Shown one piece after another: positions 1 through 64,000 of a stretch of DNA of 64,000 nt; the stretch's first letter is position 1, and the number at the start of each line of letters is the position of its first letter. The DNA comes from Bifidobacterium sp. B4142 (GTDB taxonomy: Bacteria > Actinomycetota > Actinomycetes > Actinomycetales > Bifidobacteriaceae), in NCBI RefSeq assembly GCF_026537325.1, contig NZ_JAFNMJ010000001.1:950129-1014128 (forward strand), given 5' to 3'. A model generated the notes under the pieces. The model did not search any database and was not told where the DNA came from. It saw nothing but the letters and a program-made list of their open reading frames with translations. The position numbers and the translations under genes were made by a program.

Positions 1-2301
1 TGGTTCACCGGCACCACCTCCCTGGTGGGCGGCATAGGCCTGGATGAGATAGCTGCCGAGGTGGCCCAGCGCCACCGGGTGGCCTACCCCATCGAGTGGA
101 CCGCCGGATCCGGGCATGATCTGGAGACAGGCGGCAACTACCACTGGCGGCGCACCGGCGAGGACCATCTGAACGACCCCGAATCCATCTTTCTGCTCCA
201 GCAGTCCACCAAGCGCGGGGACTACGGGCTCTTCAGGGCCTACACCGACCATGTGAACGCGGCGGCCAAGCGGGGCATGACCCTGCGTGGCCTCATGGAG
301 CTGCACTCCGGCAGGGCACCCATACCACTGGACCAGGTGGAGCCCGCCGAGTCCATCGTCACCCGCTTCTCCACCGGCGCCATGAGCTATGGGTCCATTT
401 CCCAGGAGGCTCATGAGACCATGGCCCTGGCCATGAATCGGCTGGGGGCCAGGTCCAACTCGGGCGAGGGCGGCGAGTCTCCGGACCGGATTGCAGACCC
501 TGCCAGGACCAGCCGCATCAAGCAGGTGGCCTCGGCTCGGTTCGGGGTGACCAGCGACTACCTGGTCTCGGCCGCCGACTTGCAGATCAAGCTGGCCCAG
601 GGAGCCAAGCCAGGTGAAGGCGGACACCTTCCCGGCGCCAAGGTCCCGCCCTGGATAGCCCAGGTCAGGCGCTCCACACCCGGGGTCGAGCTCATCTCGC
701 CTCCTCCCCACCATGACATCTACTCCATCGAGGACCTCAAGCAGCTCATCCACGACCTGAAGATGGCCAACCCTCGAGCCCGCATCCATGTCAAGCTGGT
801 CTCCGAGCACGGGGTGGGAACCGTGGCCGCAGGCGTGGCCAAGTGCCATGCCGACGTGGTCCTCATCTCCGGCCAGGACGGCGGCACGGGAGCGGCGCCC
901 CTCAATGCCATCAAGCACGCGGGAACCCCCTGGGAGCTGGGCCTGGCCGAGACCCAGCAGACCCTGGTCATGAACGACCTGCGCTCGCGGATTGTGGTCC
1001 AGTGCGACGGTGAGCTCAAGACCGGCCGCGATGTGGTCATAGCAGCTCTGCTGGGGGCCGAGGAGTTCGGCTTCGCCACCACGGCGCTGCAGGTGGAGGG
1101 TTGCGTCATGATGAGGGCCTGTCACAAGAACACCTGCCCCCAGGGCATTGCCACCCAGGATCCGGAGCTGCGTTCGCGCTTCACCGGTCGGCCCGAGGAC
1201 CTGGTCAACTTCTTTATGTTCATGGCCCGCCAAGTGCGGGAGATCCTGGCATCCCTGGGCTTCACCAGCCTGGAGGAGGCGGTCGGCCACGTGGAGTGCC
1301 TGCGCCGGGACACCTCTGTGCACGCCTGGAAAAGCCAGGGCATCAACCTGGACGCCATCCTGCGCAAGCCGGGCCCCACCCCAGGCACTGTGCTGCATCA
1401 CACCCAGGCTCAGGATCACGAACTAGACAAGTCCCTGGATGTGGAGTTGATCAATCAGGCCGTCGACGCCTTGGATGAGGGTCGGCCGGTGGCCGTCAAG
1501 GGAACCGTGCGCAACGTCAACCGGAGCGTGGGCACCATGCTGGGCTATAGGATCACTCGCAAATACGGGGCAGCCGGCCTGCCGCGGAACACCGTGGACA
1601 TCACGCTGACAGGTTCTGCCGGACAGTCCCTGGGCGCCTTCATCCCCCGTGGCGAGACCATCCGGGTGATCGGGGAGGCTAACGACTATGCAGGCAAGGG
1701 CCTGTCCGGCGGTCGTCTGGTCCTCCACGCTGCCCAGGGAGTTCGCTTCGATCCGCACCAAACCGTCATCTGCGGCAATGTGGCAGGATTCGGTGCCACC
1801 TCAGGCGATATGTTCGTAGCTGGACGGGCCGGGGAGCGCTTTGCCGTGCGCAACGGTGGCGGCCGCTTCGTGGTCGAGGGCCTGGGCGACCACGGCTGCG
1901 AGTATATGACCGGCGGCCTGGTAGTGGTTCTGGGTTCCACTGGACGCAACTTCGGCGCTGGCTTCTCGGGAGGGGATGTCTACCTGCTGGATATGGATGC
2001 CTCACGGCTCAATCCTGAAGCCTGGAATGACGGCTCCCTGCTGGCCCTGGAGCCCGACCGGGACCAGGCGGCCATGCTCAGAGATCTCGTCGCCGAGCAT
2101 GTCCGGCTGACCGGATCAAAGGCTGCGGCCGCCCTGGTGGAGGACTGGCCAAGCGCGCTGGCTCGGTTCACCCATCTGGTTCCCCGCCGTTATCTGGCCA
2201 TGAAGAAGGCCATGGAAGAGGCCGAGCGCGAGCAGGTGGACTTCAACGCGCCCGGCGTCTGGGACGCCACCTACGCCCAGGTCATGGAAGGAGCGCACTG
2301 A
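1..2301 (+). CDS. gltB: Glutamate synthase (GOGAT) large subunit, C-terminal part (5'-truncated by window edge)
   Basis: The frame is open from the first base, so this is the last 766 residues of a protein usually near 1,500 residues; the glutaminase domain lies outside the window. What remains is the FMN-binding synthase barrel followed by the C-terminal GXGXG beta-helix domain (from about fragment residue 500, with the run [12 protein letters not shown]). Fragment residues C368, C374 and C379 have the C-x5-C-x4-C spacing of the [3Fe-4S] cluster of the family. The enzyme makes glutamate from glutamine and 2-oxoglutarate, taking electrons from the small subunit encoded next. The stop is 1 nt before the gltD start, and the gltD ribosome binding site lies inside this gene, so the two are translationally linked. 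Confidence 0.96.
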
Positions 2302-2302
2302 T

Positions 2303-3850
2303 ATGGTCGACCCCAAGGGATTCCTCAAGGTACGCACCCGGCACGAGCTCGCCGAACGCCCAGTGGCTGAACGCCTGAAGGACTGGCGGGACGTGCATCA
2401 GACCACTGGTCCAGGTCCCTGGACCGCCGAGCAGGCCGCCCGCTGCATGGACTGCGGCACCCCCTTCTGCATGACCGGCTGTCCCCTGGGCAACCTGATC
2501 CCCGAGTTCAACGACCTGCTGTCCCGAGGACGCTGGGAGGAAGCCTACGAGCGGCTCAGCCTGACCAACAACTTCCCTGAGTTCACGGGACGGATCTGCC
2601 CGGCTCCCTGCGAATCCTCCTGCGTGCTCTCCATCCACCAGCCGGCCACCACCATCAAACTGGACGAGCAGACCATCATCGACCAGGCCTGGTCCCTGGG
2701 CCTGGTCAAGCCCCGGCCGCCTCAGAGCCTGACCGATATGACTGTGGCTGTGGTCGGGTCGGGCCCCGCAGGGCTGGCCTGTGCCCAGCAGCTGACCCGG
2801 GCCGGGCACACGGTCGTGGTCTACGAGCGCGCCGATGCCATTGGCGGGCTGCTGCGCTACGGCATTCCTGCCTTTAAGCTGGAGAAGTCCCTGCTGGACC
2901 GTCGGCTGGAGCAGATGGAGGCCGAGGGGACTCGATTCCGCACTAGCGTCGAAATTGGCCAAGACCTGGGCTGGGATCAGCTGCGGGCCCGCTATGACGC
3001 CTTGGTGGTGGCCATTGGTTCCACCGAACCCCGGCGGGTGGATCTGCCCGGACGGGAGCTCAAGGGCATCCACTACGCCATGGACTTCCTGCCCAACCCC
3101 ACCCGCAAACTCATGGGCCGCGAGCCCATCAACGACATCGATGCAGCCGGCAAGGACGTCATCATCATCGGTGGCGGCGACACCGGGTCGGACTGCCTGG
3201 GCACGGCCCTGCGTCAAGGCGCCAAGTCGGTCACCGTCCTGCAGATCCGGCCCCGGGAGCCACCTTCCAGACCCGACAACCGGCCTTGGCCGACCTATGC
3301 CCGGCTCTACAACCCCACCTCCTCCATGGAGGAAGGCGGCCGCTATGAGTACTCAGTGGACAGCCTGGAGTACCTGGGCTACGGTTCCGATGACCGGATC
3401 AATCTGGACCAGACCAGTGTCCCCACCGGCTTCGACCGGAACCGTGAGGGACGGGTGCGTGGCGTTCGCGTGGTCGACGTCAGTCGTGACGATCAGGACC
3501 GAATCATCCCTCATCCCGATACCGAACGCGTCCTGCCTGCCGACTTGGTTCTGATCAGCGTTGGCTTTGCCCATCCGGAGACGGCCGCCCTGACCGGACA
3601 GACCGGCGTAGGCCTGGACGCTCACGGCAACGTGGCCCGTGATGCCGACTACGCCACTGACCGTGACGGCATTTTTGTCTGCGGTGATGCCGGGCGTGGC
3701 CAGTCCCTGGTGGTTTGGGCCTTGGCGGAGGGCCGCTCCTGTGCGGCTGCCGTGGACCGATACCTGACCGGTGCCACCGAACTGCCTGCCCCCATACGAG
3801 CCGATGAGCGCGCCATGACCCTGCCTGCGGCCGACCGGCGCCCACGCTAA
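2303..3850 (+). CDS. gltD: Glutamate synthase small subunit (NADPH-dependent)
   Basis: A 515-residue protein of normal family length. The N-terminal part holds cysteine groups C48/C51/C56/C60 and C99/C103/C107, the [4Fe-4S] region of GltD-type proteins. A first Rossmann motif (GSGPAG, about residue 154) binds FAD and a second (GGGDTG, about 286) binds NAD(P)H. It passes electrons from NADPH to the large subunit. An AAGGAG ribosome binding site at about 2287 precedes the ATG. A TAATAT sequence overlaps its stop codon and could serve as the -10 of the next gene, but no matching -35 is visible. Confidence 0.96.
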   Translation: MVDPKGFLKVRTRHELAERPVAERLKDWRDVHQTTGPGPWTAEQAARCMDCGTPFCMTGCPLGNLIPEFNDLLSRGRWEEAYERLSLTNNFPEFTGRICPAPCESSCVLSIHQPATTIKLDEQTIIDQAWSLGLVKPRPPQSLTDMTVAVVGSGPAGLACAQQLTRAGHTVVVYERADAIGGLLRYGIPAFKLEKSLLDRRLEQMEAEGTRFRTSVEIGQDLGWDQLRARYDALVVAIGSTEPRRVDLPGRELKGIHYAMDFLPNPTRKLMGREPINDIDAAGKDVIIIGGGDTGSDCLGTALRQGAKSVTVLQIRPREPPSRPDNRPWPTYARLYNPTSSMEEGGRYEYSVDSLEYLGYGSDDRINLDQTSVPTGFDRNREGRVRGVRVVDVSRDDQDRIIPHPDTERVLPADLVLISVGFAHPETAALTGQTGVGLDAHGNVARDADYATDRDGIFVCGDAGRGQSLVVWALAEGRSCAAAVDRYLTGATELPAPIRADERAMTLPAADRRPR

Positions 3851-3895
3851 TATGAAAAGGTATGGTGCCGATCGAAGGGATGGAGGCAGTGGGAT

Positions 3896-4348
3896 ATGAC
3901 CAACCGCGCTGAACGTAGGGCGCAGGCCAAGCGGAACCGCCGTGGCGGCAGCGACGACCGGAGGATGACGGCCAAGGGCAGGGCCGGAGTGATGGATGAA
4001 CGGGCCTTGCAGGAGCGCTCCCGTCGGCTTGAGGCGGGCCAGGGCGCCGAGTGGAAGCCTGCCGGGCACACCGACGACCTGTTGCAGAAGGACTCCGTGG
4101 ACCCCAACGACCGCAACCCTCGTCTGCTGAAGGCTCCCAGCGGCGTGCGTCAGTGGCTGCGAATCCTGGTCTGGGCCCTGATCATCTGTTCAGGCTTGGC
4201 CTTCCTGGTCTGCATGTGGCTGCCCCATGTTCCCATCTGGGCCACCATCGCCATAGCGGCGGTCTTCTGCCTGGGCGTGCTGGGGCTCTTCCTGGTGGGA
4301 GGCAACCGAGACAATCCCCGCCTGGACTCCTATGGAACGGCCCTGTGA
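3896..4348 (+). CDS. Small two-TM membrane protein with basic N-terminus
   Basis: A 150-residue protein not assigned to a function. The first 30 residues are strongly basic (RAERRAQAKRNRRGG), followed by a charged, probably disordered stretch to about residue 85. Two hydrophobic segments (about 91-112 and 115-137) are separated by a very short turn, so this looks like a membrane hairpin with a large cytoplasmic N-terminus. The stop is 2 nt before the likely start of the ABC ATPase downstream, so the two are probably cotranscribed. I see no catalytic motif. Confidence 0.7.
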   Translation: MTNRAERRAQAKRNRRGGSDDRRMTAKGRAGVMDERALQERSRRLEAGQGAEWKPAGHTDDLLQKDSVDPNDRNPRLLKAPSGVRQWLRILVWALIICSGLAFLVCMWLPHVPIWATIAIAAVFCLGVLGLFLVGGNRDNPRLDSYGTAL

Positions 4349-4350
4349 CC

Positions 4351-5190
4351 ATGGGCGAAAGCGTGGCTGAAAAACAGGCCGTGCTCATGCATCACGTAGG
4401 ATTCCGCCGTCAGGGCCGGGTCATACTGGACGATGTCGACCTTGAGGTGGGACAAGGGCAGAAGTGGGTGCTCTTCGGGCCCAATGGCGTGGGCAAATCA
4501 ACCTTGGTGGCCATGATGAGCACCCGGGGTTTCCCCAGCAGCGGCAGTGTGGACATCCTGGGCAACCGGTTGGGCAAGGTGAACGTCTTCTCCTACCGGC
4601 ATCGGATAGGGCTGGCCTCGGCCGGCCTGGCCAAGACCATCAGCCCCCAGGAGGATCCCTACGACGTGGTGCTGACTGCCTTCAGCGACACCACGGGACG
4701 TTGGAAGGAGACCTTTACGCCCGATCAGGAGGAGGCCACCCTGGCCCTCATGGACCGGTTCGGCATCGCCTACCTCAAGGGCAAGCGCATGTACCGGCTC
4801 TCTGAGGGGGAGCGCGGCCGGGTGCTGATTTGCCGGGCGCTGATGGCCAATCCTGATTTGCTTATCTTGGACGAGCCGACCACCGGGCTGGACCTAGGCG
4901 GCCGGGAGCTGGTGCTCAGGGCCTTGAGCGACATCGGCCGCGAGGACAAGGACCGCACGGTCATCCTGGTCACCCACCGGCTTGAGGAGATTCCTCCGGG
5001 TTTCGATCGGATAGCCATGATGGGTCGGCGTCCTGCCGACACCGAAGACACCGGCGATCCGGATCCGGGCACCATCGTCTATCAGGGACCCTTGGAGGGT
5101 GGACTGACCGGTCCGCGCCTGAGCGAGCTCTTCGGTCTGGACCTGACCGTGGTTCACCGCGGCGGACGCTGGGGTGCCTTCGCCGTCTGA
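4351..5190 (+). CDS. ABC transporter ATP-binding protein without a partner permease
   Basis: A 279-residue single-nucleotide-binding-domain ABC ATPase. Walker A is GPNGVGKS (residues 43-50), the signature is LSEGE (150-154) and Walker B ends in D174-E175; a switch histidine follows in VTHRLEEIP. The ATG at 4351 follows the upstream stop by 2 nt; the frame is open further upstream, but that part overlaps the previous gene and has no family similarity. A start at 4387 is also possible. No permease or binding protein is adjacent except the two-TM protein upstream, so the substrate cannot be named. The fold is of the importer-ATPase type rather than an exporter fusion. Confidence 0.85.
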   Translation: MGESVAEKQAVLMHHVGFRRQGRVILDDVDLEVGQGQKWVLFGPNGVGKSTLVAMMSTRGFPSSGSVDILGNRLGKVNVFSYRHRIGLASAGLAKTISPQEDPYDVVLTAFSDTTGRWKETFTPDQEEATLALMDRFGIAYLKGKRMYRLSEGERGRVLICRALMANPDLLILDEPTTGLDLGGRELVLRALSDIGREDKDRTVILVTHRLEEIPPGFDRIAMMGRRPADTEDTGDPDPGTIVYQGPLEGGLTGPRLSELFGLDLTVVHRGGRWGAFAV

Positions 5191-5267
5191 ACGTTACTGC
5201 CTGCGGACCCGTTCTGACACGCCCCTATCAGCTCAAGGAATAGCAAATTCGTTCCCCGGGGCATGGG

Positions 5268-5308
5268 TATAGACTGTGGTGGTTTGTCTGCCGGGGACCG
5301 CGGCAGAC
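5268..5308 (+). promoter_or_regulatory. Candidate -10 and inverted repeat upstream of the ABC exporter operon
   Basis: A TATAGA hexamer at 5268-5273 could be a -10 element; no convincing -35 is seen. Downstream, GTCTGCC (5286-5292) and GGCAGAC (5302-5308) form a perfect 7-bp inverted repeat with a 9-nt spacer, 23 nt before the chosen start. It would lie just after transcription start, where it could be a repressor operator or a leader hairpin. Functional assignment is inference. Confidence 0.4.
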
Positions 5309-5331
5309 CTGTAAGCGTGAAGGATGTTGAC

Positions 5332-7095
5332 GTGATCAAGATATGGACTCGCTACCTGCGGCCTTACTGGCTCCAGGTGGCCGTTCTGGTGCTCTTTCAG
5401 GTGGCGCAGACGGCCTTGAACCTCTACCTGCCCAACCTGCAGGCAGACATCATCGACAAGGGCGTGGCCGTAGGCGACCAGAATGCCATCTACCGGATCG
5501 GCTGGCAGATGATGGGCATCACCGCCATCCAGATCGTGGCCAACGTGGTCGCCGTCTACTGCGCCACCCGGCTGGCCATGAGGATGGGCTACGAGCTGCG
5601 CAGGGACCTGTTCGCCTCGGTGGAGGGCTTCAGCCTCAACGAGATCGAGCGCTTTTCGGCAGGTTCCCTGATCACCCGCACCACCAACGACGTCCAGCAG
5701 ATGCAGATGACCACCATGCAGACTCTGATGATCATTCTGCAGGCCCCGGTCATGCTGATCGGCGGCCTGATTCTGGCCCTGCGCCAGGACGGCCCCCTGA
5801 CCTGGTCCCTGGCGGTCATCGTCCCCCTGGTCCTCCTGGTGGCCCTGGTGCTCATGGGCAGGATGGGACCCCTGTTCACCCGCCTGCAGAACATGCTGGA
5901 CTCAGTCAACCGCCTGGTCCGCGAGCAGATCTCCGGCGTGCGCGTCATCCGCGCCTTCGTCCGCGAGAAGACCGAGGCCGCCCGCTTCGACAGGGCCAAC
6001 CGCGACGTCTACGGCGTCCTGATCTCCACCGGCCGGCTGATGAGCATGATGGTGCCGCTCATGTGGTTCCTGCTGAACATGTCCAACGTGGCCATCATGT
6101 GGTTCGGCGGCCGCCGCATCGACTCCGGAGCCATGCAGATCGGCGCCCTGCAGGCATTCATCCAGTACCTGATGATCATCCTGTCTGGCCTGATGATGGC
6201 CGCCATGATGTCGGTCATGCTGCCCAGGGCTGCTGTGGCCGCCCGAAGGATCAATGAGGTCCTGGAGGCCACCAGCGAGATCACCGCTCCCGAGCACCCC
6301 TACCGCAATGAGCACCCCCAGGGACTGTTGGAGTTCAAGCACGTGGACTTCAGCTACCCGGGCGCCCAGGACCCGGTCCTTTCGGACATTTCCTTCACCG
6401 CCCGGCCGGGCACCACGACGGCCCTCATCGGGGCCACCGGATCCGGCAAGTCCACCATCATCCGACTGGCCAACCGCATGTTCGACGTCACCGACGGCCA
6501 GGTCCTGGTGGATGGCCACGACGTGCGCGAGTACGACCCCGACCGGCTGGCCCTGATCTTTGGACCGGTCCCGCAGAAGGCCACCCTCTTCACCGGCACC
6601 ATCCGTGACAACATGCACTACGGGGACCCTGATGCCGACGACGACCGCATCTGGCAGGCCCTGCGCATCGCCCAGGCCGAGGACTTCGTTCGTGAGATCC
6701 CCGAGGGCCTGGACGCTCGTGTGGCTGAGGGCGGCACCAACTTCTCTGGCGGGCAGAAGCAGCGGCTCTGCATGGCCAGGGCCATCCTGCGCAACCCCCG
6801 CATCTACACCTTCGACGACTCCTTCTCCGCACTGGACATGACCACCGACCGCGCCCTGCATGAGGCCTTGGTGCCGGTCACCCGCGAGGCCACCCAGATC
6901 GTCGTGGCCCAGAGGGCGGCATCCATCCGCCAGGCCGACCAGATTCTGGTCCTGGCCCGAGGCCGCATCGTGGGCCGGGGCACCCACGACCAGCTCATGG
7001 AGGACTGCCCAACCTATCAGGAGATCGTCCAGTCCCAGGGCGGGCAGGGTCCCGACGTGGAAGAGCTCAGCATTGACGAGGGGAGGGCCGAGTAG
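5332..7095 (+). CDS. Heterodimeric ABC exporter, subunit 1 (degenerate ATP site)
   Basis: From the GTG at 5332 the product has 587 residues: about six transmembrane segments in the first 300 residues, then a nucleotide-binding domain. An in-frame ATG at 5263 exists, but the AAGGA at 5320-5324 is well spaced for 5332 and 5263 lies upstream of a candidate -10. Walker A is GATGSGKS (367-374) and the signature FSGGQ is canonical. The catalytic Walker B glutamate is Asp (D496) and the switch histidine is Gln (Q527). This is the pattern of the non-hydrolysing half of heterodimeric exporters such as TM287/288 and LmrCD. The substrate (drug, lipid or peptide) cannot be read from the sequence. The next gene encodes the partner and starts directly after this stop. 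Confidence 0.9.
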   Translation: MIKIWTRYLRPYWLQVAVLVLFQVAQTALNLYLPNLQADIIDKGVAVGDQNAIYRIGWQMMGITAIQIVANVVAVYCATRLAMRMGYELRRDLFASVEGFSLNEIERFSAGSLITRTTNDVQQMQMTTMQTLMIILQAPVMLIGGLILALRQDGPLTWSLAVIVPLVLLVALVLMGRMGPLFTRLQNMLDSVNRLVREQISGVRVIRAFVREKTEAARFDRANRDVYGVLISTGRLMSMMVPLMWFLLNMSNVAIMWFGGRRIDSGAMQIGALQAFIQYLMIILSGLMMAAMMSVMLPRAAVAARRINEVLEATSEITAPEHPYRNEHPQGLLEFKHVDFSYPGAQDPVLSDISFTARPGTTTALIGATGSGKSTIIRLANRMFDVTDGQVLVDGHDVREYDPDRLALIFGPVPQKATLFTGTIRDNMHYGDPDADDDRIWQALRIAQAEDFVREIPEGLDARVAEGGTNFSGGQKQRLCMARAILRNPRIYTFDDSFSALDMTTDRALHEALVPVTREATQIVVAQRAASIRQADQILVLARGRIVGRGTHDQLMEDCPTYQEIVQSQGGQGPDVEELSIDEGRAE

Positions 7096-9042
7096 ATGGC
7101 TAAGAACTTGAGCGTAAATACAGGCTCGCAAGCTGTGGGTGCACACCGTCACACCGTGGGCCGACTGGTCCGTTACCTGCTGGTCAGCCCCTGGAGGGTC
7201 ATTGTCATGGTCCTCGCCGGCATGACCGCCGTGGCCATGATCGTCATCGGACCCAAGGTCATGGGCGAGGCCACCAACGTCCTCTTCGAGGGACTGCTGG
7301 GTTCCATGCTGGTCAAGATGGGCGCCAAGCCCGGCACCCCCAAGCAGGCTGTGGTCGCCTACCTGCAGTCCCGCGGCCAGGACAAGTTCGCCCGGATGAT
7401 CGACTCCATGAACGTCCAGGTGGGCGTGGGCATCGATTGGGGGCGCTTTGGCACCATCCTCATGTTTGTCATCGGCATCTACCTGATTTCCATCTTGGTC
7501 AGGCTGGTGCAGAACTTTTTGATGACCCGGCTGGTCTCCGACGCGGTCTACACCATGCGCAGGCAGATCGAGGACAAGCTGGACCGGCTGCCCCTGCAGT
7601 ACTTCGACCGGACCCCGCGCGGCGAGGTCATGAGCCGGACCACCAACGACATCGACAACATCTCGGGCACCCTGCAGCAGATTCTGGGCGAGCTGCTCTT
7701 TTCAGTCTTCTCCATCATCGGCGCCTTCATCATGATGCTGACCATCTCGCCCCTGCTGACCCTGATCGCCTTCATCATCATCCCGGTCATGGCCCTGTGC
7801 GCGGGCATCATCCTCAAGAAGACCCAGCCGCAGTTCACCAGGCAGTGGATTCGCACCGGCCAGGTAAACAGCCACGTGGAGGAGATGTTCTCCGGCCACA
7901 TGGTGGTCCGGGCCTTCGGCCACCAACGCAAGGCGGAGGAGGAGTTCGAGGAGCGCAACCAGGAGCTCTACCAGGCCAGCTTCAAGGCGTCCTTCTTCTC
8001 GGCTCTGGTCACGCCTATGTCGACCTTCTTCGGCAACTTGAGCTTCGTGATCATAGTCATCGTCGGCGGCGTGCACGTGCTCAACGGAAGCATGAGCCTG
8101 GGCGGCCTGCAGGCCTTCACCCAGTACACCCGTCAGGCCTCCCAGCCCATCGGCCAGCTGGCCTCCATGGGCACCATGCTCCAATCTTCCCTGGCCTCCT
8201 GCCGCAGGGTCTTCGACTTCCTGGACGAGGCCGAGGAGATGCCGGACATCGAGCATCCCGACCATCTGGGCCAGGAGACCGGAGGCAAGGTCGAGGGCCA
8301 TGTCCGCTTCGACCACGTCCGCTTCTCTTACGATCCGGCTGAGCCGCTGATCAAGGACCTGTCCATCGAAGCCAAGCCTGGGCAGACCATCGCCATCGTC
8401 GGGCCGACTGGGGCGGGCAAGACCACCCTGGTCAACCTGCTCATGCGCTTCTACGAGATCCAGGGCGGGCGCATCACCATCGACGGCGTGGACACCTCCA
8501 GAGTGACGCGCCAAGACCTGCGCAGCCACTTCGGCATGGTCCTGCAGGACACCTGGCTCTTCGACGGCACTGTTCGCGACAACCTGCTCTACGGATTGGG
8601 CGAGGGGCAGACCATCCCTGAGCAGACCATGATCGAGGGCGCCAAGGCCACCCACGTGGACGAGTTCATCCGCAAGCTGCCCCAAGGTTATGACACCGTT
8701 CTCAACGAGGACAGCAGCGAGCTCAGCCAGGGCGAACGCCAGCTGATGACCATCTGCCGGGCCTTTCTGTCCGATCCGGACATCCTGATCCTGGACGAGG
8801 CCACATCCTCAGTGGACACCAGGACCGAGCTGCTGGTCCAGCAGGCCATGAACACCCTGCGCAAGGGCAGGACCTCCTTCGTCATCGCGCATAGGCTGTC
8901 CACCATCCGCGATGCCGACCTGATCCTGGTGGTCAACCACGGCTCGGTGGTCGAGCAGGGCACCCACGACCAGCTATTGGAGCGCGGCGGGGCCTATGCC
9001 TCCCTCTACAACTCCCAGTTCACCAAGGGCGAGGAGGACTGA
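7096..9042 (+). CDS. Heterodimeric ABC exporter, subunit 2 (catalytic partner)
   Basis: A 648-residue half-transporter that begins on the base after the stop of subunit 1. It has a transmembrane domain with a long first extracellular loop (about residues 60-110) and a C-terminal nucleotide-binding domain. Walker A is GPTGAGKT (436-443). Walker B ends in a normal Asp-Glu (ILILDEATSS) and the switch histidine is present (VIAHRLSTI). Its signature is LSQGE (543-547) instead of LSGGQ. Together with the Asp and Gln changes in subunit 1 this gives one intact and one degenerate ATP site, as known for heterodimeric exporters. The protein should sit in the cytoplasmic membrane and pump an unknown substrate outward. 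Confidence 0.92.
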   Translation: MAKNLSVNTGSQAVGAHRHTVGRLVRYLLVSPWRVIVMVLAGMTAVAMIVIGPKVMGEATNVLFEGLLGSMLVKMGAKPGTPKQAVVAYLQSRGQDKFARMIDSMNVQVGVGIDWGRFGTILMFVIGIYLISILVRLVQNFLMTRLVSDAVYTMRRQIEDKLDRLPLQYFDRTPRGEVMSRTTNDIDNISGTLQQILGELLFSVFSIIGAFIMMLTISPLLTLIAFIIIPVMALCAGIILKKTQPQFTRQWIRTGQVNSHVEEMFSGHMVVRAFGHQRKAEEEFEERNQELYQASFKASFFSALVTPMSTFFGNLSFVIIVIVGGVHVLNGSMSLGGLQAFTQYTRQASQPIGQLASMGTMLQSSLASCRRVFDFLDEAEEMPDIEHPDHLGQETGGKVEGHVRFDHVRFSYDPAEPLIKDLSIEAKPGQTIAIVGPTGAGKTTLVNLLMRFYEIQGGRITIDGVDTSRVTRQDLRSHFGMVLQDTWLFDGTVRDNLLYGLGEGQTIPEQTMIEGAKATHVDEFIRKLPQGYDTVLNEDSSELSQGERQLMTICRAFLSDPDILILDEATSSVDTRTELLVQQAMNTLRKGRTSFVIAHRLSTIRDADLILVVNHGSVVEQGTHDQLLERGGAYASLYNSQFTKGEED

Positions 9043-9048
9043 GGAGGC

Positions 9049-10182
9049 ATGAGCCTTAAACGCGGTCCGCTGAGCGTAGGGGAGCGGGTCCAGCTGACCG
9101 ACCGGCGTGGCCGCAAGCTGACGGTCATGCTGGAACCAGGCGGCCTGACCCAGACCGACCACGGTCTTCTGCCGCACGAGGCCATGATTGGTCTGCCCGA
9201 GGGCTCCGTGGTGGTGACCATCTCGGCCGACAAGTGGCGGCAGATGCGTCACAAGCAGGATGCCGACACCGACACAGGGGTGCCTGACAGGGCCAAGCCT
9301 TGGAAGTCCTCGCGAGGCATCGGAGGATGGGCCTTTACCGCCATGCGTCCAAGGCTTGAGGACTATATTCTTTCCATGCCGCGCGGCGCCCAGATCATGT
9401 ACCCCAAGGATGTGGCCAGGGTCATTCTCCTGGGTGACATCCGTCCCGGCATGAGGGTCCTGGAGTCGGGAGCTGGCTCAGGGGCCATGAGCCTGGGTCT
9501 TCTGGATGCCATCGGCACCGCAGGAAAACTGACCAGCATCGAGCGGCGGGAGGAGTTCGCCAGGGTGGCCATGGGCAATGCCACCGTATTCTTTGGGCAG
9601 CGCCCTGTCCAGTGGGACCTGCGTACCGGCGACTTCGACACCGTTGCGGCCGACCTGCCAGAGGACGAATTCGACCGTATTGTTCTGGACATGCTGGACC
9701 CCTGGAACCGTCTGGAGCAGGCCTACCGGGTCATGGCCCCCGGCGGCGCGCTGACCGCCTACGTGACCACCACCACCCAGCTCAGCCGACTGGCCGAGGC
9801 CCTGCGCGCCGACGGTCGGTGGACCGAACCCGAGATCATGGAGAGCCTGGAGCGCTCCTGGAAGGCCGACGGTCTGGCGGTCCGACCCGAGCACGAGATG
9901 ATCGGGCACACCGGCTTCCTCTTGACCAGCAGGGCCATGGCTCCCGGCCAGCAGGCTCTTCGCAAGCATATCCGGGCTACCAAGGACTACCAGACCGATG
10001 TGGATCAGGGGCGGCGGCCTGCCAAGATCAGCGGCTCAAATCACGAGCGCGAAAAGGAAGACCTGGAGGACCTCGAGGATTTGGAGTTGCGCCGGGTCTC
10101 CGATCGCAAGCTGCGCAAGGTGTTGCGTGATCTGGACCATCAGGTGCGCACTCTGGAAGACGGCAAGGAGCAAGAAGGCTGA
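9049..10182 (+). CDS. trmI: tRNA (adenine-58-N1)-methyltransferase TrmI
   Basis: A 377-residue SAM-dependent methyltransferase. The SAM loop LESGAGSG is at about 138-145, preceded by the typical sequence around YPKDVARVILLGDI, and the later DMLDPWN matches the catalytic motif region of TrmI. It methylates A58 in the T-loop of tRNA. An N-terminal beta domain (first 70 residues) is usual for the family; the last 60 residues are a highly charged, probably coiled extension (EDLEDLEDLELRR) beyond the catalytic core. The ribosome binding site is GAGGAGG directly before the ATG, 6 nt after the exporter stop, so it may be the last gene of that transcript. Confidence 0.9.
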   Translation: MSLKRGPLSVGERVQLTDRRGRKLTVMLEPGGLTQTDHGLLPHEAMIGLPEGSVVVTISADKWRQMRHKQDADTDTGVPDRAKPWKSSRGIGGWAFTAMRPRLEDYILSMPRGAQIMYPKDVARVILLGDIRPGMRVLESGAGSGAMSLGLLDAIGTAGKLTSIERREEFARVAMGNATVFFGQRPVQWDLRTGDFDTVAADLPEDEFDRIVLDMLDPWNRLEQAYRVMAPGGALTAYVTTTTQLSRLAEALRADGRWTEPEIMESLERSWKADGLAVRPEHEMIGHTGFLLTSRAMAPGQQALRKHIRATKDYQTDVDQGRRPAKISGSNHEREKEDLEDLEDLELRRVSDRKLRKVLRDLDHQVRTLEDGKEQEG

Positions 10183-10263
10183 TCGCCCATGGCCCGCTCT
10201 TTCACCTGGCTCTGTCATAATGGAAAAGACGCCTGATAGGAACTTTGGGAAAGGAAGCATGGC

Positions 10264-10824
10264 ATGGGTTTGCGAAAAGGTCTGAAGGCCGAGGATCTGC
10301 ACAGGTGCAGCCGAACCCTCATGCTCATGCGTCATGCCAAGACGGAACGCCAGGGGTCACAGGGCGATCGCAGCCGCCAGCTGACCGACCGTGGCCAGAA
10401 ACAGGCCCGGATCATGGGCCGTGGATTGACCGCTTTGGGCCTGGTGCCCGACCGCATCATCTGCTCGGGTGCGCCCCGGGCCCGTCAGACCCTGGACGGC
10501 ATGCTCAAACCCCTGGGTGACGGACCCCGGGTCGACTACCGGGAATCCCTCTATGAGTCCGGCATGCAGGCGGTCTTCGACCAGCTGGCACAGACCGAGG
10601 ACCGTGACCGCCGGGTCCTTATCCTAGGGCATGAGCCCACCATGTCTATCTGCTCACAGTGGCTGGCCGAGGACGACTCCGATCCTGACCTTTTGGACCT
10701 GCTCAATCTTGGACTGCCGCCGGCCACTATGGTCGTGCTGGGCTCCGAGCGGCCATTGACCGACTGGGGAACCCATCAGGCCCGTCTGCTTGGCATTCTG
10801 GGCCCCCAGGACCTGGAGGACTGA
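10264..10824 (+). CDS. SixA-like histidine phosphatase
   Basis: A 186-residue member of the histidine phosphatase superfamily. The catalytic motif R23-H24 (LMLMRHAKTE) and the second histidine (LGHEP, H123) are present, as is the DRG-x-QA helix start found in SixA. SixA proteins remove phosphate from phosphohistidine. Substrates of actinobacterial members are not well defined, so the role is open. An AAGGAAG site precedes the start; ATG at 10264 is chosen and a shorter ATG at 10321 would still keep the motif. No operon partner is evident. Confidence 0.85.
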   Translation: MGLRKGLKAEDLHRCSRTLMLMRHAKTERQGSQGDRSRQLTDRGQKQARIMGRGLTALGLVPDRIICSGAPRARQTLDGMLKPLGDGPRVDYRESLYESGMQAVFDQLAQTEDRDRRVLILGHEPTMSICSQWLAEDDSDPDLLDLLNLGLPPATMVVLGSERPLTDWGTHQARLLGILGPQDLED

Positions 10825-11002
10825 CCGGCAGAACAAGCTCGAGGCAACCTTCTGCAGGCAGTCTTGGTGAGCATCAGTCCTGTGCCTGCCGTCTTGTCGT
10901 TATCGATTCAGGTTATGGCGACACCTTATTTGCACCAATTACCCGCCTCCCCCCGCCGCTGATAGGCTGACCAAAGATATCAGGACGAAACTGGGAGGTT
11001 TC

Positions 11003-13339
11003 ATGGCAGCGATTACATCCGTGTCCGGATTCCCGCGCATCGGCGCGCACCGCGAACTCAAGAGGGCCATCGAGGGCTATTGGAAGGGCGAACGGAATCT
11101 GGACGAGGTTCGGCGCACGGCCGCTGATCTGCGGGCCAGACACTGGCAGCTTCAGCAGCAGGCAGGCGTCGACCTGATTCCCGTCAACGATTTCAGCTAC
11201 TACGACCAGGTCCTGGATACCTCTATCCTCCTGGGCGTCGTGCCAGAGCGCTATCGGAAGCTGGGCCTGGGTCCCGAGGATACCCTCTTCGCCATGGGCC
11301 GCGGCTACCAGGGGGAGCAGGGTGACGTGACCGCCCTGCCCATGAAGAAGTGGTTCACCACCAACTACCACTACCTGGTGCCCGAGATCGATCAGAACAC
11401 CAAAATCGCCCTGGAAGGCGATAAGCCCTTCAAGGAGTTCCAGGAGGCGCGCGAGCAGGGCATCGCGGCCAAGCCGGTGCTGATCGGCCCATATACCTTC
11501 CTCAAGCTGGCACGCGGTCCCCAGGGCGAGCTGCTGGATCAGGACCCGGCACTGGTGCAGGATCTGGCCAAGGCCTACGCGACCATACTGGAGCGGTTCA
11601 TCGGCCTGGGCGCCGACTGGGTGCAACTGGACGAACCCTATCTGGTCCTGGACAAGGAACCGGGCGACCAGGACCTCTTCGAGACCCTCTACAAGCCCAT
11701 CCTGAAGGCCCGCCAGAGCGACCAGGGCAAGGTCCGTATTCTGCTCAACACCTACTTCGGCCATGTGGGCGACTGTTGCGATCGGCTGGCTGACCTGGGC
11801 TTCGACGGCATCGGCCTGGATCTGATCGAGGGCAGGGATGAGAATCTGGCGGCCCTCAAGGAGCACGGCGTGCCGGAGGGAACCACCATCTTCGCCGGCC
11901 TGATCAACGGCCGCAACATCTGGCGCAACGACTATGCGGTCAGCCTGGGCCTCCTGGATGCCCTGCACCAGGTGACCTCGAACGTGGTGGTGTCCACCGC
12001 ATGTTCCCTCCTGCACGTGCCCTACACCGTGGCCGACGAGAACGGGCTGGATGCCGTCACCGTGCGGCCCCACTTCGCCTTCGCCCTGGAGAAGCTGGGC
12101 GAGTTGCACGACCTGGCCCAGCTGGCCGATGCCAATGAGGACCAGCGCCGCTCCAGCAAGGCCCTTGCTGACAATCAGAAGCTCTTCGACGGCAGCCGCG
12201 TCCAGCCTGACCCGCAGGTGCAGCAGCGCCTGGCCGGCCTTGAGGACGGGGACTTCGTGCGTACCCCTGCCCGGCCCGAACGCCAGAGGATCCAGGCCCA
12301 TGAGCTGGGTCTGCCCCTGCTGCCCACCACCACCATCGGCTCCTTCCCCCAGACCGGCGAGGTCCGCGCCGAGCGGGCCCGCCTGCGCAAGAAGGAAATC
12401 AGCCAGGAGGACTACGACAACTTCATCGCCCGCAAGATCGACCAGGTCATCGACCACCAGGAACAGATAGGCCTGGATGTTCTGGTCCATGGCGAGTTCG
12501 AGCGCAACGACATGGTCGAGTACTTCGGCCAGAACCTTAAGGGCTATCTGTTCACCCGGAATGCCTGGGTCCAGTCCTATGGCACCCGCTGCGTCAAGCC
12601 TCCCATCGTCTGGGGGGACATCTCCCGCGCCCGGCCCATCACCGTACGCTGGTCCTCATACGCCCAGTCCCGCACCAACCATGTGGTCAAGGGGATGCTG
12701 ACCGGTCCGGTGACCATTCTCAACTGGTCCTGGCCCCGTGAGGACATCGATCACGAGCAGCAGACCCGCCAGCTGGCCCTGGCCATCCGTGACGAGGTCC
12801 TGGACCTGGAGGCCGCAGGCATCCGCATCATCCAGATCGACGAGGCCGCCCTGCGTGAGAAGCTGCCGCTGCGGCGCTCCGACTGGCACAGCCGATACCT
12901 GGACTGGGCCATCCCCGCCTTCCGGCTGGTCCATTCCGGCGTCAAACCCACTACCCAAATTCACACCCACATGTGCTACTCGGAGTTCAACGACATCATC
13001 AAGGACATTGATGCCATGGACGCCGATGTGATCTCCTTCGAAGCCTCCCGCTCCGATCTGACCGTCCTGGATGCCATTCAGGAGGCCAAGTTCGAGACTG
13101 AGGCAGGCCCCGGAGTCTACGACATCCACTCGCCGCGCATCCCCTCCACCGAGGAGATCGTGGACCGGATCCACGCCATCCTGAAGAAGCTGGACGTGGC
13201 CAAGGTCTGGATCAACCCCGACTGCGGATTGAAGACCCGAGGCGACAAGGAGACATGGCCCAGTCTGGAGCACATGGTGGCCGCCGCACAGCAGGTGCGT
13301 GCGGAGCTATCGTCCAGTCAGGAGTCGGATCATGCATGA
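11003..13339 (+). CDS. metE: Cobalamin-independent methionine synthase
   Basis: A 778-residue protein of full family length. It transfers the methyl group of 5-methyltetrahydropteroyl-triglutamate to homocysteine. The C-terminal catalytic half carries the zinc ligands H656 and C658 (HTHMC) and the later cysteine in DCGLKTR (about 740). The N-terminal half starts with the conserved [12 protein letters not shown]. An AGGAGG-like site (TGGGAGG) precedes the ATG. The 178-nt upstream gap shows no recognizable cobalamin or SAM riboswitch. The stop overlaps the metF start by 8 nt, so the methyl donor enzyme and the synthase are coupled. Confidence 0.97.
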
Positions 13340-14213
13340 GCCTATCTTTTCCCTGGAGGTCTTTCCCCCCAAGCGCGATGCCCCGGTGGGCACCATCTAT
13401 GACACCCTGGATGGTCTGGAAGGGCTGATGCCCGACTTCATCTCGGTGACCTACGGGACCGGCCGGCGCTCAGACCGTACGGCCACGGCTCGCATAGCCA
13501 AGACCATCCATACCGAGTACGGCATCCCTGCCGTGGCGCACTTGACCGCCCAGTATGCGGACCGCGAGGTGATCGATCAGGCCCTGGATATGTTCGACGA
13601 CGCAGGGGTGGCAGCGGTGCTGGCTCTGCGCGGCGACAGCGTAGAGGGCCGCGAGCCTGCCGGAGTCTTCGACCATGCCAGCGACCTGGCAGCCTACATC
13701 CGCTCCCGTCGGCCCAACCTGTCGATATACGGAGCCTGTTATCCGGAGACCCACCCGGAGGCCGCCTCGCCTGAGGAGGACATTGAGAATCTGAAAATCA
13801 AGGTGGATTCCGGCGTGGATCATCTGGTTTCGCAGCTCTTCTACGACAACGCCGATTTTTTGGACTTCCTGGACCGGGCCCGGGCAGCCGGCATCCAGGT
13901 GCCCATTGAGGCCGGCATCATGCCCATCACCAACGAGGGCCAGGTACGGCACATGAGCGAGGTCTGCAAGGCGCGGATCCCGGCGGCAGTTGAGTCCATC
14001 CTGGAGCGCTGGGGTGACGACCGGGCCAGCCTGCGCGAGGCGGGCATCATCTACGCCTCACAGCAGATCGCCGACCTGGTGGCGCACGGGGTGGATGGCA
14101 TCCACCTGTACTCCATGAATCATTCTGGCGTCACCAGGCGCATCTGGCACAACGTCCGTCACCTCTTCCGGCAGGTGGGCGCCAAGGAGGAGCCGGTCAG
14201 CAGCCAAAAATAA
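13332..14213 (+). CDS. metF: 5,10-methylenetetrahydrofolate reductase
   Basis: A 293-residue protein close to the 296 residues of the E. coli enzyme. It reduces 5,10-methylene- to 5-methyltetrahydrofolate, the methyl donor for MetE encoded just upstream. The N-terminal FSLEVFPPK has the conserved catalytic glutamate (E10), and [11 protein letters not shown] and GIMPI motifs are present. The frame is open 33 nt further upstream, but the ATG at 13332 places the family N-terminus correctly and overlaps the metE stop by 8 nt. Confidence 0.95.
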
Positions 14214-14271
14214 CTGCATAAAAGAGGGGAATGCCCCGCATCGATGAATGCAAAAGCGTGATTGCCAGCTT

Positions 14272-14592
14272 TCAGCGACGCTTTCGGCCTTGATTGTCGG
14301 TGCGGGGCCTCAGCCATGGCCAGACCTTGAGTGCAGCTCTGTTGAGCGGCGGTATCATGCCAATCAGCAGACCAAGGATCATCCCTCCGATGGTTACCCA
14401 GGAGGCCAGGTCACGTCCCAGCAGAATGAGAACGACCACCAGGCCGACCCCGATCAGGGATAGGATCGGTGTCCAGCGTTGCTGCGAGTCGGTCAGCCGG
14501 TCGTTTTTCTTTGGCAGAAATCCGTAGATCAGTCCCACCGCCAGCCCTACCAGGGCGCAGGCAATGGTCAGGAGGATATCGGTCAGCTGCAT
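14272..14592 (-). CDS. Small three-TM membrane protein
   Basis: A 106-residue protein with three hydrophobic segments (about 5-25, 43-61 and 64-84) and a basic C-terminus. No family was recognized. An AAGGAA site lies upstream of the ATG, 16 nt after the stop of the orphan sugar-type ATPase, so it appears to be the last gene of the ROK-ATPase transcript. It is far too small for a normal sugar permease (usually 8-10 membrane segments). It is convergent with metF across a 58-nt gap. Confidence 0.65.
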   Translation of the reverse strand: MQLTDILLTIACALVGLAVGLIYGFLPKKNDRLTDSQQRWTPILSLIGVGLVVVLILLGRDLASWVTIGGMILGLLIGMIPPLNRAALKVWPWLRPRTDNQGRKRR

Positions 14593-14608
14593 TCTAGGGT
14601 TCCTTCAT

Positions 14609-15448
14609 TCATGATTGCTCAGGCAGGATCTTTCTGGTGCCGCGCAGGGCGTGGACGCGGGCGTTGGCTCTGGCCATGGCATCCAGTTGTTCCTGGTCCT
14701 GGATGACATCCTCGGGATCGATGCCTGAAATCAGCGCGATTACAGTCTCATAGGTAGTCTTGGCCGTAGGCAGGACCCCCACCAGCCGACCCTGGCGCAT
14801 GACTGCTATGCGGTCGGAAACCGCGAAGACATCCGGCAGATCGTGGCAGACCATGAGAATGCTACGGCCCTCGGAACGCATGCGCTTGATGTAGTTGAGC
14901 ACCTCGGCGGACTGCATGACCGATAAGGAGGCCGTCGGCTCGTCCATGAGGATCAACTCGGGATTGTCCAGCAAGGTTCTGGCGATTGAGACTGTCTGTT
15001 TTTGTCCCAGGGATAGGGTGGCCATAGGTTGGCCTACACGGATGGGGGAGGACAGCGACTGCAGGACCTGACGGGTACGCCGACGCATGGCTTCGTCATC
15101 GCGACGATGGTGACGATCACGCAGTTCCTTGCCCAGGAAGAGGTTGGAGGAGACGTCCAGGTTGTCGCAGAAGTCCTGCCCTTGGAAGACGGCTGCGATG
15201 CCCAACTGATTGGCGACTCTGATCGAGGGAATGTTGGTTGGTCGGCCCTTCCAGATAAGCGTACCCCGATCGGGACGGATCAGGCCTGACAAAATCCTGA
15301 CCAGGGTGGACTTGCCTGCTCCATTGTCGCCCACGACGGCAAGCACCTCGTGTTGGCGAATATCCAGGCTTACATGTTTGAGGGCCTCAACGAACCCGAA
15401 CCTGATGCAGAGGTCGTCCATCTGCATCAGGACAGTGGTTTCATGCAA
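14609..15448 (-). CDS. Orphan single-domain sugar ABC ATPase (FrcA/RbsA-type)
   Basis: A 279-residue ATPase of the carbohydrate-uptake class that includes FrcA and RbsA/MglA. Walker A is GDNGAGKST, Walker B is LILMDEPTASLS, the signature is LSLGQ instead of LSGGQ, and the switch histidine is in VCHDLPDVF. The start is a TTG at 15448 because AGGAGG lies 9 nt upstream and the first ATG codons are seven and nine residues further in. It follows the ROK gene by 15 nt. No permease or binding protein of its own is adjacent, and the divergent importer already has a two-domain ATPase, so its partner is unknown. Confidence 0.85.
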   Translation of the reverse strand: MHETTVLMQMDDLCIRFGFVEALKHVSLDIRQHEVLAVVGDNGAGKSTLVRILSGLIRPDRGTLIWKGRPTNIPSIRVANQLGIAAVFQGQDFCDNLDVSSNLFLGKELRDRHHRRDDEAMRRRTRQVLQSLSSPIRVGQPMATLSLGQKQTVSIARTLLDNPELILMDEPTASLSVMQSAEVLNYIKRMRSEGRSILMVCHDLPDVFAVSDRIAVMRQGRLVGVLPTAKTTYETVIALISGIDPEDVIQDQEQLDAMARANARVHALRGTRKILPEQS

Positions 15449-15463
15449 TCCAGGTCACCTCCT

Positions 15464-16657
15464 CTACGATGATCGACCCGCGGATTCTGTGGACACATCA
15501 ATGTGTTCGTTGACGCTATCGACAGCCATCATAGCCGCCCCCAGAGCCGATCCGTTAATCGGATAGCGGGCAGGGAGCACCTCCATGGGGACCATGGCAT
15601 CGGGGAAGAGCATGCGCTGGAGAGTCTCCCGAAGGGGCTCCAGAAACACGTCTTCTGTTGTGCTCAGGATGCCTCCCAGGACCACTACTTCGGGATCCAC
15701 GGCGTTGCAAAGATCGGCCACTACATTGCCGATGCGGATGGCCGCATCTCCCACGATCCGTCTGCACCCTGGGTCCCCCTTGACGGCATTGGCCACCAGA
15801 TCCTCCAGAGTCATGTTCCCGTGGGTCACGCTGAGCAAGGAGACCAAACGGCTCTCGTCCACCACCGTATTCAGGCATCCGCGGTTGCCGCAGATGCAGA
15901 TATCGCCCAAGGGGTCCACTTGAACATGGCCTATCTCGCCTGCAAGCCCGGTGGTGCCCCGCCACATCTCGCCGTTGATGACGATTCCCGCGCCCACCCC
16001 GTCGTTGGCGTGGATGTAGACGAAGTTTCGTCTGCCGACTGCTGCGCCCATTCTCAGCTCGGCCATGGCTGAGAAGTTGGCGTCGTTGTCCACTTGGACC
16101 GGCACCTGAAAAGCCTCATGGAAGGTGCCTATCAGATCCTGTTTGTCCCAGCCTCGCAGGATGCCGGGAATGGCCAGCTGGTGAGTTCTGCAGTCCACAG
16201 GGGCCCCCATGGCCAGGCCCAGACCGACAAGCTCATCCGATTGGGCACCGATGGAAGTCAGCGTCTCCTTGATCAGGATCATGGCCCGTTCCAGGGTTGT
16301 GTCCGGCTTGTGCTGGCGTGGCAGAGCCATATCATGCTCTGCCAGTATGGCATGGCTGGCGTCGACTACTTCCAGTCGCATCTCGTGGCGGCCGATGTAG
16401 AGCCCGACCCCGAGGCCCTTGCGGCGGGCCAGCATGACCAGCGTGGCGCGGCGGCCGTTTCTTGTGGTGGAGGATGTCTCCAGAAGTCCCTGATCACCCA
16501 TCAGACGTACCAGGTTGGAGACAGTTGCTGTTGAGAGCCCGGTATTTTCAGCCAATTCGATCTGGGTCATGGCGCCGAATCTTCGGATCGTATCCAGCAG
16601 GAGGGCACGGTTGGCCTCACGCAGTGAGGACTGTGAGCCGAATAATCGATGTGCCAT
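15464..16657 (-). CDS. ROK-family transcriptional regulator (probable sugar repressor)
   Basis: A 397-residue protein with an N-terminal winged helix (residues about 15-65, with TQIELAENTGLSTATVSNLV) and a C-terminal ROK sugar-binding domain. The zinc motif C-x-C-G-x-x-G-C is present as CICGNRGC and the glycine-rich GVGAGIVINGE precedes it. The ATG at 16657 is chosen; a TTG at 16675 is in frame without a good ribosome binding site. It is divergent from the sugar importer and probably represses that operon and itself, with the sugar or its phosphate as inducer. The regulatory link is inferred from position. Confidence 0.9.
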   Translation of the reverse strand: MAHRLFGSQSSLREANRALLLDTIRRFGAMTQIELAENTGLSTATVSNLVRLMGDQGLLETSSTTRNGRRATLVMLARRKGLGVGLYIGRHEMRLEVVDASHAILAEHDMALPRQHKPDTTLERAMILIKETLTSIGAQSDELVGLGLAMGAPVDCRTHQLAIPGILRGWDKQDLIGTFHEAFQVPVQVDNDANFSAMAELRMGAAVGRRNFVYIHANDGVGAGIVINGEMWRGTTGLAGEIGHVQVDPLGDICICGNRGCLNTVVDESRLVSLLSVTHGNMTLEDLVANAVKGDPGCRRIVGDAAIRIGNVVADLCNAVDPEVVVLGGILSTTEDVFLEPLRETLQRMLFPDAMVPMEVLPARYPINGSALGAAMMAVDSVNEHIDVSTESAGRSS

Positions 16658-16736
16658 AGGTTCCAGTGTAGCCAAGATCGTGGCTTGCCCCCGCCCAGTG
16701 AACCCCCTTGCGCCGGTGAAAGACCAAAGTTCGAGC

Positions 16737-16750
16737 GAATTATTAAATTC
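16737..16750. promoter_or_regulatory. Candidate operator, near-palindrome GAATTATTAAATTC
   Basis: In the 237-nt divergent region between the ROK regulator and the sugar importer, GAATT and AATTC form a 5-bp inverted repeat around ATTA. It stands out as the only A/T-rich block in a GC-rich gap. It lies 40 nt upstream of the importer -35 and is a plausible ROK binding site; this is position-based inference. Confidence 0.3.
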
Positions 16751-16789
16751 ATGTACAAAACAGAAGAATAGGTAATCAGCTTTCTTGAG

Positions 16790-16818
16790 TTGATAAAGTT
16801 AACGCAATTGGGTATGCT
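16790..16818 (+). promoter_or_regulatory. Sigma-70-type promoter of the sugar importer operon
   Basis: TTGATA (16790-16795) and TATGCT (16813-16818) are separated by exactly 17 nt, a good match to the vegetative consensus. Transcription would start near 16825, giving a leader of about 70 nt before the binding-protein gene. Confidence 0.6.
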
Positions 16819-16894
16819 GACCACTGGGCCTGCAATGAAGGGGTCCAGGCAGACGGAGATGCCTGCCCGAGAATTCAAGGATGAAGGAGTCTTC

Positions 16895-18049
16895 ATGAAG
16901 ATGATGCAACGAACCATGGCGGCTGTCATTGGGGTCGCCATGCTGACCGGACTGGGCGCCTGCGGCGGATCACGTGCCTCCAGCTCCTCCCAAGAGGGAG
17001 GGGCGATCAGCAAAGGCGCCACCATCGGTGTTTCCATGCCCACCAAATCCGAGGAGCGTTGGAACAAGGACGGCAACAATCTGAAGACCAAACTGGAGAA
17101 GGCCGGCTACAAGGTAGTGCTCTCCTTCGCGGATGACAAGCCCGCCCAGCAGAACGCCGACATCGAGAACATGGTCAACAAGGGCGCCAAGATCGTGGTG
17201 GTGGCCTCCAAGGACGGCACCGCCGTGGGGCCTGCTGTCGAGAAGGCCAAGGATGCCGGGGCCAAGGTCATCGCCTATGACCGGCTGATCATGAACACCA
17301 AGGCTGTTGACTACTATGCGACATTCCAGCTTGAGCGCACCGGCGTGCTGGAGGCCAACTGGCTGATCGATCAGCTGGGACTCAAAAACGGAGCCAAGGG
17401 TCCATTCAATATTGAGCTCTTTACCGGTTCTCCCGACGACAACAACGCCAAGTATTTCTTCAAGGGTGCCTGGGAGCTTCTGCAGCCCTACTTCAAGTCG
17501 GGCGTTCTGGTCAGCCCCTCCCAGCATGGCGGCGGCGTGACCAAGGACTTCAAACTCTCCGACTGGCAGAAGATCTCAGTCCAGTCCTGGAAGACCGAAC
17601 AGGCTCAGAAGGATATGGAGTCCATTCTCGATTCCACCTACGCCCACGGCGAGCGTTTGGATGCCGTGCTGAGCCCCTATGACGGCATAAGCCAGGGGGT
17701 CATCAACGCCATCCAGTCCAAGAGGCCTGACATCCAGCCCAATACTGACAGCTGGCCCAAGATCACCGGACAGGACGCCATGGAGATCTCCGTGGCCAAC
17801 ATCTCCAAGGGACTGCAGGGTCAGACCGTCTTCAAGGACGTCAACAAGCTGGCCGAGGCCGTCTACGACATGATCATCGAAATTGCCCAGGGCAAGAAGG
17901 TTACCGGCATCAACGGCACCTTTGACAACAACAGCATCAAGGTGCCCTCGAAGCTGCTGGATCCCAAGGCCATCACCAAGGACAACCTGACCGATCTGGT
18001 CAAGGCGAACTACCTGACCCAGGAACGATTCGATCAGCTGACCAAGTGA
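16895..18049 (+). CDS. Sugar-binding lipoprotein (ChvE-like) of a monosaccharide ABC importer
   Basis: From the ATG at 16895 the product has 384 residues and begins with a lipoprotein signal: basic start, hydrophobic core and lipobox LGAC, with C near residue 24. The frame is open upstream, but AAGGAG at 16884-16889 fits this start. After a serine-rich linker, the mature part begins with ATIGVSMPTKSEERW and has AYDRLI and PYDGISQGVINAI, typical of the ChvE/multiple-monosaccharide binding proteins. It should capture a sugar outside the membrane and deliver it to the GguA/GguB-like proteins encoded next. The exact sugar (for example galactose, arabinose, xylose or glucose) cannot be told. Confidence 0.9.
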   Translation: MKMMQRTMAAVIGVAMLTGLGACGGSRASSSSQEGGAISKGATIGVSMPTKSEERWNKDGNNLKTKLEKAGYKVVLSFADDKPAQQNADIENMVNKGAKIVVVASKDGTAVGPAVEKAKDAGAKVIAYDRLIMNTKAVDYYATFQLERTGVLEANWLIDQLGLKNGAKGPFNIELFTGSPDDNNAKYFFKGAWELLQPYFKSGVLVSPSQHGGGVTKDFKLSDWQKISVQSWKTEQAQKDMESILDSTYAHGERLDAVLSPYDGISQGVINAIQSKRPDIQPNTDSWPKITGQDAMEISVANISKGLQGQTVFKDVNKLAEAVYDMIIEIAQGKKVTGINGTFDNNSIKVPSKLLDPKAITKDNLTDLVKANYLTQERFDQLTK

Positions 18050-18126
18050 GGTCGGCATCACAGTCGCGCCGGACTGTCCCGCTTCCTGTTAAGGGGAGGG
18101 ACGGTCGGCGCACAGGAGGTGAAAGC

Positions 18127-19683
18127 ATGTCCGACGAGGACGTCTTGTTGCGAATGCAGGGGATCACCAAGACCTTCGGTCCGGTAAAAGCCCTGTCCAA
18201 TGTCGACATGGACGTGCACAAGGGCGAAATCCATGCCATCTGCGGGGAAAACGGGGCCGGCAAGTCCACCCTGATGAACGTGCTGTCCGGGGTCTACCCG
18301 CGTGGCAGCTATACCGGCGAGATCCTGTTCGATGGCAAGCCTTGCCGCTACCGCACCATCAATGATTCGGAGGACGACGGCATCGTCATCATCCATCAGG
18401 AGCTGGCGCTGAGCCCCTTCCTGTCCATTGCCGAGAACATCTTCCTGGGCAATGAACAGGCCCACAATGGCGTAATGGACTGGGACACCACCAGGGCCAA
18501 GGCCTCGCGTCTCTTGGAGCGTGTGGGCCTGAACGAGAAACCAGACACCAGGGTCATGGATCTTGGAGTGGGCAAGCAGCAGCTGGTGGAGATCGCCAAG
18601 GCGCTGTCCAAGCACGTCAGGCTGCTGATTCTGGATGAGCCCACAGCCGCCTTGAACGACGATGATTCCGAGCATCTGCTGGATCTGGTCAGGCAGTTGC
18701 GTGACCAGCAGGGAGTGACCAGCATCCTCATCACCCACAAGCTGGGCGAGGTGGGACAGATTGCGGATGGTGTGACCATTCTGCGCGATGGCTCCACGGT
18801 GGGCGGTATGAGAATTGATGCGGACCATCCTCTGGATCAGGATCTGCTCATCCAGAAGATGGTCGGCCGTGAGCTGACCAACCTCTATCCCGAGCACGTG
18901 CCGCACATCGGCAAGGAGGTGCTCAAGGTCAGCGATTGGACCGTCCACCATCCGCAGGATCCCTCCCGCACCGTGGTCGATCATGCCAATCTGGTGGTTC
19001 ACCAGGGTGAGATCGTCGGATTGGCGGGACTGATGGGTGCGGGTCGCACCGAAATGGTCATGAGCATCTTCGGGCGGTCCTATGGCAGCCATATCAGCGG
19101 CAGAATCGAGATGCATGGCCGTCAGATCGAGCTGCCAAACGTCCGGTCGGCCATCGATTCGGGCCTGGCCTACGCCACTGAGGATCGCAAGGTTTTCGGA
19201 CTCAACCTGCTGCAGAACATCAGGGAAAATGCCTCCATGGCTTCGCTCAAGAAGATGAGCAGTCACGGGGTCATGAACGAGAACCTGGAGAGGGCACGGG
19301 TGGAGGAGTACCGCAAGGACTTCAACATCAAGTGCAGCAACATCGACGTGCCCGTTTCCACCCTTTCCGGCGGCAACCAGCAAAAGGTCGTGCTGGCCAA
19401 GTGGGTGATCTCGGATCCTGATGTGCTCATCCTGGACGAACCCACCCGAGGCATTGATGTGGGAGCCAAGTATGAGATCTACGAGATCATCGACCGGCTG
19501 GTCGACCAGGGCAAGGCTGTGGTGGTCATCTCCTCGGAGCTACCCGAGCTGATCGGCATCTGTGACCGGATTTATACGGTCAGCCAGGGAGTCATCACCA
19601 ACAACGTGGAGCGTCAAGACTTCTCGCAGGAATATCTGATGAAGGGCATGACCCAGGAAAAGAAGGGAGTGGCAGCCAGATGA
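18127..19683 (+). CDS. Monosaccharide ABC importer, two-domain ATPase (GguA/XylG-like)
   Basis: A 518-residue fusion of two nucleotide-binding domains. Domain 1 has Walker A GENGAGKST and Walker B LILDEPTAALN, and a diverged signature (LGVGKQQ). Domain 2 has a degenerate Walker A (GLMGAGRT), a canonical LSGGN signature and LILDEPTRGIDVG. This asymmetry is normal for MglA/XylG/GguA. The start is the ATG at 18127 behind CAGGAGGTGA; an upstream ATG at 18046 would overlap the previous gene. Its stop overlaps the permease start by 4 nt (ATGA). Confidence 0.94.
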   Translation: MSDEDVLLRMQGITKTFGPVKALSNVDMDVHKGEIHAICGENGAGKSTLMNVLSGVYPRGSYTGEILFDGKPCRYRTINDSEDDGIVIIHQELALSPFLSIAENIFLGNEQAHNGVMDWDTTRAKASRLLERVGLNEKPDTRVMDLGVGKQQLVEIAKALSKHVRLLILDEPTAALNDDDSEHLLDLVRQLRDQQGVTSILITHKLGEVGQIADGVTILRDGSTVGGMRIDADHPLDQDLLIQKMVGRELTNLYPEHVPHIGKEVLKVSDWTVHHPQDPSRTVVDHANLVVHQGEIVGLAGLMGAGRTEMVMSIFGRSYGSHISGRIEMHGRQIELPNVRSAIDSGLAYATEDRKVFGLNLLQNIRENASMASLKKMSSHGVMNENLERARVEEYRKDFNIKCSNIDVPVSTLSGGNQQKVVLAKWVISDPDVLILDEPTRGIDVGAKYEIYEIIDRLVDQGKAVVVISSELPELIGICDRIYTVSQGVITNNVERQDFSQEYLMKGMTQEKKGVAAR

Positions 19684-20915
19684 GCTCGCCCAACAGCAAC
19701 AAGAGCGCCGCGCAGGCGGTGGAACAAGAACAGGCAGGACCGGGCATTCTGGCCTCCCTGGCCAGCAACGCCCGCCAGTATGGCATCGTCGGCGCTCTGG
19801 TGGTTATCGTGGTCGTCTTCGAAATACTGACCAAGGGTGTGCTGCTCAAACCCAACAGCTTCGTCTCGCTGATCCAGCAGAACGCCTACGTGATCATTCT
19901 GGCCATCGGCATGGTCATGGTCATCATCGCCACCCACATTGATCTGTCCGTGGGCTCCTTGGTGGCCTTCATCGGTGGCGTCTGCGCCATCCTCATGGAA
20001 CATATGGGAGTCAACTGGATCCTGGCCATCGGCCTGTCCCTGATCGTGGGCCTGCTGATCGGCATCTGGCAGGGATTCTGGGTCGCTGTCATCGGCATTC
20101 CAGGATTCATCACCACCCTGGCCGGCATGCTGATCTTCCGTGGTCTGGCCACAGTCATCGTCGGCGAGTCCGTGCCCATCACCTCCGCTCAGTTCAGGGG
20201 GATCGCCCGTGACTACCTGCCCAACATCCTGGGATGGTGGGGGCCATTCGACGGCCTGACCGTGGTGCTGGGCATCATCTGCATCCTGGCCTATGCCTGG
20301 TCGCAGATCGCCCGCCGCCGCAAGACCCTGGCCGTAGGTCTGGTTCCCGAACCCAAGGCCTTGATGACCGGCAAGATCATCGTGGCCGCAGTCGTCATCC
20401 TCTTCGTGACCTACCTGCTGGCCTCCTCCGGCAATGAGAACCAGGGCGGGACACCGATAATGCTGGTCATTGTGGCCGTATTGGTCCTGATCTACAACTT
20501 CATCCTCACCAGGACCGTCTTCGGTCGGCATGTCTACGCAGTGGGCGGCAACCGCAAGGCCGCTGTGCTTTCGGGCATCAACGCCAAACGGGTGGACTTC
20601 ACTCTCTTCGTCCACATGGGCTTCCTGTCGGCCGTGGCAGCCATCTGCATGCTTTCACGACTGGCCTCGGCCACAGCTCAGGCAGGCATGGAGTTCGAAA
20701 TGGATGCCATCGCCTCCTGCTTCATCGGCGGCACGGCTGTCACCGGCGGCATCGGAACCATTCCCGGGGCCGTCGTTGGAGCCTTCGTCATGGGTGTGAT
20801 CAACCAGGGGCTGTCCATCATGGGTGTGGATACAGCCATCGTCAAGACCATCAAGGGCCTGGTGCTCCTGCTGGCCGTGGCTGTTGATGTCATGTCCAAG
20901 CGCCGCAAGAGCTGA
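19680..20915 (+). CDS. Monosaccharide ABC importer permease (GguB/XylH-like)
   Basis: A 411-residue membrane protein with about 10-12 hydrophobic segments. It carries the BPD-type sugar permease signatures HIDLSVGSLVAF, PGFITTLAGMLIFRG, VYAVGGNRKAAVLSGIN and GGTAVTGGIGTIPGAVVGAF, which place it with XylH/GguB. It forms the channel for the sugar delivered by the lipoprotein and is driven by the two-domain ATPase. Its start overlaps the ATPase stop by 4 nt. A 14-bp perfect hairpin follows its stop by 7 nt. Confidence 0.94.
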   Translation: MSSPNSNKSAAQAVEQEQAGPGILASLASNARQYGIVGALVVIVVVFEILTKGVLLKPNSFVSLIQQNAYVIILAIGMVMVIIATHIDLSVGSLVAFIGGVCAILMEHMGVNWILAIGLSLIVGLLIGIWQGFWVAVIGIPGFITTLAGMLIFRGLATVIVGESVPITSAQFRGIARDYLPNILGWWGPFDGLTVVLGIICILAYAWSQIARRRKTLAVGLVPEPKALMTGKIIVAAVVILFVTYLLASSGNENQGGTPIMLVIVAVLVLIYNFILTRTVFGRHVYAVGGNRKAAVLSGINAKRVDFTLFVHMGFLSAVAAICMLSRLASATAQAGMEFEMDAIASCFIGGTAVTGGIGTIPGAVVGAFVMGVINQGLSIMGVDTAIVKTIKGLVLLLAVAVDVMSKRRKS

Positions 20916-20922
20916 CCTGACC

Positions 20923-20963
20923 ATCGGCTTAGGGGATGGGCACTTCACGTCCCCTAAGCCGAT
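20923..20963 (+). terminator. 14-bp perfect hairpin at the end of the sugar importer operon
   Basis: Positions 20923-20936 and 20950-20963 are perfect inverted repeats (ATCGGCTTAGGGGA and its complement) with a 13-nt loop. The hairpin follows the permease stop closely. Only a weak pyrimidine stretch follows it, so it may be an imperfect terminator or an mRNA-stabilizing 3' structure. Confidence 0.6.
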
Positions 20964-21001
20964 CATTCATCTTTCGAACATCTGCAAAAAGGAGCACAAT
21001 C

Positions 21002-21202
21002 GTGCGTATCACCGGCAAGGCCCGTTCTCGGATGTATGGCCTGACTGCTGCTGCCTGCGCCATCTGGCTGGTCCAATCCCTGGCTGAGGCCGTGCGGGAC
21101 GGCAGCCTGCTGACATGGCCCACACTGATCTTCACCGTGTGCCTGGCTGTTGTCACCGTATACTGTGCCGTCTGCGCCTTCCGGGAGGGGCGCAAGGGCT
21201 GA
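21002..21202 (+). CDS. Small two-TM membrane protein
   Basis: A 66-residue protein starting at the GTG at 21002, behind AAAAGGAG with 7-nt spacing, which decides this start over the upstream ATG at 20936 that lies inside the hairpin. It has a basic N-terminus (RITGKARSRMYG), two hydrophobic segments (about 12-27 and 35-57) and ends REGRKG. No family was recognized. It sits between the sugar operon hairpin and glnE, on the same strand as both. Confidence 0.6.
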   Translation: MRITGKARSRMYGLTAAACAIWLVQSLAEAVRDGSLLTWPTLIFTVCLAVVTVYCAVCAFREGRKG

Positions 21203-21216
21203 CGACCCGTCACCCC

Positions 21217-21222
21217 TATAAT
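21217..21222 (+). promoter_or_regulatory. Candidate -10 (TATAAT) upstream of glnE
   Basis: A perfect TATAAT at 21217-21222, 66 nt before the glnE start and 15 nt after the previous stop. No good -35 hexamer is visible at 16-18 nt upstream, so glnE expression may need an activator or another sigma factor; the call is tentative. Confidence 0.4.
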
Positions 21223-21287
21223 GCCTGTACCGGTTCCGCAGACATCAGAGTCGTTGTGGAGTCTTAAGCAAAGGCAGGGGATGAGTC

Positions 21288-24200
21288 ATGGAAGATCCAG
21301 CGCAACCGACCACTTCGACCCTGATCCACCTTGGGCTGCACGACCTGGACAAGGCCCGGGTTCGGCTGGATCGGCTTGCCCGTCTGGTGGACGATCGGGA
21401 GCTGGAGCAAACCCTGGTCCAGAGCCTAGACCAGGCCTGCGATCCGGATGAAGCCATTGCTGGGCTGATACGAATCCTGGAGCAGTGTCCGCAGGGAGCC
21501 CGGCCGGACTTTCTGGCTGGATCCCCGCAGGAAAACCAAGATGCCGCCCAGTCGCTGATCAGGGTGCTGGGGGCCTCGGAGGCCATGGGGCGACTGATGC
21601 GCTCGCGGCCGGAGTTGGTAGAGGCGGCCGCCCAGGATCCCGACCACTTGGCTGACTGCCCTGCGGAAACCAGGCAGAAGCGGGTTCTTGACGCCATGGA
21701 CAGAGTGGAGAAGAATTCGGATTCGGCGCCCTCACTGGCGGCCTACGCCGATGCACTGCGGTTTGAATACCGGCTGCAACTGGCTGCCGTCATGACCCGG
21801 GATCTGGCAGCTGAGGATCCCCTGGAGCTGGAGCCAGCAATCAGCCGGGCCCTGTCCGACATGGCCGATGCTGCACTTCAAGGGGCTCTGAGCATCGCCT
21901 GCCGTCAGGTTCCCAATGCGGATTCATGCCGTCTGACCGTCATTGGCATGGGTAAGCTGGGCGCCCAGGAACTCAACTACGTATCCGATGTGGACCTCAT
22001 GTACTTGGTGGAGCCGGCATCAGGGACGGATCCGAAGGAGACCGATCCCATCGCCGTGGGCACTGCCATGGCCGTCCTCCTGCAACGGGTTTGCCAGGCG
22101 GTCATTCCCGGATCGACCGAGCCACCGCTTTGGAAGGTTGATACTGCCCTGCGGCCCGAGGGGCGTGATGGCCCCCTGGTGCGGCGTCTGGCCTCTTACG
22201 CTGACTACTATGCCCAATGGGCTGAAAATTGGGAGTTCCAGGCCCTGCTCAAGGCCCGTCCGGTCGCGGGCGACAAGGCCCTGGGCCAGGAGTATGCGGC
22301 CATGGTCGAACCCCTGGTTTGGGGTGCCTGCCAGCGTCCCAACTTCGTCTACGACTGCCAGCGGATGCGCCAACGGGTAGAACGACTGATACCCGAGGAC
22401 CGCAAGGAGCGTGAGATCAAGCTGGGTCAGGGGGGACTGCGGGACGTGGAATTCACCGTCCAGATGCTCCAGCTGGTCCATGGCTCCAGCGATCCTGATA
22501 TGCGTTGCCCGGCCACCCTGGATGCCCTGCAGGCACTGGCCCAGGGCGGCTACATCTCCGCCAGGCACGGCGACCTGCTGGATCACGACTATCGGTTCGA
22601 GCGGGTCATGGAGCATCGTCTGCAGATCTGGCAGCTGCGTCGCACCCATCTCTTTCCGAAAATCAACCGTTCAGGCACCATCGGCCAGCGGCCGCCCAGC
22701 CTGGAGGAACTGGAGAACAACCGCGATCTGCGACGGCTGGCCCGGGCCTTCGGCCTGCATGCCGACCAGATGTTGGCCCAATACCAGGCCACCAGGATCG
22801 AGGTCCGCAACCTTCACCAGGCCATCTACTTCCGCCCCATGCTGCCCATCAACGCTCAGGTGGACGAGGACGAGGTCAGCCTGCGCCCCCAGGCGGCCCG
22901 CGCACGGTTCGCATCCATCGGCTTTGCCGACCCCGATGCAGCCATCCGCCACGTTACAGCACTGACTACAGGGGTGACCCGATCGGCACGGATCAACCGT
23001 ATTCTCATGCCCGCCGTTCTTCAGTGGCTGGGGGAGGGACAGGACCCTGACATGGGACTGCTGGGCTGGCGAACCCTGGAGGAGCACTTCGGCGGGAAGA
23101 GCACCTACCTGGGCTTCCTGCGGGACTCCACTTCGGCCGCCCGCCGACTCTGCCATGTCCTGTCCAACTCACGCTATTTATCCGGTGCCCTGGCCCGGTC
23201 CGTCCAGTCGGTCACCTGGCTGGGCCATGACCAGGACATGATCCCCCGTGATCGAGCCACTCTGGACAAGCGCGCCGCGGCCTATCGCACCCGTCATGCG
23301 GACTCGCTGGAGGAGTTCGCCACCGCAGTGCGGGCCATGCGCCGACAGGAGATCGAGCGTATTGGACTGGGCTGGATGAGCGGGGTGGACGATCAGCAGG
23401 CCTGCCTGGCGGGCATGTCCGATGTCTACGATGCAGCCATCAATGCAGCCTTGGACTGGGCTGTGGATCACCGTTTGGAACAGGCTAGCGCACCAGCCGA
23501 TCTGGCTGTGATCGGCATGGGCCGCTACGGAGGCAGGGAGGTCAACTTCAACTCGGACGCCGATATCATGCTGATCTACCGTCCAGCCTCGGGCGCCGAC
23601 CAGGACCAGGCGGCGGAATTCGCACGTGGGGTGACCGCCGACCTGCGGGCCGTCCTGGCTGGACGGGCCAGTCTGGAACCCGGTATCGACCTGGACTTTG
23701 ACCTGCGCCCCGAAGGACGCCAGGGTCCTCTGGTGCGCTCCCTGGACTCCTACCAGCGCTACTACCGCGAATGGTCCGAGACCTGGGAACATCAGGCCCT
23801 GATCCGGGCCAGGTTTGCAGCCGGGAATGCTGACCTGGCCAAGGCCTTTCTGGAGGGTACGGCCAATCCACTGCGCTATCCTCAGCAACCGCCCAACGAG
23901 GAGGAGCTGGGGCAGATACGCCGTCTCAAGGCCCGGATGGAGGCTGAGCGGCTGCCGCGTGGCGTGCGTCGGGACCGGCACCTGAAGCTGGGCCGGGGAG
24001 GGCTGTCTGATGTGGAGTGGACGGTTCAGCTCCTCCAGCTGCGCCATGCCCACGATCTGCCTGAGCTGCAGGTCACCGGCACGCTGACCGCTTTGGACGC
24101 CCTGGAGGCTGCGGGACTCATCGAGACCAAGGATGCCAAGGCCCTACGCCGCAGCTGGGTGCTTTGCACGGCTGCCCGCAACGCCAACTTCCTCTGGTCC

Positions 24201-24368
24201 GGACGTGTTTCCCAGGCGGACATCCTGCCTGACGATGGGCAGGTTCTGGGAGGCATCGCAGTCTGCCTGGACTACCCGGCCCACCGGGGCCAGCACTTTG
24301 TCAACGAGCTGCTGGCGGCCATGCGCCGCTGCAGGCAGGTCATGGAACGGCTCTTTTACGGGGGCTGA
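21288..24368 (+). CDS. glnE: Bifunctional glutamine synthetase adenylyltransferase/deadenylase
   Basis: A 1,026-residue protein with two nucleotidyltransferase domains. The N-terminal one contains GMGKLGAQELNYVSDVDL and the C-terminal one GMGRYGGREVNFNSDADI, each followed by the helical GlnD-uridylyltransferase-type domain (ALRPEGRDGPLVR and DLRPEGRQGPLVR). Both keep the D-x-D metal ligands. GlnE adds AMP to glutamine synthetase or removes it, depending on nitrogen status. An AGGGGATG sequence precedes the ATG. No glutamine synthetase gene is in the window, but gltBD 20 kb upstream belongs to the same nitrogen route. Confidence 0.96.
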   Translation: MEDPAQPTTSTLIHLGLHDLDKARVRLDRLARLVDDRELEQTLVQSLDQACDPDEAIAGLIRILEQCPQGARPDFLAGSPQENQDAAQSLIRVLGASEAMGRLMRSRPELVEAAAQDPDHLADCPAETRQKRVLDAMDRVEKNSDSAPSLAAYADALRFEYRLQLAAVMTRDLAAEDPLELEPAISRALSDMADAALQGALSIACRQVPNADSCRLTVIGMGKLGAQELNYVSDVDLMYLVEPASGTDPKETDPIAVGTAMAVLLQRVCQAVIPGSTEPPLWKVDTALRPEGRDGPLVRRLASYADYYAQWAENWEFQALLKARPVAGDKALGQEYAAMVEPLVWGACQRPNFVYDCQRMRQRVERLIPEDRKEREIKLGQGGLRDVEFTVQMLQLVHGSSDPDMRCPATLDALQALAQGGYISARHGDLLDHDYRFERVMEHRLQIWQLRRTHLFPKINRSGTIGQRPPSLEELENNRDLRRLARAFGLHADQMLAQYQATRIEVRNLHQAIYFRPMLPINAQVDEDEVSLRPQAARARFASIGFADPDAAIRHVTALTTGVTRSARINRILMPAVLQWLGEGQDPDMGLLGWRTLEEHFGGKSTYLGFLRDSTSAARRLCHVLSNSRYLSGALARSVQSVTWLGHDQDMIPRDRATLDKRAAAYRTRHADSLEEFATAVRAMRRQEIERIGLGWMSGVDDQQACLAGMSDVYDAAINAALDWAVDHRLEQASAPADLAVIGMGRYGGREVNFNSDADIMLIYRPASGADQDQAAEFARGVTADLRAVLAGRASLEPGIDLDFDLRPEGRQGPLVRSLDSYQRYYREWSETWEHQALIRARFAAGNADLAKAFLEGTANPLRYPQQPPNEEELGQIRRLKARMEAERLPRGVRRDRHLKLGRGGLSDVEWTVQLLQLRHAHDLPELQVTGTLTALDALEAAGLIETKDAKALRRSWVLCTAARNANFLWSGRVSQADILPDDGQVLGGIAVCLDYPAHRGQHFVNELLAAMRRCRQVMERLFYGG

Positions 24369-24409
24369 CCCTGGGTCCATCCGGGGTCGTATGCTTGTTC
24401 AGGTCACAT

Positions 24410-24423
24410 AAGGTGGCCACCTT
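24410..24423. promoter_or_regulatory. 14-bp perfect palindrome in the pyr operon leader
   Basis: AAGGTGGCCACCTT is a perfect palindrome immediately before the GAGGAAGG ribosome binding site of pyrB. A TATGCT at 24390-24395 could be the -10 (with CTGACC about 19 nt upstream as a weak -35), which would place the palindrome at about +8 to +21. The position suits a repressor operator; the leader is too short for PyrR attenuation. The function is inferred. Confidence 0.5.
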
Positions 24424-24438
24424 GAGGAAGGTGAGCCG

Positions 24439-25446
24439 TTGTCCCAACAAGTTGATCACGCATCCAACACCTCTTCCGCCGTCGTTCCCCTTCGTGGGCG
24501 AAGTGTGGTAACCCTCGACGAGATTCCCATGACCCAGATCCTGGACCTGCTGGATCGGGCGGCCTACATCGACACCCATCGCCGCCAGGTGGCCCACACC
24601 TGTGACGGCCGGGTCCTGGCCACGCTCTTCTATGAACCCAGCACCCGCACCCGGCTCAGCTTCGAGACGGCCATGCTCCGTCTGGGCGGCCAGGTCATCG
24701 GGTTCGCCGGCGCCCAGTTGGCCAGCGTCTCCAAGGGGGAGTCCATCAGCGACACCCTGAAGACGGTCTCCAACTACGCCGACATCGTGGCCATCCGCCA
24801 TCCCAAGGAGGGTGCCGCCCTGGTGGCCTCCCAAGCAGCTACGGTCCCGGTCATCAACGCCGGCGACGGTGGACACATGCACCCGACCCAGACCCTGACC
24901 GACCTGGCCACCATCCGCGCCCGCAAGGGTCGGCTGAACCACCTGACCATCGGCCTGTGCGGGGATCTGACCTTCGGCCGCACCGTCCACTCCCTGATCA
25001 CCACCCTCTGCCGCCTGGGCCATGTGGACTTCGTCCTGATCAGCCCCGACGAGCTGCGTACCCCAGAATACGTCCTGGAGAGGATCCGCTCCTCGGCCGA
25101 CTGCACCTACCGGGAGACCGGGGATCTGAACGGGGTCATCGGCGACCTGGACGTGCTCTACATGACCCGTGTCCAGCAGGAGCGCTTCTTCAACGAGGAC
25201 GACTACCTGCGCCTGCGCGACACCTACATTCTGAATGCCGACAAGCTTCGGTCCGCGCGCCCCGACATGGCCATCCTCCACCCCCTGCCCAGGGTCAATG
25301 AGATTGCCGTGGAGGTGGACGATGATCCGCGTGCGGCCTACTTCCAGCAGGTCCGCAATGGCATGCTGGTCAGAATGGCCCTGGAGAGCGCCCTGCTGGG
25401 TGACGAGCTGCCCGGTTATCGCAAGCAGAAGGAGGTGGCGGCATGA
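24439..25446 (+). CDS. pyrB: Aspartate carbamoyltransferase catalytic subunit
   Basis: A 335-residue enzyme that joins carbamoyl phosphate and aspartate, the first committed step of pyrimidine synthesis. The carbamoyl-phosphate loop STRTR is at 68-72, and SKGES and HPTQ are the expected later active-site elements. The start is a TTG at 24439 behind GAGGAAGGTGA. The first 20 residues are a non-conserved extension. It overlaps the pyrI start by 4 nt, as expected for the two subunits of one holoenzyme. Confidence 0.97.
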   Translation: MSQQVDHASNTSSAVVPLRGRSVVTLDEIPMTQILDLLDRAAYIDTHRRQVAHTCDGRVLATLFYEPSTRTRLSFETAMLRLGGQVIGFAGAQLASVSKGESISDTLKTVSNYADIVAIRHPKEGAALVASQAATVPVINAGDGGHMHPTQTLTDLATIRARKGRLNHLTIGLCGDLTFGRTVHSLITTLCRLGHVDFVLISPDELRTPEYVLERIRSSADCTYRETGDLNGVIGDLDVLYMTRVQQERFFNEDDYLRLRDTYILNADKLRSARPDMAILHPLPRVNEIAVEVDDDPRAAYFQQVRNGMLVRMALESALLGDELPGYRKQKEVAA

Positions 25447-25856
25447 AGGTCACCAGTATTGTTGATGGCATCATCATTGATCACGTTCGTGCGGGCACAG
25501 CACTGAAGGTCTTGCACTACCTGCGCGTGGACCCGGCGAAGACCCGGCTGGCCCTGATCATGAACACGGACAGCCGCAAGTACGGGTCCAAGGACATCAT
25601 CAAGATCGAGCAGACCGGGGATCTGGACCTGACCGCTTTGGGGTTCATCGCCCCCGAGGCCACCGTGGACGTGGTTCGGCAGGGCAGGATCGTCAGCAAG
25701 CATCAGCCGGACCGCCCCAACCATCTGGTCAACGTCATCACCTGTGTCAACCCCCGTTGTGTGACCACGGTGGAGACCGGTGTGGACCAACGCTTCCACC
25801 TGGACGATGCCGGGGTCTACCGCTGCGACTACTGCGACGAGAAGGCTGAAGACTGA
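25443..25856 (+). CDS. pyrI: Aspartate carbamoyltransferase regulatory subunit
   Basis: A 137-residue protein with an N-terminal nucleotide-effector domain and a C-terminal zinc domain whose ligands are C101, C106, C128 and C131. It binds CTP/ATP to tune PyrB in the enteric type of holoenzyme. The presence of PyrI implies allosteric control of the pathway at the enzyme level. The start overlaps the pyrB stop (ATGA), and its stop is 1 nt before pyrC. Confidence 0.96.
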   Translation: MKVTSIVDGIIIDHVRAGTALKVLHYLRVDPAKTRLALIMNTDSRKYGSKDIIKIEQTGDLDLTALGFIAPEATVDVVRQGRIVSKHQPDRPNHLVNVITCVNPRCVTTVETGVDQRFHLDDAGVYRCDYCDEKAED

Positions 25857-25857
25857 C

Positions 25858-27237
25858 ATGCGGCTGCTGGGGTTGACTGATTGGCGCAGCGGCAGGACGG
25901 TCGATCTGGAGCTTCCCCAGGCAGTCGAAAGCGCGCTGATTGACGAGACCGGTGCCATGTCGGCGGGGGCGGATCAGATAGACGCTTCGGGGCTGGTACT
26001 GGCTCCGGCCCTGGTCGATCCCCACGTTCACCTGCGCGACCCTGGGCAGACCGATAAAGAGGATATGGTCACCGGCGCGGCTGCCGCAGCGGCTGGAGGC
26101 TATGGGCTGATACTGCTCATGCCCAATACCCAGCCCGCCATGGACGGTCATGCCAGGATGGTCGACGGGTGCACGGTCATCGACTACCTGGAATCCTATG
26201 AGCGTGACCACGGGCTGCGCCTGCCGGTGGACTATGCCCTCTGCGTGGCTGCTACCAAGGACCGGGCAGGCCGTCAGGCCTCAAACCCAGACGACTGGTC
26301 GGGGCATCTGCCCGGCCACGGATGGGCACACCCTGTAGTGGCCATCAGCGACGACGGCTCGGCCGTCACCGACCAGGCCCTGGAGGCTGTGGCCGCCAAT
26401 GCCCGGGAATTCGATCTGCCCATCCTGGACCATTGTGAACACCACGATCACGGTCAGGTCAACCTTGGTGCTGTCAGCCGTCAGCTAGGACTGGAGGGGA
26501 TTCCAGCCTCGACCGAGACCGCCATCATCAATCGGGACATCGCCTTGGCGGAACGCACCGGCACCAGGGTGCATCTGCAGCATGTCAGCACCACCGGCGG
26601 GTTCGAAGCCGTCCGCCGGGCCAAGGCCCAGGGTCTGCCGGTCACCTGCGAGACCGCACCCCACTATCTGGCCCTCTGTGACGAGGACCTGCTGCGTTGC
26701 GGCAGCATGGCCAAGATGAACCCCCCGCTGCGGTCCCGTGCCGACCAACAGGCCGCCCTTGAGGCCGTAGCCGACGGCACTGTGGACATGATCGCCACGG
26801 ACCACGCCCCCCACACTGCCGCTGAGAAGGCGTTGGGGCTCAAGGATGCCCCCAACGGCATCATCGGCCTGGAAACTGCCTACGCGGTCTGCAACCAGGT
26901 TCTGGTCAAAAGCGGGCTCATCAGCCATGACCGTCTGATTGAGCTTATGTCCCTGGCCCCGGCCGAGCTCATGGGCATGCATCGGTTCCTGCCCGAAGAC
27001 CTGCCCTCGTACATGGCCAACAAGGTCAATAAGGCCGGCCAGCCACCCGTCGACTTGGTTATCTTGGATCCTCAGGCCAAGTGGAAGGTTGATCCCAACC
27101 GCTTCCACTCCAAGGCGAGGAACACACCCTTCGCCGGGGTGGAACTGACCGGACGGGTCATGGCCACCATCAAGGATGGGCGTCTGCTCTTCTCCCGCCT
27201 GCCCGCAAGCCGTGTCATCACCAGGGAAAGGAACTGA
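25858..27237 (+). CDS. pyrC: Dihydroorotase
   Basis: A 459-residue amidohydrolase of the long (type I, PyrC of Gram-positives) kind. The metal-binding H56-x-H58 is in VDPHVHLRDPGQ, and the later DHAPH gives the metal/catalytic aspartate. It cyclizes carbamoyl aspartate to dihydroorotate. The ATG at 25858 is chosen because it is 1 nt after the pyrI stop; the frame is open upstream only within pyrI. Confidence 0.95.
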   Translation: MRLLGLTDWRSGRTVDLELPQAVESALIDETGAMSAGADQIDASGLVLAPALVDPHVHLRDPGQTDKEDMVTGAAAAAAGGYGLILLMPNTQPAMDGHARMVDGCTVIDYLESYERDHGLRLPVDYALCVAATKDRAGRQASNPDDWSGHLPGHGWAHPVVAISDDGSAVTDQALEAVAANAREFDLPILDHCEHHDHGQVNLGAVSRQLGLEGIPASTETAIINRDIALAERTGTRVHLQHVSTTGGFEAVRRAKAQGLPVTCETAPHYLALCDEDLLRCGSMAKMNPPLRSRADQQAALEAVADGTVDMIATDHAPHTAAEKALGLKDAPNGIIGLETAYAVCNQVLVKSGLISHDRLIELMSLAPAELMGMHRFLPEDLPSYMANKVNKAGQPPVDLVILDPQAKWKVDPNRFHSKARNTPFAGVELTGRVMATIKDGRLLFSRLPASRVITRERN

Positions 27238-27239
27238 GC

Positions 27240-28301
27240 ATGGACCGACTGACCGCGCTCATCCAGGACAAGCAGAATCCGACCGTGGTCGGCCTGGATC
27301 CGCGACCGGAACTGCTGCCCAGCCAGCTGATCGAACAGGCCCGGCAGCGCGCCGCCGGAAGCATGGCCCAGATGGGCCTGGACCCCAGGGACCCGCAGCA
27401 GACCCAGGGCGAACAGGCTCAGGCCGTCTGGGCGGACCACCTGGCCCGGGCCTATCTGCGCTTCAACCTGTCCATCCTGGAAGGCGTGGGCGACCTGGTG
27501 CCCGCAGTCAAGCCCCAGATCGCCATGTACGAGGCCCTGGGATCCTGGGGCATCAGGGCCTACACCGGCACCTGCCGGGCTGCAGCCGACCGCGGCCTCT
27601 ATGTCATCGGGGATGTCAAGCGCGGCGACATCGGCTCCACGGCCGAGGCCTACGCCGCCCACCTGGACGGGCTTCCCCTGCCCTTCAATTCGGGGCAGGC
27701 AGTGGATGGGCCGGCCCCAACAGGGGGGAGATTCCCCTGGTATGAGGATGCCCTGACCATCAATGTCTACCTAGGCTCCGACGGGGTGGAACCCTTCCTG
27801 GAGGCGGCCGGACACATCCAGGGAGACCTCTTCGCCCTGGTGCGCACCTCCAACCCCTCGGGCAGCCAGATCCAGGAACTGGGCCTGGACGTGAGCTCGG
27901 GCGGCGGCACCATTTATCAGCGCTTGGGCGAGTTGGTCGAATCATGGGGGCAGCCCTCCATCGGCCAATCAGGCTACTCCAGGCTTGGCGCTGTGGTCGG
28001 CGCCACCCATCCCGAGGACGGCGCACTGCTGCGCCGGGCCATGCCCCACACCTTCTTCCTGGTCCCCGGCTACGGAGCCCAGGGTGGTTCGGCGGCCGAC
28101 GTGGCGCCCATGTTCGACCGGTCCGGCGGCGGCGCTGTGGTCAACTCCTCACGGGGGATCATCGCAGCCTGGCGGAAGGATCCGGACTACAGCCCGCAGC
28201 TGAGCGTTCAGGCGGCCCTGGGTATGGTCACCCGCGATGCCCGCCAAGCCGCGCAGGCCATGAAGGACGATCTCAATCAGGCGATCAAGGAGGCCCGATG
28301 A
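27240..28301 (+). CDS. pyrF: Orotidine 5'-phosphate decarboxylase (long form)
   Basis: A 353-residue enzyme of the actinobacterial/long PyrF type, making UMP from OMP. The catalytic D125-x-K127-x-x-D130 is in GDVKRGDIGSTA and VVGLDPRPELLP is the N-terminal phosphate-site strand. It is longer than the usual 270-290 residues of this type: segments around residues 38-60 and 150-165 look like insertions. The start is 2 nt after the pyrC stop and the stop overlaps the pyrK start. Confidence 0.92.
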   Translation: MDRLTALIQDKQNPTVVGLDPRPELLPSQLIEQARQRAAGSMAQMGLDPRDPQQTQGEQAQAVWADHLARAYLRFNLSILEGVGDLVPAVKPQIAMYEALGSWGIRAYTGTCRAAADRGLYVIGDVKRGDIGSTAEAYAAHLDGLPLPFNSGQAVDGPAPTGGRFPWYEDALTINVYLGSDGVEPFLEAAGHIQGDLFALVRTSNPSGSQIQELGLDVSSGGGTIYQRLGELVESWGQPSIGQSGYSRLGAVVGATHPEDGALLRRAMPHTFFLVPGYGAQGGSAADVAPMFDRSGGGAVVNSSRGIIAAWRKDPDYSPQLSVQAALGMVTRDARQAAQAMKDDLNQAIKEAR

Positions 28302-29143
28302 AACCCAACCTCTTCATATCCACCAGCCGGGTGGAGGAGCAGGCCCAAGAGGCAGGTCGGCTGCCCGGACGGCGCACCGCCCAGGTCACCGGCATGGAGC
28401 CCTTGGACCGGCAGGTCTGGCGGATGATCATCCGCGACCCCTACCTGGCAGCCCACGCCCCGGCAGGTGCCTTCATCAACCTCTACTCTGCCGACCGGAT
28501 GACCATGATGCCCAGACCCTTCGGCATCAGCCGGGTTCTGGAGGGCGAGCAGATTGAGATCATCTTCGCCGTAGTGGGCCAGGGGACCTACGAGTTCTCC
28601 CGACTGCAGCCAGACATGGCTGTGGACCTGCTGGGCCCCCTGGGTCATGGCTTCGACCTGGAGAAACCGGCTCACTATCTGCTGGTGGGCGGCGGCCTGG
28701 GTGTCCCCCCGCTGATCCGCGCAGCCCAGTGCCTGCAAGGTCAGTCCGGTGTCCGCACCACCGCCCTGCTGGGCTACCGGGACCACCGGTTCGCGGATGC
28801 CATCATGGGTTCGCTGACCGATCGGCTGGAATCCATCGACAATGCCTCCGGGGATGTGATAACTCTTTTGGACCGGGTTCGCGGCGACATCGATCCCGGG
28901 CGGACCATCATCCTGACCTGCGGCCCCCTGCCCATGATGCGGGCCGTGGCCGCCTGGGCCCGTAAGGCCGGCCTGCCTGCCCAGTGCTGCATGGAGTCCC
29001 GGATGGGGTGCGGCTATGGCACCTGCGTGGCCTGCGTGGTCGACACCGTGGACGGCAGACTCAAGGTCTGCAAGGACGGCCCGGTCTTTGCTGCAGACCG
29101 TCTGATTTGGAATACAGACGAGGACAAGAAGGAGACACGATGA
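28298..29143 (+). CDS. pyrK: Dihydroorotate dehydrogenase B electron-transfer subunit
   Basis: A 281-residue iron-sulfur flavoprotein. The N-terminal half is a ferredoxin-reductase FAD domain (with RPFGISRV), followed by an NAD-binding part (LLVGGGLGVPPLIRA). The [2Fe-2S] ligands are C238, C243, C246 and C258. It passes electrons from the PyrD FMN to NAD+, so this organism uses the NAD-linked class 1B enzyme rather than a quinone-linked one. The start overlaps pyrF by 4 nt; a longer open frame inside pyrF has no family similarity. Confidence 0.94.
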   Translation: MKPNLFISTSRVEEQAQEAGRLPGRRTAQVTGMEPLDRQVWRMIIRDPYLAAHAPAGAFINLYSADRMTMMPRPFGISRVLEGEQIEIIFAVVGQGTYEFSRLQPDMAVDLLGPLGHGFDLEKPAHYLLVGGGLGVPPLIRAAQCLQGQSGVRTTALLGYRDHRFADAIMGSLTDRLESIDNASGDVITLLDRVRGDIDPGRTIILTCGPLPMMRAVAAWARKAGLPAQCCMESRMGCGYGTCVACVVDTVDGRLKVCKDGPVFAADRLIWNTDEDKKETR

Positions 29144-30087
29144 GCGGGCTGACAATCATGGATCCTTTGGAGCCGCACGCCTGGCGGCATGGAACCGTTG
29201 TGGCCGGAACGCTCTGGAAGAACCCGGTGGGCACGGCCTCGGGCACCTTCAACCTGGATGCCTGCGGGGGCTATTATGACGTCTCCCAGATGGGCGCCAT
29301 CTCCACCAAGGGGGTTTCGCCGGTTCCCTGGGAAGGCAACCCCACGCCCAGGACCGCCGAAAGCCCAGCCGGCATGGTCAACTCCGTGGGCCTGCAGAAC
29401 CCGGGCGTGGACCATTACCTGGTGGATGAGCTGCCCAGACTCAAGGCCCTTGGAGCCAATGTGATCACCAATGTGGCTGGTCACAGCGACGAGGACTATG
29501 CCACGGTCGTGGAACGGTTGGCCGACTCCCCGGCGGACATGCTGGAGATCAACGTTTCCTGCCCCAACGTCTCTCATGGGGGGATGTCCGTAGGCACTGA
29601 CGCCAAGGCCCTGAACCGGCTGATCACCCGCCTTCGGGCCCTGACCGACAAGCCCATGGTGGTCAAGCTGACCCCCAACGTCACCGACATCGTGGAGGTG
29701 GCCCGGGCGGCAGTCGATGGGGGAGCGGATGCCCTCAGCCTGATCAACACCCTGGTGGGCATGCGCATCGATATCAACACAGGCAGACCCATCCTGGCCC
29801 AGGGCACCGGCGGTGTCTCAGGCCCCTGTATCCTGCCTATTGCCTTGTCCTTCGTCTGGCGGGTGCGTCAGGCACTGCCCGAGGTTCCCATCATCGGCAT
29901 CGGGGGCATCGACTCGGGGCTCACGGCCTTGGAATTCCTCTATGCGGGGGCCAACGCCGTGGAGGTCGGGGCTGCGGCCCTGGTAGACCCTGTGGCGCCC
30001 ATGAGGGTGGCCCGGGAGCTGGACGATCTGTTGGACGAGCGGCCCGAGCTGGCCGATTTGCTCGAGAAAGGGGAGTGCTGGCGATGA
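29140..30087 (+). CDS. pyrD: Dihydroorotate dehydrogenase B catalytic subunit
   Basis: A 315-residue FMN enzyme of class 1B. The active-site cysteine C141 lies in [12 protein letters not shown], and the phosphate/FMN region GIGGIDSG and [11 protein letters not shown] are present. It oxidizes dihydroorotate to orotate together with PyrK, the gene before it, with which it shares a 4-nt overlap. The ATG at 29140 follows an AAGAAGGAGA ribosome binding site. Confidence 0.95.
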
Positions 30088-30833
30088 GCTCATCCGCAGC
30101 CGAAAACACGACCAATCAAGACGGGGAAGCCCAGGAGCAGACCCGCCGAATCCAGGAGGGCTTCACCAGCTTCCTGCTGCAGAGCGGGGCTCTCAAGTTC
30201 GGTGACTTCACCCTGAAGTCAGGGCGGCGCTCGCCCTACTTCATCAACGCCGGAGCCTTCAACGACGGGCGGTTGATCGCCCTGCTGGGGGAGTTTTACG
30301 CCCGGACCATCGTGCAGGCCGTGAAGCAGGGGACCCTGCCCGCCGACATCGACACGGTTTTCGGCCCGGCTTATAAGGGGATTCCCTTGGCCGTCTCCAC
30401 AGCCATCGCCCTGAGCGGGGCGCACGACATGCCGGTCGGCTACACCTTTGATCGCAAGGAGGTCAAGGACCATGGCGACGGAGGCCTCATGGTCGGCACC
30501 CAGCTCAGGGACCGCATGAGGGTGTTGCTGGTGGATGACGTCATGACCGCAGGGACCGCGGTACGCCAGGTGGTGCCCAAGATCATGTCCCAGGCCAAGG
30601 TGACCATCGTCGGCCTGGTGCTCTCCGTGGACCGGATGGAGCGCACCGGACAGGGCCAGGGCTCGGCTGTCGAGTCCATCATGGACGAATTCCACTTCCC
30701 GGTCATCAGCATTGTCAACGTCCGTCAGATCTTCGATGCGGCTGCCTCCATGAAGGGCCCGGACGGGTCGCCCATTCTGGATCAGCGCACGGCCGATGCC
30801 GCCAGGGACTATCTGGAGCGCTACGGGGCCTGA
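30084..30833 (+). CDS. pyrE: Orotate phosphoribosyltransferase
   Basis: A 249-residue enzyme that adds orotate to PRPP to form OMP. The PRPP motif [13 protein letters not shown] is at about 147-159, and [11 protein letters not shown] and [12 protein letters not shown] are the family's other binding elements. The first 30 residues are an acidic, non-conserved tail. The ATG at 30084 overlaps the pyrD stop; it closes the operon. CarAB, which supplies carbamoyl phosphate, is not in the window. Confidence 0.95.
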
Positions 30834-30988
30834 GCAAGGACCGGCTCATATCGGCAGGCCTATTGTGGATGCAGGCCACATGAGCGCACATTCTTCGGAC
30901 GGTCATGCTGTCGGCCGACCCTCGTGTAGATTGGTAAAGGTCCGGCGGGCAGGCCGACGGATCATCATCGCAAGGAAGGCCATGGATC

Positions 30989-32089
30989 ATGACAAAACCT
31001 CTGGGACAGAACGGTCATGAGGAACCGGACCAGACTACAGCAGACGCGGTGGATGCGACCAAGCCTGCCGTTTCGGCCACTTCGGCTGATGCAGCAGAAC
31101 CTGCTGATGGGCGAATTGCCACTGAGGAGAAACCCGTAGAGACAGGTCAGCCTCAGGAGAGTGGCTCTGAAGACAGTGCACCCGCACTGAGCCCGCGGAG
31201 GGTTCCGTTGATACTGGTGGCGGTAGCTCTTGTGCTGGTGCTTGCGGCAGGTATATACATGCTTTGGGCTGATCATTCCGCAGGCAACCAGTCAGCCCAA
31301 AAGCCTTCATCAGGAGCGTCGGCCGCGCAAGTCAGCCAGGGTCCCAGCGGGGATGCCAAGGCCTACAAGGCCCTGCAAGAGGTTACAGTCAAGCCTTCGG
31401 TGGCCGACGATCAGGGAGGGCTGACTGTTTCAGCCAAGGGGGTCGGCAGCAAGAAGAAGGTTGCCGACGCACCGACCCTTGAGATCTTCATGGACCCCAT
31501 GTGCCCCTGGTGCGGCAAGGTGGGCCGGGTCATCGATCCCCAGCTGCAGCGCATGATCAGCGCCGGTCAGATCAACGTCACCTACAACTTTTTGAACTTC
31601 CTGGATTCGGCCTCCAGCGACCAGTACTCCAGCCGCGTGGACAACGCCCTGGCCATGGTGGCCCAGGAGGATCCGGATCATCTGCCGGCCTTCGCTGCCG
31701 CCGTCTTTGCAGCAGACTTCCAGCCCAATGAAAGCTCCTATCAGGCGGTCTCCGATGCACGTCTGGCCGACAAGGCCGTGGGCGTGGGCGTGCCCAGGAC
31801 TTTGGCAGACCGTTTCGCCCAGGGCACCTACAGGCCATGGGTGGACAAGGTCAATGCCTATGCCATCACCCGCAAGGACGCCAAGGACGCCAAAGGGGAG
31901 TTTTCGACTCCCACCATCATGATCAACGGCAGGGTCTGGGATCTGACCGCAGCGGCCAAGAGCCAAGGCGGATTGGAACATCTGGATCGAGCCCTGCTCA
32001 AGGCCCTGGGACTCAAATCGCAGGATGTGGGCCACCAGGGGAAGATGCCCTCCATCGGAGCGCAGGGAAAAGCGCTTGCAGTAAAGTGA
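30989..32089 (+). CDS. Membrane-anchored DsbA-like thiol oxidoreductase
   Basis: A 366-residue protein with a 70-residue acidic, probably disordered cytoplasmic N-terminus, a single membrane helix (about 72-93), and an extracytoplasmic thioredoxin fold of the DSBA_2/thioredoxin_4 type. The redox motif C172-P-W-C175 follows EIFMDPM, and the cis-proline region is FSTPTIMINGR. It probably forms or reshuffles disulfides in exported proteins. The start follows AAGGAAGG with good spacing. No VKOR or DsbB partner is adjacent. It is convergent with the LysR gene. Confidence 0.88.
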   Translation: MTKPLGQNGHEEPDQTTADAVDATKPAVSATSADAAEPADGRIATEEKPVETGQPQESGSEDSAPALSPRRVPLILVAVALVLVLAAGIYMLWADHSAGNQSAQKPSSGASAAQVSQGPSGDAKAYKALQEVTVKPSVADDQGGLTVSAKGVGSKKKVADAPTLEIFMDPMCPWCGKVGRVIDPQLQRMISAGQINVTYNFLNFLDSASSDQYSSRVDNALAMVAQEDPDHLPAFAAAVFAADFQPNESSYQAVSDARLADKAVGVGVPRTLADRFAQGTYRPWVDKVNAYAITRKDAKDAKGEFSTPTIMINGRVWDLTAAAKSQGGLEHLDRALLKALGLKSQDVGHQGKMPSIGAQGKALAVK

Positions 32090-32174
32090 ACCGCGACTAG
32101 TGACCAGCGGCGAAGTTCACTCGTCACCGCTGCAGGAGGAACTGTTACCTCTTGGACTGTCGCTTGCCTGGCTC

Positions 32175-33113
32175 TTACTTGTCTGACTCCTGTTCAATCA
32201 GCGAATATCCGTGGTTGGACACCACCTGGCGCAGCTTGTCCAGATAGAGGTCGGCGGCATGGGACAGTTTGGTCCGGCTGTTGACGATCCAGCCCACCAG
32301 CATGGATTCATCCGACTCCAGGGGGACGCTGACGATTTTCTCGTTGTTCAGATCCTCGTTGTCGATACCGGTGCAGACCGTGTAGGCGTTGAGCCCGACG
32401 ATGAAGTTGAGCATGGTGGCCCGGTCACTCACGGTGATCTGCTTGGGGGAGTAGTCGGGCCAGACCGCCTCCTCAGCGAAGTAGAAGGAACCCTCTTCGC
32501 CCTGCTCGTACTGCAGGAAGGGGTAGGGCTCAAGATCCTTCATGGTCACCATGGCCCGATCGGCCAGGGGGTTGGTCCTGGCAAGGAAGACATGCAGGTC
32601 CGCCCGGAAGAGGGGGTGGAAGTCCAGATGTTTCTCGCGGAGCATCTTGGAGAGGACCCGTTTGTTGAAGTCGGACTCGTAGATGATGCCGATCTCGGAC
32701 TGGAGGGTGGCCACCTGGTCGATGATGTCCCTGGTACGCGTCTCCCGTATGGTGAATTCGTACTCGTCCGAATCGATGGAGTTGATCATCTCCACGAACG
32801 CTTCCACGGCGAACATGTAGTGCTGGGTGGAGACCCGGCAGAGCTGCTTGCGGGGCCTGACCTGTCGGTATCGGGCCTCCAGCAGGTCGGTCTGGTCCAG
32901 AATCTGCCGGGCGTAGGTCAGGAATTCCGCACCGTCCACGGTCAGAGCAATTCCTTGCGAATGGCGGGTGAAGATTTCGATGCCCAGCTCGTTCTCCAAC
33001 TCCTTGACCGATGAGCTCAGGGCCGGCTGAGAGATGTAGAGCTCATGCGAGGCCTCGTTCATGGAGCCGCATTCGACAATCTTGACGATGTAGCGCAGTT
33101 GGAGCAGTGTCAT
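32175..33113 (-). CDS. LysR-family transcriptional regulator
   Basis: A 312-residue protein with an N-terminal winged helix-turn-helix (residues about 3-60, with MNEASHELYISQPALSSSVKELE) and a substrate-binding co-inducer domain. It resembles the CmbR/MetR-type branch by overall layout, but the effector cannot be read. The ATG at 33113 is preferred over an in-frame TTG at 33122. It follows gpmA by 24 nt on the same strand and is probably part of that transcript. No divergent target gene is adjacent, so its regulon is unknown. Confidence 0.9.
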   Translation of the reverse strand: MTLLQLRYIVKIVECGSMNEASHELYISQPALSSSVKELENELGIEIFTRHSQGIALTVDGAEFLTYARQILDQTDLLEARYRQVRPRKQLCRVSTQHYMFAVEAFVEMINSIDSDEYEFTIRETRTRDIIDQVATLQSEIGIIYESDFNKRVLSKMLREKHLDFHPLFRADLHVFLARTNPLADRAMVTMKDLEPYPFLQYEQGEEGSFYFAEEAVWPDYSPKQITVSDRATMLNFIVGLNAYTVCTGIDNEDLNNEKIVSVPLESDESMLVGWIVNSRTKLSHAADLYLDKLRQVVSNHGYSLIEQESDK

Positions 33114-33137
33114 ATAAGCCAATCTATACCCAAGGCC

Positions 33138-33920
33138 CTATCGGCCCAGGGCCGCGGTTTCAGCCATGCCCTGGTTTGCGGCCTCCTGATCCAGATAGCG
33201 ACCCGGGCCCTGGACCTGGGGGCTGCCGTCTTCATCGGTCTCGAAGCTGTAGACCATGGGCACGCCGGTGGGCACATTGATGGATCGGATGTCCTTGTCA
33301 TCTACGCCCTCAAGGACCTTGATCAGGCTGCGGACCACGGAACCATGGGTGACGATGAGCACGGTCCGGCCCTGGGCCAGGTTGGGGGCTATCCGGCTGC
33401 GCCAGTAGGGATGCAGACGAAGCAGCAGGTCCTTGAGGCACTCGGCGCGGATCTCGGCCGGATTCTGGCTGTCCAACCCGTCGCACATGGCCGGGGCATA
33501 GCGCGGATCCCCTCCCTGAAAGTAGGGTGAATCGGTTTCGATGGCCGGAGGCCGAACATCGTAGGAACGTCGGTAGATATTGAATTGCTGCTGGCCGTAG
33601 CGTTCCAGCATGGCCGGTCGCGTCTGTCCCTGGAAGGCGCCATAGTGGCGTTCGTTCAGCCTCCAGGTGCGCTCCACCGGAATCCAGGCCCGATCAACCA
33701 GATCCAACACCGTGTTGGCGGTGACGATGCTGCGGGTCAGCAGTGAAGTGAAGACCATGTCGGGCAGCAGACCTGACTCCTTGACCAGCTGTCCGGCATG
33801 GCGGGCCTGGTCCAGTCCGCGATCCGTCAGAGGCACGTCCACCCAACCGGCGAAACGGTTGATCGACTTCTGAGTCCAGACGCTTTCCCCATGACGCATG
33901 ACGATGAGCTGCGTGGTCAT
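33138..33920 (-). CDS. gpmA: GpmA-like 2,3-bisphosphoglycerate-dependent phosphoglycerate mutase (divergent)
   Basis: A 260-residue protein beginning with the catalytic R9-H10-G-E-S. NERHYGAFQGQ supplies the acid residue and DPRYA and NVPTGVPMVY are GpmA hallmarks. Some usually fixed positions differ: the second histidine loop is THGSVVR rather than AHGNSLR, and the segment after RHGES is VWTQKSINRFAGW rather than WNxxNxFTGW. It may be a true glycolytic mutase or a paralog with altered specificity. The ATG at 33920 follows AAGGAG with 8-nt spacing; the longer upstream frame has no support. It lies 28 nt after the nnr gene. Confidence 0.8.
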   Translation of the reverse strand: MTTQLIVMRHGESVWTQKSINRFAGWVDVPLTDRGLDQARHAGQLVKESGLLPDMVFTSLLTRSIVTANTVLDLVDRAWIPVERTWRLNERHYGAFQGQTRPAMLERYGQQQFNIYRRSYDVRPPAIETDSPYFQGGDPRYAPAMCDGLDSQNPAEIRAECLKDLLLRLHPYWRSRIAPNLAQGRTVLIVTHGSVVRSLIKVLEGVDDKDIRSINVPTGVPMVYSFETDEDGSPQVQGPGRYLDQEAANQGMAETAALGR

Positions 33921-33948
33921 CGAATCTACTCCTTTCCTGATGACGTGG

Positions 33949-35856
33949 TCAGAACCAGAGCGAGCTGTTCTCAAAGAACTGAGAGACATCGTCCACATCT
34001 TGGATGGATTGGTCGATCTGCTCGGCAGTCCCCTCGGTTCTGGACATGACCAGACCTATGGCCCTGGGCAGGGCATCCGCTATCTGTCCAGCACGGATCG
34101 GCTGCCCCATGCGTCCCGTAACGACTCCCTGGCCTTCCGGTTGGTTATCCTGGGCTACCAGATCCGCAAAGTCCTGAGGCTTGCGGGGATCGAAGATCAG
34201 CGGCTGCTCCCAGCCGGTCTGTCTGCCGCCGCTGGCCAGGGAACCGGCAAGGCCATGCAGGAAGGCCGCCGCAGCTGTCAGATCCACCATCAGCGTGGCA
34301 TCATCCTGAATCGGTCCGGCGTTCTGGGCCAGCATGGCCCCTATGGTTCCGGAGAGCACGTCCCCTGAGCCGGCCGTGGACAGCCAGGCCGGACCGAAAC
34401 CGGTGGTCATGACCCGAGGGCGGTCGGTGCCGTCCTCGCCGACCACCAGCGTAATGGCCCCCTTGAGCAGAATGGTGGCCCCGGTCAGCTGGCAGGCGCG
34501 GACAGCCCAGCGCAGGGGTTCGGCCATGACCTGGTCACCATCCACGTTCTCGCCATGCGAGTTGAGCAGGGCGGCCATCTCGCCGGCGTGCGGGGTCAGT
34601 ACGGTGCGAGGGCCCAACCGGTCCGGCAGCAGGTCCAGGGCTCCGGCATCGGCCACCACCGGCGGATCGGCTGCTGCCTCGTCCTCGTCCAGATCTGCGG
34701 ACTGACGATTGAGTATTTCGGCGATCAGATCCCGCTGCCCGTCCTGGCCTTCAGGCCCTGCGGCCTCCTGGGCCTGCCGGGTGGGTACGCCCGAGCCCAG
34801 CACCCAGGACTCGACCCGTCCACGGCCCAGGACCGTTTCGGGCAGCTCCTGTAGGATCAGGTCACCCACCTGTTCGGGACCGCAGTATCGGATCATGCCT
34901 ACGTTGCCGCTGGCCGCTGCCCTGCTGGAGAGCAGCCCCGCTCCATGGTAGAGGGCGGATCCGGTGACCAGGCCGACCACGCCCCGGCTGTACTTGGTGT
35001 CATCGACCCTGGGCGCCCGCAGAAGTCCGGCGCAGTCCTCGGCGTTCATGCAGGAGACGCTGGGGACCAGGGCCGAGGTGTCGAAGCCGAAGTCCACCAG
35101 GACGATTCTGCCGCAGACGTAGGCGGCCGGAGGCAGCATCAGGCAGGGCTTCATGGCCCCCATGGTCACGGTCACATCAGCCGGGATGTAGGCCCCGGGC
35201 AGGGTGCCTTCATCAATGTCCACGCCGGAGGGGGTATCCACGGCCAGCACCAGGGGCCCATCCTGACTGGCGGGGTCGTGCCAGGCGGGTCTGTCGGGCA
35301 GACCGCCATCCATACCGAGGTCTGCGGCCAGAGCGGCGGGAATGCCGCGCAGCGCCCCCTTGAGGCCGATACCCGTCATGGCATCAATGATCAGATCCGC
35401 CTGCCGGCATAGCTCCAGGGTCTGGTCCAGCTCCTCGGAAGCCTGATCCGGTCCGGCCGGTGCCTCGCAGCCGGGGATGGCTGCCTGGGGATCCAGGGCC
35501 GTAACCACTCCGCCGGCGCGCAGGAGGGCGTCCAACCCGCCCTGATGCAGGCTGCGTCCGGTGGCCACCACGGTCACGTCGGCCCCGTGCCCGGCCAGAT
35601 CAGCCGAGGCATAGAGCCCGTCGCCGCCATTGTTACCGGCCCCTGCCAGCAGGACGATCCTGGCTCCTGCCGGCTCCAGCCCGGCCTGGGTCAGCATGAC
35701 GTCGGCCACGGAGGCCAGGGATCCGGCGGCGATACGCATCAGGGGCACCCCGTCATCCAAAAACGGCTGCTCCAGGGATCGGATCATGTCGGCGGAATAG
35801 GCACTGGTGGCCAGAGTCCGGCGGGCTTTGCGGCGTTCATCTGGTGACGGCTTCAT
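33949..35856 (-). CDS. nnrD: Bifunctional NAD(P)H-hydrate epimerase / ADP-dependent NAD(P)HX dehydratase
   Basis: A 635-residue fusion protein. The N-terminal YjeF_N epimerase domain has AGAGNNGGDGLYAS and VDTPSGVDIDEG. The C-terminal ribokinase-like dehydratase domain has LTPHAGEMAALL and the GSGDVLSGTIGAML ATP/ADP site. It repairs hydrated NADH and NADPH. About 80-100 residues more than the E. coli fusion (515) are accounted for by low-complexity insertions around 130-165 and 395-425. The ATG at 35856 has GAGGGGTG upstream; a GTG at 35886 is in frame. It is the first gene of nnr-gpmA-lysR. Confidence 0.92.
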   Translation of the reverse strand: MKPSPDERRKARRTLATSAYSADMIRSLEQPFLDDGVPLMRIAAGSLASVADVMLTQAGLEPAGARIVLLAGAGNNGGDGLYASADLAGHGADVTVVATGRSLHQGGLDALLRAGGVVTALDPQAAIPGCEAPAGPDQASEELDQTLELCRQADLIIDAMTGIGLKGALRGIPAALAADLGMDGGLPDRPAWHDPASQDGPLVLAVDTPSGVDIDEGTLPGAYIPADVTVTMGAMKPCLMLPPAAYVCGRIVLVDFGFDTSALVPSVSCMNAEDCAGLLRAPRVDDTKYSRGVVGLVTGSALYHGAGLLSSRAAASGNVGMIRYCGPEQVGDLILQELPETVLGRGRVESWVLGSGVPTRQAQEAAGPEGQDGQRDLIAEILNRQSADLDEDEAAADPPVVADAGALDLLPDRLGPRTVLTPHAGEMAALLNSHGENVDGDQVMAEPLRWAVRACQLTGATILLKGAITLVVGEDGTDRPRVMTTGFGPAWLSTAGSGDVLSGTIGAMLAQNAGPIQDDATLMVDLTAAAAFLHGLAGSLASGGRQTGWEQPLIFDPRKPQDFADLVAQDNQPEGQGVVTGRMGQPIRAGQIADALPRAIGLVMSRTEGTAEQIDQSIQDVDDVSQFFENSSLWF

Positions 35857-35993
35857 GGCATCACACCCCTCATTCAAAAGGTCCACGTGCGGCGGCGGCG
35901 CGGCCGGCCACGTGCTGGCTCCACTCTATCCGATGGCCTTGTCCTGCAAGCGTTATAAGGTCTGCCTATTTACCAGGGCAGGAAGGGAAATAC

Positions 35994-36683
35994 ATGCAGG
36001 GATTCGCAATGCCGAACCAGGGCCAGATTATGGCGGTAGTCCTGACGGTGGTGCTCTGTGGCCTGATCGGCTTCGAACGCGAGTTCCTCAAACACGACGC
36101 CGGCATCCGCACCCACATTCTGGTGGGGCTGGGCAGCTGCCTGTTCACCATGGTCTCCCTCTACGGCATCCAGGCCGCTGTGGGCAACTACTCCTGGGAC
36201 GCCTCGCGAATTGCGGCGAGTGTAGCCTCGGGCATCGGCTTCATCGGCGCCGGAGTCATCTTCTTCAACCACGATTCGGTCAAGGGTCTGACCACGGCCA
36301 GCGCCATCTGGGTGGCCGCCGCAGTGGGCATGGCCTGCGGGGTCCAGCTCTTCGCCATCGCCATCCTGGCGGTCATCTTCTACTTTCTGGCTGTCCTGGT
36401 CATCGCGCCCATCCTCAAGTGGTTCCTGCGCAACCGTCAGAATACGGTTCTGCGCATCATATATCAGGACGGCCACGGCTGTCTGCGCGAATCCCTGCTG
36501 CTGGCCACCCGCATGGGATTCGAATCCCGGGTGCTGACCATCCATGAGCTGCACCGGGATGCCTGGAAGGGCGCCGATGTCACCGTCAACCTGCTGGGCA
36601 AGGGGGATGTGACTGAGCTGGTCGAATCCATTGGCCAGACTCCAGGGGTCAAGGGCGTGGAGGTCCTGGGGGAGGACGACTGA
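35994..36683 (+). CDS. MgtC/SapB-family membrane protein
   Basis: A 229-residue protein with four to five hydrophobic segments in the first 140 residues and a soluble C-terminal ACT-like domain (about 145-229). The family core LIGFEREFLKHDAGIRTHILVGLGSCLFT and GIGFIGAGVIF are present. MgtC-like proteins are linked to growth at low magnesium and to membrane potential or ATP-synthase control, but the biochemical role is not settled. The ATG at 35994 has AGGAAGGG upstream. It ends 12 nt from the convergent ABC-F gene. Confidence 0.88.
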   Translation: MQGFAMPNQGQIMAVVLTVVLCGLIGFEREFLKHDAGIRTHILVGLGSCLFTMVSLYGIQAAVGNYSWDASRIAASVASGIGFIGAGVIFFNHDSVKGLTTASAIWVAAAVGMACGVQLFAIAILAVIFYFLAVLVIAPILKWFLRNRQNTVLRIIYQDGHGCLRESLLLATRMGFESRVLTIHELHRDAWKGADVTVNLLGKGDVTELVESIGQTPGVKGVEVLGEDD

Positions 36684-36695
36684 CCCCCTTCCGCT

Positions 36696-38297
36696 TTACT
36701 CTTCGGCCACCAGATCCAGGTAGTCGTCGCTCCAGAGGTCCTCATCCCCGTCGGGCATGAGCAGTACCCGCTCAGGGTTGAGCGCCTTGACGGCCCCCTC
36801 GTCGTGGGTGACCAGCACGATGGCCCCCTTGTACTTGGCGATGGCCTTGAGTATCTCGTCGCGCGAAGCGGGGTCCAGGTTGTTGGTGGGCTCGTCCAGC
36901 AGCAGGACGTTGGCACGGCTGGTCACCAGGGTAGCCAGGGCCAGGCGGGTCTTCTCACCGCCCGAAAGCACCTTGGTGGGCTTCATGGCGTCGTCCCCTG
37001 AAAAGAGGAAGGTTCCCAGGATGGTCCGCGCCTGGGTGTTGTCCAGGTCCGGGGCCACATGCTGCAGGTTCTCCAGAACGGTGACATCGTTATCCAGGGT
37101 GTCGTGCTCCTGGGCGAAGTAGCCGATCTTGGCCCCATGCCCCAGGGTCACCTTGCCCGTGTCGGGCTGCTCGATGCCGGCCAGCAGGCGCAGCGTGGTG
37201 GTCTTGCCAGCGCCGTTGTACCCCAGGATGACCACCCGGGAGCCCTTGTCGATGGCCAGGTTGATGCCGGCGAAGACGATGTTGGAGCCGTAGGCCTTGG
37301 ACAGATCCTCGGCCATGATGGGCGTGCGGCCGCAAGGAGCAGGATCCGGGAAGCGCAGGTCAGCCACCTTCTCGGCCTTCTCCGCCTCCTGGGTGTCGGC
37401 CAGCAGGCGTTGGGCGCGGCGCATCATGTTCTGAGCGGCCACGGCCTTGGTGGCCTTGGCGTGCAGGCGAATGCCCTGCCGCATCAGACGGTCGGCCTTC
37501 TTCTCGGCCACCTCCCGCTCGCGGCGTCGGCGCTCCTCGTCCACCACCCGCTGGCGCAGGTAGGCCTTCCATCCCATGGTGTACATGTCGATGCAGGAAC
37601 GCTGGGCATCCAGGTGCCAGATGCGGTTGACGGTCTCGTCCAGCAGCTCGGTGGAGTGGGAGATGATCAGGAAGCCGCCCTCGAACCGGCGCAGGTATCC
37701 CTTGAGCCATTCGATGGAGTCGGCATCCAAATGGTTGGTGGGCTCGTCCAAAATCAGGGTGTCAGCGTCGGAGAAGAGGATTCTGGCCAGCTCGACCCGT
37801 CGGCGCTGACCGCCGGAGAGGGTGCCCAGTGCCTGCTGCAGGGTCTCCTGGCTCAGCCCCAGGCTCTCACCCATGACGATGGCCTGCGATTGGGCCGCAT
37901 AGCCCCCGGCATTCTCGAAGTCCTGTTGGGCCTTGTCGTAGCGCTTCATGGCCTTTTCCATGACCTTGGGATCGGGACTGGTCATCTCGGTCTCGGCCTT
38001 GCGCATCCGCTGGATGATGGATGCGATGTCTCTGGCGCTCATGACCCGGTCCAGGGCGCTCTGCTCGGAGTCACCTGCATGGGTGGACTGGGGCAGGTAT
38101 CCCAGCTGTCCGGTCACCCGCACCTTGCCGGCCGAGGGGAGCATGTCGCCGGTGATGACCCGGGTCAGCGTGGTCTTGCCTGCGCCGTTGCGGCCCACCA
38201 GGCCGATCCGGTCGCCCTTGGTCACGTGGAAGTCGGTGGCTTGCAGCAGTAGTCGGGCACCTATCCGGATCTCAAGTCCCTGCGCCTCAATAGCCAT
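36696..38297 (-). CDS. ABC-F family ATPase (ribosome-associated type)
   Basis: A 533-residue protein with two nucleotide-binding domains and no membrane segment. Domain 1 has Walker A GRNGAGKT (35-42), LSGGQRRRVELARIL and LILDEPTNHLD. A charged linker of about 80 residues (WKAYLRQRVVDEERRRRERE onward) separates it from domain 2, which has GYNGAGKT, LSGGEKTRLALATLV and LLLDEPTNNLD. ABC-F proteins act on the ribosomal E site in translation quality control or antibiotic protection. The linker gives no clear resistance-type assignment, so a housekeeping role is more likely. Confidence 0.9.
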   Translation of the reverse strand: MAIEAQGLEIRIGARLLLQATDFHVTKGDRIGLVGRNGAGKTTLTRVITGDMLPSAGKVRVTGQLGYLPQSTHAGDSEQSALDRVMSARDIASIIQRMRKAETEMTSPDPKVMEKAMKRYDKAQQDFENAGGYAAQSQAIVMGESLGLSQETLQQALGTLSGGQRRRVELARILFSDADTLILDEPTNHLDADSIEWLKGYLRRFEGGFLIISHSTELLDETVNRIWHLDAQRSCIDMYTMGWKAYLRQRVVDEERRRREREVAEKKADRLMRQGIRLHAKATKAVAAQNMMRRAQRLLADTQEAEKAEKVADLRFPDPAPCGRTPIMAEDLSKAYGSNIVFAGINLAIDKGSRVVILGYNGAGKTTTLRLLAGIEQPDTGKVTLGHGAKIGYFAQEHDTLDNDVTVLENLQHVAPDLDNTQARTILGTFLFSGDDAMKPTKVLSGGEKTRLALATLVTSRANVLLLDEPTNNLDPASRDEILKAIAKYKGAIVLVTHDEGAVKALNPERVLLMPDGDEDLWSDDYLDLVAEE

Positions 38298-38363
38298 GCC
38301 GCCTCCGACCCCACTTTCCTCATGGATTCAAAACTTGCAAGGAATCATGGTAGCAAGAAGCAA

Positions 38364-38393
38364 GCCCCGCCAGTGCGTCTCGGCTGACGGGGC
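38364..38393 (-). terminator. Hairpin after the TspO-like gene
   Basis: Positions 38364-38373 and 38384-38393 form a 10-bp stem with one mismatch (GCCCCG core) and a 10-nt loop. On the minus strand it lies 22 nt after the stop of the TspO-like gene and is followed by a T/C-rich stretch. It probably separates that gene from the ABC-F gene. Confidence 0.5.
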
Positions 38394-38414
38394 AATGGAT
38401 GCATCATGGATGGA

Positions 38415-39578
38415 TCAGCGGCGGACCACCCTGAACTTGTTCCAGGGGAAGTAGACCAGGAAGGCGCCTACGGCGGTCAGCGCGATGACCAGCACACCCA
38501 TGGCGGCCGCGAAGGAGAAGATCCTGATGCCGATGCCCAGGCAGGCCCAGATGACCACCAGGCCGAAGACCCAGTCCTTGCCATGCCTGTTCATCAGATA
38601 AGCGACGGCCAGGAGGGCGCCGACCACAATAATGGTGGCGAATCCCTGGACGGCACTGCCGACCTTGTGCCCGGCGACCACCATGTATCCGGCGTTGACC
38701 AGGGTGGCCACGCTCAGCCAGCTGGCGTAGATGGACAGGGGAATCCAGTCCAGGGCCTTGGCTGCGGTGGGGGTTCCGGCCTTGGTGGCGTCCCTGCGTA
38801 CCAGGGCGTAGAGCATCCAGGTCAGTACGGTCAGAATCAGGATGATGACCAGGGCCCAGAAGTTGCGTTCCATGTGCCACAGGGCCAGCCAGGCGATGTT
38901 CAGGCAGCAGGTGGCCACGAAGAGCAGTCCGCTCAGTGTAAAGGGCAGGAAGCCCAGACGTTTGCGGCTGGGACCTGCCAGGCAGAAGCGGAAGAGCCAG
39001 ATGGCCAGGGCGATGTAGATGACCCCCCAGATGGCGAAGACATAGCCGGCGGGCATGATCCACAGATCGACCTTGCGAGCCAGACCGCCCACGGTCGTGC
39101 CATTGAAATGGTAGACCTCCGCATAGCCGTTGAAGCCCACCATGGCCACCCAGGCCACCCACAGCAGGATGTCCTCGAAGAGCTTCCAGCCGCGTCCCTT
39201 GGAGGATTCCTGCTCCTTCTCAGGCTGACCCTGCCTTTTGGTCTGATTTGATTCCTGTGCTGCCTCAGTGCTGCTGTTATCAGAGTGTTTCTCGCCTCTA
39301 TTGGCGGTCTCATTGGCGCTGGTTTTTTCAGTCGATGACTTCTTCGACGAGTCACCAGACTGCTTGGCTGCGGCACTTGAAGACGATGAACCTGAGCTAG
39401 ACGAATTTGAAGTCGACGCACTAGAAGATGCTGAACTCTCATTCCTCGAACTCCGGGCTGCCGATGACGAGCCCGAGGTTGATTGGTTGCCCTGCATGGC
39501 AGGGGAGGTGCGCTTGGCCCTCTCGACCGGGTCCTCATCGTCGGTCCAGAGTCTGCGCGGATTGTCCTTGTCAGTCAT
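38415..39578 (-). CDS. TspO/MBR-like membrane protein with a serine-rich N-terminal tail
   Basis: A 387-residue protein. Residues 1 to about 130 are hydrophilic and very rich in Ser, Ala, Glu and Lys, including long serine runs near 35-75. From about 135 onward there are seven or eight hydrophobic segments. PAGYVFAIWGVIY, CCLNIAWLALW and tryptophan-rich helices recall the TspO/MBR (tryptophan-rich sensory) family in its long form. TspO proteins bind porphyrins and related ligands, but that has not been shown for this branch. The codons in the serine tail are visibly more A/T-rich than those of neighbouring genes. It is divergent from tag. Confidence 0.6.
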   Translation of the reverse strand: MTDKDNPRRLWTDDEDPVERAKRTSPAMQGNQSTSGSSSAARSSRNESSASSSASTSNSSSSGSSSSSAAAKQSGDSSKKSSTEKTSANETANRGEKHSDNSSTEAAQESNQTKRQGQPEKEQESSKGRGWKLFEDILLWVAWVAMVGFNGYAEVYHFNGTTVGGLARKVDLWIMPAGYVFAIWGVIYIALAIWLFRFCLAGPSRKRLGFLPFTLSGLLFVATCCLNIAWLALWHMERNFWALVIILILTVLTWMLYALVRRDATKAGTPTAAKALDWIPLSIYASWLSVATLVNAGYMVVAGHKVGSAVQGFATIIVVGALLAVAYLMNRHGKDWVFGLVVIWACLGIGIRIFSFAAAMGVLVIALTAVGAFLVYFPWNKFRVVRR

Positions 39579-39763
39579 GGCACATGCTTCCTCTCCTTGC
39601 CGGTCGCAACCATACTGCCGCCATGGGGATGGCCCCGGGCATGGGCCCGACCGGCCTCTATTCCAACTTTAAAGCGGCCCGCCTGGCTCAGTGGTATTGA
39701 CCACCCGGTCTGGGTGACCGCCGGTGCTAGCCTGAAGCCAAATACTGGAGAGGGGAGTGTGAA

Positions 39764-40366
39764 GTGGCCGAACCTTTATATCGATGCGACTGGGCTCGGG
39801 TGGACGATCCGCTCATGCGCAGCTACCACGACCACGAGTGGGGCCGCCCCCTGCACGGTTCCCAGAGGCTCTTCGCCATGCTCTCCCTGGAGATATTCCA
39901 GTGCGGGCTCAGCTGGCAGCTGGTCCTGCACCGTCGCCAGGCCCTCTTCAAGGATTTCGAGAAGTTCGATATCCAAGCGGTCGCTGCTTTCGACGCCGAC
40001 CGCATAGACCGACTCATGGCCGACCCGGCCATCATCCGCAATAGACGAAAAATCGAAGCCACGGTCGCCAATGCCGCCCTGATCGCCCGCCAATTTCCCG
40101 GGGAGGCATTCGACCGCTACTGCTGGTCCTTCACCGGCGGGCTGACCATCAACCACGACTACCCGGACGATCCGTCCATACCGCGCTACGACCACCTGTC
40201 GGCCATCGTCTGCAAGGATATGCGCGACCTGGGTCTGCGATTCCTTGGACCGGTGACCGTCCACTCCTTCCTGCAGGCGGCCGGCATGATCAACGACCAC
40301 CAGCACGACTGTTTCCTCAACGGCTGCAGCCTCCCGACCCTGGATCCGCCCGCCCCGACCATCTAA
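39764..40366 (+). CDS. tag: DNA-3-methyladenine glycosylase I
   Basis: A 200-residue base-excision enzyme removing 3-methyladenine. The N-terminal RCDWARVDDPLMRSYHDHEWG contains the zinc cysteine, the histidine pair and the catalytic glutamate of Tag; LSLEIFQCGLSWQLVL, IIRNRRKIEA and the C-terminal INDHQHDC complete the pattern. The start is GTG at 39764 behind AGGGGAG. It lies just upstream of uvrA but ends before the SOS box, so it is not under that operator. Confidence 0.93.
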   Translation: MAEPLYRCDWARVDDPLMRSYHDHEWGRPLHGSQRLFAMLSLEIFQCGLSWQLVLHRRQALFKDFEKFDIQAVAAFDADRIDRLMADPAIIRNRRKIEATVANAALIARQFPGEAFDRYCWSFTGGLTINHDYPDDPSIPRYDHLSAIVCKDMRDLGLRFLGPVTVHSFLQAAGMINDHQHDCFLNGCSLPTLDPPAPTI

Positions 40367-40373
40367 GCCATCA

Positions 40374-40389
40374 TCGAACACCTGTTCGA
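40374..40389. promoter_or_regulatory. SOS box (LexA operator) upstream of uvrA
   Basis: TCGAAC-ACCT-GTTCGA is a perfect 6-bp inverted repeat with a 4-nt spacer, matching the Gram-positive/actinobacterial LexA consensus (GAAC-N4-GTTC). It lies 82 nt before the chosen uvrA start, just upstream of a TAGTAT sequence (40406-40411) that could be the -10. DNA damage should therefore induce uvrA and the overlapping uvrC. Confidence 0.88.
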
Positions 40390-40471
40390 ATTATTCGGCC
40401 CCGGCGATAGTATGGTCAGGCTTTGGCCTCAGCCTTGGCCATGGGTCTTCAGGGAAGCGGATGGGAAGCAC

Positions 40472-43450
40472 GTGAAGCAGCAGAACAAGCCTAAGTCGAC
40501 AGTGGACGCGGCCATCGAAAACCCGCGCATGATCGAATCCAAGGGGTCCCTGGTGGCGGACCTGTCCATGGTGCCCAACGACCGCAAGATCGTCATCCAG
40601 GGCGCCCGGGCCCACAACCTCAAGAATGTCAACCTGTCCATACCCCGCAACCGGATGGTGGTCTTCACCGGCCTGTCAGGCTCCGGCAAGTCCTCCCTGG
40701 CCTTCGACACCCTCTTCGCCGAGGGTCAGCGCCGCTACGTGGAGTCCCTCTCCGCCTATGCCCGCCAGTTCCTGGGCCAGATGGACAAGCCCGACGTGGA
40801 CTTCATCGAGGGCCTGAGCCCGGCCGTCTCCATCGACCAGAAGACCACCAACCGCAACCCCCGGTCCACCGTGGGCACCATCACCGAGGTCTACGACTAC
40901 CTGCGCCTGCTCTTCGCCAGGACCGGCATTCCCCACTGCCCGGTCTGCGGGGCCGAGGTGCGCGCCCAGTCGCCGCAGCAGATTGTCGACACCCTCATGT
41001 CCAGGCCGGAGGGGACCCGCTTCCAGCTGCTGGCCCCCATCGTCAAGGGCCGCAAGGGCGAGTTCGTGGAGACCCTGGAGCTCCTGCGCTCCGACGGCTA
41101 CTCCCGGGCCATCATCGACGGGGACATGCACCAGCTGTCCGACTCCATCAAGCTGACCAAGCAGAAGAAGCACACCATCGAGGTGGTGGTGGACCGGCTG
41201 GTCATCCGCGAGGGCATGCGCCAGCGGCTGACCGACTCCGTGGAGACCGCCCTGCGCTTGGCCAAGGGCACCGTGGTGGCCGACTTCGTGGATCTGGATG
41301 CCAAGGACCCCGAGCGTCGCCAGCCCTTCTCCGAGAAGCGGTCCTGCCCCAACGGCCACGAGCTGGAGCTGGACGAGATCGAACCCAGGACCTTCTCCTT
41401 CAACGCCCCCTACGGAGCCTGCCCAGCCTGCACCGGTCTGGGATTCAACCTGGAGATCGACCCCGAGCTGGTGGTGCCCGACCCGGAGAAGAGCCTCAAG
41501 GACGGGGCCGTGGAGCCCTGGAGCGGCACCAAGAGCCAGCAGCGCTTCTATGGCCACCTGCTGGACGGTTTGGCCAAGGAGATGGGCTTCTCCACCTCGA
41601 CCCCCTGGAAGGATCTGCCCGAGGAGGTCCGTCACGCCGTCATGTACGGGCACGACTTCAAGGTGGACGTCTCCTACCGGAACCGCTGGGGCCGCCTGCG
41701 CGAGTACACCACCGGGTTCGAGGGCGTGGTCCGCACCCTGATGCGTCGCCACGACGAGACCGACTCGCAGCCCATGAAGCAGTACTACGAGTCCTACATG
41801 CGCGAGGTGCCCTGCCAGGTCTGCCAGGGCAAGCGCCTGAAGCCAGAAGTCCTGGCCGTTACTGTTGACGGCCTGTCCATCGCCCAGGTCTGCGACATGG
41901 CCGTGTCCGCCAGCCTGAAGTGGATTGAGGGCCTGCATATGGAGGGCGCCCAGGCCAAGATCGCCGGGGAGGTCCTCAAGGAGATTCGTGCCCGTCTGCG
42001 CTTCCTCAACGACGTGGGCCTGAACTATCTGACCCTTTCCAGGGCTGCAGCCACCCTCTCCGGCGGCGAGGCCCAGCGCATTCGTCTGGCCACTCAGATT
42101 GGCTCCGGCTTGGTGGGCGTCATGTATGTGCTGGACGAGCCCTCCATCGGCCTGCACCAGCGGGACAACGACCGGCTGATCAAGACCCTGCAGCGGCTGC
42201 GCGACCTGGGCAACACCCTGATTGTGGTCGAACACGACGAGGACACCATCCGCCAGGCAGACTGGCTGGTCGACATCGGCCCGGGGGCCGGCGAGCATGG
42301 CGGGGAGGTCATCTTCTCTGGGCGTTCGCAGGACCTGGTCAAGGCCTCCCGCTCCATCACCGCCGACTACCTCGCCGGACGCCGGTCCATCGAGGTGCCT
42401 AAACGCCGCCGCAAGACCAACAGGACCCGCCAACTGACCGTGGTGGGGGCACGCGAGAACAACCTGAAGAACCTCAAGGTCTCCTTCCCGCTGGGGGTCA
42501 TGACCCTGGTCACCGGCGTCTCCGGCTCCGGCAAGTCCACCCTGGTCAACTCCATCCTCTATCCGGTGCTGGCCGACCAGCTCAACAACGCCCGCATCGT
42601 GCCCGGCAAGCACACCAGGGTGGAGGGCGTGGACCAGGTGCGCAAGGTCATCCACGTGGATCAGAACCCCATCGGCCGCACCCCGCGCTCCAACCCGGCC
42701 ACCTACACCGGCGTCTGGGACAAGATCCGCCAGCTTTTCGCCAAGACCCCCGAGGCCCAGGTGCGCGGCTACGGGCCAGGCCGATTCTCCTTCAACGTCA
42801 AGGGCGGCCGCTGTGAGACCTGCCACGGTGACGGAACCATCAAGATCGAGATGAACTTCCTGCCCGACGTCTACGTCCAGTGCGAGACCTGCCACGGCAA
42901 GCGCTACAACAGGGAGACCCTTGAGGTCACCTATAATGGCAAGACCGTCTCGGATGTGCTGGACATGCCCATCGAGGAGGCCGCCCACTTCTTCAAGGCC
43001 TATCCCTCCATCGCCCGCTACCTGGACACCCTGGTAGACGTGGGCCTGGGCTACATCCGCCTGGGCCAGCCGGCTCCCACCCTGTCCGGAGGCGAGTCCC
43101 AGAGAGTCAAGCTGGCCACCGAGCTGCAGCGGCGCTCCGACGGCAAGACCGTCTACATCCTGGACGAGCCCACCACGGGCCTGCACTTCGAGGATGTCCG
43201 CAAGCTGCTCAAGGTCCTGCACGGCCTGGTCGACAAGGGCAACACGGTCATCGTCATCGAACACAACCTGGATGTGATCAAGACCGCCGACTGGATCATC
43301 GACCTGGGACCCGAGGGCGGCGACGGCGGTGGCACCGTGGTGGCCCAGGGCACCCCTGAGCAGGTGGCCGCCAATCCGAACAGCTGGACCGGCAAGTACT
43401 TGAAGCCCATGCTGGATCCCGCCAAGGTAGCCAAGGCCACCCGATCATGA
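40472..43450 (+). CDS. uvrA: Excinuclease ABC subunit A
   Basis: A DNA-damage recognition ATPase of about 992 residues. It has two ABC modules: GLSGSGKSS with [12 protein letters not shown] in the first, and GVSGSGKST with [12 protein letters not shown] in the second. Zinc-finger cysteines are seen in [16 protein letters not shown] and [15 protein letters not shown]. The start is uncertain: the frame is open from 40412, but a candidate -10 overlaps that codon, so the GTG at 40472 is chosen; an ATG at 40529 would still include the conserved core. An SOS box precedes it, and the stop overlaps uvrC by 4 nt. Confidence 0.95.
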
Positions 43451-45747
43451 CCCGTAGCTGCTTCGAGCGGCACACGCCGCAGGTATGGCGACGCACCGCC
43501 CAAGCCCTGGAGGAGGAGTCCGCCACCGGCACCACGACAGGCGTCAACAAGAACGGCGCACCCCTGCTGGGCGACAGCCGGGACCTCTTCCGTCCCAAGA
43601 CCTCGGACATTCCCACTCAGCCGGGGGTCTACAAGTGGCGGGACGGCGACGGCCGGGTCATCTACGTGGGCAAGGCCAAGAACCTGCGCAACCGTCTGAC
43701 CAACTACTTCCAGCCCCTGGAGAACCTGCACCCGCGCACCCAGACCATGGTGCTGACGGCCCGGAGCCTGGAGTGGACCGTGGTGGGTACCGACCTGGAG
43801 TCCCTGACCCTGGAATACACCTGGATCAAGGAGTTCGATCCCCGCTTCAACGTCAAGCTGCGGGACGACAAGACCTACCCCTACCTGGCTGTATCCGTGG
43901 GGGAGGAGTTCCCCCGGGTATGGATGACCCGCGTGCGCAAACGGCACGACACCCGCTACTTCGGCCCCTATGCCAAGGTCTGGGACATGAAGCACACCCT
44001 GGATGCCCTGCTCAAGACCTACCCGGTGCGTACCTGCACCCCTGGCGTCTTCCGCAAGGCCAAGCTCAGCGGCCGTCCCTGCCTGCTGGCCTCCATCGGC
44101 AAGTGCTCGGCCCCCTGTGTGGGCCGGATCAGCGCCAGCGACCATCGTCGTCTGTGTACGGAGCTGACCGGGGTCATCACCGGCAGGCTGGGCAAGAGCT
44201 ACCGGGCCGGACTGACCAGGAGCATGCAGAAGGCCAGCGAGGATCTGGACTTCGAGAAGGCCGCCCGCCTGCGCGACCAGATCGCCATGCTGGACACGGT
44301 CATCGAGCAGAATGCCGTGGCCTTCGCCTCCAACGTGGATGTGGACGTCTTTGGCGTGGCCTCGGACGAACTGGAGGCCTCGGTCCACGCCTTCTTCGTG
44401 CGCTCAGGGGCCATCCGCGGCGAACGCAACTGGAGCGTGGAGCGGGTCGAGGACGTCTCCGACAGCGAGCTGATCAGCGACCTCTTGGTGCAGGTCTACT
44501 CGGACCTGATGAATGAGAACGATAGCGAGCTGCACAAGCTGCCCGGAGAGTCGGATACCCCTGTCTCCATCAGCCAGGACCGGGATGCCATGGGCTCCAC
44601 CCAGAAGGTCACAGCTCTGGATGCCGAGGCCCGGGCCAAGGCCACCAGGAGCCGGCACCGCCATCAGGATCAGACCGGACGTGCCGACCTGCTGGCCCCC
44701 ATCTCGCCGGTGCCTCCCGAGGTCATTGTTCCCATCCAGCCGGATCGGACCGGTGACCTGCAGGAGTGGCTGCGGGAGCTGCGCGGATCCGCAGTGATCA
44801 TCCGTGTAGCCAGCCGGGGCGAAAAGAAGTCCTTGATGGACCGGGCCAACGCCAACGCCCGCCAGGCCCTCCAGCGCAGCAAGCTCAGCCGCATGAGCGA
44901 CATGGGCACCCGCACCCAGGCCATGAACGACGTGGCCAAGGCCCTTGGGCTGGACCGTGCCCCGCTGCGCATCGAGTGCTACGACATCTCCAACACCGTG
45001 GGCGGCCAGTTCCAGGTGGCCTCCATGGTGGTCTTCGAGGATGCTGTCCCCAAGAAGTCCGAGTACCGCCGGTTCGCCATCCGCGGTGAGGACGGCAAGG
45101 GCGCCGTGGACGATATGAGCGCCATCTACGAGACCCTGACCCGGCGCTTCCGTCACGGTAACATCGCCGGCGACAGCGGCGACAGCATGGAGGCCGAGCG
45201 AAAGGCCAGCGACAAGGCACCCGAATTGGTGGAGCAGGAGGAGGGGGCCATCGTCCAGCAGAACACCGCCGCCCGCCACTTCGCCTACAAGCCCAACCTG
45301 GTCGTGGTCGATGGCGGCAAACCCCAGGTGACAGCTGCGGCCCGGGCCCTGCACGACTGTGGTGTGGACGATGTGGCCCTGTGCGGGCTGGCCAAGCGCC
45401 TGGAGGAGGTCTGGGTGCCTGACGACGACTATCCCATCATCCTCAAGCGCCAGTCCGAGGGCATGTACCTACTGCAGCGGGTGCGCGACGAATCCCACCG
45501 GTTCGCTATCACCTACCACCGGCAGACCCGGCGCAAGGGTGCCCTCCGGTCGGCCCTGGATGAGATTCCGGGCATCGGCCCCGCCTATCAGAAGAAGCTG
45601 CTCAATCATTTTGGGTCGGTCAAGCGCATGCGTCAGGCCTCCCAGGAGGAGCTGGAGGCCGTCAAGGGCATCGGCTCAGCCAAGGCCGAGGCCATCTACC
45701 AGGCCCTCCACAGTGACCAAGATCAGACCGGGGACAGCCAGCGATAA
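43447..45747 (+). CDS. uvrC: Excinuclease ABC subunit C
   Basis: A 766-residue protein, longer than the usual 600-620. The GIY-YIG nuclease is at the N-terminus ([25 protein letters not shown]), the UVR motif at about 255-290, the RNase H-like endonuclease domain after 480 ([16 protein letters not shown]), and helix-hairpin-helix motifs at the end ([24 protein letters not shown]). Extra length comes from hydrophilic insertions near 355-430 and 570-610. It cuts both sides of a lesion together with UvrA and UvrB. The ATG overlaps the uvrA stop. Confidence 0.95.
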
Positions 45748-45808
45748 AATGGCTCAGAAGGCTGGCAGAAGGCCATGCCCTGATCTTGATTGGTGCGTGA
45801 TTGCGGAT

Positions 45809-46768
45809 ATGAATGGACCTGATCGTCGTTGTGCCGTCCTGGGCGACCCCATCAGCCATTCCCTTTCACCCCTCCTGCATCGCTCAGCCTATGCCGCACT
45901 GGGCCTGGACGGCTGGCGTTACGACCGTGTGCGCATGGACGCCGATGGTCTGGCGGACTTTATCCACGGCCTTGACCCGTCCTGGGCCGGTCTCAGCCTG
46001 ACCATGCCCTTGAAGAGTGCCGTTGGCCCCTTGGGAGATTTTTGTGACTGCTGGTCTAAGACCCTGGGAGTGGCCAACACAGCAGTCTTTGCACAGGGCG
46101 GCCCAGCCAAGGGTCTGTCCCTGTACAACACCGACGTGGAGGGAATCGTGGCAGCTCTGCTGGAGGCTGCCGACCGTTGCAGGGCTGACGAAGATCCTCA
46201 CGATCTGACCGCCCTGCTTGAGGCAGCCGGTCAGGGACGGCAAGACCGGCTTCCCGACCAACCGTATGGGGGAGCGAGATCCCTGGTCATCGGCAACGGG
46301 AACACCGCCGAGTCCGCCTTCTGTGCCTTGAAGGTGCTAGGAGTTGAGCGTGTGGACCTGCTGGCCCGCAGCCCGGAGCACTGTGACCACATGCTGGACC
46401 TTGCCTCCCGGCTGGGTCTGCCCGAGCCAACCGTCACCGCCATGGACGAGACAGAGGCAGCCGAAAGGGCCCTGACCAGGGCCGATATTGTCGTCTCCAC
46501 CCTGCCTTCGGGTGCAGCTGACCACCTAGCTGATCTGATCAGTACCGCTGATGACGACGGGCGCTTGGGCCCAGTCCTACTGGATGTGGTCTATGATCCC
46601 CGGCCCACTCCGCTCATGAAGGCTTTCCGCCGCCAGCCAGGTGCACGGACCATCAGCGGCGAACGAATGCTGCTCTATCAAGCCGTGCGTCAGGTGGCGC
46701 TGATGACCGGCCGACCCCTGGCCGCTGTTCCGGTGGCCGCCATGGACCGAGCCTTGAGGGAGGCATGA
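45809..46768 (+). CDS. aroE: Shikimate dehydrogenase
   Basis: A 319-residue protein reducing 3-dehydroshikimate to shikimate. The N-terminal VLGDPISHSLSPLLH and LTMPLK (with the catalytic lysine) bind shikimate; the NADP domain has VIGNGNTAESAF. The glycine-rich loop normally reads GAGG and here is GNGN. ATG at 45809 gives the usual family N-terminus; an in-frame ATG at 45749, 1 nt after the uvrC stop, is a serious alternative because neither has a strong ribosome binding site. The stop overlaps rapZ by 4 nt. The product is longer than E. coli AroE (272), with an insertion around 125-145. Confidence 0.9.
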   Translation: MNGPDRRCAVLGDPISHSLSPLLHRSAYAALGLDGWRYDRVRMDADGLADFIHGLDPSWAGLSLTMPLKSAVGPLGDFCDCWSKTLGVANTAVFAQGGPAKGLSLYNTDVEGIVAALLEAADRCRADEDPHDLTALLEAAGQGRQDRLPDQPYGGARSLVIGNGNTAESAFCALKVLGVERVDLLARSPEHCDHMLDLASRLGLPEPTVTAMDETEAAERALTRADIVVSTLPSGAADHLADLISTADDDGRLGPVLLDVVYDPRPTPLMKAFRRQPGARTISGERMLLYQAVRQVALMTGRPLAAVPVAAMDRALREA

Positions 46769-47664
46769 CGATGACGACGGAAAAACCGCCCTTCGCAGGC
46801 TTTGAGGTACTGCTGATCACAGGCATGTCCGGCGCAGGCCGCTCCCGCGCCGCCGACTCCATGGAGGACATGGGCTGGTATGTGGTCGACAACATGCCCC
46901 CGCGCCTGCTGGTGCCCCTGGTCGACATGATGACCTCGGCCGGAAGCTCTCTGCACCGCCTGGCCGCCGTCATCGACGTCCGGTCCCGCTCCTACTTCGA
47001 CGACCTGTCCGCCGTGCTCAGCCACCTGGACGACCTGGGTGTGCGTTGCCGCATCCTCTTTTTGGATGCCTCTGATCAGGTGCTGGTCAAGCGCTATGAA
47101 TCCGTCCGCCGACCCCACCCCCTGCAGGGCTCGGGCCGTCTGATCGACGGCATCCAGGAGGAGCGCCGCCTGCTGAGCGGACTCAAGGAGCGTGCCGACA
47201 TGGTCATCGACACCTCCAACCTGAGCATCCATCAGCTGTCCACCCGCCTCTACGAAATGGTCCTGGGCTCCGGTCCGACCACCGTGGGCGTGCACATCAT
47301 GAGCTTCGGCTTCAAGTACGGCCTGCCCATCGATGCCGACTTCGTGGCCGACGTGCGCTTCCTGCCCAACCCTTACTGGGTTCCCGAGCTGCGGGACCTG
47401 AACGGCCATGACGGCCCGGTTCGGGACTATGTGATGGCCAGCGAGGGCGCCAAGGAGTTCCTGGATGCCTACACCACCGCCATTCTGACTGCGCTCAGCG
47501 GCTATGCACGCGAGGACAAGCACTATGTGACCATCGCCTTTGGCTGCACCGGCGGACAACACCGCTCAGTAGCCATGGCCGACGCTCTGGCCGCCCGATT
47601 GCGGTCCCGGGGAATGGAGGTGACCGTCTCGGCCCGCGAGCTGCCGCACCGTTCCCGCGGATAG
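46765..47664 (+). CDS. rapZ: RapZ/YvcJ-family nucleotide-binding protein
   Basis: A 299-residue P-loop protein: Walker A GMSGAGRS (20-27), then DNMPPRLLVPLVD and DVRSRSYF, with the C-terminal domain FGFKYGLPIDADFVADVRFLPNP and GCTGGQHRSVA. In enteric bacteria RapZ guides RNase E to a small RNA; in Gram-positives (YvcJ) the role is less clear and includes GTP/ATP hydrolysis and competence effects. The gene is coupled to aroE. The usual next gene of this string, the yvcK/cofD-like gene, is absent and whiA follows directly. Confidence 0.93.
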   Translation: MTMTTEKPPFAGFEVLLITGMSGAGRSRAADSMEDMGWYVVDNMPPRLLVPLVDMMTSAGSSLHRLAAVIDVRSRSYFDDLSAVLSHLDDLGVRCRILFLDASDQVLVKRYESVRRPHPLQGSGRLIDGIQEERRLLSGLKERADMVIDTSNLSIHQLSTRLYEMVLGSGPTTVGVHIMSFGFKYGLPIDADFVADVRFLPNPYWVPELRDLNGHDGPVRDYVMASEGAKEFLDAYTTAILTALSGYAREDKHYVTIAFGCTGGQHRSVAMADALAARLRSRGMEVTVSARELPHRSRG

Positions 47665-47784
47665 CCAAAGGCGCAATTTGTCCAAGATATTCGGTATCAC
47701 AGTAATCCGGTGGTCGGCACGGCAGGTGTGTCGCGCGGCCAAGAAGTATTCATTTTTCAGTATTTTTTCGTAGGAGGACGGCTC

Positions 47785-48744
47785 TTGGCCCTACTTGATG
47801 ATGTCAAAAGCGAGCTGGCCGCGATTGACAACGAACCCCCCTCTGCCAAGAAAGCACAATCGGCGGCTATGATCCGCTTCGGCGGCGGTCTGCACATCAT
47901 TCAGCGTCACATTGTGGTGGAAGCGCAATTCGACTCCCTGCCGGCAGCGCAGTGGTTGCAGAACACCATCAGGGACGTCTACGGCCATGATTCCGATCTG
48001 ATCCAGGTCAAGCGTCAGGCCCCCACCGGCAACCTGACCCGCTACTCGGTCCGTGTGCTGCGGGCAGGTGGCGCCCTGGCCCTGCAGACCGGTCTGCTGG
48101 ATCGCCGTAAGCATCCGGTTCGCGGTCTTCCCGCCGACATCGTCTCCGGCAACATCGCCCAGGTCAAGGCCGCATGGCGAGGAGCCTTCCTGGCCCATGG
48201 CGAGCTGTCCGACCCGGGCAAGGCCTCCTACCTGGAGATCGTCTGCCCCGGATCCGAGGCCGCCCTGGCATTGGTGGGCGCCGCCCGCCGTCTGGGCATC
48301 AACGCCAAGGCCCGCCAGGTGCGCAGCTCCGAGCGCGTCACCCTGCGTGACCCGGACGTCATCGAACGCATGCTCAACCTGATGGGCGCCCCTAAGTCCT
48401 CCCGTGAGTGGACCGGCAAGCGCAGCGATGGGGAGTCCCGCGGCAAGGCCAACCGCCTGGCCAACTTCGACGATGCCAATATGCGCCGGTCGGCCAAGGC
48501 TGCCGTCGAGGCCAGCGCCAAGGTCACCAAAGCCTTCGAAATCCTTGGCGACGACATACCTGAGAATCTGCGTGCGGCCGGCCAGCTTCGTCTGGATCAC
48601 CGTGAGGCCTCCCTTGAAGAGTTGGGCCGCCTTGCCGACCCACCGGTCACCAAGGATGCCATCGCCGGACGTATCCGCCGTCTGCTGCAGCTGGCCACCA
48701 AAGTCGAAAAGAAGAAGACCGAGGAACTGGCCAAACAAGAGTGA
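47785..48744 (+). CDS. whiA: WhiA DNA-binding regulator
   Basis: A 319-residue protein with the N-terminal LAGLIDADG-like region ([21 protein letters not shown]) and a C-terminal helix-turn-helix ([29 protein letters not shown]). WhiA controls sporulation and division in Streptomyces and affects division and metabolism in non-sporulating Gram-positives. The start is a TTG at 47785: TAGGAGG lies 7 nt upstream and the resulting [13 protein letters not shown] is the family N-terminus. The 120-nt gap after rapZ suggests that whiA has its own promoter. Confidence 0.94.
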
Positions 48745-48823
48745 GATAGCTCACACAGGTCGGTCTGCCTGAGTACCATGGCAGGGGAGCGGGCGCATTG
48801 ACCCGCGGTCAGAAAGGATACGC

Positions 48824-50020
48824 ATGAAAACACTGAATAGCCTCGGTGATCTCAAGGGCAAGCGCGTGCTCGTCCGCGCGGACTTTAACGTGCCGCTGGA
48901 CGGCACCACCATTACGGACGACGGCCGCATCCGCGCCGCCTTGCCGACAATCAAGCAGCTTCGTGACCAGGGCGCCAAGGTTATCCTCATGGCCCACCTG
49001 GGTCGACCCAAGGGCAAGGTCGTTCCCGAGCTGAGCCTGGCCCCCGTGGCCGCTCGCCTCAGCGAGCTGCTGGGCGTGCAGGTTCCTCTGGCTGAGGACA
49101 CCTATGGCCCAGATGCCCATGCCAAGGTGGCCGCCATGAACGACGGCGACGTGGTTCTGCTGCAGAACGTGCGCTACAACCCCGAGGAGACCAGCAAGGA
49201 CGAGGCCGAGCGTGACGCCTACGCCCGCAAGATCGCCGACCTGGGCGACGTCTTCGTCTCAGACGGCTTCGGTGTAGTCCACCGCGCCCAGGGCTCAAAC
49301 TACTCCGTGGCCAAGTTCCTGCCCTCCGCAGCAGGCCTGCTGGTCGAGAAGGAAGTCAAGGCACTATCCAAGGCGACCGAGAATCCCGACCGGCCCTTCA
49401 CTGTGGTCTTGGGCGGCTCCAAGGTCTCTGACAAGCTGGGCGTCATCGAGAACCTGCTCAGCAAGGCCGACCGTCTGGTCATCGGTGGCGGCATGGTCTT
49501 CACCTTCCTCAAGGCTGAGGGTTATGAGGTGGGCTCCTCCCTGCTGGAAGAGGATCAGGTCGACACTGTCAAGGGCTACATTGCCACTGCACGCGAGAAA
49601 GGCGTGGAGCTCGTCCTGCCCACCGACATCGTGGTGGCTGACGAGTTCAAGGCGGATTCACCCCACCAGGTGGTTCCCGCCGATGGCATCCCTGCAGACA
49701 AGATGGGTCTGGACATCGGCCCTGACTCCCAGAAGCTCTTCCATGACAAGATCGTGGACTCCAAGACCGTGGTCTGGAATGGACCCATGGGCGTCTTCGA
49801 GTTCCCGGCATTCGCCGATGGCACCCGGGCTGTGGCCCAGGGCCTGGTCGATGCCACTAAGGCTGGAGCCTTCACCATCGTCGGTGGCGGCGACTCTGCC
49901 TCGGCCGTGCGCAACCTCGGCTTCCCTGAGGACGGCTTCTCGCACATTTCCACCGGTGGCGGTGCCTCGCTGGAGTTCCTTGAGGGCAAGGAGCTTCCGG
50001 GTCTGAAGGTGCTGGAGTAA
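48824..50020 (+). CDS. pgk: Phosphoglycerate kinase
   Basis: A 398-residue glycolytic enzyme transferring phosphate from 1,3-bisphosphoglycerate to ADP. The substrate site [11 protein letters not shown], then [10 protein letters not shown] and the nucleotide site [13 protein letters not shown] and [13 protein letters not shown] are intact. AGAAAGGA precedes the ATG. It follows whiA by 79 nt and is followed by a long hairpin before tpiA. Confidence 0.97.
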
Positions 50021-50037
50021 AATCGGCAGACAGGCGG

Positions 50038-50082
50038 GCAATGCCGGGTCACCGGGTTTCGCATCCGGCGGCCCGGCATTGC
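50038..50082 (+). terminator. 11-bp perfect hairpin between pgk and tpiA
   Basis: GCAATGCCGGG (50038-50048) and CCCGGCATTGC (50072-50082) are perfect inverted repeats; the 23-nt loop can pair further (CCGGG with a following CCGG). No T-run follows. It may be a partial terminator or processing element lowering tpiA transcription relative to pgk. Confidence 0.45.
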
Positions 50083-50110
50083 TGTTGGTACGCGGATGGA
50101 AAGGTCTGGT

Positions 50111-50893
50111 ATGGCACGCATTCCCCTGGTGGCCGGCAATTGGAAGATGAATTTCGACCACCTGGAAGCCACCTATTTCGTGCAGAAGCTGGCCTGGCTC
50201 CTGCGCGACGCCCACTTCGACCGCAGGCGTTGCCAGGTGGCGCTGATGCCCGCCTTCACTGCCCTGCGCTCCGTCCAGGTGCTGGTGGAGGCCGACAACC
50301 TGCCCATCGAGTATGGGGCGCAGGCCGTCTCCGTCACCGCCCAGGGAGCCTTCACCGGGGATGTGTCCGCTGACATGCTGGCCCAGCTGGGCTGCAGCTA
50401 CGTCATTGTGGGCCACTCCGAGCGACGCAAGTACCATCCCGAGGACGACGCCAACATCGTCGACCAGGTCCGTGCCGTCCTGGCTGCGGGCATGAAGCCC
50501 ATCCTCTGCGTGGGGGAGAGCTACGAGGAGCGCCGCCAGGGCATCCAACTGGACTTCGCCGTGGGCCAGGTCAACGACGTCACCCGGGACCTGGCCAAGG
50601 AGGACATGGAAAACCTGATTGTGGCCTACGAACCGGTCTGGGCCATCGGCACCGGCATGGTGGCCACCCCGGACACCGCCCAACAGGCCGCCCGGGCCAT
50701 CCGCGACCACATCTCAGGCAAGTTCGGAGAGCCTGCCGGCCAGGCCGTGCGCATCCTCTACGGTGGCTCGGTCACTTCCAAGAATGCCTCCCAGATGATC
50801 ACCCAGCCGGACGTGGACGGCTTTCTGGTGGGCGGCGCCTCCCTGGACGTGGAGGAGTTCGCGCGGATCGTGCGACTGGCTGCCAAGGGTTGA
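50111..50893 (+). CDS. tpiA: Triosephosphate isomerase
   Basis: A 260-residue enzyme interconverting dihydroxyacetone phosphate and glyceraldehyde 3-phosphate. Catalytic residues are visible: the lysine in GNWKMN, the histidine in VGHSERR and the glutamate in AYEPVWAIGTG; the phosphate loop is YGGSVTSKN. ATG at 50111 gives the standard MARIPLVAGNWKMN start behind GGAAAGG; an ATG five codons upstream overlaps that ribosome binding site. Confidence 0.97.
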   Translation: MARIPLVAGNWKMNFDHLEATYFVQKLAWLLRDAHFDRRRCQVALMPAFTALRSVQVLVEADNLPIEYGAQAVSVTAQGAFTGDVSADMLAQLGCSYVIVGHSERRKYHPEDDANIVDQVRAVLAAGMKPILCVGESYEERRQGIQLDFAVGQVNDVTRDLAKEDMENLIVAYEPVWAIGTGMVATPDTAQQAARAIRDHISGKFGEPAGQAVRILYGGSVTSKNASQMITQPDVDGFLVGGASLDVEEFARIVRLAAKG

Positions 50894-50953
50894 TGCGTTT
50901 TTCCCCGGGTATCTGTATACTTGTTCCCAGTTCCTTACATGGAGGTATGTGCC

Positions 50954-51202
50954 GTGACCATTGTCAAGATTGTGCTCGAAGTCGTTGTGATCCTCGCCAG
51001 CATACTGCTGACCATGCTGATTCTGCTGCACAAGGGCAAGGGCGGCGGCCTGTCCGATATGTTCGGCGGCGGAATCGGCTCCAACGCCGGCACCTCAGGT
51101 GCAGCCGAGAAGAACCTGAACCGGCTGACCATCATCGTGGCCCTAATCTGGGTGGCCATCATCATCGCCTTGGATCTCATTACCAAGTACAAGCTGGCCT
51201 GA
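50954..51202 (+). CDS. secG: Protein-export membrane protein SecG
   Basis: An 82-residue protein with two membrane helices (about 3-25 and 55-76) linked by a glycine-rich loop (HKGKGGGLSDMFGGGIGSN), the SecG pattern. It assists SecYE in protein export. The GTG at 50954 is chosen because GGAGGT at 50941-50946 is 7 nt upstream; frames opening at 50921 or 50939 would put that site inside the gene. It ends the uvrA-to-secG string and is followed by a Rho-independent terminator. Confidence 0.9.
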   Translation: MTIVKIVLEVVVILASILLTMLILLHKGKGGGLSDMFGGGIGSNAGTSGAAEKNLNRLTIIVALIWVAIIIALDLITKYKLA

Positions 51203-51230
51203 TTCCATCAGACAATACCTAAAATATTTG

Positions 51231-51255
51231 ACCCCGGCATTGACCGGGGTTTTTG
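51231..51255 (+). terminator. Rho-independent terminator after secG
   Basis: ACCCCGG (51231-51237) and CCGGGGT (51244-51250) form a 7-bp stem with a 6-nt loop followed by a run of five T, 28 nt after the secG stop. Confidence 0.85.
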
Positions 51256-51434
51256 CATATCTGGACGACTTTAGTGCGGGCTCCTAGTCCTTGACTATTA
51301 CCACAATATGTCATTCACAATGCACCGATAATCCAACGATTCAGCCGCCTGACGGATAGAGTAGAGAATGGTGTGCCCGACGAGCGGCGCATCACACAAT
51401 GTCGTGCAAGCTAAGCAAGCGAAAGGAAGTGCTC

Positions 51435-52193
51435 ATGGCTGAGCAAGCTGCACCGAGCCTGGAGGGCTGGTTCTGCCTCCACCTCTTCTGGAAGATTGAT
51501 TGGGCCAAGTGGCGCAGAGCGCCGCAGGACGAGCGCCGAGAATGCCTGGATCAGTTCAAGGCCCTTGCCGCACAGCTGGACGCGGTCCAGTCCCAGGGTA
51601 AGGGAAGCCACTACTGGTGTCAAGTCAATGGGCAAAAGGCCGACCTGGGCCTGATGGTCCTCAGGGAGACCCTGGAACAGTTGCAGGAGGTCGAAACCTC
51701 CCTGGAGAAGCTGCGCTTCTCCGATTATCTGGAGCCGACCATCTCCTATGTGTCGGTCACCGAGGTGGGCCTCTACTCGGGCAAGCCGACCACTGACCGC
51801 GGTTGGTCCTACGTCGACGCCAGCCTGCATCCCAAGACGCCCGACAAGCCCTACATTTGCTTCTACCCCATGTCGAAGACCCGCGTCCCCGGCGCCAACT
51901 GGTACACGCTGCCCTACGACCAGCGCAAGGCCTATATGCACGACCACGGCAAGATCGGCCGTTCCTACGCCGGGAAGGTCTCCATCATCCTGACAGGTTC
52001 CATTGGTCTGGACGACTACGAGTGGGGCGTTACCTTGTTCGCCGACGACCCCATCGAGTTCAAGAAGATCGTCACCGAGATGCGCTACATCGAAGCCAGC
52101 TCCATCTATGGCGAATTCCCCTACTTCCTGGTAGGCACCCAGACCGATCCTGAGCGCATTGACAGGCTGCTCACGGACCAGATGGGACAGTAG
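51435..52193 (+). CDS. hemQ: Coproheme decarboxylase (HemQ/ChdC)
   Basis: A 252-residue protein of the chlorite-dismutase-like fold in its HemQ form. The core YICFYPMSKTR (with the tyrosine region of the active site), WYTLPYDQRKAYMHDHGKIGRSYAG (with the likely proximal histidine) and DDYEWGVTLFADDPIEFKKIV are all present. It turns coproheme into heme b by two decarboxylations, the last step of the coproporphyrin-dependent pathway of Gram-positives. The ATG at 51435 has AAAGGAAG upstream. It starts a three-gene unit with an MFS transporter and CpfC. Confidence 0.93.
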   Translation: MAEQAAPSLEGWFCLHLFWKIDWAKWRRAPQDERRECLDQFKALAAQLDAVQSQGKGSHYWCQVNGQKADLGLMVLRETLEQLQEVETSLEKLRFSDYLEPTISYVSVTEVGLYSGKPTTDRGWSYVDASLHPKTPDKPYICFYPMSKTRVPGANWYTLPYDQRKAYMHDHGKIGRSYAGKVSIILTGSIGLDDYEWGVTLFADDPIEFKKIVTEMRYIEASSIYGEFPYFLVGTQTDPERIDRLLTDQMGQ

Positions 52194-52196
52194 CAC

Positions 52197-53594
52197 ATGA
52201 CGACAAGAGAGGGAAGATCAATCCTCGCCACGCCCTTATGGTTCTTCATGGTCATCGTTTTCATCACCCAGCTGGATGGGGGAGCGGTGCCGACCATGAT
52301 GCCGTCCATCACACGGACCTTCGGCCTGACCACCATCGGCTCCTCCTGGGTGGTTGGCCTGTACACCCTGGGCCTGGTGGTGGGCACTCCCATCACATCC
52401 AACCTCTCCGATGCACACGGGACCAGGAAGGTCTTCCTCTGGGAGCTGGCCTTCTGGTTCCTTGGATGTCTGATGACGGCGGTCTCGCCCAACTATGCAG
52501 TCATGCTGCTGGGCCGGTTCATCCAGTCTCTGGGAGACAGCGGCATCATGGTCCTGTCCATGAACGTCCTTCTGCAGCGCGCCCGGAGGAACAGCCAAGG
52601 CAGGAAGGTTTCCACGGTGGGCATCATCGCCGGCCTTTCCGCCATGGTCAGCCCGGTCCTTTCGGGCATGCTCCTGGGCATCACCCACGGATGGCGTGCC
52701 TACTACTTCATGATACTGCCCTTTTTAGCCATTTTGTTCATACTGGCCTGGTTCATGATGGGCGATTCCCAGACCGACCGCGCCTGGAAGACCGACTACC
52801 TGGGCCTGGGCTCCTTCAGCGTAGCTCTGGCCCTGCTGATGGTAGCAATCACCTTCCTCCAGTACGGAACCACCTACCTGCTCCTGATCATCGGATGCCT
52901 CCTGGTCGCAGTGATGGCCGGCGCGGTATTCCTGTTGCATGAGCGTAATCTGGGCGGCTCAAGCGAGACCATGCCCTTCCTGCCCATCCGCCTGCTGAAG
53001 CTGCCCTCCTATGGGCTCACCCTGCTGCTGGGAATGCTGGGAGGCATGTTCTTCTCCCTCTTCGTATACATTCCAACCTATGTCCATTCAGTCTTCGGGC
53101 TCCCGGTCCGTTCGGCCGGCATGGTCATGGTTGGCGTCGGGCTCGGTTCTGTGGTCGGGTCCTGGCTGGGCGGGCTGCTGGTCGACAAGTTCGGCTACCG
53201 GACCACGCTTGTCTTCTCATCGTCTTTGATAGGCCTGATGGCCCTGATGATCACCCTGACCCTGCACAATCTGCAGCTCTTCATGCTGCTGTCTTTCCTG
53301 ATGGGGGTCGGCATGGGCTCGATGATGTCCTCGCCGCTCCAGGTGATCGCCGGAAGGCTGGCCGGGCCCGAAAACCGTATGCAGGCCATAGGCGGGCTGT
53401 CCGCTTGTAAGAAAATCGGCACCACCATCGCCCCCCTGCTCTTCGCCTCGGCCATTGAACTGGGCAAGGTGGGCGGACAGGCTGGACTGGCCTCTTACAG
53501 GAACATGTTCCTGGTGGTCATCGTCATAGCCCTGGTCAATATCGGCCTGACATACTGCATTCCATTTTCACAGAAAGAAGTTGCTGATGACTGA
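52197..53594 (+). CDS. MFS transporter of the DHA2 (14-TM) type, inside the heme cluster
   Basis: A 465-residue membrane protein with about 14 hydrophobic segments. The loop-2 signature GTPITSNLSDAHGTRKVF and the motif LGRFIQSLGDSGIMV match the drug:H+ antiporter-2 group, as does GGLLVDKFGYRT. It starts 3 nt after the hemQ stop and overlaps cpfC by 8 nt. Its place between two heme enzymes suggests a porphyrin, heme or precursor substrate, or protection against porphyrin toxicity. By sequence alone it could equally be a general multidrug pump. Confidence 0.88.
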   Translation: MTTREGRSILATPLWFFMVIVFITQLDGGAVPTMMPSITRTFGLTTIGSSWVVGLYTLGLVVGTPITSNLSDAHGTRKVFLWELAFWFLGCLMTAVSPNYAVMLLGRFIQSLGDSGIMVLSMNVLLQRARRNSQGRKVSTVGIIAGLSAMVSPVLSGMLLGITHGWRAYYFMILPFLAILFILAWFMMGDSQTDRAWKTDYLGLGSFSVALALLMVAITFLQYGTTYLLLIIGCLLVAVMAGAVFLLHERNLGGSSETMPFLPIRLLKLPSYGLTLLLGMLGGMFFSLFVYIPTYVHSVFGLPVRSAGMVMVGVGLGSVVGSWLGGLLVDKFGYRTTLVFSSSLIGLMALMITLTLHNLQLFMLLSFLMGVGMGSMMSSPLQVIAGRLAGPENRMQAIGGLSACKKIGTTIAPLLFASAIELGKVGGQAGLASYRNMFLVVIVIALVNIGLTYCIPFSQKEVADD

Positions 53595-54510
53595 ACCTAC
53601 AGCTGTCCTCCTCATGGCGTACGGCACCCCCTACCAGGAGTCCGACATAAAGGGGTACTACACCAACATCCGCCACGGGCAGGAGCCGCCCAAGCCGCTC
53701 ATGGACCAGCTGGTCGGCCGCTACAAGGCCATCGGTCTGCCCTCGCCCCTGGCCAGGATCACCACGGCCCAGCGCGACGGTCTTCAGGCTGCGCTGGACA
53801 AGGCCCATCCCGGCGCCTACAAGGTCTACGAAGGTTTGAAATACATCGCCCCCTTCATCAAGGATGCGGTCGACCAGATTGCCGCCGATGGCATCACCAA
53901 GGTTATTGGCCTGCCCCTTGCCCCGCATTACTCCTCATATTCGAGCGAGGACTACCACAACCGTGCCAGCAGGGCCATCGAGTCCCATCCGGGCATGGGA
54001 TACCTGCCGGTGCGGTCCTGGTGGAACCACCAGGCACTGATCCGCTTCTGGAGCGATCAGCTGGTGGCCATGAAGGATCTGACCGACCGGCCGGACACCA
54101 AGGTGATCTTCAGCGCCCACTCACTGCCCCTGCGCATCATCCAAGGAGGGGACCCCTACAAGGATGAGGTCATCGGCCTATCCAATGCCGTGGCTCAGGC
54201 CGCCGACCTCAATGAGGACCAGTACGTGCTGGCCTGGCAGTCGGCAGGCCGCACCCAGGAGCCTTGGATCGGCCCTGATTTCGTCAATGTGGCCAAGGAT
54301 CTGATCACCAAGAGCGGCATGAAGACCATCGTCTCCGCCTCCATCGGCTTCATCGCCGACAACCTGGAAATCTGTTATGACGTGGACATTGAGCTGACCA
54401 GGGCCATTGAATCAGCCGGCGGCACCCTGACCAGGTTGAACTTGCCCAACGACAGCCCCGCCCTGATTGCCGCCCTGCAGCAGGTGGTCGAAGAGACCAA
54501 GACAGAGTAG
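53587..54510 (+). CDS. cpfC: Coproporphyrin ferrochelatase (CpfC/HemH)
   Basis: A 307-residue ferrochelatase. The iron-site histidine H178 is in FSAHSLP and the acidic partner E261 in NLEICYDVD; YGTP near the N-terminus and the PLAPHYSSYS motif are also present. In organisms with HemQ it inserts iron into coproporphyrin III, giving coproheme for the HemQ step encoded two genes upstream. The ATG at 53587 overlaps the MFS stop by 8 nt. A strong hairpin follows the gene. Confidence 0.93.
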   Translation: MTEPTAVLLMAYGTPYQESDIKGYYTNIRHGQEPPKPLMDQLVGRYKAIGLPSPLARITTAQRDGLQAALDKAHPGAYKVYEGLKYIAPFIKDAVDQIAADGITKVIGLPLAPHYSSYSSEDYHNRASRAIESHPGMGYLPVRSWWNHQALIRFWSDQLVAMKDLTDRPDTKVIFSAHSLPLRIIQGGDPYKDEVIGLSNAVAQAADLNEDQYVLAWQSAGRTQEPWIGPDFVNVAKDLITKSGMKTIVSASIGFIADNLEICYDVDIELTRAIESAGGTLTRLNLPNDSPALIAALQQVVEETKTE

Positions 54511-54554
54511 TCGTATAAGAGTAGTCACATATCTACTTGGAATTTTGTTGAGAT

Positions 54555-54598
54555 ATCGACTGTGCCCCGCCGGTTCAAACCGGCGGGGCACAGTCGAT
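54555..54598. terminator. 21-bp perfect hairpin between convergent cpfC and tal
   Basis: Positions 54555-54575 and 54578-54598 are perfectly complementary with only CA between them. No T-run lies on either side. Its symmetric position between convergent genes suggests bidirectional termination or protection of both mRNA 3' ends. Confidence 0.7.
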
Positions 54599-54628
54599 AG
54601 TCGCTCGCGGCGGCTGTCAGTCAGGCGC

Positions 54629-55738
54629 TCAGCCGTTGACGCGATCGATGCCCTTCTGTACGTCGGAGAGGACCGAATCCCAGGAGTCGATGAAGGCGGC
54701 GACGCCATCGGCCTCCAGCTTGTCGGTCACGTCCTTGATGCTGATGCCCAGGTCAGCCAGCTTCTGCATCACCTGGTGGCTCTCCTGATAGGTGCCCTTG
54801 ACCGAGGGAGCGCCATTGCCGTGATCGGCCAGAGCATTCAGGGTCTTCTCTGGCATGGTGTTGACCACGTCAGGGGCCACCAGCTCGTCCACATACTTGC
54901 AGTCGGAGTAGGCGGCGTTCTTAGTGCCGGTGGAGGCCCAGAGCGGACGCTGACGCTTGGCTCCCTTGGCTTCCAGGCCAGCCCAGCGAGGATCGTTGTC
55001 AAAAGCCCTCTCGAAGAGCTCATAAGCCAGGCGGGCATTGGCCACAGCGGCCTTGCCCTCCAGGGACTTGGCCTCGTCAGATCCGTTGGCCTCCAACAGT
55101 TTGTCAACCGCAGTATCCACGCGGGAGACGAAGAAGGAGGCCACCGAGCCCATGTGCTTCAGGTCATGGCCGTTCTTGTCAGCCTGGACCATGCCCTCTA
55201 TGAAGGCATCAATGACCTGCTTGTAGCGCTCCAGGGAGAAGATCAGGGTCACGTTGACTGAGATGCCCTTGGCCAGGGTGGCGGTGATGGCGGGTAGGCC
55301 CTCTAGGGTAGCGGGAATCTTGATCATGGCGTTGGGCCGGTCGACCTTGTTCCAGAGCTCTTCGGCCTGCTTCTCGGTCTCTTCTGTGTTGTGGGCCAGA
55401 CGAGGATCGACCTCGATAGAGACGCGTCCATCCACGTAATCGGTCTTCTCAGCAACCTCGCGGAAGATGTCGGTGGCGTTACGCACGTCGGTTGTGGTTA
55501 GCTCGCGGACGGCCTCCTCAACGGGTATGCGACCCAGTTGCTTGAGCTGTTCGTCATAGGGGCCCACCTGGCTCAAGGCCTTCTGGAAAATCGAGGGGTT
55601 GGTGGTCACGCCCACCACATTGCGCTCGGCGATCAGCTGCTGCAGATTGCCCGACTCGATGCGGGTGCGGCTCAGGTCGTCCAGCCAGATCGAGACACCT
55701 GAATCGCTGGTGCGCTGGGTGTTTGCATTTTCTGCCAT
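54629..55738 (-). CDS. tal: Transaldolase
   Basis: A 369-residue enzyme of the actinobacterial transaldolase type. The Schiff-base lysine is K140 in AMIKIPAT, and VTTNPSIF and ASTGTKN are further family elements. With transketolase it interconverts sugar phosphates, which in bifidobacteria regenerates substrates for the fructose-6-phosphate (bifid) shunt. ATG at 55738 follows AAGGAG; the longer upstream frame is unsupported. It lies 156 nt after tkt on the same strand. Confidence 0.96.
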   Translation of the reverse strand: MAENANTQRTSDSGVSIWLDDLSRTRIESGNLQQLIAERNVVGVTTNPSIFQKALSQVGPYDEQLKQLGRIPVEEAVRELTTTDVRNATDIFREVAEKTDYVDGRVSIEVDPRLAHNTEETEKQAEELWNKVDRPNAMIKIPATLEGLPAITATLAKGISVNVTLIFSLERYKQVIDAFIEGMVQADKNGHDLKHMGSVASFFVSRVDTAVDKLLEANGSDEAKSLEGKAAVANARLAYELFERAFDNDPRWAGLEAKGAKRQRPLWASTGTKNAAYSDCKYVDELVAPDVVNTMPEKTLNALADHGNGAPSVKGTYQESHQVMQKLADLGISIKDVTDKLEADGVAAFIDSWDSVLSDVQKGIDRVNG

Positions 55739-55848
55739 CTTGTCACTCCTTATTTGGGTTCCCGATGGAATCACATTCACTATGCTCTACCGGGAAGTCT
55801 ATTGCTGTATTCCCCCAGGCCCGCGTTTCGGACGTGTTTTGCAGGGGA

Positions 55849-55874
55849 GGGGGCCGGCATCGCGGACGGCCCCC
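55849..55874 (-). terminator. Hairpin between tkt and tal
   Basis: GGGGGCCG (55849-55856) and CGGCCCCC (55867-55874) form an 8-bp GC-rich stem with a 10-nt loop, 20 nt after the tkt stop on the minus strand. No T-run follows, so termination may be partial. Confidence 0.45.
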
Positions 55875-55894
55875 GATTAATCACGATGCCGGGT

Positions 55895-57997
55895 TCAGCG
55901 TGCCCGACGGACTTCCTCCAGGGATGCCTGTGCTGCTTCGACCACATGATCGGCGGTGATGCCCAGGTCGCGCATGTTCTCGTCGCCGCTGCCCTGCAGA
56001 CCGAACTGCTCTATGGAGACGGGCTTGCCATAGCTGCCCAGGTACTTGTACCAGGGCGTGGCCAGGCCAGCTTCAACCGAGACGCGGGCCTTGACGGAGA
56101 CGGGCAGAACAGCTTCCTTGTACTCGTCGTCCTGCTCCTCGAACCACTCAAGCGAGGGCACGGAAATGACACGGGCCTTGACGTCCTGCTCAGCCAGGGT
56201 CTTGGAGGCAGCTACAGCGAGCTGCACCTCGGAGCCGGTGGCCATGATCAGTACATCCGGCTGGCCCTCGGTGTCGACCAGCACATAGGCGCCCTTGCGA
56301 ACGCCTTCACGGGCCTTGGCCTTGGTCTCTTTCAAGGTGGGCACGCCCTGCCTGGTGAGAATCATGGCTGTGGGGTGGGTGTTGCCCTTCTCGAAGAAGG
56401 CGCGATAAGCTTCAGCGGTCTCATACTGGTCGGCCGGGCGCACAACCTCCATCTGAGGGATGGCACGCATGACGGTCAGGTGCTCGATGGGCTGGTGGGT
56501 GGGGCCATCCTCGCCCAGGGCCACGGAGTCGTGGGTCCACACATACAAGTTGGGGATGTCCATCAGAGCCGCCAGACGCACCGAGGGGCGCTCATAGTCG
56601 CTGAACTGGAAGAAGGTCCCGTTGTAGGGCCTGGTGTCCGAACCCAGCAGGATGCCGTTGGTGATGGCGCCCATGGCGAACTCGCGCACGCCAAAGTGCA
56701 GCTGGCGGCCGTACTTGCTGGCCTTGGGCCACTGGACGGTTTCGTCGGCCTCGGGAGCGAAGGAAACAGCACCGTTGATGTTGGTGTTGTTGGAGCCGCC
56801 CAGATCAGCGGATCCCCCCCAAAGCTCGGGCATGATGGGGGCCAGGGCGTTGATGGCTGCGCCGGAAGCCTTGCGGGTGGCCACCTTGGAGCCGGGCTCG
56901 AAGCCAGCCTCCAAGTCGTCCAGGGCCTTGTCGAAGCCCTCGGGCAGCTTGCCGGCATGGATGCGGTCGTAGAGAGCAGCCTTGTCGGGGTTGGCCTTGC
57001 GCCAAGCCTGGAACTTCTCGTCCCAGTCCTTGTGGGCGGCTAGGCCGCGCTGAGCGACCTCGCGTGCGTGAGCCAGGGCCTCCTCGTCGATCTGGAAGCT
57101 CTGCTCAGGGTCGTAACCAAGGGTTTTCTTCAGGGCGGCGACGGCCTCGGGGCCCAGGGCAGAGCCGTGGGCTGAAGGATCGTTGGTCTTACCGGGGGTC
57201 GGCCAGGCCATCAGGGTGTCCACCTTGATGAACTTGGGCCGGTCGGTGACCTGCTCGGCCTTCTCCAGGACGGCAGCCAGGCCTTCGACGTCCTCCTTGT
57301 AGGAGCCGTCGGGCTGGATGAAGCTGAACTCGTCTGTGTACCAGCCGTAGGCCTGGTAGCGCTTGAGGATGTCCTCGCCCAGGGAGATGCGGGTGTCGCC
57401 CTCGATCTGGATGTGGTTGGCATCGAAGATGACAGTCAGGTTGCCTAGGCGCTGGTCGCCGGCCAAGGAGCTGGCCTCGGAGGAGACGCCCTCCTCGACA
57501 TCGCCCTCGCCGCAGATGACCCAGACCTTATGGTCGAAGGGGGACTGCCCCTCGGGTGCGTCCGGATCCAGCAGACCACGCTCGTAGCGCTGACCATAGG
57601 CGAAGCCCACGGCCGAGGCCAGACCCTGGCCCAGCGGGCCGGTGGTCATCTCTATGCCGGGGGTCAGGCCGTACTCGGGGTGGCCGGGAGTCCGGGTGCC
57701 CGCAGTGCGGAAGCGCTTGAGATCGTCCAAGGTCAGTCCGTACCCGGAGAAGTAGAGCTGCACGTACTGGGTCAGCGAGGCGTGGCCGCCGGAAAGAATG
57801 AACCGATCACGCCCAACCCAGTCGGGGTCGTTGGGATCGTGACGGATGAAGTGCTGGTAGAGCGCGTAGGCGATGGGCGCCAGCGAAATAGGGGAGCCAG
57901 GGTGGCCGCTTCCGGCCTTCTCGACCGCGTCGGCCGAGAGGACCTTGGCCATCTTGACAGCCCGCTCATCGAGTTCGGACCATGTGAAATCTGCCAT
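55895..57997 (-). CDS. tkt: Transketolase
   Basis: A 700-residue thiamine diphosphate enzyme. GSGHPGSPISLAPIAYALY at the N-terminus, TTGPLGQGLASAVGFA, GEGDVEEGVSSEA (TPP-binding region) and the later VWTHDSVALGEDGPTHQP are intact. It transfers two-carbon units between sugar phosphates and is central to the bifid shunt. The ATG at 57997 is behind GGAAGGAAA and gives the family N-terminus MADFTW; the frame is open 200 nt further into the hrcA promoter region, which is not coding. Confidence 0.97.
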   Translation of the reverse strand: MADFTWSELDERAVKMAKVLSADAVEKAGSGHPGSPISLAPIAYALYQHFIRHDPNDPDWVGRDRFILSGGHASLTQYVQLYFSGYGLTLDDLKRFRTAGTRTPGHPEYGLTPGIEMTTGPLGQGLASAVGFAYGQRYERGLLDPDAPEGQSPFDHKVWVICGEGDVEEGVSSEASSLAGDQRLGNLTVIFDANHIQIEGDTRISLGEDILKRYQAYGWYTDEFSFIQPDGSYKEDVEGLAAVLEKAEQVTDRPKFIKVDTLMAWPTPGKTNDPSAHGSALGPEAVAALKKTLGYDPEQSFQIDEEALAHAREVAQRGLAAHKDWDEKFQAWRKANPDKAALYDRIHAGKLPEGFDKALDDLEAGFEPGSKVATRKASGAAINALAPIMPELWGGSADLGGSNNTNINGAVSFAPEADETVQWPKASKYGRQLHFGVREFAMGAITNGILLGSDTRPYNGTFFQFSDYERPSVRLAALMDIPNLYVWTHDSVALGEDGPTHQPIEHLTVMRAIPQMEVVRPADQYETAEAYRAFFEKGNTHPTAMILTRQGVPTLKETKAKAREGVRKGAYVLVDTEGQPDVLIMATGSEVQLAVAASKTLAEQDVKARVISVPSLEWFEEQDDEYKEAVLPVSVKARVSVEAGLATPWYKYLGSYGKPVSIEQFGLQGSGDENMRDLGITADHVVEAAQASLEEVRRAR

Positions 57998-58034
57998 ATG
58001 GTGCTGCTTTCCTTCCAATCTAGAGGTCTCCATG

Positions 58035-58050
58035 TTCGACTTGTGTCGAA
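58035..58050. promoter_or_regulatory. Inverted repeat TTCGAC-N4-GTCGAA upstream of tkt
   Basis: A perfect 6-bp inverted repeat with spacer TTGT lies 38 nt upstream of the tkt start in the tkt/hrcA divergent region. It is a candidate operator for tkt; it does not match the LexA or HrcA consensus. No regulator can be named. Confidence 0.35.
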
Positions 58051-58126
58051 AATGTTCGGTTACCTTCACAATGCGTTTCCATCGTATCGGTTTGAGACGA
58101 CACAATTCGGCTCTTCGCGCGACGTT

Positions 58127-58153
58127 TTGGCACTCTCTTGGCCCGAGTGCTAA
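58127..58153. promoter_or_regulatory. CIRCE element (HrcA operator)
   Basis: TTGGCACTC (58127-58135), 9 nt, GAGTGCTAA (58145-58153): this matches the CIRCE consensus TTAGCACTC-N9-GAGTGCTAA with one change in the left arm. It ends 10 nt before the hrcA start, so HrcA should repress its own operon. Confidence 0.93.
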
Positions 58154-58163
58154 TAATGAAACC

Positions 58164-59255
58164 ATGACGGGAGAAGCGACATTGCCTAATACCAGACGCA
58201 TGCTGGTGCTGCGGGCGGTTGTCGAGGACTACATTCGTTCTCGTGAGCCGGTGGGGTCGGGTTCGCTCACCAGAAGTCATCAGCTTGGAGTCAGCTCTGC
58301 CACCGTGCGCAACGACATGGCGGCCCTGGAGAGCGAGGGCTACCTGGTTCAGCCCCACACCTCCGCCGGCCGCATCCCCACCCAGAAGGGCTACCGTTAC
58401 TTCGTCGACAGGTTGGCCACCATCGTGCCCCTGTCCTCCGCCCAGCGCCGGGGCATCAACGCTTTCCTGTCCGGGTCGGTCAACCTGGAGGACACCCTGC
58501 AGCACGCCGCCCAGCTTCTGGCTCAGATCACCGGGCAGATCGCCGTGGTGGCCTCGCCCTCCCTGGCCAGCTCAAACCTGCGCCGGGCCGAGCTTATAGG
58601 ACTGAGCCGGGGGACCGTACTTATGGTGGTAATCACCGATACCGGCCGGGTGGTCCAGCGCACCCTGCACGGGCCCCTGCAGGAGGACCCGAACGCCTTG
58701 GCGGGCCTGTCCGACCAGATCAACCGGCAGTGCCAGGACCTGCCCCTGGACCGTGCAGCCGACCGCTGCCGCATACTGGCCGACTCCCTTACCGAGGGCC
58801 GCGACAAGTCCACGCTGCGCCTGGTGGCCGCGGTCTTCGACGAGATGGCCACCCGAGAGCAGACCAGTGGCCTCTACATGGCCGGCACCTCCCAGCTGAC
58901 CCACAGCCAGGCCGTCTCCTTGGGGGACTTGGGCTCGCTGCTGGACGCCTTGGAGGAGCAGGTGGTGCTCATGCGGCTCATGCGGGCCCAGAGCGAGCTT
59001 TCGCGCGAGAGCAACGGGGTCAGCGTGGCAATCGGCACCGAGACCCGGACTCCCGAGCTAGTCCACGCCTCAGTAGTCACTAGTGGATACGGACATGCCA
59101 GGTCCAGGCAGACCGACGGCTCGGAAGCCGACGAGCCAGTGGCCTTCGTAGGCTCCATCGGCCCGACCCATATGGACTATCCGGCTACCATGAGCGCGGT
59201 TCGTGCCGTGGCCTCGTATTTGACCGGTTTCCTGGCCGGCGACGGGGAGCCATGA
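58164..59255 (+). CDS. hrcA: Heat-inducible transcription repressor HrcA
   Basis: A 363-residue repressor. The N-terminal winged helix-turn-helix (RRMLVLRAVVEDYIRSREPVGS, then SSATVRNDMAALESEGYLVQPHTSAGRIPT) is classical. A central GAF-like dimerization domain and the C-terminal part with VAFVGSIGPTHMDYPATMSAVRAVASYL follow. It binds CIRCE, one copy of which directly precedes it. The ATG at 58164 has only a weak ribosome binding site; longer upstream frames run across the CIRCE element and are excluded. Confidence 0.96.
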   Translation: MTGEATLPNTRRMLVLRAVVEDYIRSREPVGSGSLTRSHQLGVSSATVRNDMAALESEGYLVQPHTSAGRIPTQKGYRYFVDRLATIVPLSSAQRRGINAFLSGSVNLEDTLQHAAQLLAQITGQIAVVASPSLASSNLRRAELIGLSRGTVLMVVITDTGRVVQRTLHGPLQEDPNALAGLSDQINRQCQDLPLDRAADRCRILADSLTEGRDKSTLRLVAAVFDEMATREQTSGLYMAGTSQLTHSQAVSLGDLGSLLDALEEQVVLMRLMRAQSELSRESNGVSVAIGTETRTPELVHASVVTSGYGHARSRQTDGSEADEPVAFVGSIGPTHMDYPATMSAVRAVASYLTGFLAGDGEP

Positions 59256-59339
59256 CCGTTAAGGCAGCGGCATAAGTCATAGGTATCGTGGGCCCATGCA
59301 ACTATGGGTCGAGAGGGCATCAAACGAAAAGGATGATCG

Positions 59340-60476
59340 GTGGCAGATTACTACGAGGTTTTGGGAGTCGAGCGCGGCGCGAGCGATCAGGACATCAAGC
59401 GTGCCTATCGCAAAATGAGCCGCAAGTACCACCCGGACATCGCCGGGCCTGAATACGAGGACAAGTTCAAGGAGGTCAACAGCGCCTACGAGGTGCTCTC
59501 GGATCCTGAGAAGCGGCGCATGTACGACGCGGGCGTGGACCCCAATGACCCCCAGGCCTCCCAGGGAGCCGGCCCCTTTGACATGGGCGACGTCTTCAAC
59601 CAGTTCTTCGGCGGCGGCTTCGGGGGCACGACCCAGGGGCCCATTCCGCGCACCCAACCCGGTCGGGATGCCCTGGCCCAGGTCTCTGTGGACATGAAGA
59701 CCGCCATCTTCGGCGGCGTTGTACGCACCCCCATCAGCACCTATGGCCTCTGTCAGGAGTGCGGCGGATCGGGGGCTCAGAAGGGGACCTCCCCGGTGAC
59801 CTGCCCTGTATGCCATGGCAAGGGCTATGCCCAGAAGGTGGTGCGGACCCTGCTGGGGCAGATGATGAGCCAGGCTCCCTGCGAGCGGTGTGAGGGCCAC
59901 GGCACCGTCATCGAGCACCCCTGCCCGGTCTGCAACGGCCACGGCCGTGTACGCACCCGCCGCGAGGTGGGCGTCAACGTGCCAGCAGGCGTGGCTGACG
60001 GCTCACGCCTGCGGTTGGCCTCCCAAGGCGAGGTGGGCGAAGGCGGCGGAGCGGCCGGCGACCTGTACGTGGACATCGCCATTAAGCCCGACAAACACTA
60101 CACTCGCAGTGGCCAGGACCTGCACTGCTGGATCGCCGTGCCCATGACCTGGGCCGTGCTGGGCCACCAGGTGGACCTGGAGACATTCGACGGCCAGCGC
60201 CAGGTGGAGATCCCCGTCGGCTGCCAGCCCGACCAGGAGATCACCATCAAGGGCCTGGGTGTCACCAGACTGGGCAACCGGGAGGAGCGCGGCGACATCA
60301 TTGTCCACGTGCTGGTTCAGATCCCCACCAAGCTGGACGACAATCAGCGCCGCCTGATTGAGGACTTCGCCGACAGCCACGACTCCGAAGCCAAGCAGGT
60401 CCCGCAGAGCGCCAAGCCTGCCGGAGCCGGAGGCCGCAAGGGAATCTTCGGCAAGCTCAAGGACATCTTCAGCTGA
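59340..60476 (+). CDS. dnaJ: Chaperone protein DnaJ
   Basis: A 378-residue type I J-protein. The J domain has H31-P32-D33; a short G/F region (about 75-100) follows; four zinc-finger repeats are present (CQECGGSG, CPVCHGKG, CERCEGHG, CPVCNGHG); then the substrate-binding C-terminus. It stimulates DnaK and holds unfolded proteins. The start is GTG at 59340 behind AAAAGGA. It lies 84 nt after hrcA and is expected to share the CIRCE-controlled transcript. The stop is 1 nt from that of the convergent kinase gene. Confidence 0.96.
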   Translation: MADYYEVLGVERGASDQDIKRAYRKMSRKYHPDIAGPEYEDKFKEVNSAYEVLSDPEKRRMYDAGVDPNDPQASQGAGPFDMGDVFNQFFGGGFGGTTQGPIPRTQPGRDALAQVSVDMKTAIFGGVVRTPISTYGLCQECGGSGAQKGTSPVTCPVCHGKGYAQKVVRTLLGQMMSQAPCERCEGHGTVIEHPCPVCNGHGRVRTRREVGVNVPAGVADGSRLRLASQGEVGEGGGAAGDLYVDIAIKPDKHYTRSGQDLHCWIAVPMTWAVLGHQVDLETFDGQRQVEIPVGCQPDQEITIKGLGVTRLGNREERGDIIVHVLVQIPTKLDDNQRRLIEDFADSHDSEAKQVPQSAKPAGAGGRKGIFGKLKDIFS

Positions 60477-60477
60477 T

Positions 60478-61272
60478 TCATCCCAGCAGCGACCGGCACA
60501 TGGACCGATATTCGCTCACATAGCCGCCGCCGAAGAAGGCGCAGTGCCCGGCGATGGCGTAGAGTTGCCAGAGCGTAGTCCGGTTCTGGTAGCCGGCCAC
60601 CAAGGGATGCACGCTCTGGTAGCCGTCCAGAATCTGCCCTAGGTAGGGGATGCCGAACAGCTGCAGCATGGCCAGGTCTTCCTCACGATGGCCTCCGTGG
60701 GCCGCAGGGTCGATCAGGACAGCCTGTGTCTGCCCGTCTTTCCTGGCCCACATGACGTTGCCGCTCCACAGGTCCCCGTGGACCCTGGCGGGCTTGTCAT
60801 TGGCGGAGGCACCCAGCAGTTCCGGCAGGGCCTGGATCACTTCTTGGGTCATCTCCATGTCCTCGCGGTTCAGCGCCCGCCGATCCATGGCCATGCCCAC
60901 CATGGGCTCCAGCCGTCCCTTGGCCCAATAGGTGGCCGGGTCGTCCCAGGCGCCCACGTCCATGGGCAGCGGATCCTGCAGGGGCCCGAAGTAGCAGGTG
61001 CCCGTGTAGCCCTCGGGCGCAGAGCCAAAGTGGTCGGCCCCGGCATCATGCATATGGGCCAGCTGGGCGCCAAAGCGGTAGGCCGCGCCAGACGTGGGGG
61101 AGGCGGAGGTTACCTCCTCAATGTCCAAATAGTCCGGGCCCCAGTCGTAGACATCCACCACTCGGGGACCGCCCTGCGCCTGAGCCTGGCCCAGCCATTG
61201 CAGACCGCGCCCTTCGCACTCGAAGAATCCCGCCGGGGCCCCGCCCCTGGATTTTCTGTAGGTCTTGGCCAT
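60478..61272 (-). CDS. Fructosamine/ketosamine-3-kinase family protein
   Basis: A 264-residue protein with the kinase-like fold of the fructosamine kinase family. The catalytic loop is HGDLWSGNVMW and the metal site follows in LIDPAAHGGHREEDLAML, both diagnostic. Members phosphorylate sugar-amine adducts so that glycated proteins or metabolites can be repaired; bacterial members are poorly studied. The nucleotide-binding N-terminal lobe is short (first 60 residues). The ATG at 61272 has AGGGGTG upstream; an in-frame TTG at 61314 is less likely. It is divergent from uppP. Confidence 0.88.
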   Translation of the reverse strand: MAKTYRKSRGGAPAGFFECEGRGLQWLGQAQAQGGPRVVDVYDWGPDYLDIEEVTSASPTSGAAYRFGAQLAHMHDAGADHFGSAPEGYTGTCYFGPLQDPLPMDVGAWDDPATYWAKGRLEPMVGMAMDRRALNREDMEMTQEVIQALPELLGASANDKPARVHGDLWSGNVMWARKDGQTQAVLIDPAAHGGHREEDLAMLQLFGIPYLGQILDGYQSVHPLVAGYQNRTTLWQLYAIAGHCAFFGGGYVSEYRSMCRSLLG

Positions 61273-61417
61273 GATGATCCACACCCCTAATCGTCGAGTC
61301 GTCGATTCCGACAAGATCCATTGTGGGCATTCTGCGAGACATGCCCGGCCCTTGGCTCTTCCTGCCCTGCGCGGTGGCTATGCTTGCCATTGTTGTCCGA
61401 CATAGCAAGAGGGGTCC

Positions 61418-62293
61418 ATGAATTTCTTCGAAGCCATTCTGTTCGGCCTGGTGCAGGCCCTGACGGAGTATTTTCCCGTCTCATCCAGCGCCCATATCCG
61501 CATTGTGGGTGGCCTGCTGGGCCAGGACCCGGGCGCGGCCTTCACAGCCATCATCCAATTCGGCACCGAGCTGGCGGTTCTGCTCTACTTTCGGCATGAC
61601 ATTGTCCGCATATTGACCCACTGGTTCCGTTGCCTGGCTGGCAAGGACGGCTCCTCCTGGCGGGAGCGGATGGGCTCCAAGGACCATGACGCAGCATTGG
61701 GCTGGTACATCATCCTGGGAACCCTGCCCATCGTCGTGGCGGGACTGCTCTTCCAGAAGATAATCGAGACCAAGCTGCGTAATCTATGGATTACCGTGGT
61801 GGTACTGATCGTCTTTGGCCTGCTGCTGGACTACTTCGACCGCCATGGCCGTCAGACCAAGGAGATCCGGCAGATGAACGCCCGTGACGCCCTGCTCTTC
61901 GGCATCGGGCAAATGCTGGCCCTGATCCCCGGCGTATCCCGTTCGGGCGGCACCATGACCTTCGGCCGCGGCTTGGGCTATACCCGCGAGGCCGCAACCC
62001 GGGTCAGCTTCCTCATGGCCATTCCCGCCGTCTTCGGCGCCGGAATCCTAGAGACGGTCAAGTCCTTGAAAAACATCAATGCAGATGCTGCTTTCCCCGG
62101 CTGGGGGGCCACCATCTGCGCCACCGTGGTCAGCTTTCTGTTGGGCTACATCGTTATCATCGCCTTTTTGAAGATCGTTTCACGCTTCTCCTACCGGGGA
62201 TTTGTCATCTACCGAATCGGCCTGGCAATCTTCGTGGCCATCATGCTCATGGTCGGCGCCCTGCCTGCCGTGGGCGGCGTTGCAGCCAGCTGA
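61418..62293 (+). CDS. uppP: Undecaprenyl-diphosphatase
   Basis: A 291-residue membrane protein with about eight hydrophobic segments. The first active-site motif is QALTEYFPVSSSAH (usually QGLTEFLPVSSSGH) and the second is PGVSRSGGTMTFGRGLG. It recycles undecaprenyl pyrophosphate, the lipid carrier for cell-wall synthesis, and raises bacitracin tolerance. AGAGGGG precedes the ATG. No operon partner follows; the next 731 nt are non-coding. Confidence 0.95.
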   Translation: MNFFEAILFGLVQALTEYFPVSSSAHIRIVGGLLGQDPGAAFTAIIQFGTELAVLLYFRHDIVRILTHWFRCLAGKDGSSWRERMGSKDHDAALGWYIILGTLPIVVAGLLFQKIIETKLRNLWITVVVLIVFGLLLDYFDRHGRQTKEIRQMNARDALLFGIGQMLALIPGVSRSGGTMTFGRGLGYTREAATRVSFLMAIPAVFGAGILETVKSLKNINADAAFPGWGATICATVVSFLLGYIVIIAFLKIVSRFSYRGFVIYRIGLAIFVAIMLMVGALPAVGGVAAS

Positions 62294-63024
62294 CCCCCTG
62301 ATGAAGAACTTCGTCGAGGATCAGACGATCCCAATGTCGCGTGACAGCATTCTTTCATGTACTGCCCTGGTTTCGCGGCAGTGGAGTCAGCACACAGACC
62401 TGCATGCATTGCGCGGCCAACGGGGGATCCCGATTTTTTCTGGGAGATTTGCAACGGTTGTGCCATATAGGTTTGGCCTGTAATAGCTCATGACGGCACT
62501 AGTGCTGATGCCCCTCCTCATGGTAAATGGCAAACAAGGCCATGCGGCCATCCAGGGCATGGCAGACTTCAGGGCCTTCCGACATCGACACACGTGATCA
62601 GGCTCACATTGAGTTCACATCCTGCCTGAAATCCATAACGAGGACCAGCAATCAGCTTCCGGAATCATTGACTTTCCCGGGATTTTTGGGAATCTGTACT
62701 TACTCCACATGCCCGATTCAGGAATATCGGTCATAAAAGGCACCCGCCCCGGACGATCAGCCGGGCAGCAAAAGCAGCTTTTAACCATCATCTTGCGTTA
62801 ACATGAAAATCCCTCGGCGCTTGGTTACCCCCGTGGATCAGCTGGGCCATGGACGGCGGACCGGGAACCGAAGGGCAAAAGAGAAGGTCTAGTATACGGA
62901 ACTAGAGGAAGCCGTCTGGCAGGTATAGAAGTAATGGAACATATCACTCCCTCCCAAGCCTTTCGCTTCCCGCAGCACCAACCGGCGGCCGCAAACCGCC
63001 CTGTTAGGATGTTGAGGATCAGCC
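62294..63024. other. 731-nt intergenic region without a supported gene
   Basis: No convincing coding frame, RNA gene or mobile element is seen on either strand. Composition is more A/T-rich than the flanks. Small symmetric elements are present: the palindrome GCACTAGTGC at 62496-62505, AAAAGC-A-GCTTTT at 62770-62782 and TCTAGT-N7-ACTAGA at 62888-62906. It must hold the promoter of the downstream regulator. It may be the remains of a lost gene. Confidence 0.6.
62888..62906. promoter_or_regulatory. Inverted repeat upstream of the YheO-type regulator
   Basis: TCTAGT and ACTAGA form perfect 6-bp arms with a 7-nt spacer, 119 nt before the regulator start. It is a candidate autoregulatory operator, by position only. 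Confidence 0.3.
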
Positions 63025-63678
63025 ATGCATTTCACAGTTGACAACCTTGAAGAGATTTTTCCCCTTGCAGAATTCATGGCCGATTCCTTCGGCCCCATGG
63101 CCGAGATCGCCGTGCATGACATCACTCGCCTCGAGAATACCATAGTGTTTATTCGCAATGGTCAGCTTTCCGGACGCACCCTGGGCGACACCGTGACCAA
63201 CCAGACCCGCCAACTGGCCATGCGGGCCGAACGCGATGGGGCCGACTTCGTCTCCGACTACCGCGGGCGCCGCCTGAACATGCACGAGTTCCGCGTCTCC
63301 TCATACCTGATACACGACAGGCAGCAAACCGTCATCGGCCTGCTCTGCATCAGCATCAACATCACCGAGCTGCAGCAGGCGGCCCATGTGCTGCAGACTC
63401 TGACCGAAACCGACTCCGACGATGTGCAGATCTCCACAGAAGCCTCCCGCAGCCACATGACTGAAGAGCCTCAGGAGAACATCCGTAGGATCACCAGGGA
63501 GGCGGTCCGCCAGTTCAACATTCCCATGGATAAGCTGACCAAACAGGACAGGCTGAACATCATCAGCGACATCAAGGACCGGGGCATTTTCCTGATCAAG
63601 GGCGCGGTAGGAATTGTGGCACCCGAGCTCAGGATATCCATTCCCACTCTCTACCGGTACCTGCAGGCCCTGAAATAG
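63025..63678 (+). CDS. YheO/DauR-type PAS-HTH transcriptional regulator
   Basis: A 217-residue protein with an N-terminal YheO-like PAS domain (residues about 5-115, with GPMAEIAVHDI and IGLLCISINIT) and a C-terminal DauR-type helix-turn-helix (about 165-217, KLTKQDRLNIISDIKDRGIFLIKGAVGIVAPELRISIPTLYRYL in two blocks). Members act as sensors of small molecules, for example DauR for D-arginine catabolism; the ligand here is unknown. A TTGAGGAT ribosome-binding-like sequence precedes the ATG. Its target may lie beyond the window's right edge. Confidence 0.88.
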   Translation: MHFTVDNLEEIFPLAEFMADSFGPMAEIAVHDITRLENTIVFIRNGQLSGRTLGDTVTNQTRQLAMRAERDGADFVSDYRGRRLNMHEFRVSSYLIHDRQQTVIGLLCISINITELQQAAHVLQTLTETDSDDVQISTEASRSHMTEEPQENIRRITREAVRQFNIPMDKLTKQDRLNIISDIKDRGIFLIKGAVGIVAPELRISIPTLYRYLQALK

Positions 63679-64000
63679 GGGCCAAAACAGCTAATAAGTA
63701 AAACCCCCGGCGGCAGGAGAGGGGGGTATAATTCTGCGCCGCCGGGGGAGCTTTACAACACGGCCGCCGTGAATTGCACGACAACCGGAACGCGACCCTA
63801 CACGCGGGCCACGCAAGTATCACATAGGTAGAACAAAGAGTCCACGGTTTCCTCAAGCTGTGGGGGGGGGGGGGGGGGGGGGGAATAAAAAATAACCCCC
63901 CCCCACAAAATTACCCAAAAAGCCCCCGACCTTTATGACACAAAAACCAACATAAAAGACCCCACGGGTAAAAAATTTTAAAGCAAGGCCCCCCCACAAA
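63679..64000. other. Terminal 322 nt: no gene; last about 140 nt look like a low-quality contig end
   Basis: Up to about 63860 the sequence resembles normal intergenic DNA with one hairpin. From 63862 there is a run of 22 G, then AATAAAAAATAA, a run of nine C, and A/C-rich sequence to the end with no reading frame. This change of composition is unlike anything else in the window and is probably a sequencing or assembly artefact. Confidence 0.75.
63704..63748 (-). terminator. Terminator hairpin, best read on the minus strand
   Basis: CCCCCGGCGG (63704-63713) and CCGCCGGGGG (63739-63748) form a 10-bp perfect stem with a 25-nt loop. On the minus strand it is followed by TTTTACTT, so it would end a leftward transcript entering from the right. 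It could also stop the regulator on the plus strand, 25 nt after that gene's stop, but less efficiently. Confidence 0.6.

Follow-up and report, generated by a model that had tools for sequence, protein, structure and literature searches.

How does a cell that carries the enzymes for the last two steps of heme synthesis come by a substrate for them, and why does a transporter gene lie between the two? Both questions are raised by a locus of Bifidobacterium sp. B4142, in which hemQ (chdC), a gene for a transporter of the major facilitator superfamily (MFS) and cpfC follow one another within the window, as we call the whole stretch of 64,000 nucleotides that was analysed. Our answer, which we hold with moderate confidence, is that these genes form a coproporphyrin-salvage operon with an importing MFS protein, and that the three are mobile as one block. 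The unit and its pathway are well supported, while the substrate and direction of the MFS protein are ones that we infer.

The three-gene unit and its enzymes

The genes run in the order hemQ, MFS, cpfC (Table 1). A 3-nt gap (52194-52196) and an 8-nt overlap (53587-53594) can be read in the sequence, and the original prediction of a three-gene unit stands in both respects. On the left, the cassette follows a gene that we take, from its family, to be secG; the repeat behind this gene is probably a terminator, setting the cassette apart from the glycolysis genes. The conserved upstream block is probably a promoter or operator region, a function suggested by its conservation, and the repeat on the far side of cpfC would probably act as a two-way terminator. 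For all three cassette genes, dN/dS ranges from 0.05 to 0.16 (four comparisons). The GC3 of the cassette (0.80-0.83) lies inside the range of its flanks (0.78-0.88), so GC content gives no sign of a recent transfer.

Table 1. Features of the cassette and its surroundings, in positions of the window.
Feature	Position	Strand	Basis or remark
Left flank: triosephosphate isomerase and presumed secG	50129..51202	+	Site comparison
G+C-rich inverted repeat and T run, 3' of secG (probable terminator)	51231..51254	+	In 7/9 aligned sequences
Upstream block with TTGAC box (probable promoter or operator)	51286..51345	+	Alignment of 9 asteroides-group sequences, largely conserved
hemQ/chdC, coproheme decarboxylase, 252 aa	51435..52193	+	Bacillota kind, not HemQ_actino kind
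14-TM MFS transporter, 465 aa	52197..53594	+	Cassette-specific clade near DHA2; putative importer
cpfC/hemH, coproporphyrin ferrochelatase, 307 aa	53587..54510	+	ATG start within the 3' end of the MFS gene
Inverted repeat (22 bp, perfect) where cpfC and transaldolase converge (probable two-way terminator)	54554..54599	.	Sequence reading
Right flank: transaldolase	54629..55780	-	Site comparison

The reactions of CpfC and ChdC are established chemistry, and both proteins can be assigned with some precision. HemQ reaches 300 bits against the NCBIfam model PRK12276 (cut-off 253) and 71 bits against the HemQ_actino model, for which the cut-off is 235. CpfC matches the Pfam family Ferrochelatase (PF00762) with 229 bits. 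In the PDB its best relatives, which score up to 236 bits, are named ferrochelatase or coproporphyrin III ferrochelatase, and the bacterial structures stand far above the mitochondrial form (236 versus 110 bits). Active sites had been predicted to be intact in both enzymes. This held for CpfC, in which H178 and E261, presumably the catalytic His and Glu, are retained, and for Y144, K148 and H171 of HemQ, which we take to be its catalytic Tyr, Lys and His; it did not hold for what we take to be the distal Gln position of HemQ, where Ile184 is found. By these matches and residues, the two proteins belong to the ChdC/HemQ and CpfC-type ferrochelatase families of the coproporphyrin-dependent (CPD) heme pathway.

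Heme genes in the genome and in the genus

To find if the rest of the pathway is present, we relied on a search that covered hemB, hemC, hemE and cgoX. There was no hemB in the B4142 genome (0/1 searched), no hemC in any of the 27 genus genomes and no CgoX over the TIGR00562 cut-off in the same 27, compared with 4 of 14 controls over it. Two candidates from B4142 were set aside. Its best CgoX match had PRK07208 as its best model; its one URO-D match (47.5 bits, over the Pfam cut-off) was matched by no NCBIfam model and is called here a URO-D-like protein only. The window had been described as free of earlier pathway genes, and this extends to the whole genome for hemB, hemC, a recognisable hemE and cgoX over cut-off. 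Given the lack of these four, the cell could complete heme only if coproporphyrin III or coproheme were brought in from outside. De novo heme synthesis seems to be beyond bee-gut bifidobacteria.

The B4142 genome does carry cydBDCA and a heme catalase, which the original prediction had named as genes to look for, and all 13 genus genomes with a conserved cassette also hold cydA and catalase. In a Fisher test that ignores kinship, hemQ co-occurred with catalase (p 0.0006), and the corresponding value for cydA was p 0.22. Since cydA is also present in 11 of the 14 genus genomes that lack an intact hemQ, heme must there be obtained without the cassette or the cyd genes must be idle. Among the bifidobacteria tested for oxygen uptake, B. 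asteroides PRL2011 alone took up O2, according to the available part of that report (PMC3447821). Three bifidobacteria that have cyd genes do not consume O2, and the available part of PMC9004370 suggests that a lack of HemQ might explain this.

Distribution of the cassette

Across the 27 genus genomes, the cassette was conserved in 13, decayed in one and absent from 13. Wherever hemQ was intact, the MFS gene followed it directly (13/13), and hemQ, the MFS gene and the start of cpfC recurred together in 13/27, more often than chance would allow; this is the gene-order comparison across the genus that had been proposed. The position is also shared: the cassette stands behind secG in 12 of the 13 genomes, and in the remaining one (G008) the contig ends at that point. 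Neither of two findings that would have told against the predicted role was encountered: a full heme pathway elsewhere in the genome combined with a tight grouping of the MFS protein with known multidrug pumps, or the absence of the MFS gene from the same spot in close relatives.

The cassette is no bifidobacterial oddity and recurs in lactic acid bacteria. A genome scan by way of the MFS family gave 21 loci in other bifidobacteria, Lactobacillaceae and Enterococcus, and all 21 had the order hemQ (or its remains), MFS, cpfC, with some genes broken or partial; the scan patterns were derived from cassette members, which biases this figure towards cassette MFS proteins. All six plasmid loci that were opened had the MFS gene in the same place, with hemQ or what is left of it before and cpfC after. 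Outside Bifidobacterium, hosts of the cassette include Lactobacillaceae, Lactococcus and Enterococcus, where it is sometimes plasmid-borne. HemQ was found in 6 of 397 Lactobacillaceae genomes. In all six it is followed by the MFS gene, broken in one of them, and by the beginning of cpfC, and four of the six are also counted among the 21 scan genomes. A hemB gene was missing from 20 of the 21 cassette genomes, several of which are MAGs, and the 21st holds its hemB among cobalamin genes. This distribution suggests joint movement of the three genes, in one block, among members of Bifidobacterium and Lactobacillales without the upper pathway.

In six cases (L017, L018, L021, L022, L068 and L072), which are near copies from one lineage, hemQ is broken or shortened and the other two genes are whole. 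Downstream in L018 there is a separate permease of the FtsX type. The gene trees left out five near-identical asteroides-group sequences, HemQ pieces of less than 205 aa (L068, L070, L017) and the broken MFS of L071. They had no HemQ frame for L021 and no CpfC frame for L070, L085 and L087; L018, L072 and L022 entered the HemQ tree by their longest open piece only, and the MFS of the MAG L070 was retained with its internal gap.

The transporter

The MFS protein matches Pfam MFS_1 and, among the 25 NCBIfam models listed, exceeds no specific cut-off; the best of them, EmrB, gives 111 bits of the 230 required. Its 14 hydropathy segments, merged by hand from 19 raw stretches, agree with the 14-TM protein that had been predicted and with the 14-TM form of DHA2 transporters. 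When placed in a DHA2 tree, as the original prediction had proposed, it clusters with the other cassette transporters, and the 22 DHA2-like paralogues compared fall outside their single clade. These are the paralogues with a locus, of 69 paralogue places in eight genomes; named multidrug pumps were not part of the tree. A Lys-Lys pair (K405-K406) is invariant in the clade (10/10) and occurs in none of the 22 paralogues. The cassette MFS sequences diverge to 27% identity with their neighbours unchanged. DHA2 drug:H+ antiporters carry a motif C, GPxxGG. At this position the window's protein has SPVLSG, and the motif is degenerate across the clade; some paralogues also lack the GG, so we give its loss no weight as proof of import. 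In our reading, a role as an importer of coproporphyrin III or coproheme is likely.

Proposed role and alternatives

In the salvage model, the cell would make no porphyrins itself. Neighbours or the host would release coproporphyrin III (or coproheme), which the MFS protein would take up. CpfC would then insert Fe2+ to give coproheme, HemQ would use H2O2 to decarboxylate two propionates to yield heme b, and heme b would supply cytochrome bd and the heme catalase. The genome checks support the original reading that heme is completed from supplied porphyrin, with the substrate and direction of the MFS protein as its conjectural part. A bolder version, which we regard as evenly balanced between right and wrong, makes the MFS protein a dedicated coproporphyrin III importer whose invariant Lys-Lys would read the propionates, with the transporter clade standing separately next to the DHA2 pumps. 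The cassette would then be a mobile, sometimes plasmid-borne "respiration enabler": a fermenter whose cytochrome bd and catalase lie idle would become, on receiving it, a respirer fed by the porphyrin of its neighbours. Against salvage in general, coproporphyrin III did not rescue the growth of Leucobacter GP, an actinobacterium with lower pathway genes, according to the excerpted source. The loss of the distal Gln from the window's HemQ and the cydA genes of genomes without an intact hemQ also count against it.

The most serious alternative, though we think it unlikely, is detoxification, in which porphyrin enters by another route and the MFS protein exports surplus heme, coproheme or coproporphyrin. 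The closest characterised MFS proteins are mostly exporters, and HatT and PefAB, as described in the available text of PMC12670364, are MFS exporters of heme; they and the ABC exporter HrtBA are transporters for heme-like molecules, as the cassette protein would be. The cassette MFS gene differs from them in that it lies within a biosynthetic operon, has no adjoining regulator in the window and is proposed to work inwards. Without uptake, CpfC and HemQ would have nothing to work on, and no second transporter is encoded in the cassette of the window. The lineage in which hemQ is damaged and MFS and cpfC are whole also fits substrate handling better than heme export.

Two further explanations seem considerably less probable than export. 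CpfC could run in reverse and gain iron from heme or coproheme, a role that a 2024 review (PMC11282960) supposes for enterococcal HemH, including that of E. faecalis V583, arguing in the part available from the absence of other heme genes. That part mentions hemQ 0 times; HemQ, an enzyme that uses up coproheme when the pathway runs forward, is encoded next to cpfC in the three Enterococcus scan loci and in the two Lactococcus/E. faecalis plasmid loci opened, and we find the reverse reaction improbable here. Least probable of all is that an unrelated drug pump came to lie inside a heme operon by chance. Pfam and NCBIfam do show only an MFS protein of the drug-efflux kind, but the same neighbours accompany it throughout the scan loci, the plasmid loci and the HemQ-bearing Lactobacillaceae, overlap included. 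They do so even at the lowest identity seen, and the transporters form a single clade separate from the paralogues compared. Salvage by import remains our preferred reading.

Relation to known systems

The CPD heme pathway of Gram-positive bacteria comprises CgoX, CpfC and ChdC/HemQ, and the cassette shares with it the CpfC and ChdC families, for which structures have been solved. It differs in the MFS gene inside the operon and in the genome around it, where the earlier steps named above are lacking. Among the literature matches listed, none concerned a porphyrin MFS protein or a plasmid-borne hemQ-hemH set. The nearest physiological case is Leucobacter sp. ASN212, a heme-deficient actinobacterium for which coproporphyrin from its neighbour Sphingopyxis is reported to be a growth factor; the accessible text on it names no transporter or cassette. 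Likewise, the parts available of the PRL2011 respiration papers (Bottacini 2012 and a stress-gene survey from 2022) do not contain the MFS gene, the mobility of the cassette, the missing CgoX or a salvage reading.

Coproporphyrin uptake by heme-less bacteria is a step with no named protein in the portions of the literature compared, and the cassette MFS protein is a candidate for it. The cassette may also provide a mechanism for B. asteroides being the sole O2 consumer among the bifidobacteria tested. It also hints that orphan "hemH" genes in lactic acid bacteria, and perhaps in enterococci, have another role than supposed. With the three genes in a laboratory strain, cross-feeding by porphyrin could be tested for bee guts and fermented foods.

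The cassette and its genes

The hemQ, MFS transporter and cpfC genes lie on one strand with a 3-nt gap between the first two and an 8-nt overlap between the last two, so the layout of the original prediction was confirmed in the window sequence. To their left are phosphoglycerate kinase, triosephosphate isomerase and a gene that we take to be secG; to their right, transaldolase and presumably transketolase run convergently to the set.

Genes of the heme cassette and their hmmscan families
Gene	Start	End	Strand	Family
hemQ	51435	52193	+	Chlor_dismutase/HemQ
MFS gene	52197	53594	+	MFS_1
cpfC	53587 (ATG)	54510	+	Ferrochelatase

HemQ scored 300 bits against NCBIfam PRK12276 (cut-off 253) and 71 bits against the HemQ_actino model (cut-off 235). 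Its nearest solved structures, presumably from Geobacillus and Listeria, carry the names HemQ, putative heme-dependent peroxidase and coproheme decarboxylase, and those nearest CpfC are named ferrochelatase and coproporphyrin III ferrochelatase. The claim that both enzymes keep their active-site residues stood for CpfC (H178 and E261) but only in part for HemQ. Y144, K148 and H171, which we assume to be the catalytic residues, occurred in all 12 aligned sequences. The position that we take to be the distal Gln, however, is Ile in the window and in loci L063 and L064, and Pro in L066; the other eight, including Lactobacillaceae, Lactococcus, Enterococcus and Priestia, have Gln.

Heme synthesis and heme users

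The original prediction saw no earlier pathway gene in the window, and a search of the whole genome (2.22 Mb, 99.95% complete) for hemB, hemC, cgoX and hemE agreed. There was no match for hemB, which the same search recovered in 11 of 14 control genomes. None of the 27 Bifidobacterium genomes had hemC (11/14 controls) or reached the cut-off of the CgoX model TIGR00562 (4/14 controls did); the weak CgoX match in this genome is a PRK07208 protein. The URO-D family exceeded the Pfam cut-off in 14 of the 27, this genome among them (47.5 bits), but its 354-aa protein had no NCBIfam match with E of 1 or below and thus is no recognisable HemE. The genome does encode heme users: cydB, a pair of ABC genes and cydA stand next to one another, and there is a heme catalase. 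As far as tested, therefore, HemQ and CpfC could act only on coproporphyrin III or coproheme brought in from outside. It is probable, and well supported, that the three genes work as one unit that completes heme from an external coproporphyrin-type precursor.

In the available text of Bottacini et al. 2012 (PMC3447821), B. asteroides alone among the bifidobacteria tested consumed oxygen. The accessible part of PMC9004370 offers missing HemQ as a possible cause for the lack of oxygen consumption in three further bee isolates that carry cyd genes; it also suggests that bifidobacterial HemN is HemW.

Distribution within Bifidobacterium

HemQ was found in 14 of the 27 genomes, whole in 13 (89–100% identity, this genome included) and in pieces in one (G018). 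The gene-order comparison bore out the proposed unit: the MFS gene and the start of cpfC lie downstream of hemQ in all 13 genomes with whole HemQ, and cpfC was confirmed whole in nine longer asteroides-group loci. Triosephosphate isomerase and secG are upstream in 12 of the 13; the contig of G008 stops upstream of hemQ. In 12 of the 13 remaining genomes, transaldolase follows secG after 0.2–1.4 kb, so the 3-kb set cannot fit; in G017, transaldolase was absent from the 1.5 kb fetched.

Both cydA and catalase occur in every one of the 13 cassette genomes, as against 11/14 and 5/14, respectively, of those lacking an intact set (catalase p 0.0006, cydA p 0.22, ignoring kinship). GC3 of the cassette is similar to that of its flanks, and four comparisons put the dN/dS of each of the three genes at 0.05–0.16, marking the set as old and maintained. 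G018 retains hemQ and cpfC remnants at the same spot, with no tblastn match there for the hemQ end, the MFS or the cpfC start. This decayed locus (L014, G018:C18) lacks an MFS match, yet its genome has cydA and catalase.

The transporter and its direction

Hydropathy gave 14 hydrophobic segments after manual merging of 19 raw stretches. A profile search in eight cassette genomes returned the eight cassette MFS proteins (564–764 bits) and, at 69 further places, weaker matches led by one of 320 bits and a second of 158. In a quick tree of 10 cassette sequences and 22 DHA2-like paralogues (those of the 69 places with a locus), the cassette proteins formed one separate clade (SH-aLRT 95). Its sister is the 320-bit Agrilactobacillus protein. 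This nearest non-cassette relative (L125, G039:C52) has Arg-Gln in place of Lys-Lys, and its neighbours, judged by eye, are a TetR-like gene and an NAD(P)/FAD oxidoreductase. K405 and K406 do not vary among the 14 aligned cassette proteins or the tree's 10 cassette rows. At the first of these positions 19 of the 22 paralogues have Arg and 3 have Gln; at the second they have Gln, Thr, Asn or Ser. Having a second positive charge within the membrane, close to the C-terminal half, would match a substrate that carries four carboxylates.

The most economical reading, and a somewhat likely one on genome logic, is that the MFS protein is the importer of the unit. The serious rival is that it pumps out excess heme or porphyrin: HatT and PefAB are described as MFS heme transporters in the available text of PMC12670364. 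Antiporter motif C was considered as an indicator of direction; it is degenerate in the cassette clade but also in some paralogues, and therefore leaves the direction undecided. What favors import is the substrate that HemQ and CpfC appear to need from outside. A full-text literature search, covering mostly papers outside subscription, returned no description of this MFS protein or of a mobile hemQ-MFS-cpfC cassette.

Occurrence beyond the genus

Five aligned MFS proteins served as the basis for a pattern scan of genome contigs, which yielded 21 loci out of 61 matches. They comprise nine from asteroides-group genomes, one from B. aemilianum, two from other Bifidobacterium, six from Lactobacillaceae and three from Enterococcus. 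In all 21 the MFS gene has hemQ, whole or decayed, on one side and cpfC on the other, a count biased by patterns built from cassette members. Some of the sets are damaged: hemQ is disrupted or truncated in L068, L070 and L072, the MFS gene is disrupted in L071, and L070 also has a gap inside its MFS and an incomplete cpfC. In a sample independent of the MFS, HemQ occurred in 6 of 397 Lactobacillaceae genomes, each time followed by the MFS (one broken) and the cpfC start; four of the six overlap the 21. Of the cassette genomes, whose completeness is not given, 20/21 have no hemB; the one that does, Companilactobacillus versmoldensis, carries it within a cobalamin gene run with hemA, hemC and hemL (named by eye from translations).

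Of the plasmid records, 11 match the MFS over 80% or more of its length and 33 contain a HemQ match. The six loci opened (L. plantarum, L. reuteri, L. panis, Loigolactobacillus, Lactococcus lactis and E. faecalis) all keep the order hemQ, MFS, cpfC; hemQ is intact in the Lactococcus lactis and E. faecalis loci and survives as remains in the other four. The HemQ, MFS and CpfC trees all place Enterococcus/Lactococcus and Bifidobacterium/Lactobacillaceae in separate groups; inner branches are partly weak, and L065 cpfC and the L066 genes shift position between trees. The agreeing split fits joint inheritance.

For enterococcal hemH, the accessible part of PMC11282960 calls the function unknown and supposes that it degrades heme; that paper makes no mention of hemQ. 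Leucobacter GP was not rescued by coproporphyrin according to the available portion of PMC6868719, which also cites work on Leucobacter ASN212.

Closely related Lactobacillaceae cassettes (plasmid loci L017, L018, L021 and L022, with L068 and L072) have a broken or shortened hemQ beside whole MFS and cpfC genes; the latter two may be useful without hemQ, or else hemQ decayed recently. Downstream of the L018 cassette (8305-9359) are genes for a permease, which Pfam assigns to FtsX, and for a protein with a PAS domain; perhaps they export and sense heme or a porphyrin, respectively. Similar genes occur in L017, L021, L022, L069 and L071. In the Lactococcus/Enterococcus plasmid version (L019, L020), hemQ is directly preceded by genes for a multicopper oxidase and a second MFS protein, and transposase genes surround the cassette. 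In Bifidobacterium sp. ESL0784 (L066:6370-9457), two extra diverged ferrochelatase genes follow the cassette, making three consecutive cpfC-like genes; both extra genes match Pfam Ferrochelatase, keep the His and Glu, and perhaps serve another metal or porphyrin.
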